Part shown: one piece after another, positions 1 to 64,000 of the stretch
How the letters are laid out: every line of letters starts with the position of its first letter
Numbering within the stretch: position 1 is the first letter of the stretch
From: Sphingomonas sp.
GTDB taxonomy: Bacteria; Pseudomonadota; Alphaproteobacteria; Sphingomonadales; Sphingomonadaceae
DNA: 64,000 bases
Direction: 5' to 3'
NCBI RefSeq assembly: GCF_004799495.1
Contig: NZ_SSMY01000002.1
Span: 186,001 to 250,000, forward strand
Position numbers and translations under genes: made by a program
The notes under the pieces: generated by a model
What the model saw: the letters and a program-made list of their open reading frames with translations, nothing else
What the model was told of the DNA's origin: nothing
The model's database searches: none

Positions 1-229
1 CAATCGCGGCCTCGACTTCGGCCACGGCGTCTAGGCCCTGCAGGCAATGCACGGCGTCGAACTGGACCGTCTCGCCGTCGTCGTCGCACGGCGCGGTCGG
101 CGCGTCGTCGCCGAACAGTTCGGCCGCCATCCCGCTCAGCGCGTCGGCGCTCGACGTGTCCTTCGGCGCGAAGCAGCGCCGATAGGAATCGTGCATCGCG
201 GGCTCGTCATCGACGATCAGAATGCGCAC
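1..229 (-). CDS. Response regulator, N-terminal part (truncated by window edge)
   Basis: Minus-strand translation from GTG at 229 reads MRILIVDDEPAMHDSYRRCFAPKDTSS..., typical receiver-domain start; runs off the window. Confidence 0.75.
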   Translation of the reverse strand, partial: MRILIVDDEPAMHDSYRRCFAPKDTSSADALSGMAAELFGDDAPTAPCDDDGETVQFDAVHCLQGLDAVAEVEAAI

Positions 230-299
230 CAAACCACCCCTTCATTGGCGGAGCGCACACGACGCCCCAATGTCCTTGTCGGGGCGTAAGCGGAGTTAG

Positions 300-1196
300 T
301 TAAAGCGGCGTAAACGATTGAGCATCGAGCGCGTGCTGGCCGAGGAGGATTGCGCCGAGCGGCCCGGCTTCCGCGCCCAATGCTGCGGGAACGATATAGT
401 TGTCGAGGTCGCCGAGCAGCGAACGGTCGCCATAGGCACCGAGGCTCGCGTCGAGCATGCACCGCACCATCGGCAGCAACCATGCGACGCCGAGCGACAC
501 GCCGCCGCCGAACACGATCCGCCGCGGAATGCCGGTCAGGACGAGGGTATGGCAGAGCTGCGCGATCGGGTGCGCGACTTGCGGCCAGATCGGCGAAGCT
601 TGCGCGATCTGGTCGGCGCTGACGCCCGCGCGCGCCTTGATCGCGGGACCCGACGCGAGCCCCTCGACGCAATCGCCGTGGAAGCTGCAGATTCCCGGCC
701 AATCGTCGCCTGCCATCCGGACGGGGCGCACGTGACCGAGTTCCTGGTGCGTCATCCCGACCACCGGCTTGCCGCCCGCGATCAGCCCGACGCCGATCCC
801 GGTGCCGATCGTGATGTAGGCGTGATCGGCGAGACCCTTCGCCGCGCCGCATTCGCCCTCGGCCAGCCCCGCGCCGACCACGTCGGTATGGAACCCGGTC
901 GGCACGCCAAAGCGCCGCTGGAGCCGCCCGGCGACATCGGTATCGGCCCAGCCGGGCTTGGTCGTCGCGGTGATGTGGCCGTAATTGGCGGCGTGCGGGT
1001 CGATCCCGACCGGCCCGAAGCTCGCGATTCCGATCGCATCGAACCCGCGCCAGCCGTCGAGCGCCGCCTCGATCCCGGCCATCGTCGTCGCGGGATCGGT
1101 CGTGTGGACGCGCGCATGTTCCACGATCGTCCCGTCGCGCGCGAGCACGCACAGGCACTTGGTCCCGCCGAGTTCGACCCCCGCGATTAATGACAT
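300..1196 (-). CDS. ROK-family sugar kinase (fructokinase-like)
   Basis: AGVELGGTKCLCVLA N-terminus, ITIGTGIGVGLI and GHVRPVR motifs; start chosen at MSLIAG. Confidence 0.85.
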   Translation of the reverse strand: MSLIAGVELGGTKCLCVLARDGTIVEHARVHTTDPATTMAGIEAALDGWRGFDAIGIASFGPVGIDPHAANYGHITATTKPGWADTDVAGRLQRRFGVPTGFHTDVVGAGLAEGECGAAKGLADHAYITIGTGIGVGLIAGGKPVVGMTHQELGHVRPVRMAGDDWPGICSFHGDCVEGLASGPAIKARAGVSADQIAQASPIWPQVAHPIAQLCHTLVLTGIPRRIVFGGGVSLGVAWLLPMVRCMLDASLGAYGDRSLLGDLDNYIVPAALGAEAGPLGAILLGQHALDAQSFTPL

Positions 1197-1218
1197 GGCG
1201 CTTCTTCTTTGCACGCTT

Positions 1219-1281
1219 CCCCGGCGAAGGCCGGGGTCCAGTTACGAGCGGCCCGATGCTGGACCCCGGCCTTCGCCGGGG
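1219..1281. repeat. REP-like palindrome, 23-bp perfect inverted arms
   Basis: CCCCGGCGAAGGCCGGGGTCCAG (1219-1241) and its exact reverse complement (1259-1281), 17-bp spacer. Confidence 0.9.
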
Positions 1282-1311
1282 AGGCGTAAGTGGGTTGAGC
1301 ACCACCAAACA

Positions 1312-2127
1312 TTATCGCGCCATCCCCAGAATGCGCTCGGCCTGCGCCAGATGCAGCGCTTCAACCATCTTCCCGCCGACCTGGATCACGCCGCCGTCGC
1401 CCCCGGCGAACGCGTCGCGGACCTTGGTCGCCCAGGCGACCTCGTCGGCGCTCGGCGAGAAGGCGGCGTTGCAGATGTCGATCTGGCGCGGGTGGATCAG
1501 CGACTTGCCGTCATACCCCATCGCCGCCGCCGCGTCGCATTCGGTCTGCAGCCGGGTATCGTCGGTAAAATCGTTGCACACGCCGTCGAGCGCGACCAAC
1601 CCGCGCGACCGCGCTGCCGCGAGGACCATCGTCTGGACCGGTGTGAGCCACGCCTGCTCCGCCCCCGGCCGCGCGCCGAGTTCGAGCGCGAGGTCGTTGA
1701 CGCCGAGCACGAGCGCCGTCGCCCCAGCCTTGGCGATGCCCTGCAACCGGCCAAGCGCCTCGCACGTCTCGATCATCACCCACAGTGCCGTATCGGCGAC
1801 CAGGCGGCTGCGGTACAGCGCGACATCGTCGGCGTTGCGCACCTTGGGTACCAGGATCGTCGTCGCGACTCCGTTGAGCGCCGCGAGATCGTCCGCGCCC
1901 CATTGGCTGTCGATCGCGTTGGCGCGCACGACCAGCTCGCGCTCCCCGAACCCCTCGCCCGCGGCCGCGACCGCCGCCGCCCGCGCCTCGCCCTTCGCCT
2001 CGGGCGCGACGGCATCCTCCAGGTCGAGGATCACTACGTCCGCCGCCAAGCCCCGCGCCTTCTCGATCGCGCGCGCGTTGCTCGCGGGCAGGAACAGCGC
2101 GCTGCGCCGGGGGCGGAAATCGCTCAT
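1312..2127 (-). CDS. HpcH/HpaI-CitE family CoA ester lyase
   Basis: RRSALFLPASNARAIEKARGLAADVVILDLEDAVAPEAK, GKSLIHPRQI; start set at MSDFRP. Confidence 0.85.
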   Translation of the reverse strand: MSDFRPRRSALFLPASNARAIEKARGLAADVVILDLEDAVAPEAKGEARAAAVAAAGEGFGERELVVRANAIDSQWGADDLAALNGVATTILVPKVRNADDVALYRSRLVADTALWVMIETCEALGRLQGIAKAGATALVLGVNDLALELGARPGAEQAWLTPVQTMVLAAARSRGLVALDGVCNDFTDDTRLQTECDAAAAMGYDGKSLIHPRQIDICNAAFSPSADEVAWATKVRDAFAGGDGGVIQVGGKMVEALHLAQAERILGMAR

Positions 2128-2185
2128 CGCTTTTCCTTGCCGCAAGCCGCGCGGCGCGGCAATGCGACGCGCAAGGAGAACGTGA

Positions 2186-3370
2186 ATGGCCGGCATGGCG
2201 CATTTCGACTGGGCGGACCCCTTCCTGCTCGAGGATCAGCTGACCGAGGACGAGCGGATGGTGCGCGACACCGCGCGCGCCTACGCGCAGGACAAGCTCG
2301 CCCCGCGCGTGATCGACGCCTTCGCCAACGAGACCAGCGACCCGGCGATCTTCCGCGAGATGGGCGAGCTCGGGCTGCTCGGGCCGACGATCCCGGAGGA
2401 GTATGGCGGGGTCGGCGCGAGCTACGTCGCCTACGGCCTTGTCGCGCGCGAGGTCGAGCGGATCGACAGCGGCTATCGCTCGATGATGTCGGTGCAGTCG
2501 AGCCTCGTGATGTTCCCGATCTACGAATACGGATCGGAGGAGCAGCGGCGCAAATACCTCCCCAAGCTCGCGACCGGCGAGTGGATCGGCGCGTTCGGGC
2601 TAACCGAGCCCGATGCCGGCTCCGATCCCGGCAGCATGACGACCAAGGCGACCAAGACCGCGACCGGCTATTCGCTGTCGGGCGCGAAGACGTGGATCAG
2701 CAACTCGCCGATCGCCGACGTGTTCGTCATCTGGGCGAAGTCCGACGCGCACGGCGGCGGGATTCGCGGATTCGTGCTCGAAAAGGGTATGAAGGGGCTG
2801 GCGACGCCCAAGATCGAGGGCAAATTGTCGCTGCGCGCGTCGATCACCGGCATGGTGCTGATGGACGAGGTCGAGGTCGGCGAAGACGCGCTGCTGCCCG
2901 AGGTGCAGGGGCTGAAGGGCCCGTTCGGCTGCCTCAATCGCGCGCGCTATGGGATTAGCTGGGGCAGCATGGGAGCGGCCGAATTCTGTATGCACGCCGC
3001 GCGGCAATATGGCTTGGACCGCAAGCAGTTCGGCACGCCGCTCGCCGGGCGCCAGCTCTACCAGAAGAAGCTCGCCGACATGGAGACCGAGATCGCGCTC
3101 GGGCTTCAGGCGTCGCTCCGTGTCGGGCGGCTGATGGACGAAGGCAAATTCGCGCCGGAGATGATCTCGATCGTCAAGCGCAACAATGTCGGCAAGGCGT
3201 TGACCATCGCCCGCGACGCGCGCGACATGCACGGCGGCAACGGGATCAGCGGGGAGTATCAGGTGATGCGGCACCTGATGAACCTGGAGACGGTCAACAC
3301 CTACGAGGGCGCGCACGACGTCCACGCGCTGATCGTCGGCCGCGCGATCACCGGGATCGCCGCGTTTTGA
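2186..3370 (+). CDS. gcdH: Acyl-CoA dehydrogenase, glutaryl-CoA dehydrogenase type
   Basis: [65 protein letters not shown]. Confidence 0.88.
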
Positions 3371-3379
3371 TTCCCCACC

Positions 3380-3466
3380 GTCACCCCCGCGAAAGCGGGG
3401 GCCCATCACCGACGGTGTGTTCTTGGCAGGGCGCGGAAGATGGGTTCCCGCTTTCGCGGGAATGAC
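3380..3466. repeat. REP-like imperfect palindrome
   Basis: GTCACCCCCGCGAAAGCGGGGGCCCATC (3380-3407) versus GATGGGTTCCCGCTTTCGCGGGAATGAC (3439-3466). Confidence 0.85.
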
Positions 3467-4585
3467 GTGAAAAAGAAGGCTCCGCTTGATGGTTTAAAAG
3501 TCCTCGAACTGGCCCGCATCCTGGCGGGGCCGTGGGCGGGGCAGGTGCTGGCGGATCTCGGTGCCGAGGTGACCAAGGTCGAAAGCCCGGCGGGCGACGA
3601 CACGCGAACCTGGGGGCCGCCGTTCATCGAGAATCCCGACGGGACGAAGGACGCGGCCTATTACCACGCGTGCAACCGCGGGAAGTCGTCGGTTGTCATC
3701 GACTTCACCACGCCCGACGGCCAAGCCGAAGTCCGCCGCCTCGCCACCGACAGCGACGTGCTGATCGAGAATTTCAAGGTCGGCGGGCTCGCCAAATACG
3801 GGCTCGATTACGCCACTCTGTCGGCGCTCAACCCGCGGCTGATCTATTGCTCGATCACCGGCTTCGGGCAGGACGGGCCGTATGCCGCGCGCCCCGGCTA
3901 CGACTTCATCATCCAGGGCATGGGCGGGATCATGGACCTGACCGGCGAGCCCGACGGCGCGCCGCAGAAGATCGGCGTGGCGATGGCGGACATCGCGACC
4001 GGGCTCTATTCGGTGATCGGCATCCAGGCGGCGCTGATTCAGCGCGAGCAGACGGGGCGCGGCCAGCAGATCGACATGAGTCTGCTCGACACGATGACCG
4101 GCGTGCTCGCCAACCAGGCGGCGAATTATTTCGCGAGCGGCGTCACCCCGCCGCGCGTCGGCAACGCGCACATGAACGTGTCGCCCTATGCGGTTTTTCC
4201 GACGAGCGACGGGTGGTTCATCCTCGCGGTCGGGAATGACGGGCAGTTCCAGCGCTTCTGCGGCGTGGTCGGGATCGCGCCCGAGGAGCGCTGGGCGACC
4301 AACGCCGGCCGGATCGTCCACCGCGAGCCACTGTTCGCCGCGATCCGCGAGGCAACACGGCGATTTGAACGCGACGACTTGCTGTTCAAACTCGAAGCGG
4401 TCGGCGTGCCCGTTGGCCCGATCAACACGGTCGAGCAAGCGCTCACCGACCAGCAAGTCCAGGCGCGCGGCATGGTGATCAAGGGCAAGCGGCTCGACGG
4501 GCTGCGCACCCCGATCCGCTTCTCCGACGCCGACCTCGCGTTGGGACGCTTTGCGCCTCGGTTGGGCGAGGCGCAGCCGGACTAG
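3467..4585 (+). CDS. CaiB/BaiF family CoA-transferase
   Basis: DGLKVLELARILAGPWAGQVLADLGAEVTKVE; ORF track start at 3440 lies inside the repeat (MGSRFRGNDV), GTG at 3467 is in frame just after it. Confidence 0.85.
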   Translation: MKKKAPLDGLKVLELARILAGPWAGQVLADLGAEVTKVESPAGDDTRTWGPPFIENPDGTKDAAYYHACNRGKSSVVIDFTTPDGQAEVRRLATDSDVLIENFKVGGLAKYGLDYATLSALNPRLIYCSITGFGQDGPYAARPGYDFIIQGMGGIMDLTGEPDGAPQKIGVAMADIATGLYSVIGIQAALIQREQTGRGQQIDMSLLDTMTGVLANQAANYFASGVTPPRVGNAHMNVSPYAVFPTSDGWFILAVGNDGQFQRFCGVVGIAPEERWATNAGRIVHREPLFAAIREATRRFERDDLLFKLEAVGVPVGPINTVEQALTDQQVQARGMVIKGKRLDGLRTPIRFSDADLALGRFAPRLGEAQPD

Positions 4586-5889
4586 GCGTCGGCGTAATCC
4601 TCCGCGGGCCGGCGCGCGTAGATCCCGAACGCGGCGATTATCACGTAACAGACGATCGGCAGGGCCAACGCCATCCGCAAGCTCGAATGGTCGGCGAGCG
4701 TGCCGTACAGCGCGGGAATGACCGCGCCACCCGCGATCGCAACGTTGATGATCCCCGATCCGTCCGCCGCGCGGCGACCGAGCTTCTCGCACGCCAGTGT
4801 GAAGATCGTCGGGAACATGATCGAATTCATCAGTCCGACCGCCAGCAGCGAATAACCGGAAATCGTGCCGACGGTGTTGATCGAGACGACGATCAGCACG
4901 ATCGCGCCGACCGCGTTGAACGCCAGCACCTTGCCCGGGCTGACGAACCGCAAGACCGCCGATCCGACGAACCGTCCGAGCAACGCACCACCCCAATAGA
5001 AGGGGATCAGCTTGCCACCCGCCTGCTGCGACAGCCCGAGCACGTCCGATTGGATGAGATAGCTGACGAGGAAGCTGCCGATCGCCACCTCCGCACCGAC
5101 ATAGAGGAAGATGCACAGCGCGCCGAACCCGAACCGCGTGCGCTTGAGCAGCGCGAGGCCCTGCGCGAGACTCGACGCTTCGTGCCGCTCGCCCTTTAGG
5201 CGGTTGCGGAACAACCATACCACGGCCGCGACCACCGCGAGCGCGGCGGCCACGCCCAGATAGCCATGGACGATCGCCTGCGATTCCTGCGTGCGATAGG
5301 CGTCGAGCGCCGGCCCCGACAGGTCCTTCGCGGCGACCGTCGCCAGCCCGCCGAGAATCAGGATCGCCCCGAAATACGGAAAGATCGTCGTGCCGAGCGA
5401 ATTGAACGCTTGCGCGAAGGTCAGGCGGCTGTGCGCGGTGCGCGGCGGGCCGAGCAGGCTGATCAACGGATTGGCGACGATCTGGACGAGCACCACACCT
5501 GTCGCGAGCACGAAATAGGCAAGCAGGAACACGCCGAACGTCGCCGTCTGGCTGGCCGGGATGAACAGCAGGCAGCCGAGAATCATCGTGACGAGCCCCG
5601 CCACCGCGCCGCGCATATACCCGATCCGCTTGACCAGGCGCGCACCAGGTATGCCGACCACCGCATAGGCGATGAAAAACCAAACCTGGACCAACGATGC
5701 CTGGAAGAAGTTGAGCGTGAACAGCTCCTTCAGCTTCGGGATGATGACGTCGTTCAGGCTGGTGATGCCGCCGAAGATGAAGAACAGCGCGAACACGAAC
5801 ACTTGCAGGTCCGGCGCGTTGATCCCTTCGTGCGTGGCATCGAGCGTTTCCGGATTGGTCGACGTGGCCGCGCTCGTATCCATCACCAT
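4582..5889 (-). CDS. MFS sugar transporter, FucP/GluP type
   Basis: 12-TM-like hydrophobic profile, FFIFGGITSLNDVIIPKLKELF, FAQAFNSLGTTIFPYFGAILIL, PTIFTLACEKLG. Confidence 0.85.
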   Translation of the reverse strand: MVMDTSAATSTNPETLDATHEGINAPDLQVFVFALFFIFGGITSLNDVIIPKLKELFTLNFFQASLVQVWFFIAYAVVGIPGARLVKRIGYMRGAVAGLVTMILGCLLFIPASQTATFGVFLLAYFVLATGVVLVQIVANPLISLLGPPRTAHSRLTFAQAFNSLGTTIFPYFGAILILGGLATVAAKDLSGPALDAYRTQESQAIVHGYLGVAAALAVVAAVVWLFRNRLKGERHEASSLAQGLALLKRTRFGFGALCIFLYVGAEVAIGSFLVSYLIQSDVLGLSQQAGGKLIPFYWGGALLGRFVGSAVLRFVSPGKVLAFNAVGAIVLIVVSINTVGTISGYSLLAVGLMNSIMFPTIFTLACEKLGRRAADGSGIINVAIAGGAVIPALYGTLADHSSLRMALALPIVCYVIIAAFGIYARRPAEDYADA

Positions 5890-5915
5890 GGCATCACTCC
5901 CCGAAGCCCCGGATT

Positions 5916-5929
5916 TGAAACCGGTTTCA
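5916..5929. promoter_or_regulatory. Perfect 14-bp palindrome, candidate LacI-family operator
   Basis: TGAAACCGGTTTCA 26 bp upstream of the sugar transporter start. Confidence 0.6.
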
Positions 5930-5973
5930 GCTGTTGTGGCGCAGCTTGGACGCCGCGGCAATCGGGAAAAAGG

Positions 5974-6774
5974 TCAGCCGAAGCGGTAACCCGAGACGGC
6001 CCAGCCGAGGACGTTGCTATGGTGGTCGCGCACCGCCAGGTCATCGCCACCCGCGCCGAGCGCGACCATCAGCGGCAGCAGATGTTCTTCGCGCGGGTGA
6101 GCGAAACGGGCATTGGGCAGGCTCGCCCAATCGATGACGCGTCCGGCGCGGCGCACCGGGTCGGGATCCGTCACCGCACCGGTCAGCGCGGCGTCCCATT
6201 CGGCGCTCGGCGCGACCGCAGCCGGCCCACGGACCCGCAGATTGTGGAAGCTCATCCCCGATCCGACGATCAGCACGCCGTCGTCGCGAAGCGGCGCGAG
6301 CGCGCGGCCGATGGCGATGTGATCGGCCGGGTCGAGGTCGGCGCGCAGCGACATCTGCGCGAGCGGAATGTCGGCACCGGGCACCGCGATCTTCATCGGC
6401 ACGAACACGCCGTGATCCCAGCCGCGCTCGCTTTCCTCACGCGTGGAGAACCCGGCATCGCGCAGTAATCCGGCGGCGCGGCGCGCGACCTCCGGCGCTC
6501 CCGGAGCATCCCAACGCAGGCGATAGGTATGCTCCGGGAAGCCGTAATAATCGAACAACAGCGGCGGCCGCTCGCCGACATGCAGGGTGATCTCGTCCTC
6601 TTCCCAATGGCCCGAGACGAGCAGGATCGCCTTGGGCCGCTCGGGCAGGCTGTCGATCAGCCCGGCGAGGTAGGACTCCATCGGTTGCCACATCGGATCT
6701 GACGGACCGCCTTGCGGGTCCATGAAGAAGCACGGGCCGCCGCCGTGCGGGAGAAAGAGTGCAGGAAGTGTCAT
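5974..6774 (-). CDS. LigB/DODA-type class III extradiol ring-cleavage dioxygenase
   Basis: MTLPALFLPHGGGPCFFMD, ILLVSGHWE, WDHGVFVPMKIAVPGADIPLAQMSL, HPREEHLLPLMVALGAGG. Confidence 0.87.
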   Translation of the reverse strand: MTLPALFLPHGGGPCFFMDPQGGPSDPMWQPMESYLAGLIDSLPERPKAILLVSGHWEEDEITLHVGERPPLLFDYYGFPEHTYRLRWDAPGAPEVARRAAGLLRDAGFSTREESERGWDHGVFVPMKIAVPGADIPLAQMSLRADLDPADHIAIGRALAPLRDDGVLIVGSGMSFHNLRVRGPAAVAPSAEWDAALTGAVTDPDPVRRAGRVIDWASLPNARFAHPREEHLLPLMVALGAGGDDLAVRDHHSNVLGWAVSGYRFG

Positions 6775-6840
6775 GGACGGGATATCGCCACGCCCCTCGC
6801 CCGCGACAATGCCGCTGGCGGAAACGCGCCGTTTCCGCTT

Positions 6841-7389
6841 ATGCCGCCTCCCGTGACCAAATTCACCGTCAACAACCAGCCGGTCGAGTATCGCATGGAC
6901 CCGGCGACGCCGCTGCTGTTCGCGCTGCGCGACGCCTCGAACCTGACCGGCACCAAATACGGCTGCGGCACGGGGCATTGCGGCGCGTGCATCGTCGACG
7001 TCGACGGCAATGCGCGCAAGAGCTGCCTGGTCCCGATCGGGTCGATCGAGGGCAGCTTCGTCACGACGATCGAAGGGCTGTCGCACGACCGCAGCCATCC
7101 GATCCAGGTCGCCTTTCTGGCCGAGAATGTCAGCCAGTGCGGGTTCTGCATCCCCGGCATGGTGATGGCGGCGGCCGCCTTGCTTAAGGCCAATCCGCGG
7201 CCGAACGAGGACGATATCCGCAACGGCATCACCAACATCTGCCGCTGTGGCATTTACCCGCGGCTGGTCGAGGCGATCCAGCGTGCCGGCCGCATCCAGC
7301 GCGGCGAGGAGACGGTCGCGACGCCGCGTCCGGGCGTTGACCCGTCGGATGCCGCGCGCGTCGTTCCCGCGCTGACGCCGACGCCGTAG
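6841..7389 (+). CDS. (2Fe-2S)-binding small subunit of xanthine dehydrogenase/isoquinoline oxidoreductase family
   Basis: YGCGTGHCGACIVDVDGNARKSCL and QCGFCIPGMVM...NICRCGIYPRLVEAI [2Fe-2S] motifs. Confidence 0.85.
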   Translation: MPPPVTKFTVNNQPVEYRMDPATPLLFALRDASNLTGTKYGCGTGHCGACIVDVDGNARKSCLVPIGSIEGSFVTTIEGLSHDRSHPIQVAFLAENVSQCGFCIPGMVMAAAALLKANPRPNEDDIRNGITNICRCGIYPRLVEAIQRAGRIQRGEETVATPRPGVDPSDAARVVPALTPTP

Positions 7390-7587
7390 TCCGCATCGCT
7401 TGTCCAGCCGGCGCTCCGACGAGACTATCAATGTAGGATTTCGTCTGATCTACTCCGACCGATGATCGGTTCGACAAACCAGAACTTCAGCCTGCCCCGC
7501 CGCATGGACCCCGGCAGGTAGATGTCGCTTCGCCGTGGCGTCGCCGTCGCGGGATGGGCGCGTCGCGGTGGCGACATTGGCGCGCGA

Positions 7588-7616
7588 CTGTCGCGCCCCT
7601 GTCGCCCTGGTGTCGC
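7588..7616. promoter_or_regulatory. Three tandem 7-mers at exact 11-bp period (candidate PhoB/OmpR-family site)
   Basis: CTGTCGC (7588), CTGTCGC (7599), GTGTCGC (7610). Confidence 0.4.
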
Positions 7617-7817
7617 GTCCCGGGGGCTTCGCGGACCCGAACCCGGCGCAATTCGCCCAGATCGCTGTGCGAGTGTGAACTTTGTGAACTTAGGACCGTT
7701 CGATACGGCAATCCTTTCAATTTGCTGACGGGTGAATTCAGGAACGTGTCAGCGCGACTCGGGCACAACGGCGTCATCGTAGGGCCGGCTTGTGCGCCGG
7801 CGGATGGAGTGACGGGA

Positions 7818-8708
7818 ATGCATAAGACTTTTCTTCTCGGCCTGATGGCGGCGGCGGCGGCGATCGTCCCGGCGGCGGCATCGGCACAGGACCGTGGCGA
7901 CTGGCGCGGTCATCGCGGTGGCGATTCGAGCGCGAGCCAGCCACGCGGCAATAATGGCGGCGGATGGCGTGGCCGCGACAATGGCGGCACCGCCGCGACT
8001 CCGGCGCCGGCCCCTGCGCCCGCGCCCGCGCCGGCACCACGCACCGAATGGCGTGGCAATCGCGGGAACGGCGGCAACGGCGGCTGGGCCGGTCGCAACA
8101 ACGGCGGCGGCTTCGATGCGCAAGCGCAGGCTCAGGCGCAAGCCCAGGCTCAGGCTCAGGCCAATGCGCGAGCCCGGGGCGGCTGGGGCAACCGTGGCGG
8201 CGACGCCAATAACGGTGGCTGGCGCGGCCGCAACGGCGGCGTGAACGGCGGTTTCAACAACGACCAGGCGCGTGCCCAGGCCGAAGCGCAAGCGCGGGCC
8301 AACCGCGACCGTGCGTACAGCGGCGGCAACCGCTGGAACGGCGGCAGCTTCAGCGGCGATGCGCGTGCCCGCGGCTATGACCGCGACAATGGCGGGCAGT
8401 GGAACCGCAACTGGCGCGGCAGCAACCAGTATGACTGGCAGCGCTACCGGTCGTCGAACCGCAACGCCTTCCGCCTGCCGCGCTATTACGCGCCATATGG
8501 GTGGAACTACGGTTATCGCCGCTTCTCGGTCGGCTTCTTCCTCGACCAGGTGCTCTTCAGCCAGAGCTACTGGATCGACGATCCGTACGATTACCGCCTG
8601 CCCGACGCGTATGGCGAGTATCGCTGGGTGCGCTACTACAACGACGCGCTGCTGGTGGACATCTACTCCGGCGAAGTCGTCGATGTGGTCTACGACATCT
8701 TCTACTAA
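7818..8708 (+). CDS. RcnB-family-like secreted low-complexity protein
   Basis: Signal peptide MHKTFLLGLMAAAAAIVPAAASAQ; AP and QA dipeptide repeats; C-terminal YYAPYGWNYGYRRFSVGFFLDQVLFSQSYWIDDPYDYRLPDAYGEYRWVRYYNDALLVDIYSGEVVDVVYDIFY. Confidence 0.75.
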   Translation: MHKTFLLGLMAAAAAIVPAAASAQDRGDWRGHRGGDSSASQPRGNNGGGWRGRDNGGTAATPAPAPAPAPAPAPRTEWRGNRGNGGNGGWAGRNNGGGFDAQAQAQAQAQAQAQANARARGGWGNRGGDANNGGWRGRNGGVNGGFNNDQARAQAEAQARANRDRAYSGGNRWNGGSFSGDARARGYDRDNGGQWNRNWRGSNQYDWQRYRSSNRNAFRLPRYYAPYGWNYGYRRFSVGFFLDQVLFSQSYWIDDPYDYRLPDAYGEYRWVRYYNDALLVDIYSGEVVDVVYDIFY

Positions 8709-8788
8709 AGTCGTCACGTGAGGGTCGGGGCTCGGCGATTTATCGCCGGGCCCTTGCCTTTTTCGGCGGACCCGCGAAGAAAACCGCG

Positions 8789-9484
8789 ATGCTAGGCACA
8801 AGAAAGACCATCACCGCCGGCGGCCCGTCCAGGGACCGCGCCCGTATCGGCCAAAGTGTCGCCGCGCGGCTTGAGGCGAACCCTCGCGTCCAGCCTGCCC
8901 TGGTCGGCGCGGCGCAGGCCTATTATTATCTCGACTTCCTCACGCCTGCGCAGTGCGACACGCTGATCAAGGTCATCGACGGCAACCGCCGCCCCTCGAC
9001 CCTGTTGTCCGACCGCCCGGCCGAGGAGGATTACGGTTTCCGCACCAGCGAAAGCTGCGACATGGACCGTTATTCGCCCGACGTGCTGCCGATCGACACC
9101 GCGATCGCCGACCTGCTCGGCATCCCGGCCTCGTCGGGGGAAACGATGCAGGGGCAACGCTACGCCCCCGGCCAGCAATTCCGCGCGCACCACGATTTCT
9201 TCCACCAGAATCAGAAATACTGGCCCGAGATGAAGCGCACCGGCGGCCAGCGCACCTGGACCGCGATGATCTATCTGAACGATGTGGCGGAAGGCGGGGC
9301 GACGTGGTTCCCCGAAGCGGGCCTGCGCGTCGCGCCGCGTCGCGGGCTGCTGCTCGCGTGGAACAACATGAATGCGGATGGCAGCCCGAACACGCTGACG
9401 CTGCACGAGGGCATGCCGGTGGTCGAGGGCGTCAAATACATCATCACCAAGTGGTTCCGCGAAGGGACGTGGCTGCTGAACTGA
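8789..9484 (+). CDS. 2OG-Fe(II) oxygenase, prolyl 4-hydroxylase-like
   Basis: QRYAPGQQFRAHHDFF (HxD), YLNDVAEGGATWFPEAGL, NTLTLHEGMPVVEGVKYIITKWFRE. Confidence 0.85.
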   Translation: MLGTRKTITAGGPSRDRARIGQSVAARLEANPRVQPALVGAAQAYYYLDFLTPAQCDTLIKVIDGNRRPSTLLSDRPAEEDYGFRTSESCDMDRYSPDVLPIDTAIADLLGIPASSGETMQGQRYAPGQQFRAHHDFFHQNQKYWPEMKRTGGQRTWTAMIYLNDVAEGGATWFPEAGLRVAPRRGLLLAWNNMNADGSPNTLTLHEGMPVVEGVKYIITKWFREGTWLLN

Positions 9485-9534
9485 CCGGCATGCTGGCGGA
9501 TTCGCCGCGGCGCGCTTAAGGCTCGCAGCCTGGC

Positions 9535-11292
9535 ATGACCGACACCGTCCTCAACATCACCCAATCGATCCTCGGCCAACCATGGCGCTGGCGCGCGCTT
9601 GCCGCCGATGCACGCGATCCGGGGTTCCGGCCCGACGATCTGGTCACGCAATTGCTCCTGTCGCGTGGCGTGGGGCGCGACGATCTCGACGCCAACCGTA
9701 GCCCCAGCATCCGCGGCTTCATGCCCGACCCATCGATCTTCAACGACATGGACAAGGCGGCGGCGCGGCTCGCCGACGCGGTGCGGGCGGGCGAGGCGGT
9801 CACCGTGTTCGGCGATTACGACGTCGATGGCGCGACCTCGGCCGCGCTGATGATCCGGCTGCTGCGCGGGCTCGGGCTCGACCCGCAGGCCTATATCCCC
9901 GACCGATTGATGGAGGGGTATGGCCCGTCGGGCGAGGCGCTGGTGCGAATCGCCGCGGGCGGCGCGAACCTGATCGTCACCGTCGATTGCGGCGCGCAGG
10001 CGTTCGAGGCACTCGACATGGCGCGCGAGACCGGGGTCGATGTGATCGTCGTCGACCACCACCAATGCGCGACCGCCCTGCCCCATGCGCTCGCGCTGGT
10101 GAATCCCAACCGACTCGACGAAACGGAGGGCAAGCGGCATGGTCACCTTGCCGCGGTCGGCGTCGCGTTCCTGCTTGGCGCGGCCTTGCTGCGGGAGTTG
10201 CGCCAGCGCGATTTCTTTGCCGGTCGCGACGAACCCAAATTGCTCGATCTGCTCGATCTCGTCGCGCTGGGAACGGTCGCCGATGTCGCGCAACTAAAGG
10301 GTCTCAACCGCGCGTTCGTCGCGCAGGGACTCAAGGTCATGGCGCAGCGCCGCAACGTCGGACTGGCCGCGCTCGCCGAAGCCGCGCGGCTGACGCGCGC
10401 GCCGACATGCAGCGATCTGGGCTTCGCGCTCGGGCCGCGGATCAATGCTGGCGGGCGCGTCGGTCGCGCCGATCTGGGCGTGCGACTGCTGACCACCGAC
10501 GACGCGCACGAGGCGCGGACCATCGCCGCCGAACTCGATCGGTTGAATGAGGAGCGCCGCGCGATCGAGGCGACAGTTCAACAGGAAGCCGAAAGCCAAC
10601 CCTGCGGCCAAGCCGTCGCGGTGGTGGCGGGCAAGGGCTGGCATCCCGGCGTGATCGGGATCGTCGCCGGACGGCTGAAGGAGCGGCTCGGCATCCCCGT
10701 GCTGGTCGTCGCGATCGACGAGCATGGTGTCGGCAAGGGATCGGGGCGCTCGATTGCCGGTGTCGATCTCGGGGCGGCGGTGCTCGCCGCGAAGGAAGCC
10801 GGGCTGCTCGTCGCGGGCGGCGGGCATGCGATGGCGGCGGGGCTGACCATCGCCGAGGACCAGCTGGCCGAGTTCGCAGCCTTCCTCGAAAAACGTTTGG
10901 CCGCCGCCGTTGCGCGGTCGACCGCCGATCGCGCGCTACTGGTCGACGCGCTGCTCGCGCCCGGCGGGGTAACGCCCGATCTGTGCGAGACGATCGACGG
11001 CGGCGGCCCCTATGGCATGGGCTGGCCGAGCCCACGCGTCGTCGCGGGGCCGTTCCGCCCGATCAAGGTCGACGTCGTCGGCAACGGCCATGTCCGCGCG
11101 ATCATGGCGGGCGACGATGGCTGCAGCCTGAAGGCGATGGCGTTCCGATCCGCCGACACCGCGCTCGGGCAGGCGCTCCTCCAGGCGCCGTCGCACCGCA
11201 AATTGTGGCTCGCCGGACGGCCCAAGGTCGACGATTGGGGCACGCGGCCGGGGGCCGAACTCCATTTGGACGACGCCGCCTGGGCGGACTAA
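9535..11292 (+). CDS. recJ: Single-stranded-DNA-specific exonuclease RecJ
   Basis: VFGDYDVDGATSAALM, VDHHQ, LGPRINAGGRVG, GHAMAAGLTI motifs. Confidence 0.95.
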   Translation: MTDTVLNITQSILGQPWRWRALAADARDPGFRPDDLVTQLLLSRGVGRDDLDANRSPSIRGFMPDPSIFNDMDKAAARLADAVRAGEAVTVFGDYDVDGATSAALMIRLLRGLGLDPQAYIPDRLMEGYGPSGEALVRIAAGGANLIVTVDCGAQAFEALDMARETGVDVIVVDHHQCATALPHALALVNPNRLDETEGKRHGHLAAVGVAFLLGAALLRELRQRDFFAGRDEPKLLDLLDLVALGTVADVAQLKGLNRAFVAQGLKVMAQRRNVGLAALAEAARLTRAPTCSDLGFALGPRINAGGRVGRADLGVRLLTTDDAHEARTIAAELDRLNEERRAIEATVQQEAESQPCGQAVAVVAGKGWHPGVIGIVAGRLKERLGIPVLVVAIDEHGVGKGSGRSIAGVDLGAAVLAAKEAGLLVAGGGHAMAAGLTIAEDQLAEFAAFLEKRLAAAVARSTADRALLVDALLAPGGVTPDLCETIDGGGPYGMGWPSPRVVAGPFRPIKVDVVGNGHVRAIMAGDDGCSLKAMAFRSADTALGQALLQAPSHRKLWLAGRPKVDDWGTRPGAELHLDDAAWAD

Positions 11293-11353
11293 ATCCGGCC
11301 TTAGCTTGACCATCCGCCGCGCTTTCCCTAACCGGCGACCCTCATCCCCGGAT

Positions 11354-11428
11354 GGCCCCTTCGTCTAGTGGTTAGGACGCGGCCCTTTCACGGCTGAAAC
11401 ACGGGTTCGAGCCCCGTAGGGGTCACCA
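11354..11428 (+). tRNA. tRNA-Glu (anticodon TTC), CCA encoded
   Basis: GGCCCCTTCGTCTAGTGGTTAGGACGCGGCCCTTTCACGGCTGAAACACGGGTTCGAGCCCCGTAGGGGTCACCA; cloverleaf folds by eye. Confidence 0.96.
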
Positions 11429-11533
11429 GCGAGACGCGGAATGTCCGGAGGACATTTCGCGCACGCAGGTGACGGGAGCGCAGGCGACCTCAACCCCTCG
11501 CGTACTGCTCCGCACCTCCCTATCTCCCGATCC

Positions 11534-12361
11534 ATGCTCGGTCTCCGTTCCTCGATCGCCCGACAGATCCGCGGCCTGCTGTCCGACCCGGCGAACCCAC
11601 GCATAGAGTTGGCGCATGACGGTAGCGGACTGTTCGCGCCAGACTCGGTCGCGTGGCGAGTCCATATCGACGTGACGGGGATGATGGTCGGCGGGATCGC
11701 CGCGCTGATGCTACAGATGCTTCACCCCAAGGTGCTGGCGGGTGTGTGGGACCATTCGGGGTTCCGCGAGGACATGCACGCGCGGCTACGCGGCACCGCA
11801 CGGTTCATGGCGCAGACGACGTTCGAGACTCGCGCGTCGGCGGAGGCGCAAATCGCGCGGGTGCGCCATATCCACCATGCCGTGTCGGGGACGCTGCCCG
11901 ATGGAACACCCTATGCCGCGAGCGATCCGCATCTGCTCGCCTGGGTGCACGTCGCGGGGGCGATGAGCTTCCTCGGCGGATGGATCCGCTACGGCGAGCC
12001 GGGGATGAGCGCCGACGACCAGGACCGTTATTTCGCGGAGATGGCGGTGGTTGCCGAAATGCTCGGCGCCGACCCGGTGCCGCGCAGCCGTGCCGAGGCG
12101 GACGCGATCGTTCGCGATTTCCTACCCGAGCTGAAGGCAGACGAGCGCAGCCGCGAGGTGCTCCACCTGCTGCTTCATCAGCAACCGCCGAGCCTGATGC
12201 TGGTCCCGTTCCAGACGCTGACGATGAACGCCGCGATCGAGCTGCTGCCCGATTGGACCCGGCGGATGCACGGCCTCCGGACGCCGACGCTGACCAAGCC
12301 CGCGATCCGCCTGGGCACGCGCGGGATCGCCGAGACGGTGCGCTGGGCGCTACGCGACTAG
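11534..12361 (+). CDS. Oxygenase MpaB / DUF2236 family protein
   Basis: DVTGMMVGGIAALMLQMLHPKVLAGVWDHSGFREDMHARLRGTARFMAQTTF. Confidence 0.85.
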   Translation: MLGLRSSIARQIRGLLSDPANPRIELAHDGSGLFAPDSVAWRVHIDVTGMMVGGIAALMLQMLHPKVLAGVWDHSGFREDMHARLRGTARFMAQTTFETRASAEAQIARVRHIHHAVSGTLPDGTPYAASDPHLLAWVHVAGAMSFLGGWIRYGEPGMSADDQDRYFAEMAVVAEMLGADPVPRSRAEADAIVRDFLPELKADERSREVLHLLLHQQPPSLMLVPFQTLTMNAAIELLPDWTRRMHGLRTPTLTKPAIRLGTRGIAETVRWALRD

Positions 12362-13780
12362 CGAGCGGCGGCGCGCGTAGAGGAAGTAGATCGCCAGCCC
12401 GATCGCGTTCCACACGAAGAACGAGATCTGCGTCACCGTCTGCAAACTCGTGAACAGATAGAGGCAACCGAGGATCGCGCCGGGCGCCACCACCCATGCC
12501 GCGGGCGTCCTGAACGGCCGCCGCCCGTTCGGCTCGCGCCGCCGCAGCACCAGCACGCACACCGCGACCGCGATGAACGCGCACAGCGTCCCGGCATTGG
12601 CGAGGCTGGCAATCACGTCGAGCGGGGTCAGCGCGGCGAGGATCGACACCAGCACCGCCGTCACCGCCGTGATCCGCGCCGGCGTACCGCGCGCGGAAAG
12701 CTTGGCAAGGCTGGGCGGCAGGAAACCGTCGCGTGCCATCACGAGGAAGATGCGGCTCTGTCCATAGAGGAACCCGAGGATCACGGTCGGCAACGCGATC
12801 ACCGCCGCCGCGGCGACTACCGCCGCGACCGTCCCCTGCCCGATCCCGCGCAGGATCAGCGCGAGCGGCTCCGGGCTGTCGGCGAACTTGGTATAGTGCA
12901 GCGCGCCGACCGCTGCCGCCGCGACGATCAGGTAGATGATCGTACACGCGACCATCGATCCGACGATCCCGATCGCGAGATCGCGGTCGGGGTTCTTGGC
13001 TTCCTCCGCCGCGGTCGAGATCGCATCGAAGCCGTAAAAGGCGAAGAAGATGATCGCCGCCGCGCCCATCATCCCATACTTGACCCCGCCAGCGCCCGCC
13101 GTGCTGCCATAACCGAGCGGCGCGAACGGGTGCAGGTTGGCGGCATCGAAATGCGGCAGCGAGAAAGCGACGAACAAGGTCAGTGTCGCGATCTTGATCA
13201 CCACCAGCGTGGTGTTGATCCGCGCGCTCTCGCGCGTGCCGAGCATCAGCAGCCCCGCAACGACCGCGATGATGACGATCGCCAGCACGTTGATCCCCGG
13301 CGTCGCGAGGTGGAGCGTGCCGTCCGCCAAGCTCCCGGCCAAGGTCGGGCCGTGCGTCAGCCAGTCAGGTAGCCCCGCCCCCCGCGCCGCGAGGAAGCCG
13401 TTGGCATACCCTGCCCACCCCACCGCGACCGTCGCCACCACGAGCGAATATTCGAGGATCAGCGACCAGCCAACGACCCAGGCGATCACTTCCCCCAATG
13501 TCGCGTAACTGTAGGTATAGGCGCTCCCCGACGCGGGGATCATCGTCGCCATCTCCGCATAGCACAGCGCCGCGCACGCGCAGATCGCCCCCGCCACGAC
13601 GAAGCTGACCAGCACCGCCGGCCCCGCGCGGTCCGCTCCCACGCCGATCAGTGTCAGGATGCCGGTACCGACGATGGCGCCCACCCCCAACGCGACGAGG
13701 TGCGGCCAGGACAAGGTGCGCGCCAGCCGATGTTCGGGCGGCTGTTCGGTGATGATCTTGCGGCGGAACAGGCTCGACAT
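12350..13780 (-). CDS. APC-superfamily amino acid permease
   Basis: LVALGVGAIVGTGILTLIGVGADRAGPAVLVSFVVAGAICACAALCYAEMATMIPASGSAYTYSYATLGE. Confidence 0.88.
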   Translation of the reverse strand: MSSLFRRKIITEQPPEHRLARTLSWPHLVALGVGAIVGTGILTLIGVGADRAGPAVLVSFVVAGAICACAALCYAEMATMIPASGSAYTYSYATLGEVIAWVVGWSLILEYSLVVATVAVGWAGYANGFLAARGAGLPDWLTHGPTLAGSLADGTLHLATPGINVLAIVIIAVVAGLLMLGTRESARINTTLVVIKIATLTLFVAFSLPHFDAANLHPFAPLGYGSTAGAGGVKYGMMGAAAIIFFAFYGFDAISTAAEEAKNPDRDLAIGIVGSMVACTIIYLIVAAAAVGALHYTKFADSPEPLALILRGIGQGTVAAVVAAAAVIALPTVILGFLYGQSRIFLVMARDGFLPPSLAKLSARGTPARITAVTAVLVSILAALTPLDVIASLANAGTLCAFIAVAVCVLVLRRREPNGRRPFRTPAAWVVAPGAILGCLYLFTSLQTVTQISFFVWNAIGLAIYFLYARRRSLVA

Positions 13781-13839
13781 TGGCACCCCCCAATTGCTCG
13801 TCTAGGGCGTTGGTAACAGACGAAACCGCCCGGCGGGAG

Positions 13840-15000
13840 ATGACAATGGACGCCACCCTCGATTTCGGCCTCGGCGAGAATGCCGACATGATCCGCGAAG
13901 TAACGCAGCGCTTCGCCGCCGACCGGATCGCGCCGCTCGCCGCGAAGATCGATCACGACGACTGGTTCCCGCGCGACCTGTGGCCCGAAATGGGCGAGCT
14001 CGGGCTGCACGGCATCACGGTCGGTGAGGAGGATGGCGGGCTCGGCCTCGGCTATCTCGAGCATGTCATCGCGTGCGAGGAAGTGTCGCGGGTCAGCGCG
14101 TCGATCGGGCTCAGCTACGGCGCCCATTCGAACCTGTGCATCAACCAGATCCGCCGCTGGGCCAGCCCCGAGCAGAAGGCGAAGTACCTCCCCAAGCTGA
14201 TCTCCGGCGAGCATGTCGGCAGCCTCGCCATGTCGGAAGCCGGCGCGGGGTCGGACGTCGTGTCGATGAAACTTAAGGCGGAAGCCGTGCAGGGCGGTTA
14301 TGTCCTCAACGGCACCAAATTCTGGATCACCAACGCGGCGTACGCCGACACGCTCGTCGTCTACGCCAAGACCGGCGAGGGATCGCGCGGGATCACCACC
14401 TTCCTGATCGAAAAGGACATGCCCGGCTTCTCGATCGGGCAGAAAATCGACAAGGTCGGGATGCGCGGCTCGCCGACCGCCGAGCTCGTGTTCGACGATT
14501 GCGAAGTGCCCGAGGAAAACGTCATGGGCCCGCTCAACGGCGGGGTCGGGGTGCTGATGTCGGGGCTCGATTACGAGCGCACCGTGCTCGCCGGCATTCA
14601 GCTCGGCATCATGCAGGCGTGCCTCGACGTCGTCGTGCCGTACGTCCGCGAGCGCAAGCAGTTCGGCAAGTCGATCGGCCAGTTCCAGTTGATGCAGGCC
14701 AAGGTCGCCGACATGTACGTCGCGCTCAACTCGGCACGCGCGTACGTCTATGCGGTCGCGAAGAATTGCGACGAGGGCAAGACCACGCGGTTCGACGCGG
14801 CGGGCGCGATCCTGCTGGCGAGCGAAAGCGCGGTGAAGGTCGCTGGCGAGGCGATCCAGGCGCTGGGCGGCGCGGGCTACACCAAGGACTGGCCGGTCGA
14901 ACGCTATTGGCGCGACGCCAAGCTGCTCGACATCGGCGCGGGGACGAACGAGATCCGCCGCATGCTGATCGGGCGCGAGCTGATCGGAGCTGGCAGCTGA
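13840..15000 (+). CDS. ivd: Isovaleryl-CoA dehydrogenase
   Basis: LAMSEAGAGSDVVSMKLKAE, FWITNAAYADTLVVYAKT, ERKQFGKSIGQFQLMQAKVADMY, GGAGYTKDWPVERYWRDAKL. Confidence 0.88.
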   Translation: MTMDATLDFGLGENADMIREVTQRFAADRIAPLAAKIDHDDWFPRDLWPEMGELGLHGITVGEEDGGLGLGYLEHVIACEEVSRVSASIGLSYGAHSNLCINQIRRWASPEQKAKYLPKLISGEHVGSLAMSEAGAGSDVVSMKLKAEAVQGGYVLNGTKFWITNAAYADTLVVYAKTGEGSRGITTFLIEKDMPGFSIGQKIDKVGMRGSPTAELVFDDCEVPEENVMGPLNGGVGVLMSGLDYERTVLAGIQLGIMQACLDVVVPYVRERKQFGKSIGQFQLMQAKVADMYVALNSARAYVYAVAKNCDEGKTTRFDAAGAILLASESAVKVAGEAIQALGGAGYTKDWPVERYWRDAKLLDIGAGTNEIRRMLIGRELIGAGS

Positions 15001-15008
15001 CCAGCGCG

Positions 15009-15422
15009 ATGTGGCGGACCGTTCTGCTCTACGGATTGGGGCTGGCCGTCGCCGCCGTCGCGCTGGAGCAACTCAAGTTCCGCTATGCCGCAAGCGATAT
15101 TTCGACCGATCTCTACGTGAGCCTGCTTGCGCTCGGATTCACCGCGCTGGGGCTGTGGGTCGGGCACAAGCTGACCGCGCGGAAACCCGCCGCGCCGTTC
15201 GCGCGCAATAGGGCTGCGGTCGCGTCGCTCGGTCTAACGCCGCGCGAATGCCAGGTGCTCGACCTGCTCGCTTCTGGCCGGACCAACGACGAACTCGCCA
15301 AGACGCTTGGCGTCTCTCCCAACACCGTTAAGACTCACCTCGCCAGCCTGTTCGCCAAGCTGGAGGTCGACCGCCGCATCAAGGCGATCGAGAAAGCACG
15401 CTTCCTATCGCTCATCGAATAA
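15009..15422 (+). CDS. Membrane-anchored LuxR-type HTH regulator without receiver domain
   Basis: Two N-terminal hydrophobic segments, then LTPRECQVLDLLASGRTNDELAKTLGVSPNTVKTHLASLFAKLEV. Confidence 0.82.
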   Translation: MWRTVLLYGLGLAVAAVALEQLKFRYAASDISTDLYVSLLALGFTALGLWVGHKLTARKPAAPFARNRAAVASLGLTPRECQVLDLLASGRTNDELAKTLGVSPNTVKTHLASLFAKLEVDRRIKAIEKARFLSLIE

Positions 15423-15515
15423 GCGCGATTCGCGAAAATCACCCGTTCGGGCGATAGTGCGCCGCGAGGGGATCGGCGACGACGTGCGCCGTACTCGACA
15501 ACCGGGGGAGAAGTC

Positions 15516-16055
15516 ATGAATCCGACGCTGCGCTATTCGCTGATCTATGGTGGCCTTTCCGCCGCCGTTCTTGCGGCCTTCATCGCCGTAGTGGGCACGC
15601 TCCACGAACGCGTTCAGTTCGTCGCGACGCTGGCGTTCGGCTATTCGGTCATGCTGGTCGCGATGAGCTTCGTGTTCGTCGGGGTGAAGCGCTATCGCGA
15701 TGTCGAGGGTGGCGGCGTGATCCGGTTCGGCCGCGCGCTCGGGCTCGGACTTTTGATCGCGCTGATCGCGTGCCTCGGCTATGTGCTGATCTGGGAGGCA
15801 TATCTCGCGATTACACACTATCGCTTCATGGACGATTACGTCGCCAAGCTGCTCCGCGACGCCCACGCCAGCGGCAAGAGCACGGCGCAGATCGCGAAGA
15901 TCACCGCCGAGGGCGACGCGATGCGGGCGATGTACGCCAACCCCCTGATCCGCATGGCGATGACCGCGATGGAAGTCGCGCCCGTCGGCGTGCTGGTCGC
16001 GTTCGTCTCCGCGATCCTGCTCCGCAACCCGCGGCTGTTCCCCGCGCGCGGTTGA
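15516..16055 (+). CDS. DUF4199-like membrane protein
   Basis: Multiple TM segments; pairing with the small LuxR gene; general family resemblance. Confidence 0.65.
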   Translation: MNPTLRYSLIYGGLSAAVLAAFIAVVGTLHERVQFVATLAFGYSVMLVAMSFVFVGVKRYRDVEGGGVIRFGRALGLGLLIALIACLGYVLIWEAYLAITHYRFMDDYVAKLLRDAHASGKSTAQIAKITAEGDAMRAMYANPLIRMAMTAMEVAPVGVLVAFVSAILLRNPRLFPARG

Positions 16056-16074
16056 CGCGCGGGGTTCGCCCCGA

Positions 16075-18150
16075 TCACCAGACGTGGACGCGGTCCTTCG
16101 GCGCGAGATAGCGCTTGTCGCCGGGCTTGATCCCGAACGCGTCGTACCACGCATCGAGGTTGCGCACGGTCTCCGTCCGCAGGAACGCCAGCGCGTGGAC
16201 ATCGGTCGCGACGCGCGCACGGATCGAGCGCTCGCGCATCTTGGTCCGCCAGCTCTGCGCGAACGCCAGGAAGAAGCGCTGGTCGCCGGTCAGCCCGTCG
16301 ATTACCGGCGACGGCTTGCCGCCGAGCGATGCGTGGTACGCCTCGTACGAGGCGGTCAGCCCAGCGGTGTCGGCGATATTCTCGCCCAATTCCTGCTCGC
16401 CCTTGGCGTGGAGGCCGGGAAGTACCTCATAGGCGTCATACTGGTCGCTCAGCGCCTTGCCCGACGCTTCGAACCGGGCGAGGTCTGTCGGCGTCCACCA
16501 GTTGCGCAGGCGCCCGGTCGAATCGAAGTCCGACCCCAAATTGTCGAAGCTGTGGCTGATCTCGTGCCCGATCACCGCGCCGATCGCGCCGTAATTGGCG
16601 GCATTTTCGAAGCCATTATCGTAATAGGGGGTGTAGAGGATCGCCGCGGGGAAATTGAGCGCGTTCTGGAGCGGCAGGTTGACCGCATTGACCGTCTGCG
16701 GCGTCATCCACCATTCGCTGCGATCGGGCGCCTTGCCCAGCTTGCCGATGTGATAGCGGTAGTTCGACTGCCTGGCGCGCGCGAGGTTGCCGACCGGATC
16801 GTTCGCGGCGACCGCGAAATAGGGGAAGGCGCGCCACTTGTCGGGATAGCCCACGCCGACCTTAAGCACGGCGAGCTTCTTGCGTGCCTCGACCTTGGTC
16901 GCGGGCGCCATCCAGTCGAGCGCCTGGATACGGCGGTCGAACGCCGCGACGATGTTCTTGACCATCGTCTGGATCGCGGCCTTCGACGAGGCTGGGAAGT
17001 ATTTCGCCGCATAGATCTTGCCGACCGGATCGCCGAGCGCGCCGTTGACCGCGGCGATCGCGCGCTTGTCACGCGGGCGCTGCGCCGGTGTGCCGCTCAG
17101 TTCCTTGCCGTAGAAATCGAACGAGGCGTCGTCGAACGCCTTGGGCAGCACCGACGTGTATCCGTTGATCTGGTGGAACACCAACCAGTCCTGCCACGAC
17201 GCCATCGGTTCGCTGGCGACGAGTGCCGCGAGCTTGGTCGTCGTCTCCGGGTTCCAGTTGATGAAGTCCTGCTGCTTCGGCAGCCCCGCCGCGGTCCAGA
17301 AGGCGTTCCAGTCGATCCCCGGCGCCTTTCGCGCGAAATCGGCGCGCTTCCACGGGTTGTTGCCCTTGTGCGCGTCCTGCGCGGTGATGATGTCGGTCTG
17401 CGCCGCGGCGATCTTCATTTCGAGCGCAAAGACGCGATCGGCGCGGGCTTGCGGATCGCTGTACCCGGCGAGCTTGAACAGCTTGGCGAGGTAAGCCTTA
17501 TACCCGTCGCGCAGGCTCGCCATCTCCTTCGACGACGACAGATAGTAATCGCGGTCGGGCAGCCCGAGCCCGCCCTGCATGATGTACGGCACGTTGACCG
17601 TCGGACGGTTCAGGTCCTGGCTGACGAAGAGGCCGAACAGATCGTTGGTCGAGGCATAATTGTTGTTGTTGAACGGGTCGGTGTCGGCCAGCATGTTCGC
17701 CCCGAGCATCGCCGAGAGTTGCGCCTTGGTCTTGAGCGCGGCAATCGCGTTGAGTTGCGGGCGGAGCGGCGCGATGCCCCGCGCCTCGATCCCCGCGGTG
17801 TCGTTGTACGCGGCATAATAATCCGCGATCCGCTGCAAGTCGGTGCCGGGCTTGGCCTTCGCCGCGCCCGCATTCTGGATGATGTTCGCGTTGCGCTCCT
17901 CGGCGACCTTCGACACGTCGACCCCGACCCCGATCGACGATCGGTCGGCAGGGATTTCGGCGGTCTTCAGCCACGCGCCGTTGGCATAGGCGTTGAAATC
18001 GTCGCCCGGCCTGGCGTTGCGGTCGATCAGCGATTGGTCGACACCCGACTTGGTCCCCATCACCGCCTGGGCGATCGCGGGCGATTGCCAGACAGCGACA
18101 CCTCCGGCGGTTGTGGCGAGCAGCATGGCGGCGAGAATGGAGCGCTTCAT
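16075..18150 (-). CDS. M13 family (neprilysin-like) zinc metallopeptidase, secreted
   Basis: GAVIGHEISHSFDNLGSDFDSTG (HExxH), GENIADTAGL, C-terminal RVHVW; signal peptide. Confidence 0.93.
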   Translation of the reverse strand: MKRSILAAMLLATTAGGVAVWQSPAIAQAVMGTKSGVDQSLIDRNARPGDDFNAYANGAWLKTAEIPADRSSIGVGVDVSKVAEERNANIIQNAGAAKAKPGTDLQRIADYYAAYNDTAGIEARGIAPLRPQLNAIAALKTKAQLSAMLGANMLADTDPFNNNNYASTNDLFGLFVSQDLNRPTVNVPYIMQGGLGLPDRDYYLSSSKEMASLRDGYKAYLAKLFKLAGYSDPQARADRVFALEMKIAAAQTDIITAQDAHKGNNPWKRADFARKAPGIDWNAFWTAAGLPKQQDFINWNPETTTKLAALVASEPMASWQDWLVFHQINGYTSVLPKAFDDASFDFYGKELSGTPAQRPRDKRAIAAVNGALGDPVGKIYAAKYFPASSKAAIQTMVKNIVAAFDRRIQALDWMAPATKVEARKKLAVLKVGVGYPDKWRAFPYFAVAANDPVGNLARARQSNYRYHIGKLGKAPDRSEWWMTPQTVNAVNLPLQNALNFPAAILYTPYYDNGFENAANYGAIGAVIGHEISHSFDNLGSDFDSTGRLRNWWTPTDLARFEASGKALSDQYDAYEVLPGLHAKGEQELGENIADTAGLTASYEAYHASLGGKPSPVIDGLTGDQRFFLAFAQSWRTKMRERSIRARVATDVHALAFLRTETVRNLDAWYDAFGIKPGDKRYLAPKDRVHVW

Positions 18151-18254
18151 CGGGGACCCTCTTTTCGATACGGTGTATGACTCGTGGGCTACACCAACGC
18201 AACGGCGCGCGCCAGCGGCTTCCCAAGGGTGTTGCGCGAGGCTAGGCAGACGCC

Positions 18255-19856
18255 ATGAGCGCCCCCGTCCTCGACACCAAACTCTCTCCCGACAGCGAAA
18301 CGTTCCGCGCCAACGCCGCGCACAACCGCGGTCTCGCCGAAAAGCTCCGCGCCGACGTCGCGCAGGCAGCACTCGGCGGCAACGAAAAGAGCCGCGAGCG
18401 CCACACCGCGCGCGGCAAATTGCTCCCGCGCGACCGTGTCGAGCGGCTGCTCGATGCGGGCTCGCCGTTCCTCGAGATCGGCCAGCTCGCCGCGTGCGAC
18501 CTGTACGACGGCGAAGTGCCGGGCGCGGGGATCATCGCGGGGATCGGCCGCGTGTCGGGGCGGCAAGTGATGATCGCGTGCAACGACGCCACGGTGAAGG
18601 GCGGCACTTACTACCCGATGACCGTCAAGAAGCATCTCCGCGCGCAGGAGATCGCCGAACAAAACCGCCTCCCGTGCATCTATCTGGTCGATTCGGGCGG
18701 CGCCAATCTGCCGCATCAGGCCGAGGTGTTCCCCGACCGCGATCACTTTGGGCGCATCTTCTTCAACCAGGCGAATATGTCCGCCAAGGGCATCCCGCAG
18801 ATTGCGTGCGTGATGGGCAGCTGCACCGCGGGCGGCGCGTACGTTCCCGCGATGAGCGACGAGAGCGTGATCGTGCGCAACCAGGGCACGATCTTCCTCG
18901 CCGGCCCGCCGTTGGTGCAGGCGGCGACGGGCGAAGTGATCAGCGCCGAAGACCTGGGCGGCGGCGACCTCCACGCGCGCAAGTCTGGGGTGGTCGATCA
19001 CCTGGCCGAGAATGACGAGCATGCGCTGACGATCGTCCGCGACATCGTCAGCCACCTCCCCGCCGACCGCGCGCCCGACATCGAGTTCCGTGAGCCGCGC
19101 CCGCCCAAATTCGATCCCGACGATCTGTACGGCATCATCCCGCAAGACGTCCGCGCGCCGTACGACGTGCACGAGATCATCGCGCGGCTGGTCGACGGCA
19201 GCGAGTTTCAGGAGTTCAAGGCGCTCTACGGCAGCTCGCTGGTGTGCGGCTTCGCGCACATCTGGGGCGTGCCCGTAGCGATCCTCGCCAACAACGGCGT
19301 GCTGTTCAGCGAAAGCGCGGTCAAGGGCGCGCACTTCATCGAGCTCGCGCAGCAGCGCCGCATTCCGCTGCTGTTCTTGCAGAACATCTCGGGCTTCATG
19401 GTCGGCGGCAAGTACGAGGCGGAAGGGATCGCCAAGCACGGCGCCAAGCTCGTCACCGCGGTCGCCACTGCGACGGTGCCCAAGATCACCGTGCTGATCG
19501 GCGGCAGCTTCGGCGCGGGCAATTACGGCATGGCGGGCCGCGCTTACTCCCCGCGCTTCCTGTTTACCTGGCCCAACAGCCGGATCAGCGTGATGGGCGG
19601 CGAGCAGGCGGCGAGCGTGCTCGCGACGGTCCACCGCGACGCCGCCAAATGGAGCGCGGAAGAAACCGAGGCGTTCAAGCAACCGATCCGCGACGATTAC
19701 GAAGCGCAAGGGTCGCCGTGGCACGCCACCGCGCGGCTGTGGGACGACGGCATCATAGACCCCGCGCAAACGCGCGACGTCCTCGGCCTCGCCTTCGCCG
19801 CGACGCTCAACGCCCCGATCCCGCAGCGCCAGAGCTTCGGCGTGTTTAGGATGTAA
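18255..19856 (+). CDS. mccB: Methylcrotonoyl-CoA carboxylase carboxyltransferase (beta) subunit
   Basis: [62 protein letters not shown]. Confidence 0.93.
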
Positions 19857-19867
19857 TGGAGTAGGCC

Positions 19868-20359
19868 ATGCTTGCCCCCTTTATCGCGCTTTTCCTCGCG
19901 GCGGCTCCGCAGTCGACCGACAAGCTGCCGCCCGCCAACCCCCTGCCCCCGCCGGCGAGCGAGGAGGAACAGGTGATGGCGCCGCTGCGCGCGTGGTTCG
20001 CGGGGATCGACGCGGCGGACGCCAACGCGATCCGCGCGCAGCTCCGCATCGGCGGGGGCGGCGGCGCGACCGTCGCCGCGACTCGCGCCAACGGCGAGCG
20101 GATCGTGCGCCACCTGACGTGGGAAGAATATCTCGCCAACGTCAAACCCGGCGAGCACAGATATCACGAGCAGTTCAGCGGCCAGCCGGCGATCGAGATC
20201 GACGGCGACATCGCGATGGTGTGGGGCGACTTCACGCTGTCGGTCGACGGCAAGGTCGCGACGTGCGGCGTCGACCATTTCGACATGGTCCGCGAGAACG
20301 GCGCGTGGAAGGTGCAGAACGTGACCTGGTCGCAGCGCACGACCGGGTGCGGAGCCTGA
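19868..20359 (+). CDS. Secreted NTF2-like (DUF4440-type) protein
   Basis: Signal peptide; APLRAWFAGIDAADANAIRAQL...WGDFTLSVDGKVATCGVDHFDMVRENGAWKVQNVTW. Confidence 0.65.
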   Translation: MLAPFIALFLAAAPQSTDKLPPANPLPPPASEEEQVMAPLRAWFAGIDAADANAIRAQLRIGGGGGATVAATRANGERIVRHLTWEEYLANVKPGEHRYHEQFSGQPAIEIDGDIAMVWGDFTLSVDGKVATCGVDHFDMVRENGAWKVQNVTWSQRTTGCGA

Positions 20360-20360
20360 A

Positions 20361-22274
20361 TTGATCGCCTCGCTCCTCATCGCCAATCGCGGCGAGATCG
20401 CGTGCCGCATCGTTCGCACCGCGCGCGAGATGGGCGTGCGCACGGTCGCCGTATATTCGGATGCCGACGCGAACGCGCTGCATGTGCGGCAAGCCGACGA
20501 GGCGGTGCATATCGGGCCGTCGCCGGCGCGTGAAAGCTATCTGGTCGGCGAGAAGATCATCGCCGCCGCGAAGGAAACCGGCGCGGAGGCGATCCATCCG
20601 GGCTATGGCTTTCTCTCCGAAAACGCCGATTTCGCGCAGGCCGTGAAGGACGCCGGGTTAATCTGGGTCGGCCCCAACCCCGACAGCATCCGTGCGATGG
20701 GCCTGAAGGACGCGGCCAAGGAGCGCATGATCGCGGCGGGCGTACCGGTGACGCCGGGCTATCTCGGCGCGGACCAGTCGCCCGACCGGCTGAAGGCGGA
20801 GGCCGACGCGATCGGCTATCCGGTGCTGATCAAGGCGGTCGCGGGCGGCGGCGGCAAGGGGATGCGGCGGGTCGATGCTGCGCAGCAATTTGCCGACGAT
20901 CTGCTCTCGTGCCAGCGCGAAGCGGCCTCGTCGTTCGGCGACGACCGCGTGCTGATCGAGAAGTACATTCTCTCGCCGCGCCACATCGAAGTGCAGGTGT
21001 TCGGCGACAGCCACGGCAACGTCGTCCATCTGTTCGAACGCGATTGCTCGCTGCAACGCCGCCACCAGAAGGTGATCGAGGAAGCCCCCGCCCCCGGCAT
21101 GGACGAAGCGACGCGCGAGGCGATTTGTGCGGCGGCCGTGCGCGCAGCAAAAGCGGTCGATTATGTCGGCGCGGGGACGATCGAATTCATCGCCGATGCA
21201 AGCGAAGGGCTGCGCGCCGACCGCATCTGGTTCATGGAGATGAACACGCGGCTGCAGGTCGAGCATCCGGTGACCGAGGAGATTACCGGGCAGGATCTGG
21301 TCGAATGGCAATTGCGGGTCGCGTCGGGCGAGCCGCTTCCGAAGACGCAGGACGAACTGTCGATCGACGGCTGGGCGATGGAAGCGCGGCTCTATGCCGA
21401 GGATCCAGCTCGAGGTTTCTTGCCGGCAATCGGCCCAATCGACATTTTCGAGGCGAGGCACTCCTCTTGGGTGCGTGTCGACACGGGGGTCGGCGCGGGC
21501 GACGCGGTCACGCCTTTCTACGATCCGATGATCGCGAAAGTCATCGCGAAGGGCGACGACCGCGACGAGGCGCGGCGCGGGCTGCGCGACGAACTCGACC
21601 GCGTGACCACCTGGCCGCTGCGCAACAATGCTGCGTTCCTGTACCGCCTCGCCGACCATCCCGAATTTGCCGCGGGCAATGTCGATACCGGGTTCATCGC
21701 CGCACATGCCGAGGAACTTACCAGCGCGGAGGAGCCGCCCGAAGCGCTGCTCGACGCCGCCGCATCCTCCTTCGCTGCCGGGTCCGCCGATGCGCGTTCG
21801 GTGAGTGCGCATTATGGCGGGATGCCGGTCGGCCTCCCGTGGGGCAGTGCGGTGGGCTTTCGCCTCAATGCAGAGCGCGGGCTCGCCGTTCGGCTGCGCG
21901 ATGGCGATCGACGGTTCACCGGACGGGCCGGCAGCAAGTATACCGGCTATCCGCTCTGGCCGCGCGGCGACGCGCTGATCTCGGTCGACCATGGCGTGAC
22001 GTACGAGTTCCGCCTCGACGAATCGCGCGGCAGCACGGCGGGCGCGATCGGCGACGGTGCGATTCTGGCGCCGATGCCGGGCCGCGTGATCGCGGTCGAT
22101 GTCGCGGCGGGCGATGCGGTGACCAAGGGCCAGAAGCTGCTCACGCTCGAAGCGATGAAGATGGAACACGGGCTGGTCGCGCCGTTCGACGGCACGGTCG
22201 CCGAGTTGAACGCGGCCGCCGGCGCGCAGGTGCAGGTCGACGCGCTGCTCGCGCGGATCGAGAAAGCCGAGTGA
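20361..22274 (+). CDS. mccA: Methylcrotonoyl-CoA carboxylase biotin-containing (alpha) subunit
   Basis: Biotin carboxylase domain (SLLIANRGEIACRIVRTAREMG, KAVAGGGGKGMR) and biotinyl site LTLEAMKMEHGLVAPFDG. Confidence 0.93.
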   Translation: MIASLLIANRGEIACRIVRTAREMGVRTVAVYSDADANALHVRQADEAVHIGPSPARESYLVGEKIIAAAKETGAEAIHPGYGFLSENADFAQAVKDAGLIWVGPNPDSIRAMGLKDAAKERMIAAGVPVTPGYLGADQSPDRLKAEADAIGYPVLIKAVAGGGGKGMRRVDAAQQFADDLLSCQREAASSFGDDRVLIEKYILSPRHIEVQVFGDSHGNVVHLFERDCSLQRRHQKVIEEAPAPGMDEATREAICAAAVRAAKAVDYVGAGTIEFIADASEGLRADRIWFMEMNTRLQVEHPVTEEITGQDLVEWQLRVASGEPLPKTQDELSIDGWAMEARLYAEDPARGFLPAIGPIDIFEARHSSWVRVDTGVGAGDAVTPFYDPMIAKVIAKGDDRDEARRGLRDELDRVTTWPLRNNAAFLYRLADHPEFAAGNVDTGFIAAHAEELTSAEEPPEALLDAAASSFAAGSADARSVSAHYGGMPVGLPWGSAVGFRLNAERGLAVRLRDGDRRFTGRAGSKYTGYPLWPRGDALISVDHGVTYEFRLDESRGSTAGAIGDGAILAPMPGRVIAVDVAAGDAVTKGQKLLTLEAMKMEHGLVAPFDGTVAELNAAAGAQVQVDALLARIEKAE

Positions 22275-22741
22275 GCGAACTCACGTTCCGCGACGCGACC
22301 GACGCGGACCTGCCGGCCATCATCGCGTTGCTCGCCGAGGACCAGATCGGCGGGCGCAAGGACGACCCCGGGCCACCGCTCGATCCGGTTTATGCTGCGG
22401 CTTTTGCTGCAATCGATGGCGACGCCAACCAGCGGCTAATCGTCGCCGAAATCCACGGCGCGGTGATCGGCACGATGCAGCTCAGCTTCCTCCCCGGCCT
22501 GCTCAATCGCGGCGCGTGGCGCGGGCAAATCGAGGCGGTGCGGATCGCAGCAAATCAGCGCAGCAAAGGGCGTGGCGAAACGATGATCGCTTGGGCGGTG
22601 GAGCAGTGCCGCGCGCGCGGCTGCTTCATGGCGCAGCTCACCTCGAACAACGACCGCGTCCGCGCGCACGCTTTCTACGAACGCCTCGGCTGGCAAAAGA
22701 GCCATGCTGGGTTCAAGCTCTACCTGACGGAGGTGCACTGA
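22271..22741 (+). CDS. GNAT family N-acetyltransferase
   Basis: GTG start overlapping mccA stop; EAVRIAANQRSKGRGETMIAWAVEQCRARGC...HAFYERLGWQKSHAGFKLYL. Confidence 0.87.
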   Translation: MSELTFRDATDADLPAIIALLAEDQIGGRKDDPGPPLDPVYAAAFAAIDGDANQRLIVAEIHGAVIGTMQLSFLPGLLNRGAWRGQIEAVRIAANQRSKGRGETMIAWAVEQCRARGCFMAQLTSNNDRVRAHAFYERLGWQKSHAGFKLYLTEVH

Positions 22742-23193
22742 TGCCGGGCAAGCATTTCGACGAATGGACCGTCGGGGAGACGATCGAGCACCCGCTGCGC
22801 CGCACGGTGACCGAGACCGACAATCTGTTGTGGTCGACGATGACCCACAACCCGCAGCCGCTCCACCTCGACGCCGAAGCGGCGAAGGCGAGCGAGTTCG
22901 GCCGCATCCTCGTCAACGGCACCTTCACGTTCAGCCTGATGGTCGGGATCACCGTCGCCGAAACGACAATGGGCACGCTCGTGGCGAACCTCGGCTACGA
23001 TAAGCTCGTGATGCCCAAGCCGGTGTTCATCGGCGACACACTCCGCGCGACGAGCGAAGTTACCGAACTGCGCGACAGCAAATCGCGCCCCAACGCCGGG
23101 TTGGTGACGTGGAAGCACCGTATGCTGAACCAGCGCGACGAGGTGGTGTGCGAGTGTTTGCGAACGGCGTTGTTGCTGCGGAAGGCGGGATGA
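22741..23193 (+). CDS. MaoC family dehydratase
   Basis: GKHFDEWTVGETIEHPLRRTVTETDNLLWSTMTHNPQPLHLDAEAAKASEFGRILVNGTFTFSLMVG. Confidence 0.88.
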   Translation: MPGKHFDEWTVGETIEHPLRRTVTETDNLLWSTMTHNPQPLHLDAEAAKASEFGRILVNGTFTFSLMVGITVAETTMGTLVANLGYDKLVMPKPVFIGDTLRATSEVTELRDSKSRPNAGLVTWKHRMLNQRDEVVCECLRTALLLRKAG

Positions 23194-23375
23194 ACAAACG
23201 CTACGACCTCGCGGGAATGACGGTCAACGAGCGGCTGTTCGAAACCAATCAGCTATCGGTTTACGAAGAGGCAATAGCGGCTGCAGATGCGCCAGCCGTC
23301 CGCAAGGTTCTCGAAAGCATAGATGTCGACGAGCCTTCGATCGTCTTGATCCTGCAAACCCGCCTCAAACCGTAA
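23190..23375 (+). CDS. Small hypothetical protein (61 aa)
   Basis: ORF overlapping the MaoC stop by 4 nt; MNKRYDLAGMTVNERLFETNQLSVYEEAIAAADAPAVRKVLESIDVDEPSIVLILQTRLKP. Confidence 0.55.
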   Translation: MNKRYDLAGMTVNERLFETNQLSVYEEAIAAADAPAVRKVLESIDVDEPSIVLILQTRLKP

Positions 23376-23718
23376 AGCTCTCCCCGCACCCGCATTCGCC
23401 CTTGGCGTTGGGGTTCTGGAACACGAAGCCTGCGGCGAAATCGTCCTCGACCCAGTCCATCGTCGACCCGACGAGGTACAGGATCGACCCGCCATCGACA
23501 TAGAGCGTGCCGCCGGGTGTCTCGATCTTCTCGTCGAACGGCTTGGCTTCGGTCACGTAATCGACCGAATAGGCGAGGCCCGAACAGCCGCGGCGCGGGG
23601 TCGATAGCTTGACGCCGATAGCCTCCGCCGGCGCCTTCGCCATCAGCTCGGCGATCCGCGCTTCGGCATTGGGCGTCAGGATCAGCGCGGCGGGGCGCGG
23701 CCGGAGTGTAGTCGCCAT
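23365..23718 (-). CDS. sufA: A-type Fe-S carrier (HesB/IscA/SufA family)
   Basis: GVKLSTPRRGCSGLAYSVDYV and C-terminal CGCGESFTV cysteine motifs. Confidence 0.9.
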   Translation of the reverse strand: MATTLRPRPAALILTPNAEARIAELMAKAPAEAIGVKLSTPRRGCSGLAYSVDYVTEAKPFDEKIETPGGTLYVDGGSILYLVGSTMDWVEDDFAAGFVFQNPNAKGECGCGESFTV

Positions 23719-24188
23719 CACAACATCCCCAGTTCGAGCTTGGCTTCGTCGGACATCTTATGCGGGTCCCAGGGCGGGTCCCATACCAGGTTGACGTCGG
23801 CGATCGCGACACCAGGCACGCTCCCGACGCGCAGTTCGACTTCGGCGGGCATCGATTCCGCCACCGGGCAGTGCGGCGTGGTCAGCGTCATCGTCACCGC
23901 GGCGTGGCCATCGTCGGTTACCTCGACACCGTAGATTAGCCCAAGGTCGTAGATGTTGACCGGGATTTCAGGGTCATAAATTTCCTTGAGCGACGCGATG
24001 ATCGCTTCGTACAGTTCGCCGCCCGGTTCGCCGCCAGCCAGCGGCTCAGGCTTCTGCGCGAGGAATCCGGCGAGATAATCGCGCTTGCGCTCGAAGGTCT
24101 CGGCGGGGCTTGCATCATCGACCCGCGCCTTGGGCGGCGTCTCGACCGACGCGACTTCTTCCACTGCAATCTTTCTCTCTTCGTTCAT
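23718..24188 (-). CDS. sufT: SUF-system DUF59/SufT-like protein
   Basis: IIASLKEIYDPEIPVNIYDLGLIYGVEVTDDGHAAVTMTLTTPHCPVAE...VWDPPWDPHKMSDEAKLELGM. Confidence 0.88.
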   Translation of the reverse strand: MNEERKIAVEEVASVETPPKARVDDASPAETFERKRDYLAGFLAQKPEPLAGGEPGGELYEAIIASLKEIYDPEIPVNIYDLGLIYGVEVTDDGHAAVTMTLTTPHCPVAESMPAEVELRVGSVPGVAIADVNLVWDPPWDPHKMSDEAKLELGML

Positions 24189-25498
24189 CCGAAGATCCTC
24201 GTCACGCGTTCTACCCCCGCCGCTAGCGCCTCGACGTCGGCCAGCGAGTTATACACCCCGAAACTCGCGCGCGCCGTCGCCGGCACGCCGAGCGTGTCCA
24301 TCAGCGGCTGCGCGCAATGGTGCCCCGCGCGGATCGCCACCTGACCTTCGTCCAAGATGGTGGCGACGTCGTGCGGATGCACCCCCTCGACCCCGAAACT
24401 GACGATCCCGGCGGCGTCGGCGGGGCCGAACAGCCGCACCGAATTGATCTGTCCCAGCCGCTCGCGCGTCGCGGCGACGAGCGCGGTTTCATGGGCGTGG
24501 ATGCGCTCCAGCCCGATCCCCTCGACATAATCGATCGCGGCGTGCAGCCCGACCACGCCGACGATATGGGGCGTCCCCGCCTCGAACCGTCCCGGCGGCG
24601 GGGCATAAGTCGTTTTCTCAAAGGTCACGCGGTCGATCATCGATCCACCACCCTGATACGGCGGCATCGCGTCGAGCAGTTCGGCCCTTCCCCACAACAC
24701 GCCGATTCCGGTCGGGCCGTAAAGCTTGTGGCCGGAGAAAACGTAGAAATCGCAGCCAATCTTGCGAACATCGACCGGCATCCGCGGCACCGCCTGACAC
24801 CCGTCGAGCAGAACTTTGGCACCGAACAGCTTCGCCAGCCCGACCGCCTGTTTAACCTCTAGCACCGACCCAAGCACGTTCGATACATGTGCGAGCCCAA
24901 CCAGCTTGTGCTTGTTGGTCAGCATGTTCGCCATGGCGTCCACGTCGATCTTGCCGTCCGACGTCAACGGCACGACGTCGATTTCAGCGCCGACCTTCTT
25001 CGCGATCATCTGCCACGGCACGATGTTGCTGTGATGCTCGAGCGTCGAGAGCAGGATGCGGTCGCCCGCCTTGAGCTGCTTGCCCGCCCAGCACTGCGCG
25101 ACCAGGTTGATCGCCTCGGTCGCGCCGCGCACGAACACGCATTCGTCGGGCTGCGCACCGATGAACCTCGCGACCCGCTTGCGCGCCGCTTCGTAGGCCA
25201 GCGTCATGTCGGCCGAGCGCTGATACACCCCGCGGTGCACCGTCGCGTAGGTTTCGCCATAAGCGCGGCTGATCGCGTCGAGCACGGGCCGCGGCTTCTG
25301 CGCGGTCGCGGCGGTGTCGAGATACGCCCACCCCGCCGGGATCGCCGGGAAATCGGCGAGCACGTCGAGTGCTTCCAACTCCCCTTCCCGGACAAGGGAG
25401 GGGCTGGGGGCGGGTCGGCCGGTAGAGCTCGCTGCGCTCGCACCCACCCCCAACCCCTCCCTAGGAGGGAGGGGAGAAGAGGAAGAAACCACGCTCAC
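24185..25498 (-). CDS. sufS: Cysteine desulfurase SufS
   Basis: YLDTAATAQKPRPVLDAI, GATEAINLVAQ, FSGHKLYGPTGIGVLWG, RAGHHCAQPLM; GTG at 25498 overlaps sufD stop. N-terminus contains repeat-encoded residues. Confidence 0.92.
   Translation of the reverse strand: MSVVSSSSPLPPREGLGVGASAASSTGRPAPSPSLVREGELEALDVLADFPAIPAGWAYLDTAATAQKPRPVLDAISRAYGETYATVHRGVYQRSADMTLAYEAARKRVARFIGAQPDECVFVRGATEAINLVAQCWAGKQLKAGDRILLSTLEHHSNIVPWQMIAKKVGAEIDVVPLTSDGKIDVDAMANMLTNKHKLVGLAHVSNVLGSVLEVKQAVGLAKLFGAKVLLDGCQAVPRMPVDVRKIGCDFYVFSGHKLYGPTGIGVLWGRAELLDAMPPYQGGGSMIDRVTFEKTTYAPPPGRFEAGTPHIVGVVGLHAAIDYVEGIGLERIHAHETALVAATRERLGQINSVRLFGPADAAGIVSFGVEGVHPHDVATILDEGQVAIRAGHHCAQPLMDTLGVPATARASFGVYNSLADVEALAAGVERVTRIFG
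25379..25476. repeat. Palindromic repeat lying inside the 5' end of sufS reading frame
   Basis: CTCCCCTTCCCGGACAAGGGAGGGGCTGGGGGCGGGT ... ACCCACCCCCAACCCCTCCCTAGGAGGGAGGGGAG. Confidence 0.8.
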
Positions 25499-26253
25499 AA
25501 TATTCGCTCCAAAGCGATCTGCGCCGCCGCCTCGATCGCCTCGCGCTGCACCATATTGCCGATCCCATCGAACACGCTGCCGATGAACGCGCGGAGCAGC
25601 AGCGTCTTCGCCTCAGCCGGCGCGATCCCGCGGCTTTGCAGATAGAACAAGGCGTTGGCGTCGAGTTCGCCGACCGTCGCGCCGTGTGCGCACTTCACGT
25701 CGTCGGCGAAAATCTCCAGCTCGGGCTTGGCGTTGGCGGTCGCAGTACGCGTCAGCAACATCGCTTTCACCGACTGGCTGGCATCGGTCTGCTGCGCATC
25801 GCGCGCGACCGCGACCTTGCCGAGATAGCTGCCCGTCGCCTTGCCGCCGAGCACCGACCGCACGACCTGGTTGCTGGTCGCATTGGGCTCGACATGGTTG
25901 AGCGTGGTGACGATTTCCAGCGTCTGCTCGCCCCCCCCGATAATCGCGCCGCCCAATTCGAAATGCGCGCCCTCGTGCAGCGTCACGTCGATCGCGACGC
26001 GGCCAAGCTTGCCGCCGGTGTTGAGCACATGAAACGTGGCGCGCGCGCCGCGTTCGAGCACGACCGTGAAATCCCTGACCGCGACATCGCCGGTGTCGGC
26101 GTCCTGCACCACCAGCCGCGCGATCTCCTCGCCCGCCACGACGCGGATCGTCTCCGCCGCGGGCGCGGGCCACGCGGTCGCGAGCGCATCAAGGTCGCTA
26201 TACCGCCACGCTTCGTCGCGCCGGGTCGGTAGGGTGGCGAGGGCTAAGGTCAC
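25495..26253 (-). CDS. sufD: Fe-S cluster assembly protein SufD
   Basis: EIFADDVKCAHGATVGELDANALFYLQSRGIAPAEAKTLLLRAFIGSV. Confidence 0.92.
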   Translation of the reverse strand: MTLALATLPTRRDEAWRYSDLDALATAWPAPAAETIRVVAGEEIARLVVQDADTGDVAVRDFTVVLERGARATFHVLNTGGKLGRVAIDVTLHEGAHFELGGAIIGGGEQTLEIVTTLNHVEPNATSNQVVRSVLGGKATGSYLGKVAVARDAQQTDASQSVKAMLLTRTATANAKPELEIFADDVKCAHGATVGELDANALFYLQSRGIAPAEAKTLLLRAFIGSVFDGIGNMVQREAIEAAAQIALERIL

Positions 26254-26999
26254 GCCGCCGCCACCCCATAACCTTCGCGCTCGAGCTGCACCGCCAGTTC
26301 GGGTCCGCCCGAGCGCGTGATCCGGCCGCCTTCGAGCACATGGACGAAATCGGGCTGCACGTAGTCGAGCAGCCGCTGGTAATGCGTGATCAGCACCACC
26401 GCCTTGTCGGGGCCACGCATGATGCGGTTGATGCCGTCGCCGACCACGCGCAGCGCGTCGATGTCGAGCCCGCTGTCCGTCTCGTCGAGGATCGCGAGCT
26501 TCGGCGCGATGATCCCCATCTGGACCATTTCATTGCGCTTCTTCTCGCCGCCCGAAAAGCCGACATTGACCGGGCGCTTGAGCATCTCCGCGTCCATCGA
26601 CAGCGAAGCCGCCTGTGCGCGCGCGAGCTTGAGGAAATCGCCGCCCGACAACGGCGCTTCGTCGCGCCCCTTGCGCTGTGCGTTGAGCGCCTCGCGCAGG
26701 AACTGGACGTTCGACACGCCGGGGATTTCGACCGGGTATTGGAAGCCGAGAAACAGGCCAGCGGCGGCGCGCTCGTGCGGCTCCATCGCGAGCAGATCGG
26801 CGCCGTCGAATGCGACCGATCCCGCGGTCACCTCGTACCCAGGCCGCCCGCCGAGCACATAGCCGAGCGTCGACTTGCCCGCGCCATTCGGCCCCATGAT
26901 CGCGTGCACCTCGCCCGCGTTCACGGACAGGCTCAACCCCTTGAGGATTTCCTTCCCGTCGATTTCGGCGTGAAGGTCGGTGATGGAAAGCATGGTCAT
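26250..26999 (-). CDS. sufC: Fe-S cluster assembly ATPase SufC
   Basis: GPNGAGKSTLGYVLGG Walker A, SGGEKKRNEMVQM, LAILDETDSGLDIDAL. Confidence 0.95.
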   Translation of the reverse strand: MTMLSITDLHAEIDGKEILKGLSLSVNAGEVHAIMGPNGAGKSTLGYVLGGRPGYEVTAGSVAFDGADLLAMEPHERAAAGLFLGFQYPVEIPGVSNVQFLREALNAQRKGRDEAPLSGGDFLKLARAQAASLSMDAEMLKRPVNVGFSGGEKKRNEMVQMGIIAPKLAILDETDSGLDIDALRVVGDGINRIMRGPDKAVVLITHYQRLLDYVQPDFVHVLEGGRITRSGGPELAVQLEREGYGVAAA

Positions 27000-27004
27000 T
27001 CTAC

Positions 27005-27829
27005 TCAATCGATGATGTCGGCGCGGCAGATGAAGTCGCGCATCGGTGGGCCGAAGCCGTCGTACACCGCGCGCGCAACCTGCAGCTTCTTGTAACGCAC
27101 CGCTTTGGCTCGCTTCGGCTCCTGCCACCAGTCGCGGCTGTGGACCGAGAACAGGATCGGGCGCGGCGCGTCGCTGCGGTTGCCGCGCCCGCTGTGGATC
27201 GTGCGGAAATCCCACATCACGACCGACCCGACCGGCATCGCCGGCGCGAAATCGGGCGGTCCGCCAGCGAAATTCTCGCGGTGGCTGCGCCGCCAGAACG
27301 CGGTCGTTCCGTTCGCCTCGTCGAGCGGCACCAGCGGCATCGAGATCGACAGCGCGACCGGCGGCAGCACGCGGTCGAGCTTGCCCTCGGTGAACAGCAG
27401 CCCGTCGAAATGCTGGCCCTGGTCGGGCGACCCCGGCAGCGAGACGAGCAGGCCGAGCGACTCCAGGATGTTCTCGGCGCTGAGCAGATTCCGCCCGATC
27501 TCGCGGATCGCGCGCGGCGCGAAGATCGCGCGCTTCGCGAGCAGCCCGTCGATCACCAGCGGCATCGTGTAGCGCCCCGGGAACGAGCCGAGGTCGCGCT
27601 CGACATCGCGCTGGTCGTAGTCGGGGTAGCGCGCGACGATCTCCTGCCGGCACGCCTCGAGCAGCGCCGGGTCGACCAGATCGTCGAGCACCACCACGCC
27701 CTCGCGCCGCAGGATAGCGGTTGCCCGCTCGACCGCCGCGGCGTGATCGCGCCCTTCGGCGAACGACACGCGCAGGTCGGCGCCGGCATCCAGCACGCGC
27801 ACACCGTCGGAATCGCGCGGCGGGTTCAC
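27005..27829 (-). CDS. Phytanoyl-CoA dioxygenase (PhyH)-like 2OG-Fe(II) oxygenase inside the suf operon
   Basis: HFD (HxD) in [13 protein letters not shown], distal H in [14 protein letters not shown] start overlaps sufB stop. Confidence 0.82.
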
Positions 27830-29295
27830 CCCACGCTCCCCTCAAGGCTAATCCCCAGCAGCTTCTGTGCCTCGACCGCGAATTCCATCGGAAGCTGCTG
27901 GAGCACCTCGCGCGCGAAGCCGTTGACGATCAGCGCGACGGCGCTTTCCTGATCGAGCCCGCGCTGCATCGCGTAAAACAATTGGTCGTCGCTGATCTTC
28001 GACGTCGTCGCCTCATGCTCGATCTGCGCGGAAGGGTTGCGCACCTCGATATACGGCACGGTATGCGCGCCGCATTCGGACCCGAGCAACAGGCTGTCGC
28101 ATTGGGTGAAGTTGCGCACGCCTTCCGCCCCCGGCGCGACGCGGACGAGGCCGCGATAGGTGTTGTTCGATCGGCCCGCGCTGATCCCCTTCGACACGAT
28201 CGTCGAGCGGCTGCCCTTGCCGTTGTGGATCATCTTGGTGCCGGTATCGGCCTGCTGGAAATTGTTGGTCACCGCGACCGAATAGAATTCGCCGACGCTG
28301 TTCTCGCCATTGAGCACGCACGACGGATATTTCCAGGTGATCGCGCTGCCGGTCTCGACCTGAGTCCACGACACCTTGCTGTTGCGGCCCTGGCACAGCG
28401 CGCGCTTGGTGACGAAATTATAGATGCCGCCCTTGCCGTTCTCGTCGCCAGGGTACCAGTTCTGGACGGTCGAATATTTGATCTCGGCATCGTCCAATGC
28501 GACCAGTTCGACCACCGCCGCGTGGAGCTGGTTCTCGTCGCGCATCGGCGCGGTGCAGCCTTCGAGATACGAGACGTACGCTCCTTTGTCCGCGACGATC
28601 AGCGTGCGCTCGAACTGGCCGGTATTTTCGGCGTTGATGCGGAAATAGGTCGACAGCTCCATCGGGCAGCGCACGCCCTCGGGCACATACACGAAGGTCC
28701 CGTCGCTAAAGACCGCACAGTTGAGCGCGGCGAAGTAATTGTCGTGCTGCGGAACGACCTTGCCGAGCCATTTGCGGACGAGGTCGGGGTATTCGCGGAT
28801 CGCCTCGCTGATCGAGCGGAAGATGACCCCCGCGGCTTCGAGCTCCTTGCGGAAGGTCGTCGCGACGGAAACGCTGTCGAACACCGCGTCGACCGCGACC
28901 TTGCGGCTGCCCTCCACCCCCGCGAGCACTTTCTGTTCCTCGATCGGGATGCCGAGCTTTTCATATACGCGCAGGATTTCGGGATCGACCTCGTCGAGGC
29001 TCCCCAGCTTCGGCTTCGCCTTGGGCTCGGCGTAATAATAAGCGTCCTGATAATCGATCGGGTCGACGTTGAGCTTCGCCCAATCGGGCATCTCCATCGT
29101 CAGCCACAGCCGGTACGCCTTCAGCCGCCATTCGAGCATCCATTCGGGCTCGTTCTTCTTGGCCGAGATGAAGCGGACGGTGTCCTCGCTCAGCCCCTTG
29201 GGCGCGAACTCCTGCTCGATGTCCGAGCTGAAGCCCCATTCATAGGTCTTGTTCGCGGCGGCGTGCGCCTCGGCGTTCCTGATATCGGTGTCCAT
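27826..29295 (-). CDS. sufB: Fe-S cluster assembly protein SufB
   Basis: [55 protein letters not shown]. Confidence 0.95.
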
Positions 29296-29711
29296 CAGGC
29301 GTGCTCCGCCACGGCGAGATTGGCGAGGCTGACCCCCGCCAATGCCCCGCGCACCGCGCCATTCACCGCGTTCCAATGCGGACGCACCTTGCAGCTTTCC
29401 TCAACGCAGCAATCGTGCGCGCCATGATCGACGCACGCGGTCATCGCGATCGGCCCCTCGATCGCCTCGACGATATCGGCCAGGCTGATCGTCGCGGGCG
29501 GACGCGACAGGCGGAAGCCCCCGCCGGTGCCGCGCTGGCTCTCGATCAGGCCTGCGGCACTGAGCTTGCTCACCAATTTCTGCACCGTGGGCAGCGGCAG
29601 GCCGGTTTCCTCGGCCAGGCTCGTCGCGTTGAGACGCCCGATCCCGCCACAATGCCGCGCGGCGGCGGACATCATCACGACGGCATAATCGGCGAGACTA
29701 GACAGCTTCAT
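29295..29711 (-). CDS. Rrf2-family SUF regulator
   Basis: [18 protein letters not shown]...[50 protein letters not shown]; three-Cys cluster motif C-x(7)-CC-x(4)-C. Confidence 0.9.
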
Positions 29712-29713
29712 AC

Positions 29714-29751
29714 TTGCGAATGGTTCTCAAATCGGATCAATTCAATCCGAT
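29714..29751. promoter_or_regulatory. Candidate Fur/Rrf2 operator region of the suf operon
   Basis: TTGCGAATGGTTCTCA (29714-29729) and 7-7-7 inverted repeat ATCGGAT-CAATTCA-ATCCGAT (29731-29751). Confidence 0.5.
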
Positions 29752-29800
29752 TGGCCATGTGGGCGCGCAACTTCGCCCCGTCAACCCGATTCAGGACGTT

Positions 29801-30655
29801 TCAGGTCTCGGAGATGAGCGACTTCACTTGCCCGCCGAGCGCCGTCCGCTGCGCGACAGTAATCGCGGCGAGTGCGGTCGGCTGGTCGCGGATCTGCTTG
29901 GGGGTCAGCCCGGTGAATTGCTTGACCTCGCGGATCAGGTGCGACTGATCGTAGAACCCGTGGCCGACCGCATCGTCGAAGCTCAGGTCGCGGCCGCGCA
30001 TCGCCACCGCTGCGCGCAAAGCGCGAAACTTGCGCGCCAGCAATTTGGGCGGCGCGCCGTAGATCGCGTTGCACTTGCGCTCGACCTGGCGCCGCGACAG
30101 CCCGGTCGCCGCGATCAGGTCGTCGATCTCTGGCGACTGGCTGTCCTCCAGCCAAGTATCGACTTGTTGCGCGAACCGCACCATTTCTGCGCAGGACTGG
30201 CCGGCGAGTTCGTGGATCAACGCCGCACCGATCGCCACCATCGCATCGAAATCGCGCGCGCGCTGCAATGCCCCGCGTGCTTCCATCATGCGGGGGCCAA
30301 GCAGCGCGCTCGCGTCGATCATCCGATTGAGCGCATTCGACGCGTCGCCGCCCATCATCGCTGCCCAGCCCGCCGCGGTGACACCCCAGCCGAACAGCCG
30401 CACCGGTCCTTCGGCGCGCACCCTGAACGCGGCGCTGGTGGGACCGATCACATGGACCGGGGTGGCCTGCTGCGCGCTTCCGTCGGGAAAAAAATACTGC
30501 GCCGCACCGTCGTCGAGTCGGAAACGCATCTGGGCATGATCGGCGCGCTCCATATCCTCGAACACCGGCAATTCGGTGTGGAAGAAATAGAATAGAGTTG
30601 CGTAATCAACGACATCGGGTCCGGGAACCCGATAATCGAGTTCGATATCGCTCAC
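29801..30655 (-). CDS. AraC-family transcriptional regulator
   Basis: C-terminal HTH: IAATGLSRRQVERKCNAIYGAPPKLLARKFRALRAAVAM...GFYDQSHLIREVKQFTGLTPKQIRDQP. Confidence 0.88.
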   Translation of the reverse strand: MSDIELDYRVPGPDVVDYATLFYFFHTELPVFEDMERADHAQMRFRLDDGAAQYFFPDGSAQQATPVHVIGPTSAAFRVRAEGPVRLFGWGVTAAGWAAMMGGDASNALNRMIDASALLGPRMMEARGALQRARDFDAMVAIGAALIHELAGQSCAEMVRFAQQVDTWLEDSQSPEIDDLIAATGLSRRQVERKCNAIYGAPPKLLARKFRALRAAVAMRGRDLSFDDAVGHGFYDQSHLIREVKQFTGLTPKQIRDQPTALAAITVAQRTALGGQVKSLISET

Positions 30656-30720
30656 GAAAGTGCGCCCCTGTTTTGCTTTCGCGATGTCGCTTTTATACGA
30701 TCTGGATCAAGTCGACCATA

Positions 30721-30757
30721 GAAAAGCGGCCCGGCCTCCCCAAGGGAGACCGGGCCG
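30721..30757 (-). terminator. Intrinsic terminator on the minus strand in a divergent intergenic region
   Basis: 14-bp stem with one mismatch, 3-nt loop, then minus-strand CTTTTCT. Confidence 0.65.
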
Positions 30758-30906
30758 TCGAGGGAAAGAACCCCTCCCAGGGCCCTTCGGGTCGCAACGC
30801 TTGTGTATGCGGACTTTCCCCGAGTCGTATTGGACGGATTCGCCGCACCACAATGTACTTTTCTTACAATTTTGACCGGCTGCGCCGTCGCTGCCATGGC
30901 GAACGC

Positions 30907-31932
30907 ATGAGCTTTGCGCTGCGCCCGCTGCTGTTTGCGATCGATGCCGAACGCGCCCACGGGCTGACGATCGACATGCTCGCGGCCTGGGACGCGATGG
31001 GTACGCCGCTCGCGGCGAACGTGCCGTCGTTGCCGGTGACGGTCGCGGGGCTGACCTTCCCCAACCCGCTCGGGCTCGCCGCCGGCGCCGACAAGGACGG
31101 GCGCGCGATCGCGGGATTCTTCGGCCTCGGCTTCGGCGCGGTCGAGATCGGCACGCTCACCCCACTGCCTCAATCGGGCAATCCCAAGCCGCGCCTGTTC
31201 CGGCTGGCCGAGGATCGCGCGGTGATCAACCGGATGGGGTTCAACAACGGCGGGCTCGCCGCCGCGCTACCGCGCGCACGGGCCGCGAAACGCACGGGCG
31301 TACTCGGCATCAACGTCGGCGCGAACAAGAAGGCAACCGACCGCATTGCGGACTACGAGGCCGGTGTCGCCGCCGCGGCACCGGTCGCGGACTATGTCAC
31401 GATCAACATCAGCTCGCCCAACACGCCGGGCCTGCGCGACCTCCAGCACGGCCCCGCGCTGACCGATTTGCTCGCGCGCTCGGCAACGGCTCGCGGTACG
31501 ACGCCGCTCTTCCTCAAGGTCGCGCCTGATCAGGAACCCGCGCAAATCGACGAGATCGCCCGCGCCGCGATCGACGCGGGGATCGACGCCTTGATTATCG
31601 GCAACACCACCATCAGCCGGCCCGCGCTCCGCTCTTCCCATGCGGACGAGCAAGGCGGGCTGTCGGGCGCCCCGCTCGCCAGCCTCGCCGCGCAACGCCT
31701 GCGCGATTTCCGCACCGCAACCGGCGGCCAGCTTCCGCTGGTCGCCGCCGGCGGGATCGACAGCGGCGCCGAAGCCTACGCCCGGATCCGCGCCGGGGCG
31801 AGCCTCGTGCAGCTCTACACCGGGCTCGTCTATGGCGGCCCCGGACTCCCCGCGCGCATCCTCCGCGAACTGGCCGCCCTGCTCGCCGGTGACGGCTTCG
31901 CAAGCATTGGGGAAGCGATCGGCGGAGGATGA
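30907..31932 (+). CDS. pyrD: Dihydroorotate dehydrogenase (quinone)
   Basis: NPLGLAAGADKDGRAIAGFFGLGFGAVEIGTLTPLPQSGNPKPRLFRL, YVTINISSPNTPGLRDLQ. Confidence 0.94.
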   Translation: MSFALRPLLFAIDAERAHGLTIDMLAAWDAMGTPLAANVPSLPVTVAGLTFPNPLGLAAGADKDGRAIAGFFGLGFGAVEIGTLTPLPQSGNPKPRLFRLAEDRAVINRMGFNNGGLAAALPRARAAKRTGVLGINVGANKKATDRIADYEAGVAAAAPVADYVTINISSPNTPGLRDLQHGPALTDLLARSATARGTTPLFLKVAPDQEPAQIDEIARAAIDAGIDALIIGNTTISRPALRSSHADEQGGLSGAPLASLAAQRLRDFRTATGGQLPLVAAGGIDSGAEAYARIRAGASLVQLYTGLVYGGPGLPARILRELAALLAGDGFASIGEAIGGG

Positions 31933-31977
31933 CGTAGCGTCTTGCCACCCGGCCTCACGCCGTTAGGGTCGCGGGCC

Positions 31978-33648
31978 ATGAAGAAGCTGCTCCTCACGCT
32001 CGCCCTCCTGTTGTTCTCGCCCGCGGCCGCGTCGGCGCAAGGGATCGTGTCGTCCGCCGATCCGCGCGCATCGGCGGCCGGGCAGGAGATCCTGCGCAAG
32101 GGCGGCAGCGCGGCCGATGCGGCGATGGCGATGATGCTCGCGCTGACCGTCGTCGAGCCGCAATCGTCGGGCATCGGCGGCGGCGGGTTTTTCGTCTATA
32201 ACGACGGCAAGACCGGCATGGTCTCGACGATCGATGGGCGCGAGGCGGCACCGATGGCGGCGACACCGCAGCGCTTCGTCGGCCCCGACGGCAAGGCGCT
32301 GCCGTTCATTCAGGCCTTCCCCGGCGGCAAGTCGGTCGGCGTCCCGGGCAACGTCCGGCTGATGGCAATGGTCCACGCGCGCTGGGGCAGGCTCGCGTGG
32401 AAGGAGCTGTTCCAGCCCGCGATCCGGCTCGCCGAGGATGGCTATCAAGTGACGCGACCGCTCAATTCGGGGGTCGCGATGGTCTCGCCGCTGTGGAAGG
32501 ATTTCCCCGCGGTGCGCGCGCAATATCTGATCGATGGCAAGCCGCCCCAGGTCGGCGAGACGATCAAGAACCCGGCGCTCGCGAAAATCCTGCGCAAGAT
32601 CGCCGACGATGGGCCGGATGCCTTCTATACCGGCAAGAATGCCCAGGCGATCGTCGATGCCGCGACCGGCAGCACCGTCGCGCCGAGTGACATGACGCTG
32701 GCCGATCTGGCCGCGTACCGCGCCAAGGAACGCCCGCCGGTGTGCGGATACTACCGCAGCTACAAGATTTGCGGGATGGGCCCGCCCTCGTCGGGCGCGA
32801 CGACGGTGCTCGGCATCCTGGGCATGCTCGAACGCTTCGACCTGAAGAAGCTGGGCAAGGATTCGCCCGTCGCGTGGCATCTGATCGGCGAGGCGATGGA
32901 ACTCGCCTATGCCGATCGCGAGAAGTATCTCGGCGACCGCGATTTCGTCGATGTCCCGGTCGCAGGGTTGATCGATCCGGCATACCTCAAGGCGCGGTCG
33001 AAGCTGATCTCGCCCACCACCACGCTGGCCAGATACGAGGCCGGCACACCTCCCGGCGCGCCGCAACGCACCGCCGCCGTGCAGAACGAAGTTCCCGGCA
33101 CGACTCACTTCGTCGCGATCGACGGCGACGGCAATATCGTCAGCATGACCTCGACCGTCGAGGGACCGTTCGGCAGCCAGTTGCTCGCCAACGGCTTCGT
33201 GCTCAACAACGAACTGACCGACTTCACGCTCGCGCCCGAAAAGGACGGCAAGCCCGTCGCCAACCGCGTCGAGCCGGGCAAGCGGCCGCTGTCGTCGATG
33301 TCGCCGACAATCGTCTACGATACCAGGACCGGCAAGCCCGTGTTCGTCGTCGGTGCGGCAGGCGGCAAGACGATCATCATGCAGGTGGCGAAGGCGATCA
33401 TCGCGCGGCTCGACTGGGGAATGGAGCCGCGCGACGCGCTCGGGCTCGGGCTCATCTATTTCAACCAGGACGGCGTTATCCTCGAACAGGGCACCAGCCT
33501 CGAGGCGCTCAAACCCGCGATGGAGAAGCTCGGCAACAAGGTGACGATCGCCAAGCTGGGCCTCAAGGCCAACGCCGCGGCCTGGGAAAACGGCAAATGG
33601 GTCGGCGCGGCCGATCCGCGCAGCGTCGGGGTGGCGCTGGAGCAGTAA
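31978..33648 (+). CDS. ggt: Gamma-glutamyltransferase
   Basis: Signal peptide; QSSGIGGGGFFVYN, PGTTHFVAIDGDGNIVSMTSTVEGPFGSQL (catalytic Thr region), PLSSMSPTIV. Confidence 0.93.
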   Translation: MKKLLLTLALLLFSPAAASAQGIVSSADPRASAAGQEILRKGGSAADAAMAMMLALTVVEPQSSGIGGGGFFVYNDGKTGMVSTIDGREAAPMAATPQRFVGPDGKALPFIQAFPGGKSVGVPGNVRLMAMVHARWGRLAWKELFQPAIRLAEDGYQVTRPLNSGVAMVSPLWKDFPAVRAQYLIDGKPPQVGETIKNPALAKILRKIADDGPDAFYTGKNAQAIVDAATGSTVAPSDMTLADLAAYRAKERPPVCGYYRSYKICGMGPPSSGATTVLGILGMLERFDLKKLGKDSPVAWHLIGEAMELAYADREKYLGDRDFVDVPVAGLIDPAYLKARSKLISPTTTLARYEAGTPPGAPQRTAAVQNEVPGTTHFVAIDGDGNIVSMTSTVEGPFGSQLLANGFVLNNELTDFTLAPEKDGKPVANRVEPGKRPLSSMSPTIVYDTRTGKPVFVVGAAGGKTIIMQVAKAIIARLDWGMEPRDALGLGLIYFNQDGVILEQGTSLEALKPAMEKLGNKVTIAKLGLKANAAAWENGKWVGAADPRSVGVALEQ

Positions 33649-33692
33649 GAGACGGCGCAGCCGAAAACGGCGCGCCAGGAGGAGAGGGCCGC

Positions 33693-35477
33693 ATGCGGCA
33701 GATCGAGAAATTCCCCAATCTCGTCGCGATGTTCTTCACGCGCGCGGCCGAGGGCGGCGATGTGCCGTTCCTGTGGCACAAGGAGGGCGAGGATTGGGTG
33801 CCGCTGAGCTGGGCCGAGGCGGCGAAACAGGTCGCGAGCCTCGCCGCAGGACTCAAGGCGATCGGGCTGAAGCCAGGCGACCGGGTTATGCTGGTCAGCG
33901 AGAACCGCCCCGAATGGTGCATCAGCGACCTCGCGATCATGGCCGCGGGCTGCGTGACGGTGCCGACCTACATCACCAATACCGAGCGCGACCACACCCA
34001 TATCCTGGAGAATTCGGGTGCGCGCGCGGTGATCGTGTCGACCGCGAAACTCGCTCGCCCGCTCCTGCCCGCCGCGATCCGCGCAAGCGAGGCGAAGTTC
34101 ATCATCGGCATCGACGACCTGCGCGTGATGCAGACGGGCACGCTCGACTATCACCATTGGTCGAAGCTGATCGCCGACAACCCGACCGATCCCGCGACGG
34201 TCGTGGCAGATGCCAAGCGCGAGGACCTAGCCTGCATCATCTACACCAGCGGCACCGGCGGCGCGCCGCGCGGAGTGCAGCAGCACCACGGCGCGATCCT
34301 GCACAACGTCGAGGGCTGCTGCACGTTGATCGCCGAGGATTTCGGCTGGGAGGACGAGGTGTTCCTCTCGTTCCTGCCGCTCAGCCACGCCTACGAGCAT
34401 ACCGGCGGCCAGCATTTCCCGATCGGGCTCGGCGCGCAGATCTATTACGCCGAAGGGCTCGAGAAGCTCGCGAGCAATATCGAGGAGGTCCGCCCGACCA
34501 TCATGGTCGTCGTGCCGCGGCTGTTCGAGGTGCTCCGGACGCGGATCGTCAAGGCGATCGAGAAGCAAGGCAAGCTCTCCAACTACCTGCTCGGCCGCGC
34601 GGTTTCGATCGGCGGCAAGAAGGCGGCGGGCGGCGTGCCGCTCTACGACCAGCCGATGAACCTGATCGTCAAATCGCTGCTGATGCCCAAGATTTCAAAA
34701 AGGTTTGGGGGACGCATAAAGGCGATGGTGTCGGGCGGCGCACCGCTCAACCCCGAGATCGGCATCTTCTTCCAGTCGCTCGGGCTGACCTTCCTGCAAG
34801 GCTATGGCCAGACCGAGTCCGCGCCGGTGATCTCGTGCAACCGCCCGCGCGCCGGCCTCAAGATGGACACGGTTGGTCCACCCTTGCTCAACACCGAGGT
34901 AAAGATCGCCGAAGACGGCGAGATCCTGGTGCGCGGTGAGCTCGTGATGCACGGTTACTGGCGCAACCCGGAGGAAACCGCGCGCGTCCTGAAGGACGGC
35001 TGGCTCCACACCGGCGATGTCGGGATCATCGACGAGAAGGGGCGGATCAAGATCACCGACCGCAAGAAGGACCTGATCATCAACGACAAGGGCGACAACG
35101 TTAGCCCACAGAAGGTCGAAGGGATGCTGACGCTCCAGCCCGAAATCGGCCAGGCGATGATCGTCGGCGATCGCCGCCCGCACATGGTCGCGGTGCTCGT
35201 CCCGGACCAGGAATGGACGCAGGAATGGTGCGCGCGCACCGGTGGGCCGTGCGATCCCAAGAGGCTGGTCGACGATCTGGATTACCGCGCCGCGCTGATG
35301 GCCGCGGTCGAGCGCGTCAACAAGGATTTATCGGTGATCGAGCGCGTCCGCCGCTTCATCCTGGCCGACGAGCCGTTCACGATCGAAAACCAGCAGATGA
35401 CGCCGAGCCTTAAGATCCGGCGCCACGTGCTGAAGGAAGTCTACGGCGAACGGCTGGACGCGCTCTACAAGGCCTAA
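33693..35477 (+). CDS. Long-chain acyl-CoA synthetase (AMP-binding)
   Basis: CIIYTSGTGGAPRGVQQHHGAI, YGQTESAPVISCNRP, GWLHTGDVGIIDEKGRIKITDRKKD. Confidence 0.9.
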   Translation: MRQIEKFPNLVAMFFTRAAEGGDVPFLWHKEGEDWVPLSWAEAAKQVASLAAGLKAIGLKPGDRVMLVSENRPEWCISDLAIMAAGCVTVPTYITNTERDHTHILENSGARAVIVSTAKLARPLLPAAIRASEAKFIIGIDDLRVMQTGTLDYHHWSKLIADNPTDPATVVADAKREDLACIIYTSGTGGAPRGVQQHHGAILHNVEGCCTLIAEDFGWEDEVFLSFLPLSHAYEHTGGQHFPIGLGAQIYYAEGLEKLASNIEEVRPTIMVVVPRLFEVLRTRIVKAIEKQGKLSNYLLGRAVSIGGKKAAGGVPLYDQPMNLIVKSLLMPKISKRFGGRIKAMVSGGAPLNPEIGIFFQSLGLTFLQGYGQTESAPVISCNRPRAGLKMDTVGPPLLNTEVKIAEDGEILVRGELVMHGYWRNPEETARVLKDGWLHTGDVGIIDEKGRIKITDRKKDLIINDKGDNVSPQKVEGMLTLQPEIGQAMIVGDRRPHMVAVLVPDQEWTQEWCARTGGPCDPKRLVDDLDYRAALMAAVERVNKDLSVIERVRRFILADEPFTIENQQMTPSLKIRRHVLKEVYGERLDALYKA

Positions 35478-35612
35478 ATTCCTCCCCGTTTACGGGGAGG
35501 TGGCAGCCGAAGGCTGACGGAGGGGGCAGGCCTTAATCGGATCGCGTGAGGTGGACCCGCCTCCACCATTTGCTGCGCAAATGCCTCCCTCGCCGTGAAC
35601 GGGGAGGATTTT
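35478..35612. repeat. REP-like palindromic element between convergent genes
   Basis: CCTCCCCGTTTACGGGGAGGTGGCAGCCGAAGGCTGACGGAGGGGG ... CGCCTCCACCATTTGCTGCGCAAATGCCTCCCTCGCCGTGAACGGGGAGG. Confidence 0.85.
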
Positions 35613-38537
35613 CTACTGCCCCGCTGCCACGACCAGCCCGGCCTTCGCCGCGACCGACTTGGGCACGACTTCCATCGTCCAGTCCCTGTCGGGGCGGAGA
35701 TACTTCGCCGCCATCGTCTGGAGGTCCGCGGCGGTAATGCTGTTGTAATCGACCACGATCGACTTGGCGGCGTCGATCCGCCGCGGGTCGTAGGTCGCGC
35801 CGGCAAGCAGGTTGAGCCAGAAGCCGTTGCCGGTCGACGAGCGCAGGACATACTGGATCATCGGCGCCTTGACGCGTTGCAGCTCGTCGTCGCCGATCGG
35901 GTTCTTGGCGAGGTCGGCGGCGATTTCACGCGACAGGCGGAAGAACAGCTCGGTCTTGTCGGGCGGCACCTGGCCGATCGCGATCACGCGCCCGCCAGCG
36001 GACGCGCCGATCGGCCAGCTCGCCTGCACGCTGGGGCTGTAGCTCGCCCCCGATTCGGTGCGGAGCCGGTCGAACAGCCGGTCGCTGAAGACCTGCGCCA
36101 GCACTTCGAGCTTGCGGCTTTCGCTCACGCCATCGACCCCGCCGCCGGTCGGCCACGCGATCAGCGCGACCGCCTGGTTCTCCTGGCCCGAATGCGTGCG
36201 CACCACCGGCGTCGCATTGTGCGCGGGGAAACGGACCGTCGCCGCCGCGACGATGCTCGCGGTCCGCGGCTTGAGCGCGCCGAGCGTCTTGGCGACCGCG
36301 GCGATCGCCTCGTCCGCCTTGACGTCGCCGAATACCTGGACCTCGATCGGTCCAGTCGCGAGCACCGGCTGCCAGAATGCCTTGAACGCCGCGGGGGTCA
36401 GCGCGTCGACCGCCGGCTTGGGCGGCGTGCCCCAGCGCGGGTCGCGGTCGTGGAGGAAATATTCGAGATCGCGGCTCAGCACGCCGTCGGGCGACGAATC
36501 GTATCCGGCGAAACTGGTGTCGAGCAACGCCTTGGCGCGCGCGATCGGCGCCGGATCCCACCCCGGTGCCGCCAGCTTGTCGGCCAGCAACCGGAGCTGG
36601 TCCTGATAGTCGGCGGGCGAGGTCACCGCGCCCAGCACGAACGCGTCCTGGTCGATCGCGAAATCCATGCCCAGCCGGCGCCCGGTCGTCAGCTGGTCGA
36701 TCTGCTCCTGCCCCAATGTACCGATCCCGCTGGCGACCAGCGCGAGATCCCCCGACCAGACCGGGGTCCGCCGCGTCGACGGCAGGGAATTATACCCCCC
36801 ACCCCAGCGCACGCGGACATAGACGCGGTTGGTCTCCCCGCTGTTCGGATAGAGCATCAGCCGCACGCCATTGGCGAACACGACCTTTTCCATGTCGAGG
36901 TCGGCTATCGTTTCGCGGCTGACGACCTTGCCCGGGGCCCCGAGCGGCGGGAGTTTGGAAAAATCGACCGCGGCCAGAGCGGTGCGCTTGCCCCCCAGCT
37001 TCGACACGTCCGCGGTCAGCGCGGCGGCGAGCTTGGCGCCCGCCCCGGGATCGGGCGTCGGGGTCGACACGAACGCGCGGGTCGCGTCGCCCTGGAAGAT
37101 GCGCTTGGTCGACGCGAGGATCGACGCGGGCGTGAACATCCCCTTCGCGCGCGCGTCGGTCAGGATCGCATAGGACACGTCGGGCGCCGCGACGGTCTCA
37201 CGGATGTCGAGCGCCTGGACCATGTTGTCGGCCTGCGCGGCCCCGGCTTCGACGCGCGAGGTATCGACGCCGTTCTTCATCGCCGAATCGTATTCGGCGA
37301 GCTCGCGGTCGAGCTCGGCCTGGCTCGGCGGATTGGCCATCGCGTCGGCGATCACCGCGCGCACGTCCTTCAGCGCCTGTTCCCAATTGTTGCCGACCGG
37401 CTGGATCGTCACGAACGTGCCGTTCACCGAGCGCGCCACATCGTCGAGATTGACCCCGGCGGCGATGAAGCTGCCGCCGCTGCGCGCGCGCGATTCGAGC
37501 CGCCGGTTGATGATCTGCACCGCGAGCAGATCGACCAGCCGCTTCTGGTTGAAGAGCACCAGGTCGGCGTTGAAGTGCCACGGCCGCAGCACACCCATCG
37601 ACACGACGGTCGGAATGCCCGGCTCGACCAGAGATCCGGTGATCGGCTGCTTGGTCGCGGGCGTTCCGAAATCGGGGTCGGCGGGGTTGGGCCCCTTCCC
37701 CTTCCAGCTCGAGAAATTCTTGTCGACCAGGCTTTCGAACAGCACCGGATCGAGGTCGCCCGAAATGATCACCACCGCGCGCTCGGGGCGGTACCATTTG
37801 TCGTGGAACGCGCGCAACGTGGCGGCGGTCGCCGCCTCGAGCGTCTTGGTCGTGCCGATCGGCGAGCGCACTGCGAACGGTTGGCCCGCGAAGATCGTCG
37901 CGCGCATCGCGTCGCCATAGCGGACCTGCGGCCCCGGCGCCTCGCGCTGTTCGGCCTCGACCACCGGGCGCTCCGAATTGACCACTTTGTCGTCGAAGCT
38001 CGGCGCTTCCATCATCCCCGACAGAATCTTGAGACTCTCGTCGACGCTCTCGGGCGTCGCCGCGGGCAGGTCGAGCTTGAACACCGTCTGGGTGAACGTC
38101 GTCTGCGCGTTGGTGTCGCTGCCGAAGGTTGCGCCGAGCCGCTGCCACGTCCGCTTCGCTTCGTTGTCGGCGACGTACTGGCTACCGCGGAACACGAGGT
38201 GCTCCATGAAGTGGGCGTAGCCTTGTTCGCTGTCGTCCTCGTATAGCGAGCCGGCGTCGATCCGCACGCGGATCGACACTTGTCCCGGCGGCACGCCATT
38301 CTTGCGCACGGCATAGCGCAGGCCGTTCGGCAGCGTGCCGAAATGCCAGTTGAGATCGGGCGTTATGTCGCTGCCCTTGAACAGCCAGGGCGAGCGGTCG
38401 ACCTCGGGCCGGATCGTCGGCGAGGTGCTACCGGCGGTTTTGCTGTTGGGCACGTTCTGGGCGATCGCGGGGAGCGACAGGCCCAAGGTGACGGCGAGGA
38501 CAAGCGACAGGCGCGGAGCGCGGAACGTGATCGGCAT
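35613..38537 (-). CDS. M16 family zinc metallopeptidase (two-domain, secreted)
   Basis: HFMEHLVF (HxxEH), signal peptide, internal duplicated M16 architecture. Confidence 0.92.
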   Translation of the reverse strand: MPITFRAPRLSLVLAVTLGLSLPAIAQNVPNSKTAGSTSPTIRPEVDRSPWLFKGSDITPDLNWHFGTLPNGLRYAVRKNGVPPGQVSIRVRIDAGSLYEDDSEQGYAHFMEHLVFRGSQYVADNEAKRTWQRLGATFGSDTNAQTTFTQTVFKLDLPAATPESVDESLKILSGMMEAPSFDDKVVNSERPVVEAEQREAPGPQVRYGDAMRATIFAGQPFAVRSPIGTTKTLEAATAATLRAFHDKWYRPERAVVIISGDLDPVLFESLVDKNFSSWKGKGPNPADPDFGTPATKQPITGSLVEPGIPTVVSMGVLRPWHFNADLVLFNQKRLVDLLAVQIINRRLESRARSGGSFIAAGVNLDDVARSVNGTFVTIQPVGNNWEQALKDVRAVIADAMANPPSQAELDRELAEYDSAMKNGVDTSRVEAGAAQADNMVQALDIRETVAAPDVSYAILTDARAKGMFTPASILASTKRIFQGDATRAFVSTPTPDPGAGAKLAAALTADVSKLGGKRTALAAVDFSKLPPLGAPGKVVSRETIADLDMEKVVFANGVRLMLYPNSGETNRVYVRVRWGGGYNSLPSTRRTPVWSGDLALVASGIGTLGQEQIDQLTTGRRLGMDFAIDQDAFVLGAVTSPADYQDQLRLLADKLAAPGWDPAPIARAKALLDTSFAGYDSSPDGVLSRDLEYFLHDRDPRWGTPPKPAVDALTPAAFKAFWQPVLATGPIEVQVFGDVKADEAIAAVAKTLGALKPRTASIVAAATVRFPAHNATPVVRTHSGQENQAVALIAWPTGGGVDGVSESRKLEVLAQVFSDRLFDRLRTESGASYSPSVQASWPIGASAGGRVIAIGQVPPDKTELFFRLSREIAADLAKNPIGDDELQRVKAPMIQYVLRSSTGNGFWLNLLAGATYDPRRIDAAKSIVVDYNSITAADLQTMAAKYLRPDRDWTMEVVPKSVAAKAGLVVAAGQ

Positions 38538-38690
38538 ATCCCCCTGTGTAGGGGCTGGCGCCGCGAGCGGCAATGCCGCGGCCACGCGATCATGAAATGA
38601 CCCCGCGCCCGCCTTTTTTCGCCACGCTTTGGTCCAAAGTCGGATTTAGCGCGTGCTGGTCGGGGGGCCGACGACGACGACGAGGGTTGA

Positions 38691-39473
38691 GTGAGCGTTC
38701 ATCAACAGATCGCGGCGGCGGTGCCGTCGCCCGCGGGGACCGCGGCGAGGGGCAAGCGCCCGCTGATTATCCGCTACGGCAAGCATCTGCGTGGGCTCTT
38801 CGACCGGCTGATCGCGTCGTCGTCGCTCGTCTCGAACGCCCCCGTGCTCGACGTCCGCGATTTTGCGTGGACGCAAGCCTTGCGCGACAATTGGGAAGCG
38901 ATCCGCGACGAGGCGATCTGCGCCGCGCTCGACCGACAGGCACCCTCGCTCTCGAGCATCTCGCCCGATCACCGTGCGATCGCGCCGGTCGACCAATGGC
39001 GCAGCTTCTTCCTGTGGGGCTATGGCTATTGCGTCGAGGAGAACCTCGAACGCTGTCCAGTGACGACGGCCGCCGTCGCCAGGATACCCCACCTCAACAG
39101 CGCGTTCTTCTCGATCCTCGCGCCGGGCACGCACATCCCCGCGCACCGCGGCGTGACCAAGGGGCTGATCACGTGCCACCTCGGGCTGATCGTGCCGCGC
39201 GACGGCGACGTCCGGATGCGCGTCGGCGACCGCATCGTACGCTGGGCCGAGGGCGAGACACTGGTGTTCGACGACACCTACGACCATGAAGTATGGAACG
39301 ACACCGCCAACACCCGCGTCGTGCTGTTGATCCAGGTGCGGCGCCCGTTGCGCAACCCGGGCAAGTGGATCGCCGACGCGTTCCTCAACGTGCTCCGCCG
39401 CTCGGCGTTCGTCCAGGAAGCGCGCGACAATGTGATCGCGTGGAACGCGGCGATGAAACAGCTGGACGTTTAG
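38691..39473 (+). CDS. Aspartyl/asparaginyl beta-hydroxylase family protein (LpxO-like)
   Basis: ILAPGTHIPAHRGVTKGLITCHLGLIVP...GETLVFDDTYDHEVWNDT. Confidence 0.87.
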   Translation: MSVHQQIAAAVPSPAGTAARGKRPLIIRYGKHLRGLFDRLIASSSLVSNAPVLDVRDFAWTQALRDNWEAIRDEAICAALDRQAPSLSSISPDHRAIAPVDQWRSFFLWGYGYCVEENLERCPVTTAAVARIPHLNSAFFSILAPGTHIPAHRGVTKGLITCHLGLIVPRDGDVRMRVGDRIVRWAEGETLVFDDTYDHEVWNDTANTRVVLLIQVRRPLRNPGKWIADAFLNVLRRSAFVQEARDNVIAWNAAMKQLDV

Positions 39474-39540
39474 GCAGGCGCAACGGTCCGTTTCCCGATC
39501 GCCGCTTGATCCGCGCGGCCAACGCGCCCACATCGCCTCC

Positions 39541-40113
39541 ATGCTGATCGAGACCGAGACCACGCCCAATCCGGCGACGCTGAAGTTCCTGCCCGGCCGC
39601 ACGGTGATGGACGCCGGCACGCGCGATTTCGCGACGCCCGAGGAAGCCGAAGCGAGCCCGCTGGCGGAGGCGATCTTCAACCTCGGCGATGTGACCGGCG
39701 TGTTCTTCGGGCGCGATTTCGTGTCGGTGACCGCCGCGCCCGGGGTCGAATGGCCCAGCCTCAAGCCCGACGTGCTGGCAATCCTGCTCGACCATTTCAG
39801 CGCGAACATGCCGCTGTTCAAGCCAGCCAGCGCCGGGTTCACCGTCCCCGCCGACGACGAGGGTCTGGCCGACGACCCGGCCGACGCCGACATCGTGGCA
39901 CAGATCCGCGAGCTGATCGACACCCGCGTCCGGCCGGCGGTCGCGAACGACGGCGGCGACATCGTCTATCGCGGGTTCGACAAGGGCAAGGTGTACCTGC
40001 GCATGCAGGGCGCGTGCTCGGGCTGCCCGTCCTCGACCGCGACGCTGAAGAACGGGATCGAGCAATTGCTCAAATATTATGTCCCCGAAGTCACCGAAGT
40101 GAGGGCAGTGTAA
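39541..40113 (+). CDS. NifU/NfuA-type Fe-S scaffold
   Basis: MLIETETTPNPATLKFLPGRTV; GACSGCPSSTATLKNGIEQLLKYYVPEVTEV. Confidence 0.93.
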   Translation: MLIETETTPNPATLKFLPGRTVMDAGTRDFATPEEAEASPLAEAIFNLGDVTGVFFGRDFVSVTAAPGVEWPSLKPDVLAILLDHFSANMPLFKPASAGFTVPADDEGLADDPADADIVAQIRELIDTRVRPAVANDGGDIVYRGFDKGKVYLRMQGACSGCPSSTATLKNGIEQLLKYYVPEVTEVRAV

Positions 40114-40706
40114 TGGCCAAGCTGCTCGACGACGCCGCGCTCGACACGATCTTCCGTACCGCGCGCACCGCCAACGGCTATAACGGCGACCCGGTCACCG
40201 AGGCCGATATCCGCGCGATCTACGATCTGGTGAAGATGGGGCCGACCTCCGCCAATCAGCAGTCGGGGCGCTTCGTCTGGCTGCTGAGTGCGGAGGGCAA
40301 GGAGAAGCTCGCCGCCGCGTCGAGCGGAACCAACGGCGCCAAGATCCGCGCCGCGCCCGCCGCGGTCGTGATCGGCTATGACCTCGCCTTCAACGAGCAT
40401 CTCCCCTGGCTCTTTCCGCACGCGCCGACCGCTAAGGACTGGTTTCCCGACGAAGCGGTCCGGTTCGACCACGCGTTCCGGAATTCGTCGTTACAGGGTG
40501 CCTATTTCATCATCGCGGCACGCGCGCTCGGGTTCGATGTCGGACCAATGTCGGGGTTCGATCACGACAAGGTCGATGCGGCGTTCTTCGCCGATCAGCC
40601 CAATGTGAAGTCGAACTTCATCGCGACGCTCGGCCATGCCGATCCGTCGACGATCTTCGAACGTCTGCCGCGGCCCGAGTTCGAACAGTTCAACACTGTT
40701 GCCTAA
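40113..40706 (+). CDS. Malonic semialdehyde reductase RutE-type nitroreductase
   Basis: FRTARTANGYNGDPVTEADIRAIYDLVKMGPTSANQQSGRFVWL...GPMSGFDHDKVDAAFF. Confidence 0.88.
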   Translation: MAKLLDDAALDTIFRTARTANGYNGDPVTEADIRAIYDLVKMGPTSANQQSGRFVWLLSAEGKEKLAAASSGTNGAKIRAAPAAVVIGYDLAFNEHLPWLFPHAPTAKDWFPDEAVRFDHAFRNSSLQGAYFIIAARALGFDVGPMSGFDHDKVDAAFFADQPNVKSNFIATLGHADPSTIFERLPRPEFEQFNTVA

Positions 40707-40710
40707 AGCC

Positions 40711-40773
40711 GTCACCCCAGCGAAAGCCAGGGTCTCGATATAACTGGGAGACCCCAGCTTCCGCTGGGGTGAC
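40711..40773. repeat. REP-like imperfect palindrome reaching the tsaB 5' end
   Basis: GTCACCCCAGCGAAAGCCAGGGTCTC (40711-40736) versus GAGACCCCAGCTTCCGCTGGGGTGAC (40748-40773). Confidence 0.85.
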
Positions 40774-40779
40774 GTAAAG

Positions 40780-41394
40780 ATCGCCCGCACGCTCGTCATC
40801 GAAACCGCCACCGCCGCGTGCTCGGTCGCGCTGATCGAGGACGGCCGCGTGGTGGCGGGGCGCCACGAGGTGGTCGGCCGGGGGCACGCCGAGCGGCTAG
40901 TGCCGATGATCGCCGACCTGCCCGACGGCGGGCGCGCCGACGCGATCCTGGTCGATGTCGGGCCGGGCAGCTTCACCGGCATCCGCGTCGGGATCGCGGC
41001 GGCGCGCGGACTGGGGCTCGGTTGGGGCGTGCCGGTTCACGGCTATTCATCGCTCCCGCTGATCGCCGCGGCCGCATTCGCTGCCGACCCGGCGCCCGAC
41101 CGGCTTGCGGTCGTGCTGGAGGGTGGGCATGGCGAGGTGTTCATGCAACCCTTCGCCGCCGACCCGTTCGCCGCCACCACCGATCTCGCCTCCTTGGCGC
41201 CCGCCGAGGCGTTGGCGCGTCTCGATAGCGCGCGAGCCGTCGGGAACGGCGTGCGCTTTCTCGATATGCCCGGCGCGATCGACACCTTACCTAACGCCGC
41301 CGACGCGATCCTGCTCGCGCCCGCTTTCACCGCCCTGCCCCCGCGCCCGATCTATGGCCGCGCGCCCGACGCCAAGCCGATGGCGCCCAAATGA
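40780..41394 (+). CDS. tsaB: tRNA threonylcarbamoyladenosine biosynthesis protein TsaB (start uncertain)
   Basis: IARTLVIETATAACSVALIEDGR...ILVDVGPGSFTGIRVGIAAARGLGL; no ATG/GTG/TTG start upstream of the conserved N-terminus in this frame. Confidence 0.88.
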   Translation: MARTLVIETATAACSVALIEDGRVVAGRHEVVGRGHAERLVPMIADLPDGGRADAILVDVGPGSFTGIRVGIAAARGLGLGWGVPVHGYSSLPLIAAAAFAADPAPDRLAVVLEGGHGEVFMQPFAADPFAATTDLASLAPAEALARLDSARAVGNGVRFLDMPGAIDTLPNAADAILLAPAFTALPPRPIYGRAPDAKPMAPK

Positions 41395-41861
41395 GCACCG
41401 CCGCGATCGACCTGCGCGAAGGCGACGTCCGCGATCTCGACCGCGTCGACCGGCTGATGGCCGAGGCGTTCGACCCGCGCTGGGGCGAAGCGTGGACGCG
41501 CAACCAGGTGATCGGCATCCTGTCGGTTCCCGGCGTGTGGCTGACCATCGCCGAGTTGAACGGCCGCGCGGTCGGATTTGCGCTGGTGCGCGGCGTGCTC
41601 GACGAAGCCGAATTGCTGTTGCTCGCGGTGATTCCCAATGCGAGACGAAAAGGCGTTGGCGCCGCCTTATTGCGGTCGGTGGTGACGGATTGCGCGATGC
41701 GGGGCATCGCGTCGCTGCATCTGGAGGTGCGCGACGGCAACGAAGCGATTAAATTGTACAGAAATTCGGGGTTTAGCAAGGTCGGCGAGCGGCGCGATTA
41801 TTATCGCGGTCCCAACGGGCAAAGTTACGCGGCGCTAACCCTCCGCCGTCCGACCCGATAA
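41391..41861 (+). CDS. rimI: Ribosomal-protein-alanine N-acetyltransferase (RimI-like)
   Basis: GNAT motif ELLLLAVIPNARRKGVGAALLRSVV, LEVRDGNEAIKLYRNSGF; follows tsaB. Confidence 0.9.
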   Translation: MSTAAIDLREGDVRDLDRVDRLMAEAFDPRWGEAWTRNQVIGILSVPGVWLTIAELNGRAVGFALVRGVLDEAELLLLAVIPNARRKGVGAALLRSVVTDCAMRGIASLHLEVRDGNEAIKLYRNSGFSKVGERRDYYRGPNGQSYAALTLRRPTR

Positions 41862-41954
41862 CACCGTCGCATTGATCTTGCGCAGGGCGCGCTGAACGCT
41901 CAAAGCGTTCGGTGGGGAGTTACTAAATTGCGTATCGAGTAAGAAGGGAAGACA

Positions 41955-42371
41955 ATGGACGAAATCACCGAAATGCAGGAAACGCTGGTCACGTTGACCG
42001 CCGACATCGCCGCCGAATATCTGGGTAACAACAACGTCGCCGTGTCCGACATCGAACTCGTCATCCAGAACATCTATCGCGGCCTGTCGAAGCTCAACCC
42101 AGCCGCCCCGCCGCCCGCGCCCAAGCAGGAACCCGCCGTGTCGGTTCGCGCGTCGATCAAGCCCGACTATGTCGTGTGCCTGGAAGACGGCAAGAAGCTC
42201 AAGATGCTCAAGCGGCACCTGATGACGCACTATCAGATGACCCCGGACCAGTATCGCGCCAAGTGGAATCTGCCGGCCGATTATCCCATGGTCGCGCCAA
42301 ACTATGCCGAACAGCGCCGCACGCTGGCGAAGAAGATCGGTCTGGGCACGAAGCGCCGCAAGACCAAATAA
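41955..42371 (+). CDS. mucR: MucR/Ros family transcriptional regulator
   Basis: KPDYVVCLEDGKKLKMLKRHLMTHYQMTPDQYRAKWNLPADYPMVAPNYAEQRRTLAKKIGLG. Confidence 0.95.
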   Translation: MDEITEMQETLVTLTADIAAEYLGNNNVAVSDIELVIQNIYRGLSKLNPAAPPPAPKQEPAVSVRASIKPDYVVCLEDGKKLKMLKRHLMTHYQMTPDQYRAKWNLPADYPMVAPNYAEQRRTLAKKIGLGTKRRKTK

Positions 42372-42395
42372 CCGAACCGGTTCCGGCCGAACGAC

Positions 42396-42430
42396 AGCCC
42401 CGCGGCGCGCAAGCGCTCGCGGGGCTTGTT
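42396..42430 (+). terminator. Putative terminator after mucR
   Basis: AGCCCCGCG ... CGCGGGGCT followed by TGTT. Confidence 0.5.
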
Positions 42431-42445
42431 GCGAGCGACTCTCGC
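42429..42445. promoter_or_regulatory. Candidate Fur box in front of fur
   Basis: TTGCGA-N5-TCTCGC; same TTGCGA-N5-TCTC core and spacing as in the suf promoter region. Confidence 0.4.
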
Positions 42446-42481
42446 CTTTCGCAATAACGTGAATGCGCCTATATCGGTCGC

Positions 42482-42904
42482 ATGGCGCGCAAGATCGATC
42501 TCGAAGCTCTCTGCAACGAAAAGGGGCTGCGCATTACCGAGCAACGGCGCGTGATCGCGCGCGTGCTGAGCGAGGCCGAGGACCATCCCGACGTCGAGAA
42601 GGTCTATGAGCGCGCATCGCAGATCGACCCCGGCATTTCGATCGCGACGGTGTACCGCACGGTGCGGCTGTTCGAAGAAGCGGGTATCCTCGACCGCCAC
42701 GATTTCGGCGACGGCCGCGCGCGCTACGAGCCCGCGCCCGAATCGCACCACGATCACCTGATCGACATCGAGACCGGCAAGGTCACCGAGTTCGTCGACC
42801 CCGAGCTCGAACAGCTCCAGAAACAGATCGCCGAGAAGCTTGGCTTCCGCCTCGTCGACCATCGCATGGAGCTGTACGGCGTCAGCCTGGAGCGCAAGGG
42901 CTGA
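42482..42904 (+). CDS. fur: Ferric uptake regulator family protein
   Basis: GLRITEQRRVIARVLSEAEDHPDVEKVYERASQIDPGISIATVYRTVRLFEEAG; ESHHDHLIDIETGKV. Confidence 0.93.
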   Translation: MARKIDLEALCNEKGLRITEQRRVIARVLSEAEDHPDVEKVYERASQIDPGISIATVYRTVRLFEEAGILDRHDFGDGRARYEPAPESHHDHLIDIETGKVTEFVDPELEQLQKQIAEKLGFRLVDHRMELYGVSLERKG

Positions 42905-42993
42905 GTCCCGACCGACGCGCTGCCGCTGCCGCCGGCAATCCGCCACCGATCGACGCACTCGGCTGGCTCCGCATCCTGCTTCGCGCAGGCGGC

Positions 42994-43770
42994 TTGCTTC
43001 TCGCGCTCTTCGTCACCGTGCCGCTCCACTATCTGTGGCGACTGTTCCGGCTCGGCTCCCCCTGGCCGCGCATCTTCCTCGGCTGGGGCGCGCGGATCGC
43101 GGGCGCGCGGGTCAGCCGCGTCGGCGTGCCGCTGAAGCGCGATGTCTTCTATATTTCCAACCATCTCAGCTGGATCGATATCCTCGCGCTTGCTGGGCAA
43201 AGCGGCACCGCGTTCGTCGCCAAGGAAGAACTGCGCGGGGCACCGGTGGTCGGCTGGCTGTCGACGCTTAACCGCACGGTCTACGTCAAGCGCGAGAACC
43301 GGATGGGCGTCGCCGAGCAGATCAACGCGCTGCGCGACGCGCTGGCGGAGAATTGGTCGGTTACGGTCTTCCCGGAAGGGACGACGACCGACGGCCAGTC
43401 GCTGCTCCCGTTCAAGACGCCGATGCTGCGCGTGCTCGAGCCCCCGCCGCCGGGAGTGATGGTCCAGCCGGTGCTGCTCAATTACGGCAAGGTTGCCGAG
43501 GAAATTGGCTGGATCGGCGTCGAAAGCGGGATCGACAACGCCAAAAGATTGCTGTCACGGCGCGGCAGCTTCCGGCTCGAAGTCCATTTCCTCGACCCTT
43601 TTCGCCCAGAGGACTTTCCCGGCCGCAAGGCGATCGCCGCCGAAAGCCGCCGCCGGATCGAGGAAGCTTTGGTCGCCACGCTCGGCAAGCCGCTCCGTCC
43701 GTTTGCCTATGACGTCGCACCCGTGGCCTATGCCGCGCCCGAACGCGACGCTATAGCGCCCGGCCCATGA
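42994..43770 (+). CDS. 1-acyl-sn-glycerol-3-phosphate acyltransferase (start may be upstream)
   Basis: ISNHLSWIDILAL (NHxxxxD-like), VFPEGTTTDGQSLLPFK. Confidence 0.87.
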   Translation: MLLALFVTVPLHYLWRLFRLGSPWPRIFLGWGARIAGARVSRVGVPLKRDVFYISNHLSWIDILALAGQSGTAFVAKEELRGAPVVGWLSTLNRTVYVKRENRMGVAEQINALRDALAENWSVTVFPEGTTTDGQSLLPFKTPMLRVLEPPPPGVMVQPVLLNYGKVAEEIGWIGVESGIDNAKRLLSRRGSFRLEVHFLDPFRPEDFPGRKAIAAESRRRIEEALVATLGKPLRPFAYDVAPVAYAAPERDAIAPGP

Positions 43771-45092
43771 CTCGCGCTGCGCCCAAAACCTACCACGTCA
43801 AATCGTTCGGTTGCCAGATGAACGTCTATGACGGCGAGCGCATGGGCGAGTTGATGGCGGCGCAAGGTCTGACCGCGACCGATGACGCCAATGCCGCCGA
43901 CCTCGTCGTGCTCAACACCTGCCACATCCGCGAAAAGGCGACCGAGAAGGTCTATTCGGACATCGGGCGCCTCAGGAAGCACGGTACCGACCCGATGATC
44001 GCGGTCGCGGGATGCGTCGCGCAGGCCGAAGGACAAGAGATCGCGCACCGCGCCAAGGTCGACATCGTCGTCGGCCCGCAGGCCTATCACAATCTGCCCG
44101 ATCTGGTGGCGAAAGCGTCGCGCGGCGAGCTCGGGCTCGACACCGACATGCCGGTGCTGTCGAAGTTCGGCGCGCTTCCCGCGCGGCGGCGGGTCGGGCC
44201 GAGCGCGTTCCTGACGGTGCAGGAAGGCTGCGACAAGTTTTGCACCTATTGCGTCGTGCCGTATACGCGGGGGAGCGAGATCAGCCGGCCGTGGAACGCG
44301 CTGGTCGACGAGGCGAAGTCGCTGATCGACGCGGGCGCGAAGGAAATCACCCTGCTCGGCCAGAACGTCAACGCCTGGTCGGACGACCAGCGCGACCTCG
44401 GCGACCTGATCCGCGAGCTCGATCGCATCCCCGGCCTAGCGCGCATCCGCTACACGACCAGCCACCCCAACGACATGACGCAGGGCCTGATCGACGCACA
44501 CCGCGACGTCGAAAAGCTGATGCCATTCCTCCATCTCCCCGTGCAATCGGGCAACGACCGCGTCTTGAAGGCGATGAACCGCAGCCATTCGCGCGACTCC
44601 TACCTCCGCATTCTCGACCGCGTTCGCGCGGCGCGCCCCGATATCGCGCTGTCCGGCGATTTCATCGTCGGCTTCCCCGGCGAGACCGAGGCCGAATTCG
44701 CCGACACGCTGAGCCTGATCGACGCGGTCGGCTACAGCCTCGCATTCAGCTTCAAATACTCCCCCCGCCCCGGCACCCCGGCCGCGACCATGGACGGCCA
44801 GATCGCCCCCGACGTGATGGACGACCGCTTGCAACGCCTCCAAGCCGCGCTCAACCGCGACCAAGCCGCGTTCAACGCCGCCACCGTCGGACGGACGTGC
44901 GAGGTGCTGATCGAGCGCGCCGGCAAACTCCCCGGCCAAATGCTCGGCAAGAGCCCGTGGCTGCAATCGGTCCATTTGATCACCGAGGCCGAGGTCGGCG
45001 ATCTGGTCACGGTCGACATCGTCCAGGCCGGGCCGAATTCGGTGTCGGCGGTCGAACGCGTAGGCACACCGCGCGAGGCCGCTTTTGCCTGA
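43767..45092 (+). CDS. miaB: tRNA-2-methylthio-N6-dimethylallyladenosine synthase MiaB
   Basis: KSFGCQMNVYDGERMGELM, EGCDKFCTYCVVPYTRGSE (radical SAM), C-terminal TRAM-like region. Confidence 0.95.
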   Translation: MTRAAPKTYHVKSFGCQMNVYDGERMGELMAAQGLTATDDANAADLVVLNTCHIREKATEKVYSDIGRLRKHGTDPMIAVAGCVAQAEGQEIAHRAKVDIVVGPQAYHNLPDLVAKASRGELGLDTDMPVLSKFGALPARRRVGPSAFLTVQEGCDKFCTYCVVPYTRGSEISRPWNALVDEAKSLIDAGAKEITLLGQNVNAWSDDQRDLGDLIRELDRIPGLARIRYTTSHPNDMTQGLIDAHRDVEKLMPFLHLPVQSGNDRVLKAMNRSHSRDSYLRILDRVRAARPDIALSGDFIVGFPGETEAEFADTLSLIDAVGYSLAFSFKYSPRPGTPAATMDGQIAPDVMDDRLQRLQAALNRDQAAFNAATVGRTCEVLIERAGKLPGQMLGKSPWLQSVHLITEAEVGDLVTVDIVQAGPNSVSAVERVGTPREAAFA

Positions 45093-45666
45093 CAGCACCG
45101 GAGCCGACTTCCGCGACCGCGGCTATGCGGTCGTGCGCAACATCGTCGATGCCCAGCAATGCCGATTCGTCCGCGCCGCAATGGACGCGTCCGAACGCAC
45201 CGGGCGATTGCACCACGCGACCGCGGTCGTCCCGCAAGGCGCGCTGAACGAATATTCGCCAGTCGGGGCCGAGGCGCTACTGCTGCACTGCCGGCCGGCG
45301 TTCGAGGCGATCGCCGGGCGCGCTCTGCTCCCCGCCTACGGCTTCTGGCGGATTTACGGGAACGGCGCCGAATTGCGCCGCCACGTCGACCGCAACGCCT
45401 GCGAAGTCAGCGCATCACTGCCGATCTTCGCCGAACCCGCGGGCGAGGCATGGCCGATCCACGTCGCCGGGCTCGACGGCGCCGATGCCTCGGTCGCGCT
45501 CAGTCCGGGCGATGCGATCCTCTATCAAGGCTGCAACATCCCGCACTGGCGCGACGCCTTCCCCGGCGAGCGCCAGTATCAGGTGTTCCTCCACTACGTG
45601 TACGCCGACGGCGACAAGACCGCGTTCGCCTTCGACCGGCGCGACGGATTGCGCCTCCACGGCTGA
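45085..45666 (+). CDS. Putative 2OG-Fe(II) oxygenase coupled to miaB
   Basis: TTG start overlaps miaB stop; HVD (HxD) in LRRHVDRNACEVSASLPIF, distal H in CNIPHWRDAF, SPGDAILYQG. Confidence 0.62.
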   Translation: MPDSTGADFRDRGYAVVRNIVDAQQCRFVRAAMDASERTGRLHHATAVVPQGALNEYSPVGAEALLLHCRPAFEAIAGRALLPAYGFWRIYGNGAELRRHVDRNACEVSASLPIFAEPAGEAWPIHVAGLDGADASVALSPGDAILYQGCNIPHWRDAFPGERQYQVFLHYVYADGDKTAFAFDRRDGLRLHG

Positions 45667-45780
45667 TATGCGGCATCCGCGCAACGTTTGCGCGAAACCG
45701 CACGTTACCTCCAAAAGGCGCTGTCATCCCGGAGCGCGCTCTGCCATTCTCGCGACGGCCAAGCTAATCAAAGGAGCCGC

Positions 45781-46782
45781 ATGAGCCGCAAGCCTGTCCC
45801 CGCCCAATCCGGCGAACGCAGCCGGGTCGAGCTCAGCTTCGACAAGCCGCAACTGCTCGCGCAACTCTTCGGCCAGTACGACCAGCATCTGGTCGCGCTC
45901 GAACATCGGCTTGGCATCTACATCACCGCGCGCGGCAACAAGGTCGGGCTGGAAGGGTCGGCCGAACAAGTAGCGATGGGCCGCGATGTGCTCAACGACC
46001 TCTACAAGCGCATCCAGCGCGGCGAGGATGTCGACACCGGGCTGGTCGACGCGTCGATCGCGATGGCGTCCGAGCCGGTGCTCGACGGGATCATCAGCGC
46101 GGAAGCGCGCGGCGACGCGCCGCCGATCATGATCCGCACGCGCAAGAAGACGATCGTCCCGCGCACGCCCGCGCAGGCGCATTACATGCGCGAGCTGACC
46201 AGGAACGAGATGATCTTCGCGCTCGGCCCGGCGGGCACGGGCAAGACGTACATCGCGGTCGCGCAGGCGGTGTCGCAGCTTATCACCGGGAGCGTGCAGC
46301 GGCTGATCCTGTCGCGCCCCGCGGTCGAGGCGGGCGAGAAGCTCGGCTTCCTGCCGGGCGACATGAAGGAGAAGGTCGATCCCTACCTTCGCCCCTTGTA
46401 CGACGCACTCAACGATTGCCTCCCCGCCGAACAGGTCGAGCGGCGGATCATGTCGGGCGAGATCGAGATCGCGCCGATCGCGTTCATGCGCGGGCGCACG
46501 CTGTCGGACGCCTTCATCATCCTCGACGAAGCGCAGAATACCACGCCGGCGCAGATGAAGATGTTCCTGACGCGTTTCGGCGAGAATAGCCGGATGGTGA
46601 TCTGCGGCGACCCGCACCAGACCGACCTGCCCGGCGGCGTCGCGGCATCGGGCGTGGCGGATGCGACCAGCCGGCTCGAAGGGATCGAGGGCATTTCGAT
46701 GTGCCGCTTCGGCGCCGGCGACGTCGTGCGCCACCCGATCGTCGGGCGGATCGTCGAGGCGTATGAGGGAACGGGCATCTGA
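45781..46782 (+). CDS. phoH: PhoH family ATPase
   Basis: FALGPAGTGKTYIAVAQAV Walker A, IILDEAQNTTPAQMKMFLTRFGENSRMVICGDPHQTDLP. Confidence 0.94.
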   Translation: MSRKPVPAQSGERSRVELSFDKPQLLAQLFGQYDQHLVALEHRLGIYITARGNKVGLEGSAEQVAMGRDVLNDLYKRIQRGEDVDTGLVDASIAMASEPVLDGIISAEARGDAPPIMIRTRKKTIVPRTPAQAHYMRELTRNEMIFALGPAGTGKTYIAVAQAVSQLITGSVQRLILSRPAVEAGEKLGFLPGDMKEKVDPYLRPLYDALNDCLPAEQVERRIMSGEIEIAPIAFMRGRTLSDAFIILDEAQNTTPAQMKMFLTRFGENSRMVICGDPHQTDLPGGVAASGVADATSRLEGIEGISMCRFGAGDVVRHPIVGRIVEAYEGTGI

Positions 46783-46805
46783 GCGAACGGATTGACGAAT
46801 TGGAC

Positions 46806-46988
46806 ATGGTCGAACTGACCAAGGCTGCGGGTCGCTGGCCAGCCGGCACGCAAGGAACGGTCGTGCTTGTACACAATGGCGGAGAAGCGTTCGAAGTCGA
46901 GATCAGCGGAACCGACTTCAACAATACGCCGATAGAAGATTCCCTCCTGACGCTATACCCAGACGCGGTGAAAAAAATCGATGCTTGA
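46806..46988 (+). CDS. DUF4926-like small protein
   Basis: MVELTKAAGRWPAGTQGTVVLVHNGGEAFEVEISGTDFNNTPIEDSLLTLYPDAVKKIDA. Confidence 0.65.
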   Translation: MVELTKAAGRWPAGTQGTVVLVHNGGEAFEVEISGTDFNNTPIEDSLLTLYPDAVKKIDA

Positions 46989-47490
46989 AATCGCTCTGTC
47001 GAGCGAGGCGCCGTGGCCGGAGCATGACTGGGAAGCCCTCGCCGCCCGTGCCGCGCGCGCCGCGATCGGGCTGACCCCGCACGGCGAATTGCTGACCAGC
47101 GCGGCCGCGATCGAGGTTTCGGTACGGCTGACCTCGGACGACGAGGTACATACGCTCAACCGCCAGTATCGTCACAAGGACAAGCCGACCAACGTCCTCA
47201 GCTTCCCGATGGTCCAGCCCGATCTGCTCGAAACCGTCACGCTCAACAGCGACGATGGCGAGGTGCTGCTCGGCGACATCGTCCTCGCCCATGGCGTATG
47301 CGAACGCGAGGCGGCGGAGCGCGGCATTACGCTCGAGGAGCACGCGACGCATTTGATCGTGCACGGCACGCTGCATCTGCTAGGCTATGACCATATCGAT
47401 GACCGCGAGGCCGAAGCGATGGAGGCGATCGAAACCGAAGCGCTCGGCCAGCTCGGCATCGCCGACCCGTATCTGATCGACGAGGACTGA
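46981..47490 (+). CDS. ybeY: rRNA maturation endoribonuclease YbeY
   Basis: LNRQYRHKDKPTNVLSFP and THLIVHGTLHLLGYDHIDDREAEAMEAIE. Confidence 0.95.
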   Translation: MLEIALSSEAPWPEHDWEALAARAARAAIGLTPHGELLTSAAAIEVSVRLTSDDEVHTLNRQYRHKDKPTNVLSFPMVQPDLLETVTLNSDDGEVLLGDIVLAHGVCEREAAERGITLEEHATHLIVHGTLHLLGYDHIDDREAEAMEAIETEALGQLGIADPYLIDED

Positions 47491-47500
47491 CGAACCGACC

Positions 47501-48391
47501 ATGCCCGAGGGCCAAAGTACCGACGCCGGCGACAGTATCTGGCGCAAGCTGAAATCGACCATCTTCGGCGAGGAAGCGAGCTTGCGCGACCAGCTCGAGG
47601 ACGTGATCGAGCGCCACGAGGACGACCCTGCCCCCGATGCCGCCGGCGACCTGACCCCGCTCGAGCGCCAGATGGTCAAGAACCTGCTCCATTTCGGCGA
47701 GCGCGACGCGGGCGAGGTCGGCGTGCCGCGCGCCGACATGATCGCGGTCGAGGAAAAGACCAGCTTCGCCGAGCTGGTGAAGCAATTCGCCGAGGCCGGG
47801 CACAGCCGCATGCCGGTCTATCGCGGCAGCCTCGACGAAGTGATCGGCATGATCCACCTCAAGGACGTGTTCGCGATCCTGGCGAGCGACACCCCGCCGC
47901 CCGAGAGCATCGGTATCCTGGTGCGCGAGCCGCTCTACGTCCCGATGGCGATGGGCGCGCTCGACCTGCTCGCGGAGATGCGGTCGAAGCGCGTGCACCT
48001 AGCGATCGTTCTGGACGAATATTCGGGGACCGAAGGACTCGTCACGATCGAGGACCTGATCGAAGAAATCACCGGCGACATCGAGGACGAGCATGACGAA
48101 GCGCCCGAGGCGTTGCTCGTGCCCCTCGACGGCGGCGCGTGGGATGCCGATGCCCGGGTCGAGCTGGAGGATGTCGCGGAGACGGTCGACAAGCGCCTGG
48201 GCGAGCATGACGAGGATGTCGACACGCTCGGCGGGCTCGCCGCGGTGATCGCGGGGCGCGTACCGGCGAAGGGCGAGTGCCTGGCGACGCCATCGGGCTG
48301 GACGCTCGAAATCCTCGCGTCGGATGCGCGGCGGGTCGAACGGCTCCGGCTGCACCCGCCCAAGCCGGTGCGCGAAGGGGTCGATGCGTAA
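47501..48391 (+). CDS. corC: CorC/HlyC-type CBS-domain protein
   Basis: VPRADMIAVEEKTSFAELVKQFAEAGHSRMPVYRGSLDEVIGMIHLKDV, LAIVLDEYSGTEGLVTIEDLIEEITGDIEDEHD. Confidence 0.92.
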   Translation: MPEGQSTDAGDSIWRKLKSTIFGEEASLRDQLEDVIERHEDDPAPDAAGDLTPLERQMVKNLLHFGERDAGEVGVPRADMIAVEEKTSFAELVKQFAEAGHSRMPVYRGSLDEVIGMIHLKDVFAILASDTPPPESIGILVREPLYVPMAMGALDLLAEMRSKRVHLAIVLDEYSGTEGLVTIEDLIEEITGDIEDEHDEAPEALLVPLDGGAWDADARVELEDVAETVDKRLGEHDEDVDTLGGLAAVIAGRVPAKGECLATPSGWTLEILASDARRVERLRLHPPKPVREGVDA

Positions 48392-48464
48392 TCGATTTTC
48401 TCGCTCAGCGAGATTGGATTAACTCATCGGCTAAATCTATTGCCGTGTCGTCCTCGCCCGCTAG

Positions 48465-50675
<2,211 letters not shown>

Positions 50676-50792
50676 TCGATAGCGATCGCAAAGAAAGAGC
50701 CGCCGGTGTTCCGCACCGGCGGTTCTTTTGCGTTCGGGGATGCGTGATGGGATAACATTGCCCCTGTCGCCCGCCCCGACTATCCTGCCGCG

Positions 50793-52118
50793 ATGCGCCA
50801 GAAAATCCTGATCGGACTCGCGCTCGTCCTGGCGTTGCTGGGCGGGCTGTATTTGTACTTCGCCCAGCCCGACGAGGCGCGGCTGAGCGTCGCCGCCGTG
50901 ACGGGACGCACCCCGAAAATCGACCCGCCGCGCATGCAGATCGTGCCGACGATCAGCGTCGCCGACGCGGTCGGCTGGAAGGCGGGCGAGATGCCGACGC
51001 CGGCCGCCGGGCTGAAGGTCCAGGCGTTCGCGAGCGGGCTCGACCATCCGCGCTGGATGTACCGCCTGCCCAATGGCGACGTGCTGGTCGCCGAGACCAA
51101 TTCGCCGCCGCGCGAAGGCGGCGGGATCAGCGGCGCGGTGATGAATTATCTGATGAAAAAGGGCGGCGCGGGCGTTCCCTCCGCCAACCGCATCACACTG
51201 CTGCGCGACGCGAACGGCGACGGCGTGGCGGAAAGCCGGACGGTCCTCGTGAGCGGGCTCAACTCGCCGTTCGGCATGGCGCTGATGGGCGGCTATCTCT
51301 ACGTCGCCGACACCGACCGGCTCGTCCGCTTCCCGTTCGTCGTGGGCCAGACCAAGATCACCGCCAAGCCCGAGACCATCATCACCTATCCAGGTGGCGG
51401 AAACCATTGGGCGCGCAACGTCATCGTCGCGGAAGATGGCAAGAGCCTGTATCTCGGCATCGGATCGTCGAGCAACATCGCCGATGACGGGATCGACAAG
51501 GAGCAAGGGCGGGCCAACATCCTGCAAGTCTATCCCGAGACCAAGAGCGCCCGCATTTTCGCCGCGGGCACGCGCAACCCCAACGGCATGGCGCTCGAGC
51601 CGCACACGAACGCGCTGTGGGTCGCGGTCAACGAGCGCGACATGCTCGGGTCGGACGGTCCGCCCGATTATATGAGCGCGGTCGAGGCCGGCGATAATTT
51701 CGGCTGGCCGTGGTACTATTGGGGCGGCTATCCCGACCATCGCGTGAAGCCCGAAAACCCCGCGCTGCAGCAATATGTGAAGCGCCCCGATTATGCGCTC
51801 GGCCCGCACACCGCGTCGCTCGGGCTATGCTTCGCCGACGGATCGCGGCTCGGCGCGCAGTTCATGAACGGCGCGTTCGTCGGCCAGCACGGGTCGTGGA
51901 ACCGCGTGCCTGTATCGGGTTACAAGGTCATCTACGTCCCGTTCGGCGACAAGGGCTTCCCGCTGCCCAACGTCAAGCCGGTCGACGTGCTCACCGGCTT
52001 CCTCGACAAGGACGGCAATGCGCGCGGGCGCCCGGTCGGCGTGATCATGGACGCCGGCGGCGGGTTGTTGGTCGCGGACGATGTCGGCAACACGATCTGG
52101 CGGGTGAGCTCTAAGTAG
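50793..52118 (+). CDS. PQQ-dependent sugar dehydrogenase (sorbosone dehydrogenase-like)
   Basis: GLDHPRWMYRLPNGDVLVAETNSPP, AAGTRNPNGMALEPHTNALWVAVNERDMLG, GAFVGQHGSWNR. Confidence 0.88.
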   Translation: MRQKILIGLALVLALLGGLYLYFAQPDEARLSVAAVTGRTPKIDPPRMQIVPTISVADAVGWKAGEMPTPAAGLKVQAFASGLDHPRWMYRLPNGDVLVAETNSPPREGGGISGAVMNYLMKKGGAGVPSANRITLLRDANGDGVAESRTVLVSGLNSPFGMALMGGYLYVADTDRLVRFPFVVGQTKITAKPETIITYPGGGNHWARNVIVAEDGKSLYLGIGSSSNIADDGIDKEQGRANILQVYPETKSARIFAAGTRNPNGMALEPHTNALWVAVNERDMLGSDGPPDYMSAVEAGDNFGWPWYYWGGYPDHRVKPENPALQQYVKRPDYALGPHTASLGLCFADGSRLGAQFMNGAFVGQHGSWNRVPVSGYKVIYVPFGDKGFPLPNVKPVDVLTGFLDKDGNARGRPVGVIMDAGGGLLVADDVGNTIWRVSSK

Positions 52119-52122
52119 TTTG

Positions 52123-52223
52123 CGGTTTCAGCGTGCTGAAACCGGTGCGGCGCCAGCCCGCCCCCCCACCCGGCTTCCCACAAGGTATCCTGAAATGGGA
52201 GGCCGGGTGGGGGAGCGGGCTGG
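52123..52223. repeat. Compound inverted repeats after the sugar dehydrogenase gene
   Basis: CGGTTTCAGC-GT-GCTGAAACCG (52123-52144), then CCCGCCCCCCCACCCGGC ... GCCGGGTGGGGGAGCGGG. Confidence 0.7.
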
Positions 52224-52248
52224 TGCCGCCACTCGCCGAGAGGTGAGC

Positions 52249-52276
52249 AAAATAAAAAAGCGGGCCGCGACGGCCC
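52249..52276 (-). terminator. Orphan intrinsic terminator on the minus strand
   Basis: Minus strand GGGCCG-TCG-CGGCCC followed by GCTTTTTTATTTT; no annotated minus-strand gene ends here. Confidence 0.65.
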
Positions 52277-52441
52277 CCCGACCGCGCGACCCGCACTGTA
52301 CGACCCGAAGGATTTCCGCGCGATTTGCCGCGCTTCTTTCCGTTCGATTCCACGCCCTTACACAAAGGCAAACAGCGATGCGTTGACGAAATGCATCGAG
52401 CTGCCCAAAATGGGTATCTCTCGGGGGCGAGGGGAATTGAG

Positions 52442-52936
52442 ATGGCCTCTGGCGATCGAGTCGCAACCGTTCCCGACCGGATGAGCGCGCATTGGCGCGC
52501 GGCGATCTTTCCCCTGCTCAACCTGTTCCTCGCGATGCACCGATCGCTGTCGGAGCATGAGGACATGACCCCGTCGGTGCTCGTGATCTATGTCACCGTG
52601 TGCGTCGGCAACATCCAGAAGCTGATGCGCGAGCGCAACGTGCCCACCGACTATATCGCGACCGCCGTGCTGCCGCGCGAATGGGTCGTGCCGATGTCGC
52701 GCAGCGCGATCGCCGCCGCGACCGGGCTGGCGCGCGAGACGGTGCGGCGGCATGTCGGGCTATTGATCGAGCGCGGGCTGCTGATCGACGACCCGCGCGG
52801 CGGCGTGACGATCGTGCCTGGCGCGATCCAGGATCGCGGGTACGAGCCGCTGCTCGAAAAGCTGCTCACCGAATTCGCGCGCACGGGCGAGGCGCTGCTG
52901 CGCGCCGAGGTGATCGAGGTGCGGCCCGCTAGCTGA
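52442..52936 (+). CDS. HTH (winged-helix type) DNA-binding protein
   Basis: MSRSAIAAATGLARETVRRHVGLLIERGLLIDDPRGGVTIVPG. Confidence 0.78.
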   Translation: MASGDRVATVPDRMSAHWRAAIFPLLNLFLAMHRSLSEHEDMTPSVLVIYVTVCVGNIQKLMRERNVPTDYIATAVLPREWVVPMSRSAIAAATGLARETVRRHVGLLIERGLLIDDPRGGVTIVPGAIQDRGYEPLLEKLLTEFARTGEALLRAEVIEVRPAS

Positions 52937-53231
52937 GGAGCCGGGGCGCCTCTCTGGCGAGCTTCGCGCGCAATTTGTCGGCGAACAAGGCGAAGAACGG
53001 CGGCAGGTCGACGGTTGCGATCACGCGGTCGGCGCGAACGTCGAGCCGGCTCGCGATCCGCTGCCCCATCGCGGCGACGGTGAAGTGCAGCACATCGCGA
53101 TCCCAGCGATGATCGGTCACCGTCCCGCCGGGGACCGCGCCGGCGAGCTTGCCCATCCCGCTTTCGACTCGCCGCCGCGCCTCGGCGAGGCCGAGCTTGT
53201 GCGGCACGTTGACGGTGATCGGCTCGCTCAT
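52929..53231 (-). CDS. Polyhydroxyalkanoic acid system-family protein
   Basis: [73 protein letters not shown]. Confidence 0.8.
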
Positions 53232-53644
53232 TTGGCGAACAACATCGAATCGTCGGCGAACGCCTTGAACTCGAGCGCGTTGCCGCTGGGGTCGCAAAAG
53301 AACATCGTCGCCTGCTCGCCCGGCTGGCCGGCGAAACGGATGTGCGGTTCGATCCCGAACGCTACGCCGGCGGCCGCGACGCGGTCAGCCAGTGCGCGCC
53401 AGTCCGCCATCCTGAGCACGACGCCGAAATGCGGCACCGGGACATCGTGGCCGTCGACCGGATTCGACACCGCGACCGGCTGTGCGGCGGGATCGAGGTG
53501 CGCGACGATCTGATGCCCGAACAGGTCGAAATCGATCCACGTCTCGGCACTGCGCCCTTCGGGACAGCCCAGCGTGCCGCCATAGAAGGCGCGCGCAGCG
53601 GCGAGGTCGTGGACCGGGAAAGCGAGATGGAATGGGCGAAGCAT
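53228..53644 (-). CDS. VOC (glyoxalase/bleomycin resistance) family protein
   Basis: [48 protein letters not shown]...[15 protein letters not shown]. Confidence 0.9.
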
Positions 53645-53690
53645 CGCCGGGGCCTAGCAAATAGCGGCAATCCCCGCGATAGCCCGCACG

Positions 53691-55262
53691 ATGCGCGCGT
53701 TTCGCTTTCTTCTTCCCGTCGCGCTTGGCGCAATCTCCGCGCTCGGCTTCCCGCCGTGGAATGCCCTGCCCGCGACGCTGATCGCGTTCGCCGTCTGGCT
53801 TCACCTGATCCACGAAGCTCCGACGCTGCGCCGCGTGCTCGGGATCGGCTGGTTGTTCGGGGTCGGGCATTTCTGCGTCGCCAATGCGTGGATCCAGCAG
53901 CCGTTCGAATATCAGGACGCGATGCCGCACTGGCTCGGTTATGGCGCAGTGCTGGCGTTGTCGCTGTATCTCGCGATCTATCCGATGCTCGCGGCCGGCC
54001 TCGCGTGGCGGCTCGCCAGCCCGGCGGCGAAGGGAGACTCCGCTCCCACGGCCGACGCGGCATTCGTGCTGGTCGCGGGCGCGGGATGGACGATCGCCGA
54101 ATATCTGCGCGGGACGATCCTCAGCGGCTATCCATGGGACCCGCTGTCACTCGTACTGATCCCGCACGACCTGGCGCAGCCTGCATGGCTCATCGGGACC
54201 TATGCTCTGTCCGGGCTGGTCGTCGTCGCGAGCGGCGCGCTGATGCTGCTCGTTCGCGGCCGCTGGAAGCTCGCCGTGATCGGCGCAGCGATGTTTGCCG
54301 CGCTCACGCTCGCCTCGACCGACCGCTGCCGGATCGCCACGTGCGTGCCGCAGCCGCCCGCACGCCAGATGCTCCGCGTCGTCCAACCCAACCTGCCCGA
54401 GGAGGAGCGTCCGACGGAGGCTTATGCGGAGAACAATTTCCGCGCGCTCGCCAGGCTGTCGCGCCGCACCGACGCCTCCGGCCCGCCGCGCCTGCTGTTC
54501 TGGCCCGAGGGCGCGATCCGCTTCCCGCTCGAGGATGGCTACCCGGCCTATGTCTACATGGACATGGGCAGCGCGACGATGGCGCGCATCCGGATGGGCG
54601 CACTACTCGGCGATAACGACGCGATCCTGACCGGCGCACAGACGCTGAAGTTCAACGCTTCCGAAGACGTGACCGCCGCGACCAATTCGATCGTGCTCGC
54701 CGGTCCCGACGCGCGGCTGCACGGGCGCTACGACAAGGCACACCTCGTCCCCTTCGGCGAATACCTCCCGATGCGCCCGTTGCTCGAGCGGCTCGGCCTG
54801 TCGCGGCTGGTGCCGGGCGACGTCGACTTCATCCCCGGCCCGGGCCCGCGCACGATGGCGGTGCCCGGGTTCGGCAAGGTCGGCATGCTGATCTGCTACG
54901 AAGTGATCTTCTCGGGTGCCACGGTCGATCCCGCCGACCGCCCCGATTTCCTGTTCAACCCGTCGAACGACGCGTGGTTCGGCGATCTCGGCCCGCCCGC
55001 GCACCTCGCCCAGGCCCAGCTGCGCGCGATCGAGGAAGGGTTGCCGGTGATCCGGTCGACGCCGACCGGCATTTCCGCAATCATCGCCGCCGACGGGCGC
55101 ATCATCGATTCGATCGCGCTCCACAAAACCGGCGCGATCGAAGCGCCGATCCCGCCGCGCTTCGCCCCCACCGCCTTCTCCCGCCTCGGCAATTGGATGG
55201 TCGGGCTCGTTTCGGCGCTTCTGTTGCTGACGGCGATTGCCATTCGGCGGCGCGCCCGCTAG
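53691..55262 (+). CDS. lnt: Apolipoprotein N-acyltransferase
   Basis: [60 protein letters not shown]. Confidence 0.94.
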
Positions 55263-55274
55263 GGGACGCATCCA

Positions 55275-55296
55275 CATATAAGGAAAGCTTTATATG
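55275..55296. promoter_or_regulatory. 22-bp inverted repeat in the metK leader (candidate SAM-cycle regulator site)
   Basis: CATATAA-GGAAAGCT-TTATATG, 47 bp upstream of metK ATG. Confidence 0.5.
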
Positions 55297-55342
55297 GGCA
55301 TGGCAACGGCCCGCTTTCCGGCTCCACACAAGAGGAAAACTC

Positions 55343-56554
55343 ATGCGTTCCGATTATCTCTTCACGTCCGAATCGGTCAGCGAAGGCCATCCCGACAAGG
55401 TCTCCGACCAGATCAGCGACGCGATCGTCGACCTGTTTCTGTCGAAGGACCCCGAAGCGCGCATCGCGTGCGAGACGCTGACCACCACGCAGTTGGTCGT
55501 GCTCGCCGGTGAAATCCGTGGGCGCGGGATCATGGACGAGGATGGCAACTGGGCGCCGGGCGTCAAGGAAGAGGTCGAGAAGACCGTGCGCGAGACCGTT
55601 CGCCGCATCGGCTACGAGCAGGACGGCTTCCACTGGGAAACGCTACGCTTCGAGAACAATCTGCACCCGCAATCGGCGCACATCGCGCAGGGCGTAGACG
55701 CGTCGGGCAACAAGGACGAAGGTGCCGGCGACCAGGGCATCATGTTCGGTTTCGCGTGCGACGAGACCCCCGACCTGATGCCGGCGACACTCTATTACAG
55801 CCACAAGATCCTCGAGCGCATGGCCGCCGACCGCCACTCGGGCGTGGCGCCGTTCCTCGAACCCGACACCAAGAGCCAGGTCACGCTGAAGTTCGAAGGC
55901 GGCAAGCCGGTCGCGGCGACTGCGGTCGTCGTCTCGACCCAGCACGGCAAGGGCTATGACGAGGGCGACAAGGAAGCCGAGCTGCATTCCTACGTGAAGC
56001 AAGTCGTCGCCGACGTGATCCCGCAAGGGCTGCTGAGCGACGCGACCGAATATCACATCAATCCGACCGGCAGCTTTGAGATCGGCGGACCCGATGGCGA
56101 CGCTGGCCTGACCGGGCGCAAGATCATCGTCGACACCTACGGCGGCGCCGCCCCGCACGGCGGCGGCGCGTTCAGCGGCAAGGACCCGACCAAGGTCGAC
56201 CGCTCGGCCGCGTACATCACGCGCTATCTCGCGAAGAACATCGTCGCCGCCGGCCTCGCCAAGCGCGTGACGATCCAGCTGGCGTACGCGATCGGCGTGT
56301 CGAAGCCGCTGTCGCTCTATGTCGACACGCACGGCACGGGCAGCGTCGACGACGCGGCGATCGAGCAGGCCATCGCCGGCCTCGACAAGCTCGGCGGCCT
56401 GACCCCGCGCGGCATCCGCACGCACCTCGGCCTCAACAAGCCGATCTACGAAAAGACCGCAGCCTACGGCCATTTCGGCCGCAAGGCGGAAGGCGATTTC
56501 TTCCCGTGGGAGCGCACCGATCTGGTCGATGACCTGAAAGCCGCGCTGGCCTGA
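55343..56554 (+). CDS. metK: S-adenosylmethionine synthetase
   Basis: [64 protein letters not shown]. Confidence 0.97.
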
Positions 56555-56662
56555 TCGGATCGACCGACGGATCGAGGGCCGGGAGCGATCCCGGCCCTTT
56601 TTCTATGCCCGCTTGCATTTCCCCTGCGGTCCCGTAGCGTCGGACGTGAGAGGGGAAACTCG

Positions 56663-57691
56663 ATGCTTATCAAATCGTTGGTTGCCGCTGCCCTGTTGGC
56701 TTCGGTTACCGCCGCCCCGGCTGTCGCGCAGCAGCGAACGCTGTCCGTCCAGGCGGGCGCGGCGTGGACGCATGTCCAGACCGGCGTCACGCTGCCCGCG
56801 ACCCTCATCGGTATTCCGCGCGACGCCGTCACCGACAATAGCGCCAAGGAGATCGATGTGGCGGCGGCCTACGGCAACGGCGCCGCGACCACCGTCACGC
56901 TATACGTCTTCCGGCCCGCACTAACGAGCGTGCCGGTCTGGTTCGACCGGTCCGAAACCCAAATCCTGCTGCGCGACATCTACGCCAACCCGACCGCGCC
57001 GGCACCGGTTGCGGCATTTGCACCGCCGCGCAGTGCCGCCGCGTCCGGGCTACGCCGCATCTATGTCCCGGGGCGCGGCCCGTACAAATCGACCGGCCTT
57101 GCCATGATGCCGCTCGGCGACTGGCTGGTCGTGGTACGGATCAGTTCGCAGCAACTCGATGCGGCGGCGCTCGATGCGAAGCTGAGCGAGGTGATCGCGG
57201 CGCTCGGCTGGCCGGATCGTGTCGCCGATACGCTTGCGGCAGCCCCGGTCGCACCCTGCGCCACACCGCTCGCCTACGCCAAGAACGCCAAGCTGAAGGC
57301 CCCCGATATGACCGATGCGCTGCTCGGCGCGACGCTGGCGACAATTCAGCCTGATCCCAAGGAGGTCGCGAAAGCGACGCCGGTCACCTGGTGCCGTGAG
57401 GGCGAAGCGACGTCGCAATACGGTGTCTACCGCGCGAACGGCGATGCCACGGGCTATTCGATCGCGATGGGCGACGCGGGGGCGGCGATCTCCGTCTGGC
57501 CTGCCCTCGACCTGGGCAAGGGCAAACCCGGCTATCAGTTGAGCCTCGGCCTGCTCGACCGCACGTTGATCTTTCCGTCGTTCGACAAACTGCCCGCGCC
57601 GGCAGCGGCCGTATCGGCAGTGACGAGCAACAATCCAATCTCCTCGACCGAGCGCGGCAGCAAGAACATCGTCATCACCACCGGCAAATAA
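56663..57691 (+). CDS. Secreted hypothetical protein
   Basis: Signal peptide MLIKSLVAAALLASVTAAPAVAQ; no family recognised. Confidence 0.6.
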   Translation: MLIKSLVAAALLASVTAAPAVAQQRTLSVQAGAAWTHVQTGVTLPATLIGIPRDAVTDNSAKEIDVAAAYGNGAATTVTLYVFRPALTSVPVWFDRSETQILLRDIYANPTAPAPVAAFAPPRSAAASGLRRIYVPGRGPYKSTGLAMMPLGDWLVVVRISSQQLDAAALDAKLSEVIAALGWPDRVADTLAAAPVAPCATPLAYAKNAKLKAPDMTDALLGATLATIQPDPKEVAKATPVTWCREGEATSQYGVYRANGDATGYSIAMGDAGAAISVWPALDLGKGKPGYQLSLGLLDRTLIFPSFDKLPAPAAAVSAVTSNNPISSTERGSKNIVITTGK

Positions 57692-57736
57692 CGGGAATTT
57701 GCGCGGCGACGTCCGCTCGCGTAGCGGACGCACGCC

Positions 57737-58417
57737 ATGAACGACCCGACCACGATCCGCCGCCTGTACGGCCGCCGCCAGGGACACAAATTGCGTCCGG
57801 GCCAGGCGTCGCTGGTCGAGGAATTGCTGCCCGCGATCAGCGTGCCCGAAACCGGTCCGATCGATGCGCGCGCGCTGTTCGGCGACAAGCGCCCACTCGA
57901 GCTCGAGATCGGCTTCGGCGCGGGGGAGCACCTCGCGGCACAGGCCGCCGCGCGTCCCGGTCATGGCTTCATCGGGTGCGAGCCGTTCCTCAACGGCGTG
58001 GTCGGGGCGCTCAAACATGTCCGCGACGGACGCCTCGACAATGTCCGGCTCCACATGGGTGATGCGCTCGACGTGGTCGAGCGGCTGCCCGATGCGAGCC
58101 TCGAGCGCGTCTACCTGCTCCACCCCGATCCCTGGCCCAAGGCGCGGCACGCCAAGCGGCGGATGGTCAACGACGGCCCGCTCGACCTGATCGCCGCAAA
58201 GCTCAAGCCCGGCGGCGAGTTCCGGCTCGGCACCGACGACCCGACCTATTGCCGCTGGTCGATGATGGTGATGAACCGCCGCCGCGATTTCGCATGGCTC
58301 GCGAAGGACGCGCGCGACTTCCTCACCCGCCCCGCCGACTGGCCCGAAACGCGCTACGAGCGCAAGGCGCGGCGCCATGGCCACGAAGTGTGGTATTTTC
58401 GCTACCGCCGCGAGTGA
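57737..58417 (+). CDS. trmB: tRNA (guanine46-N7)-methyltransferase TrmB
   Basis: LELEIGFGAGEHLAAQAAARPGHGFIGCEPFLNGV, VYLLHPDPWPKARHAKRRMV. Confidence 0.95.
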   Translation: MNDPTTIRRLYGRRQGHKLRPGQASLVEELLPAISVPETGPIDARALFGDKRPLELEIGFGAGEHLAAQAAARPGHGFIGCEPFLNGVVGALKHVRDGRLDNVRLHMGDALDVVERLPDASLERVYLLHPDPWPKARHAKRRMVNDGPLDLIAAKLKPGGEFRLGTDDPTYCRWSMMVMNRRRDFAWLAKDARDFLTRPADWPETRYERKARRHGHEVWYFRYRRE

Positions 58418-58437
58418 TTGCGTAATACCATCGCATC

Positions 58438-59247
58438 ATGACCGCGCGCCGCAGCAAGCCGAGCTTCGCCAGCCTGCTCCGTTCCGCGTCGCGGCGCGAG
58501 GAAGAGGAAGCGCCCGAACCGTTGCCCCTCCCCGGCGCGGATGGTTCGTTTCATGTCGATCCGGCGCGGGTGCGATTGTGGAACGGGCTGGCCGGACTGA
58601 GCCCCGAGGAATGCCGCGACCGGATCAACGCGATCGTGCGCGACGGTCAGGCCGAGCCGGTGACGGTGCGCCCGGTGTTCGACGACGCGCATTACGAATA
58701 TGAAGTGATCGACGGCGCGCGCGATTACGTTGCGGTGCGGCACCTGCGCGAGACCGCGATCCCCGCGCTCGAACTGCTGGTGCGCGTGGCGCTGGTCGAC
58801 GACGAGGGCGCGGAGCAATTGGCAGGCGCCGGCCGCATGCCCGAGCCGCTGGCGGCGGCGTTCGGCGGCGAAGCAGTACCCGAAGACGTGGCGGCCGATC
58901 TTGCCGCGCGCCTCGATGGGCCACTCGGAGCCCTCATCCTCGCGACCGCCGGGCAGATCGCGCGCGCGCAAGACGCACGGCGCGGCGACGGACTGCCGCC
59001 CTATCCTCCCGCAGAGGTCATGCGGCTGATCGACGCGATCGGCGAGGAGGAGCTGGCGGCTCCCATCGGCGTGTCGCTCGCGATCGCCGGTGCCGACGGC
59101 AAGTCGGTGACGTTCCGGATCGAAGCGGACGATGAACTGCCACCCGACATGCTCGCGCGAATCGTCAAGGCAATGATCGACGGCGCCGCCGCCGACGGCA
59201 TCGCGGTCAGCTGGACGCCCGACCCGAGCGCCGCCACAGACCGCTGA
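58438..59247 (+). CDS. ParB/RepB-like domain protein (solitary)
   Basis: VRLWNGLAGLSPEECRDRINAIVRDGQAEPVTVRPVFDDAHYEYEVIDGARDYVAVRHLRE resembles the ParB N-terminal domain with a changed box II. Confidence 0.6.
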   Translation: MTARRSKPSFASLLRSASRREEEEAPEPLPLPGADGSFHVDPARVRLWNGLAGLSPEECRDRINAIVRDGQAEPVTVRPVFDDAHYEYEVIDGARDYVAVRHLRETAIPALELLVRVALVDDEGAEQLAGAGRMPEPLAAAFGGEAVPEDVAADLAARLDGPLGALILATAGQIARAQDARRGDGLPPYPPAEVMRLIDAIGEEELAAPIGVSLAIAGADGKSVTFRIEADDELPPDMLARIVKAMIDGAAADGIAVSWTPDPSAATDR

Positions 59248-60304
59248 GCGTCTTCCCCAGCACCGCCGGAACGCCCGGCCGCAGCAACAGCCAGTCGCGG
59301 ATCGCCGGACCCTTCGTCGCGCCGATCGTGCCCTTGTACCCGCTGTCGCCAGCGCCCCAATCGACCGTCGTCATACCGTCGTAGAGGGCACGCGCGAGGT
59401 TGCGGTAATAGAGTAACTTGCCCGGCGAATGCTTGGCGAAGGCGGGATCGTAGCTGTTGGCGATCGCATATTTGAGGGTGCCGAGGTTGAGGTCGAACGA
59501 GAAGGTCGCGGGCTCGCCGTCGACCGTCAGCAACGCCGCCGACAGCATCTTCGCAATCACCGGATCGGTCGCCGCCTGACGCCAGAACGCGGCGTGCTTG
59601 CCCTTGGTGAACTTGGCATCGGTATCAGCGTGGTCACCGATCCAGCTCTTCTGCTCGACCGCGGCGAGCTGGTCGAACCCACCCGCCAGCAGATCGGCGC
59701 CCGACAGGAACCGCCAGTCCAGCGTGCCGTGCTCGGCGAGGTGCTTTTCGTGGAAGCGATTCTTCTTGAGCGTCGAAGCGCGCGGCCAACCGCCTTCCTC
59801 TGCCTGCGCGGCGACCATGTCGAGCGCGTAGCTGTCGGCAATAAAGCGGTCGATCACCGCCCAGCCGCGCCGTTTCACCGCCGCGATCAGCGCACTGGTC
59901 GCCGGATCGCCGTCGTAGTTCGGTCCGACACGCAGCCCGTTGACCTCCTGCCCGAGCCGATCGACCAGCACGTCGAACGCCGCATCGTCCGCGCCCTCGA
60001 CTGCGGGAAACCCGCGAAACGGCCGGTAACTGCCCGGCACCATCGCCAACCTCGCCGGCCCCGGTCCGAAACTCGCGAATGGCAGCGCGATCACCGGGTC
60101 GCCGTCATTCTCGACGATCAGCGTCCGCGCGCGCAACCCGTAGGCGGCGGTCGCGGCGGCGAACCATTGGTAGCACAGGAAACGGTGGCTCACCGGCGCG
60201 GCCTCCGCCACGCGATCGATCAGCGCCGACAGCCCGTCGAACGCGGTCGCGCGCATGACAGGGGGCAGCCGCTGGAAATCGGCGAGCAGCATCGGCTTAG
60301 TCAT
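59207..60304 (-). CDS. GNAT/FemAB-like acetyltransferase (BioF2-like)
   Basis: STLKKNRFHEKHLAEHG, LLYYRNLARALYDGMTTVDWGAGDSGYKGTIGA. Confidence 0.75.
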   Translation of the reverse strand: MTKPMLLADFQRLPPVMRATAFDGLSALIDRVAEAAPVSHRFLCYQWFAAATAAYGLRARTLIVENDGDPVIALPFASFGPGPARLAMVPGSYRPFRGFPAVEGADDAAFDVLVDRLGQEVNGLRVGPNYDGDPATSALIAAVKRRGWAVIDRFIADSYALDMVAAQAEEGGWPRASTLKKNRFHEKHLAEHGTLDWRFLSGADLLAGGFDQLAAVEQKSWIGDHADTDAKFTKGKHAAFWRQAATDPVIAKMLSAALLTVDGEPATFSFDLNLGTLKYAIANSYDPAFAKHSPGKLLYYRNLARALYDGMTTVDWGAGDSGYKGTIGATKGPAIRDWLLLRPGVPAVLGKTLSGLWRRSGRASS

Positions 60305-60372
60305 GGCCGCGCTGTACCGCCCAGACATTACCAAGCGGTGGAGGGTTTTCACCGCCGCGCGCAACCGCCATC

Positions 60373-60834
60373 ATGTACGCGATGCAAGTCGCCACCGTTT
60401 CGACGATCGCCCAGACGATCCAGCTGTCGCTGTCGCCGGTGTTCATGCTCGCGGGCATATCGGGGCTGCTCAACGTGCTCGCCGGGCGGCTGTCGCGCGT
60501 GGTCGATCGCGCCCGCGCGCTCGAGGCGCTGCACCCGCGCTCGACCGGGCCGGAGCACGACCGGCATGTCTGGGAATTGCGGCTGCTCGACCGGCGCATT
60601 TGGATCATCAACGCCGCGCTGTTCCTTGCGGTGTCGAGCGCGATCATGACGTGCACCGTCGTAGCGCTGCTGTTCGTCGCCGAGCTCGCCGACCTCAAGT
60701 TCGGCACTTATGTCGCGCTGACCTTCATCCTCGCGATGCTGTTCCTGATCGCGTCGCTCGTCGCGTTCATCCTCGAGGTGCGGATGTCGCTGCGCGCGGT
60801 GCACATCCGCGCCGAACTGCTCGAGCACAAATGA
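60373..60834 (+). CDS. DUF2721-type membrane protein
   Basis: LSPVFMLAGISGLLNVLAGRLSRVVDRARALE...LLDRRIWIINAALFLAVSSAIMTCTVVALLFVAE. Confidence 0.78.
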   Translation: MYAMQVATVSTIAQTIQLSLSPVFMLAGISGLLNVLAGRLSRVVDRARALEALHPRSTGPEHDRHVWELRLLDRRIWIINAALFLAVSSAIMTCTVVALLFVAELADLKFGTYVALTFILAMLFLIASLVAFILEVRMSLRAVHIRAELLEHK

Positions 60835-61259
60835 TCGAAAAGCGCCTGCTCCAGGTCGTCGTCGCAATCGCGTGCCTAGTGCCGCTATCCGTCGGCGGGC
60901 AGAGCATCCTCCACGGCCCACATTTCCTCGGACATCCGCCGGTCATCCCGGTCGATCTCGACAGCCATTTCCGCTACATTTCGGGGATCTTCTTCGCGGT
61001 CGGCATCGCGTTCGCGACGTGCATCCCGGCTATCGAGGCCAAGGGCCCGCGCTTCCGCCTGCTCGGCGCGCTGGTGGTGTGCGGCGGCCTCGCGCGCGTC
61101 GTGTCGCTGCTTTCGGTCGGACCGCCGAGCGCCGGACACATCTTCGGCTTCACGATGGAGCTCGGCGCGGTGCCGCTGCTGATGCTTTGGCAGACCGCCT
61201 TCGCACGCCGTTACTTGGCGGCTTCGACCTCCAGCCCGGCATCGACGCTCGGCAAGTAA
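60831..61259 (+). CDS. DUF4345-type membrane protein
   Basis: DLDSHFRYISGIFFAVGIAFATCIPAIEAKGPRFRLLGALVVCGGLARVVSLL; ATGA overlap with previous gene. Confidence 0.75.
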   Translation: MIEKRLLQVVVAIACLVPLSVGGQSILHGPHFLGHPPVIPVDLDSHFRYISGIFFAVGIAFATCIPAIEAKGPRFRLLGALVVCGGLARVVSLLSVGPPSAGHIFGFTMELGAVPLLMLWQTAFARRYLAASTSSPASTLGK

Positions 61260-62773
61260 CGCGGCGCGACGCGCGCCCTGGACGCTTGCTCGTAGGCATA
61301 GCCCGCATTGAACAGCGCCTGCTCGCTATACGCCGGCCCGATGAACGAAATCCCGACCGGCAATCCGCGTACCAGTCCCATCGGCACGGTCAGATTGGGA
61401 TAGCCCGAAATCGCGGGCAATTCGGACGAGCTCGGGCCGGTATATTGATCGCCGTAGACCGGGTCGCTCAGCCACGCCGGGCCATAAGTCGGTTGGACCA
61501 GGATCGTCGCGCCGGCATCCGCCAGCATCTTGTCGATCGCGCCTTTGGCGGCGGCCAGCGACTTGTCGCGCTGCCCCTGGTAAGTCGGCTCGGCGATGCC
61601 CTGCGACTTCGCCGCCATGTCGAAGATTTCCTGCGCGAAATACGGCATTTCGGTTGCGGCGTTGGCGGTGTCGAACGCGACGACCTGATCGAGCGTGCGC
61701 GCCTTTACCGCTGGCGCGCTCGCCGCGAGATATTTGTCGAGGTCGCTCTTCAGCTCGAACTTGAGCACATCGAACTCGGCATCGCCCATGCCCTCGGTCT
61801 TGGGCCGGGTCACGTCGATCAGTATCGCGCCCTGCGCCTTGAGCACCGCGAGCGCCGCGTCGAACTTCACCGCCTCCAGCGCCGGCATATCGGGGCGATA
61901 GACCGCGATCCGCACGCCCTTCAGCCCGTTGGTGGAAAGTCCCGCCGCATAGTCCTTGCGGTATTGGTTGGCGTTCGCGGTCGCCGGGTCGGCGGGATCG
62001 CTGCCGACCATCGCCGAAAACAGGATCGCGGCGTCGCGCACGCTGCGCGCCATCGGCCCGGGCGTGTCCTGGCTATGGCTGATCGGCACGACATACGTCC
62101 GGCTGACCAGCCCGAGCGTCGGCTTGAGCCCGACCAGCCCGTTCATCGACGACGGACATACCACCGACCCGTCGGTCTCGGTCCCGAGCCCCGCCGCGGC
62201 GAAGCTCGCCGCGATCCCGGCGCCGGTGCCGCTCGACGACCCGCACGCGGTGCGGTCAAGCGCGTATGGGTTGCGCACCAGCCCGCCGACCGCGCTCCAC
62301 CCGCTCATCGCCTTGGTCGAGCGGATGTTGGCCCATTCGCTGAGGTTGGTCTTGCCCAAGATCACCGCGCCCTGCGCGCGGAGCAGTGCCACCACCGGCG
62401 CATCGCGTCCGGTCCGGTTGTCCTCGAGCGCGAGGCTCCCCGCCGTCGTCGCGACCGGATCCTTCGTCTCGATATTGTCCTTGATCAGGATCGGCACGCC
62501 GTCGAGCGGGCCAAGCAGCTTCTTCGCCTTGCGCCGCGCGTCGCTCGCCTGCGCCTCGGCGATCGCATCGGGATTGACCGCGATCACCGCGCGCAAGCTC
62601 GGGCCGGCACGATCCATCGCCGCGATCCGCGCGAGATAGGCTCGCGTGATCGCCTCGCTCGACGTGCCCGACGTCATGGCGGCGCGAAGTTGATCGATCG
62701 ATTGCTCTTCGACGGTTTGCGCGGTCGCCGGGAGCGGCGCGGCAAGCAACAACAAGGCAGCGAGACGGCGCAT
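61211..62773 (-). CDS. Amidase signature family protein, secreted
   Basis: GSLALEDNRTGRDAPVVALLRAQGAVILGKTNLSEWAN, CGSSSGTGAGIAASFAAAGLGTETDGSVVCPS. Confidence 0.92.
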   Translation of the reverse strand: MRRLAALLLLAAPLPATAQTVEEQSIDQLRAAMTSGTSSEAITRAYLARIAAMDRAGPSLRAVIAVNPDAIAEAQASDARRKAKKLLGPLDGVPILIKDNIETKDPVATTAGSLALEDNRTGRDAPVVALLRAQGAVILGKTNLSEWANIRSTKAMSGWSAVGGLVRNPYALDRTACGSSSGTGAGIAASFAAAGLGTETDGSVVCPSSMNGLVGLKPTLGLVSRTYVVPISHSQDTPGPMARSVRDAAILFSAMVGSDPADPATANANQYRKDYAAGLSTNGLKGVRIAVYRPDMPALEAVKFDAALAVLKAQGAILIDVTRPKTEGMGDAEFDVLKFELKSDLDKYLAASAPAVKARTLDQVVAFDTANAATEMPYFAQEIFDMAAKSQGIAEPTYQGQRDKSLAAAKGAIDKMLADAGATILVQPTYGPAWLSDPVYGDQYTGPSSSELPAISGYPNLTVPMGLVRGLPVGISFIGPAYSEQALFNAGYAYEQASRARVAPRYLPSVDAGLEVEAAK

Positions 62774-62828
62774 GGCGATTCCCCTTTCGCCGCACCATCA
62801 GCCAAGCGCCCCAAAATGAAAAGAGGCT

Positions 62829-62848
62829 GCCGGGGATCTCTCCCCGGC
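62829..62848 (-). terminator. Intrinsic terminator upstream of the amidase gene
   Basis: Minus strand GCCGGGGA-GAGA-TCCCCGGC followed by AGCCTCTTTTCATTTT. Confidence 0.85.
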
Positions 62849-62989
62849 AACCTCCTGACATGGTCAGCGGCCGGAAGCTCCAGCCCGGAGGACCATGCGG
62901 ACCGCTAGTGTTACGGCTGGCGGCGTTGATTGGGGGAGGATGCCCCCCGCACGCCCGACCGGTGGAGGTCTTCCACCGGCGCCGTCACA

Positions 62990-63046
62990 TCAGCGGCGCG
63001 TCCCCCGAACGAACTGAACCGACCCCCTTGCTGAACCATGAGACAT
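62990..63046 (-). CDS. Short ORF MSHGSARGSVQFVRGTRR behind an extended Shine-Dalgarno
   Basis: ATG at 63046; AGGAGG core 7 nt upstream; 15 nt GAAAGGAGGTGATCC (63062-63048) fully complementary to a typical alphaproteobacterial 16S 3' end. Confidence 0.55.
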   Translation of the reverse strand: MSHGSARGSVQFVRGTRR

Positions 63047-63197
63047 CGGATCACCTCCTTTCGCTTGTTGAAACGACGTGCCCAAAACTGGGCACGGATC
63101 GAATGTGAATCACGGGGATAAGTATTTCAAGTCTTGTAATGCGCGGAGGAATCGACGATTCTCTTTCGCCTTGGCCGCGTCGCTGCGGCACTTCTCC

Positions 63198-63662
63198 CTA
63201 CTTTCCGAATGGTTGAGTCTCGGGCGCTTTCTCGTCGGTGGTGAAGTCGAATGCGTAGCGGCCGCCATCGGCGGTCGTTGCCTGGCACGTGATTTCGGTC
63301 TTGGCCACGATCAGCGCCGGCGTGCAACGCCCGGTTATGTTCTGTGCGGCGCTCGTCACTTGCGCGGCGGTGTCGCCCGGCCGAACCCCGGTCACCTTGC
63401 TCAGCGCGATCCCGTCGGCATCCGGCATGCCGAAGAAACTGACCAGCCCGTCATCGGTCTTCACCGCCATCGACCGCTGGCCGTCGTCGTAATGCAGGCT
63501 AAGGATCGCATCGCCGCAATTCATCGTCTTGCCGCTAATCACGAGCAAAGAACAATGCCCGCTTGCAAACGTGATGTCGGTCGGCACGCGCACCAGATCC
63601 GGCGCCGCGGCGCTCGCGCCAGCGGCCAATAGTCCGGCAGCGACAATGGTCGAACGGATCAT
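63198..63662 (-). CDS. Secreted hypothetical protein
   Basis: Signal peptide MIRSTIVAAGLLAAGASAA; two apparent Cys pairs. Confidence 0.55.
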   Translation of the reverse strand: MIRSTIVAAGLLAAGASAAAPDLVRVPTDITFASGHCSLLVISGKTMNCGDAILSLHYDDGQRSMAVKTDDGLVSFFGMPDADGIALSKVTGVRPGDTAAQVTSAAQNITGRCTPALIVAKTEITCQATTADGGRYAFDFTTDEKAPETQPFGK

Positions 63663-63706
63663 GCGGCGTCTTTCTAAAGCATGGGCACTGCCCAGCCTAG
63701 CGCGCC

Positions 63707-63856
63707 TCAATGATGCTTGAAATACTGCACCTCGCGCTCGTGTTTCTCGGCGCCCGCGCGCGTGTCGAACGTGCCGAGGTTGCGGCGCTTGTGCGTCTTG
63801 GGATCGACCTTGCGCGAATAGAGGCGATATTCGCCCGACTTGAGCTTGCGGATCAT
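63707..63856 (-). CDS. Small basic conserved-looking protein (49 aa)
   Basis: Not in ORF track; translation MIRKLKSGEYRLYSRKVDPKTHKRRNLGTFDTRAGAEKHEREVQYFKHH with upstream GAGGAGA RBS-like sequence. Confidence 0.7.
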   Translation of the reverse strand: MIRKLKSGEYRLYSRKVDPKTHKRRNLGTFDTRAGAEKHEREVQYFKHH

Positions 63857-63897
63857 GGTACTTCTCCTCGCGCGGCAGAACGCGCGAGGACATTAAG

Positions 63898-64000
63898 CTA
63901 TCCGCGGCAGTCCTCGATCACGCGACCAATCTCGGCGTGCGGCGGCAGAACCGCCGGCCGCCGGCCGGCCTGTTCGATGACAAACCGCCCACGGCTGAAC
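63898..64000 (-). CDS. C-terminal fragment of an unidentified protein (truncated by window edge)
   Basis: Open frame ending ...RFVIEQAGRRPAVLPPHAEIGRVIEDCRG*. Confidence 0.45.
   Translation of the reverse strand, partial: FSRGRFVIEQAGRRPAVLPPHAEIGRVIEDCRG

Follow-up and report, generated by a model that had tools for sequence, protein, structure and literature searches.

Organization of the Locus

The window, i.e. the whole 64,000-nucleotide stretch of Sphingomonas sp. DNA that was analyzed, carries on its minus strand the sequence GAAAGGAGGTGATCC (63062-63048), an extended Shine-Dalgarno (SD) sequence of which all 15 nucleotides are complementary to the 3' tail of 16S rRNA. It is followed by one G and an ATG at 63046, which opens an ORF of 18 codons (62990-63046) that reads MSHGSARGSVQFVRGTRR and closes with a TGA at 62992-62990 within TGATGTGA. 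The 14-mer AAAGGAGGTGATCC was found as a single copy in the 3.03-Mb genome with one mismatch tolerated. The unit ends in an intrinsic terminator (62812-62856), composed of a 16-bp stem (62856-62821) and a U-rich tail, and is followed on the same strand by an amidase gene (PF01425, E=4e-86) with its ATG at 62773. An earlier note on this DNA had described the SD-like 15-mer, the 18-codon ORF, the hairpins, and the terminator on the minus strand, and all of them were found in place.

A putative sigma70-type promoter (63102-63131) includes the boxes CTTGAA (63131-63126) and CACATT (63107-63102) and would place the transcription start near 63095. By a home-made score, a CTTG box and a C-A-C/T-N-T-T box were present upstream of most relatives with equal spacing, while a stringent sigma-70 scan found no promoter. 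The RNA would begin with a putative 5' leader hairpin, GTGCCC-AGTTTT-GGGCAC (63078-63095), and small hairpins that look similar occupy the equivalent place in several relatives (L003, L004, L005, L008, L013, and L022). The RNA is about 280 nt long here, compared to 180-220 nt in most relatives.

Two other observations were made in the window. Upstream of the element, the minus strand encodes a basic protein of 49 aa (MIRKLKSGEYRLYSRK...; 63707-63856), for which Pfam gave no match. On the plus strand, ARAGORN predicted a tRNA-Met of 93 nt (11070-11162) near a good tRNA-Glu at 11354, and the Rfam tRNA model was silent on the former at its cutoff.

Distribution and Relationship to the CC2171 Family

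Matches to the element were found by blastn in 133 of the 151 genomes of the same family, and a covariance model added three more, for a total of about 136 among the 151 sampled. Of 67 genomes of the class, 33 carried the pattern AAAGGAGGTGATCCNRTGTC, each a single time, compared to none of the 182 genomes of other classes, and the reversed control gave no match; as this pattern itself demanded a start codon, unbiased evidence on the start codon comes from the BLAST and covariance-model matches. Among the class matches listed were representatives of the Rhodobacterales, Hyphomicrobiales, Sphingomonadales, Caulobacterales, and Rhodospirillales, as well as Azospirillum and the Acetobacteraceae. 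Covariance model R1, built from sphingomonads only, reached other families with E-values down to 1.8e-10, compared to 4e-4 for its best match outside the class, and it also recovered members of the CC2171 type.

The Rfam family RF01867 (CC2171) matched the window with 29.1 bits (E=1.8e-4) and six sphingomonad relatives with 40-51 bits (E down to 3e-8), and these matches were significant over the whole model (1-159). The window and these six relatives fall short of the gathering score of 75 bits, which some members in other families pass. Across 289 sampled alphaproteobacterial genomes, the CC2171 model was matched in 69 at E<=0.01, and the curated cutoff was passed in nine. Both RNAs share the 5' domain CAAC..CGAAAGGAGGUGAUCC.RUGUCUCAU, a terminator, and a long-range helix in equal register (UCAUUGUC/GACAAUGG in CC2171), which closes just ahead of the terminator in both. 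The element differs from CC2171 in the sequence of this helix (P1), in its 18-codon ORF, and in a rod that is specific to sphingomonads. The element shares homology with a named Rfam family yet scores below the curated cutoff. That the sphingomonad elements are one branch of a family spread across the Alphaproteobacteria, to which CC2171 also belongs, is well supported.

One genome of the same genus (G093) contains two elements, L046/L248 (G093:C1:805096-805264) and L004 (G093:C1:2921842-2922085), which represent two types, the MSHGS type and the CC2171 type (MSHCH...). The presence of both in one genome suggests two old subfamilies. Additionally, three IMG/VR contigs listed as viral (L237, L239, and L240) bear the element with ORFs of the Bradyrhizobium or CC2171 type, and these copies probably lie in the host flanks of proviruses.

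A Long-Range Rod Built from the ORF

A long rod with covarying pairs has the ORF as its 5' arm, and its 3' arm lies past the stop codon. In 44 sphingomonad sequences, a structure of 37 pairs was 95.1% paired, compared to 84.9% in shuffled and 31-52% in slid controls, and 20 of the 37 pairs had changes on both sides. Helix P2 joins GGTCGG inside the ORF (63019-63024) to CCGGCC (62869-62874), with 98.6% of cells paired. Helix P3 joins GTTCGGGGGAC of codons 13-16 (63000-63010) to GTCCTCCGGGC (62883-62893), where both-sided changes were observed in seven of eight aligned pairs. The terminator is itself the fourth covarying helix (both-sided changes in 13 of 14 pairs).

Helix P1 pairs codons 3-6, CATGGTTCAGC (63030-63040), with GCTGACCATG (62868-62859), the stretch directly 5' of the terminator. 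No variation of P1 was found within sphingomonads, so that its support comes entirely from comparisons across clades, between which the two strands co-evolve and are swapped as a complementary whole in the same register (Wilcoxon P=3e-5, 33 clade representatives). The pairing of the ORF with the sequence past the stop exceeded that of shuffles in each of five clades (31.8 vs. 12.7, 21.7 vs. 16.1, 21.3 vs. 11.4, 14.1 vs. 10.2, and 15.8 vs. 8.9).

The tip of the rod, directly after the stop codon, varies in length. The two hairpins of the window at about 62978-62959 and 62948-62932 form a lineage-specific insertion into this tip (62932-62978) in alignment A1, and hairpins akin to them were present in only a few relatives (L004, L126, and L137). 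The apical hairpins were thus dropped as core elements. The ATG-TGA start-stop overlap in TGATGTGA, which the earlier note had also pointed out, is likewise present in the window but not conserved across the family, and it was dropped as a functional part. A 3' hairpin, GGCCGG-CACTT-CCGGCC, was considered as a switched state; by eye it is lost in several relatives, and it is not claimed. The features kept across the family are the SD, the length of the ORF, the long-range helices, and the terminator. Conservation of the short ORF and the stems in relatives, on which the earlier note had let its proposal stand or fall, was found for both, and the rod architecture of the family is well supported.

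The Extended Shine-Dalgarno Sequence

The SD is the most conserved part of the RNA across the class and is invariant in the 44 sphingomonad sequences. Its complementarity covers 13-15 nt of the 16S tail, with a fixed spacing to the start codon. With the class tail TGGATCACCTCCTTTCT, which was taken from two relatives rather than from this genome, the predicted duplex has an energy of -30.1 kcal/mol, compared to -15.3 kcal/mol for an ordinary strong SD. A search for rRNA genes detected none in most of these assemblies. Natural variants of the SD mostly retain the pairing with 16S rRNA, for example through an A to G change that gives a G.U pair.

Internal anti-SD segments that pair with the SD were found in Rhodobacteraceae, Bradyrhizobium, Mesorhizobium, and part of the CC2171 type. 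Such pairing was not seen in sphingomonads (mean z of -0.26) and was consequently rejected as a universal feature of the family. Most of the Rhodobacteraceae-type elements L111-L114, L120, L125, and L132 carry an anti-SD mimic, CCACCUCC or CCGCCUCC, about 45-55 nt past the stop and ahead of the terminator, which could shut the RNA by pairing with its SD. The details of gating may therefore differ in these clades, and internal anti-SD pairing is also compatible with a competition between the ribosome and the self-fold.

The strength of this duplex, the precedence of the SD over all else in conservation, and the frequent retention of 16S pairing through G.U would all be expected of a ribosome decoy, where the RNA only binds and holds 30S subunits, or those with an exposed tail such as subunits lacking bS21, while the rod merely stabilizes it. 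Extended start-proximal pairing in S. aureus and a hindrance by bS21 reported in E. coli (PMC13009471) point the same way. A decoy, however, would need neither the fixed place of the stop codon, nor a fixed ORF length, nor covarying helices embedded in the ORF, and a single gene copy would titrate ribosomes only at very high transcription. A pure decoy accounts for the SD but not for the fixed ORF and the rod, and we consider it improbable, if still the strongest competitor. Ribosome titration, as raised in the earlier note, nevertheless overlaps with the explanation favored below.

The SD could instead serve as a sponge that pairs with the C-rich anti-SD seed loops of sRNAs. A precedent is CrfA of Caulobacter, a documented sponge for the anti-SD-type sibling sRNAs SisA-D (PMC12559287). 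The conservation of the SD nonetheless reaches past the GGAGG seed to GATCC and GAAA, as does the match to the 16S tail, and the start codon, the stop codon, and the ORF length are maintained. A search of this genome found no member of the ar15 sRNA family, and for ar14 only a weak, ambiguous sub-threshold match elsewhere in the genome (L269, G000:C11:193598-193703; 35.8 bits, E=6e-5). A role as a sponge appears quite unlikely.

Selection on Translation but Not on the Peptide

Depending on the clade, the ORF starts with ATG, GTG, or TTG. All but two of the 64 sphingomonad elements have an ORF of 18 codons, and the length is fixed within other clades as well, at 18 codons in Rhodobacteraceae, 23 in Mesorhizobium, and 14 in Bradyrhizobium. 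The position of the stop is constant while its codon turns over, with TAA/TGA/TAG counts of 34/26/2 (sphingomonads) and 4/7/11. The peptides, ranging from 14 to 36 aa, are wholly different from clade to clade.

Past codon 5, pN/pS was 1.35 in sphingomonads, and the values for the three clades covered were 1.35, 0.83, and 1.62, all being pairwise averages over related sequences that are uncorrected for RNA constraint on wobble positions, a constraint that the reading proposed here in fact includes. The three clades do not comprise Bradyrhizobium, where synonymous differences numbered zero, or the CC2171 type. Purifying selection on the peptide, as expected of a dual-function sRNA, was hence not detected in sphingomonads. 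Selection on the start, the stop, and the length but not on the peptide is well supported. That the ORF is kept translatable while its peptide is not suggests that the passage of the ribosome matters rather than the product. Counting against it, the authors of a Caulobacter RNA-seq study describe most ncRNAs as untranslated, and two earlier ncRNAs, left unnamed in their text, as translated (PMC4117421).

An mRNA for a functional microprotein of 18 aa would explain the ideal SD, the start, the stop, and the fixed length, and MSHGS is invariant among sphingomonads. Yet pN/pS values of 1.35 and 1.62, substitutions that follow base pairing in P3, and the total divergence of the peptide between clades all speak against it. 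The recurrent EQP and TWI motifs are conserved at the nucleotide level, with little synonymous change. A functional peptide is thus disfavored by both pN/pS and the nature of the motif conservation, and we regard it as very unlikely. From the suggestion in the earlier note of an independent dual-function sRNA and microprotein, an independent conserved RNA with selected translation is retained, whereas conservation of the peptide is not.

Genomic Context

A comparison of neighbors with relatives revealed that the amidase adjoins the element in this genome only. The downstream neighbors vary by clade and are often convergent on the opposite strand, and no codirectional downstream gene is conserved among relatives. 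A leader ORF, a terminator, and an amidase gene follow one another on one strand, and the earlier note had proposed, among other readings, that the unit attenuates transcription of the amidase gene through a leader peptide. Such an attenuator is scarcely credible and was rejected, as this adjacency is unique, unrelated or convergent genes follow elsewhere, and no antiterminator is conserved. With the putative CTTG-type promoter upstream in most relatives and with its own terminator, the element is a transcription unit that stands alone and measures about 280 nt.

A Candidate Ribosome-Gated sRNA

The reading that we favor, and would accept or doubt in about equal measure, is that of a stand-alone translated sRNA in which a rod is gated by the ribosome and the opened form acts in trans. 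Its 5' leader offers an SD that matches the entire 16S tail, while the ORF and the 3' arm past the stop form the rod, with P1 closing just ahead of the terminator. In standby binding, 30S subunits dock on an RNA and wait. As codons 3-6 are locked in P1, it would be reasonable for a maximal SD to let the 30S subunit dock in this manner despite the lock. Elongation would then unwind the ORF arm as far as the stop codon, which lies near the apex, and thereby free the 3' arm and dissolve P1, and the RNA would fold back after release of the ribosome.

We infer both this ribosome-driven opening and any output in trans. The RNA would sense ribosome or translation status and, once opened, would act by pairing its freed arm with other RNAs, by holding 30S subunits, or by both. 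The output is probably in trans since no downstream gene is conserved. In folding predictions with the ORF held open, the mean unpaired fraction of the 3' arm rose from 0.28 to 0.45, while the window sequence showed no gain (0.26 both ways). Given this modest mean and the lack of a gain in the window, exposure of the 3' arm is the weakest step of the model.

A more specific version, in which a class-wide riboregulator senses ribosomes directly, is put forward tentatively and is rather less probable. Free 30S subunits would load on the maximal SD, and translation of an ORF of irrelevant sequence would open the rod and activate a function in trans. The loading subunits would be those whose 16S tail is accessible and pairs in full, possibly those poor in bS21.

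If the favored reading is true, a large bacterial class has, usually once per genome, an RNA that is selected for the act of translation and not for its peptide, and this act is coupled to a ribosome-binding site of the greatest possible strength. Such an RNA would naturally sense whether ribosomes are available or what state they are in, and how cells sense translational capacity could then be tested in Caulobacter, Bradyrhizobium, Mesorhizobium, or Sphingomonas. A class-wide RNA that retains a translated frame without retaining the peptide would come as a surprise to specialists. Many seemingly unrelated, clade-specific short ORFs are joined here in one RNA family, which Rfam so far represents by a narrow model based on Caulobacter.

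Comparison with Known Systems

Sinorhizobium rnTrpL is a leader-peptide attenuator, where translation of a short ORF changes the RNA fold and a terminator follows. The element resembles such attenuators in its short ORF, in a fold that translation would alter, and in the terminator thereafter, but it has neither a conserved downstream operon nor a codon-specific control run.

CC2171 is a Caulobacter sRNA that is non-coding according to Rfam, the examined output of which includes no translated ORF or class-wide spread. The searchable text of the literature on RF01867/CC2171, to which the original description of 2008 does not belong, mentioned neither a function nor translation nor a distribution across the class. 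In Mesorhizobium, RNA-seq revealed a homologue with the annotation RF01867 as a separate transcript of 215 nt (PMC5596092).

The CrfA sponge and SisA-D of Caulobacter, of the same class, share with the element the logic of SD and anti-SD pairing between RNAs (PMC12559287). Selection on an ORF is not described there, and the likeness drawn here is one of logic. In the extended-SD initiation of S. aureus (PMC13009471), as in the element, the SD pairing is lengthened on the start-codon side of GGAGG. While this is a general feature of mRNAs in S. aureus, the element represents one RNA per genome.
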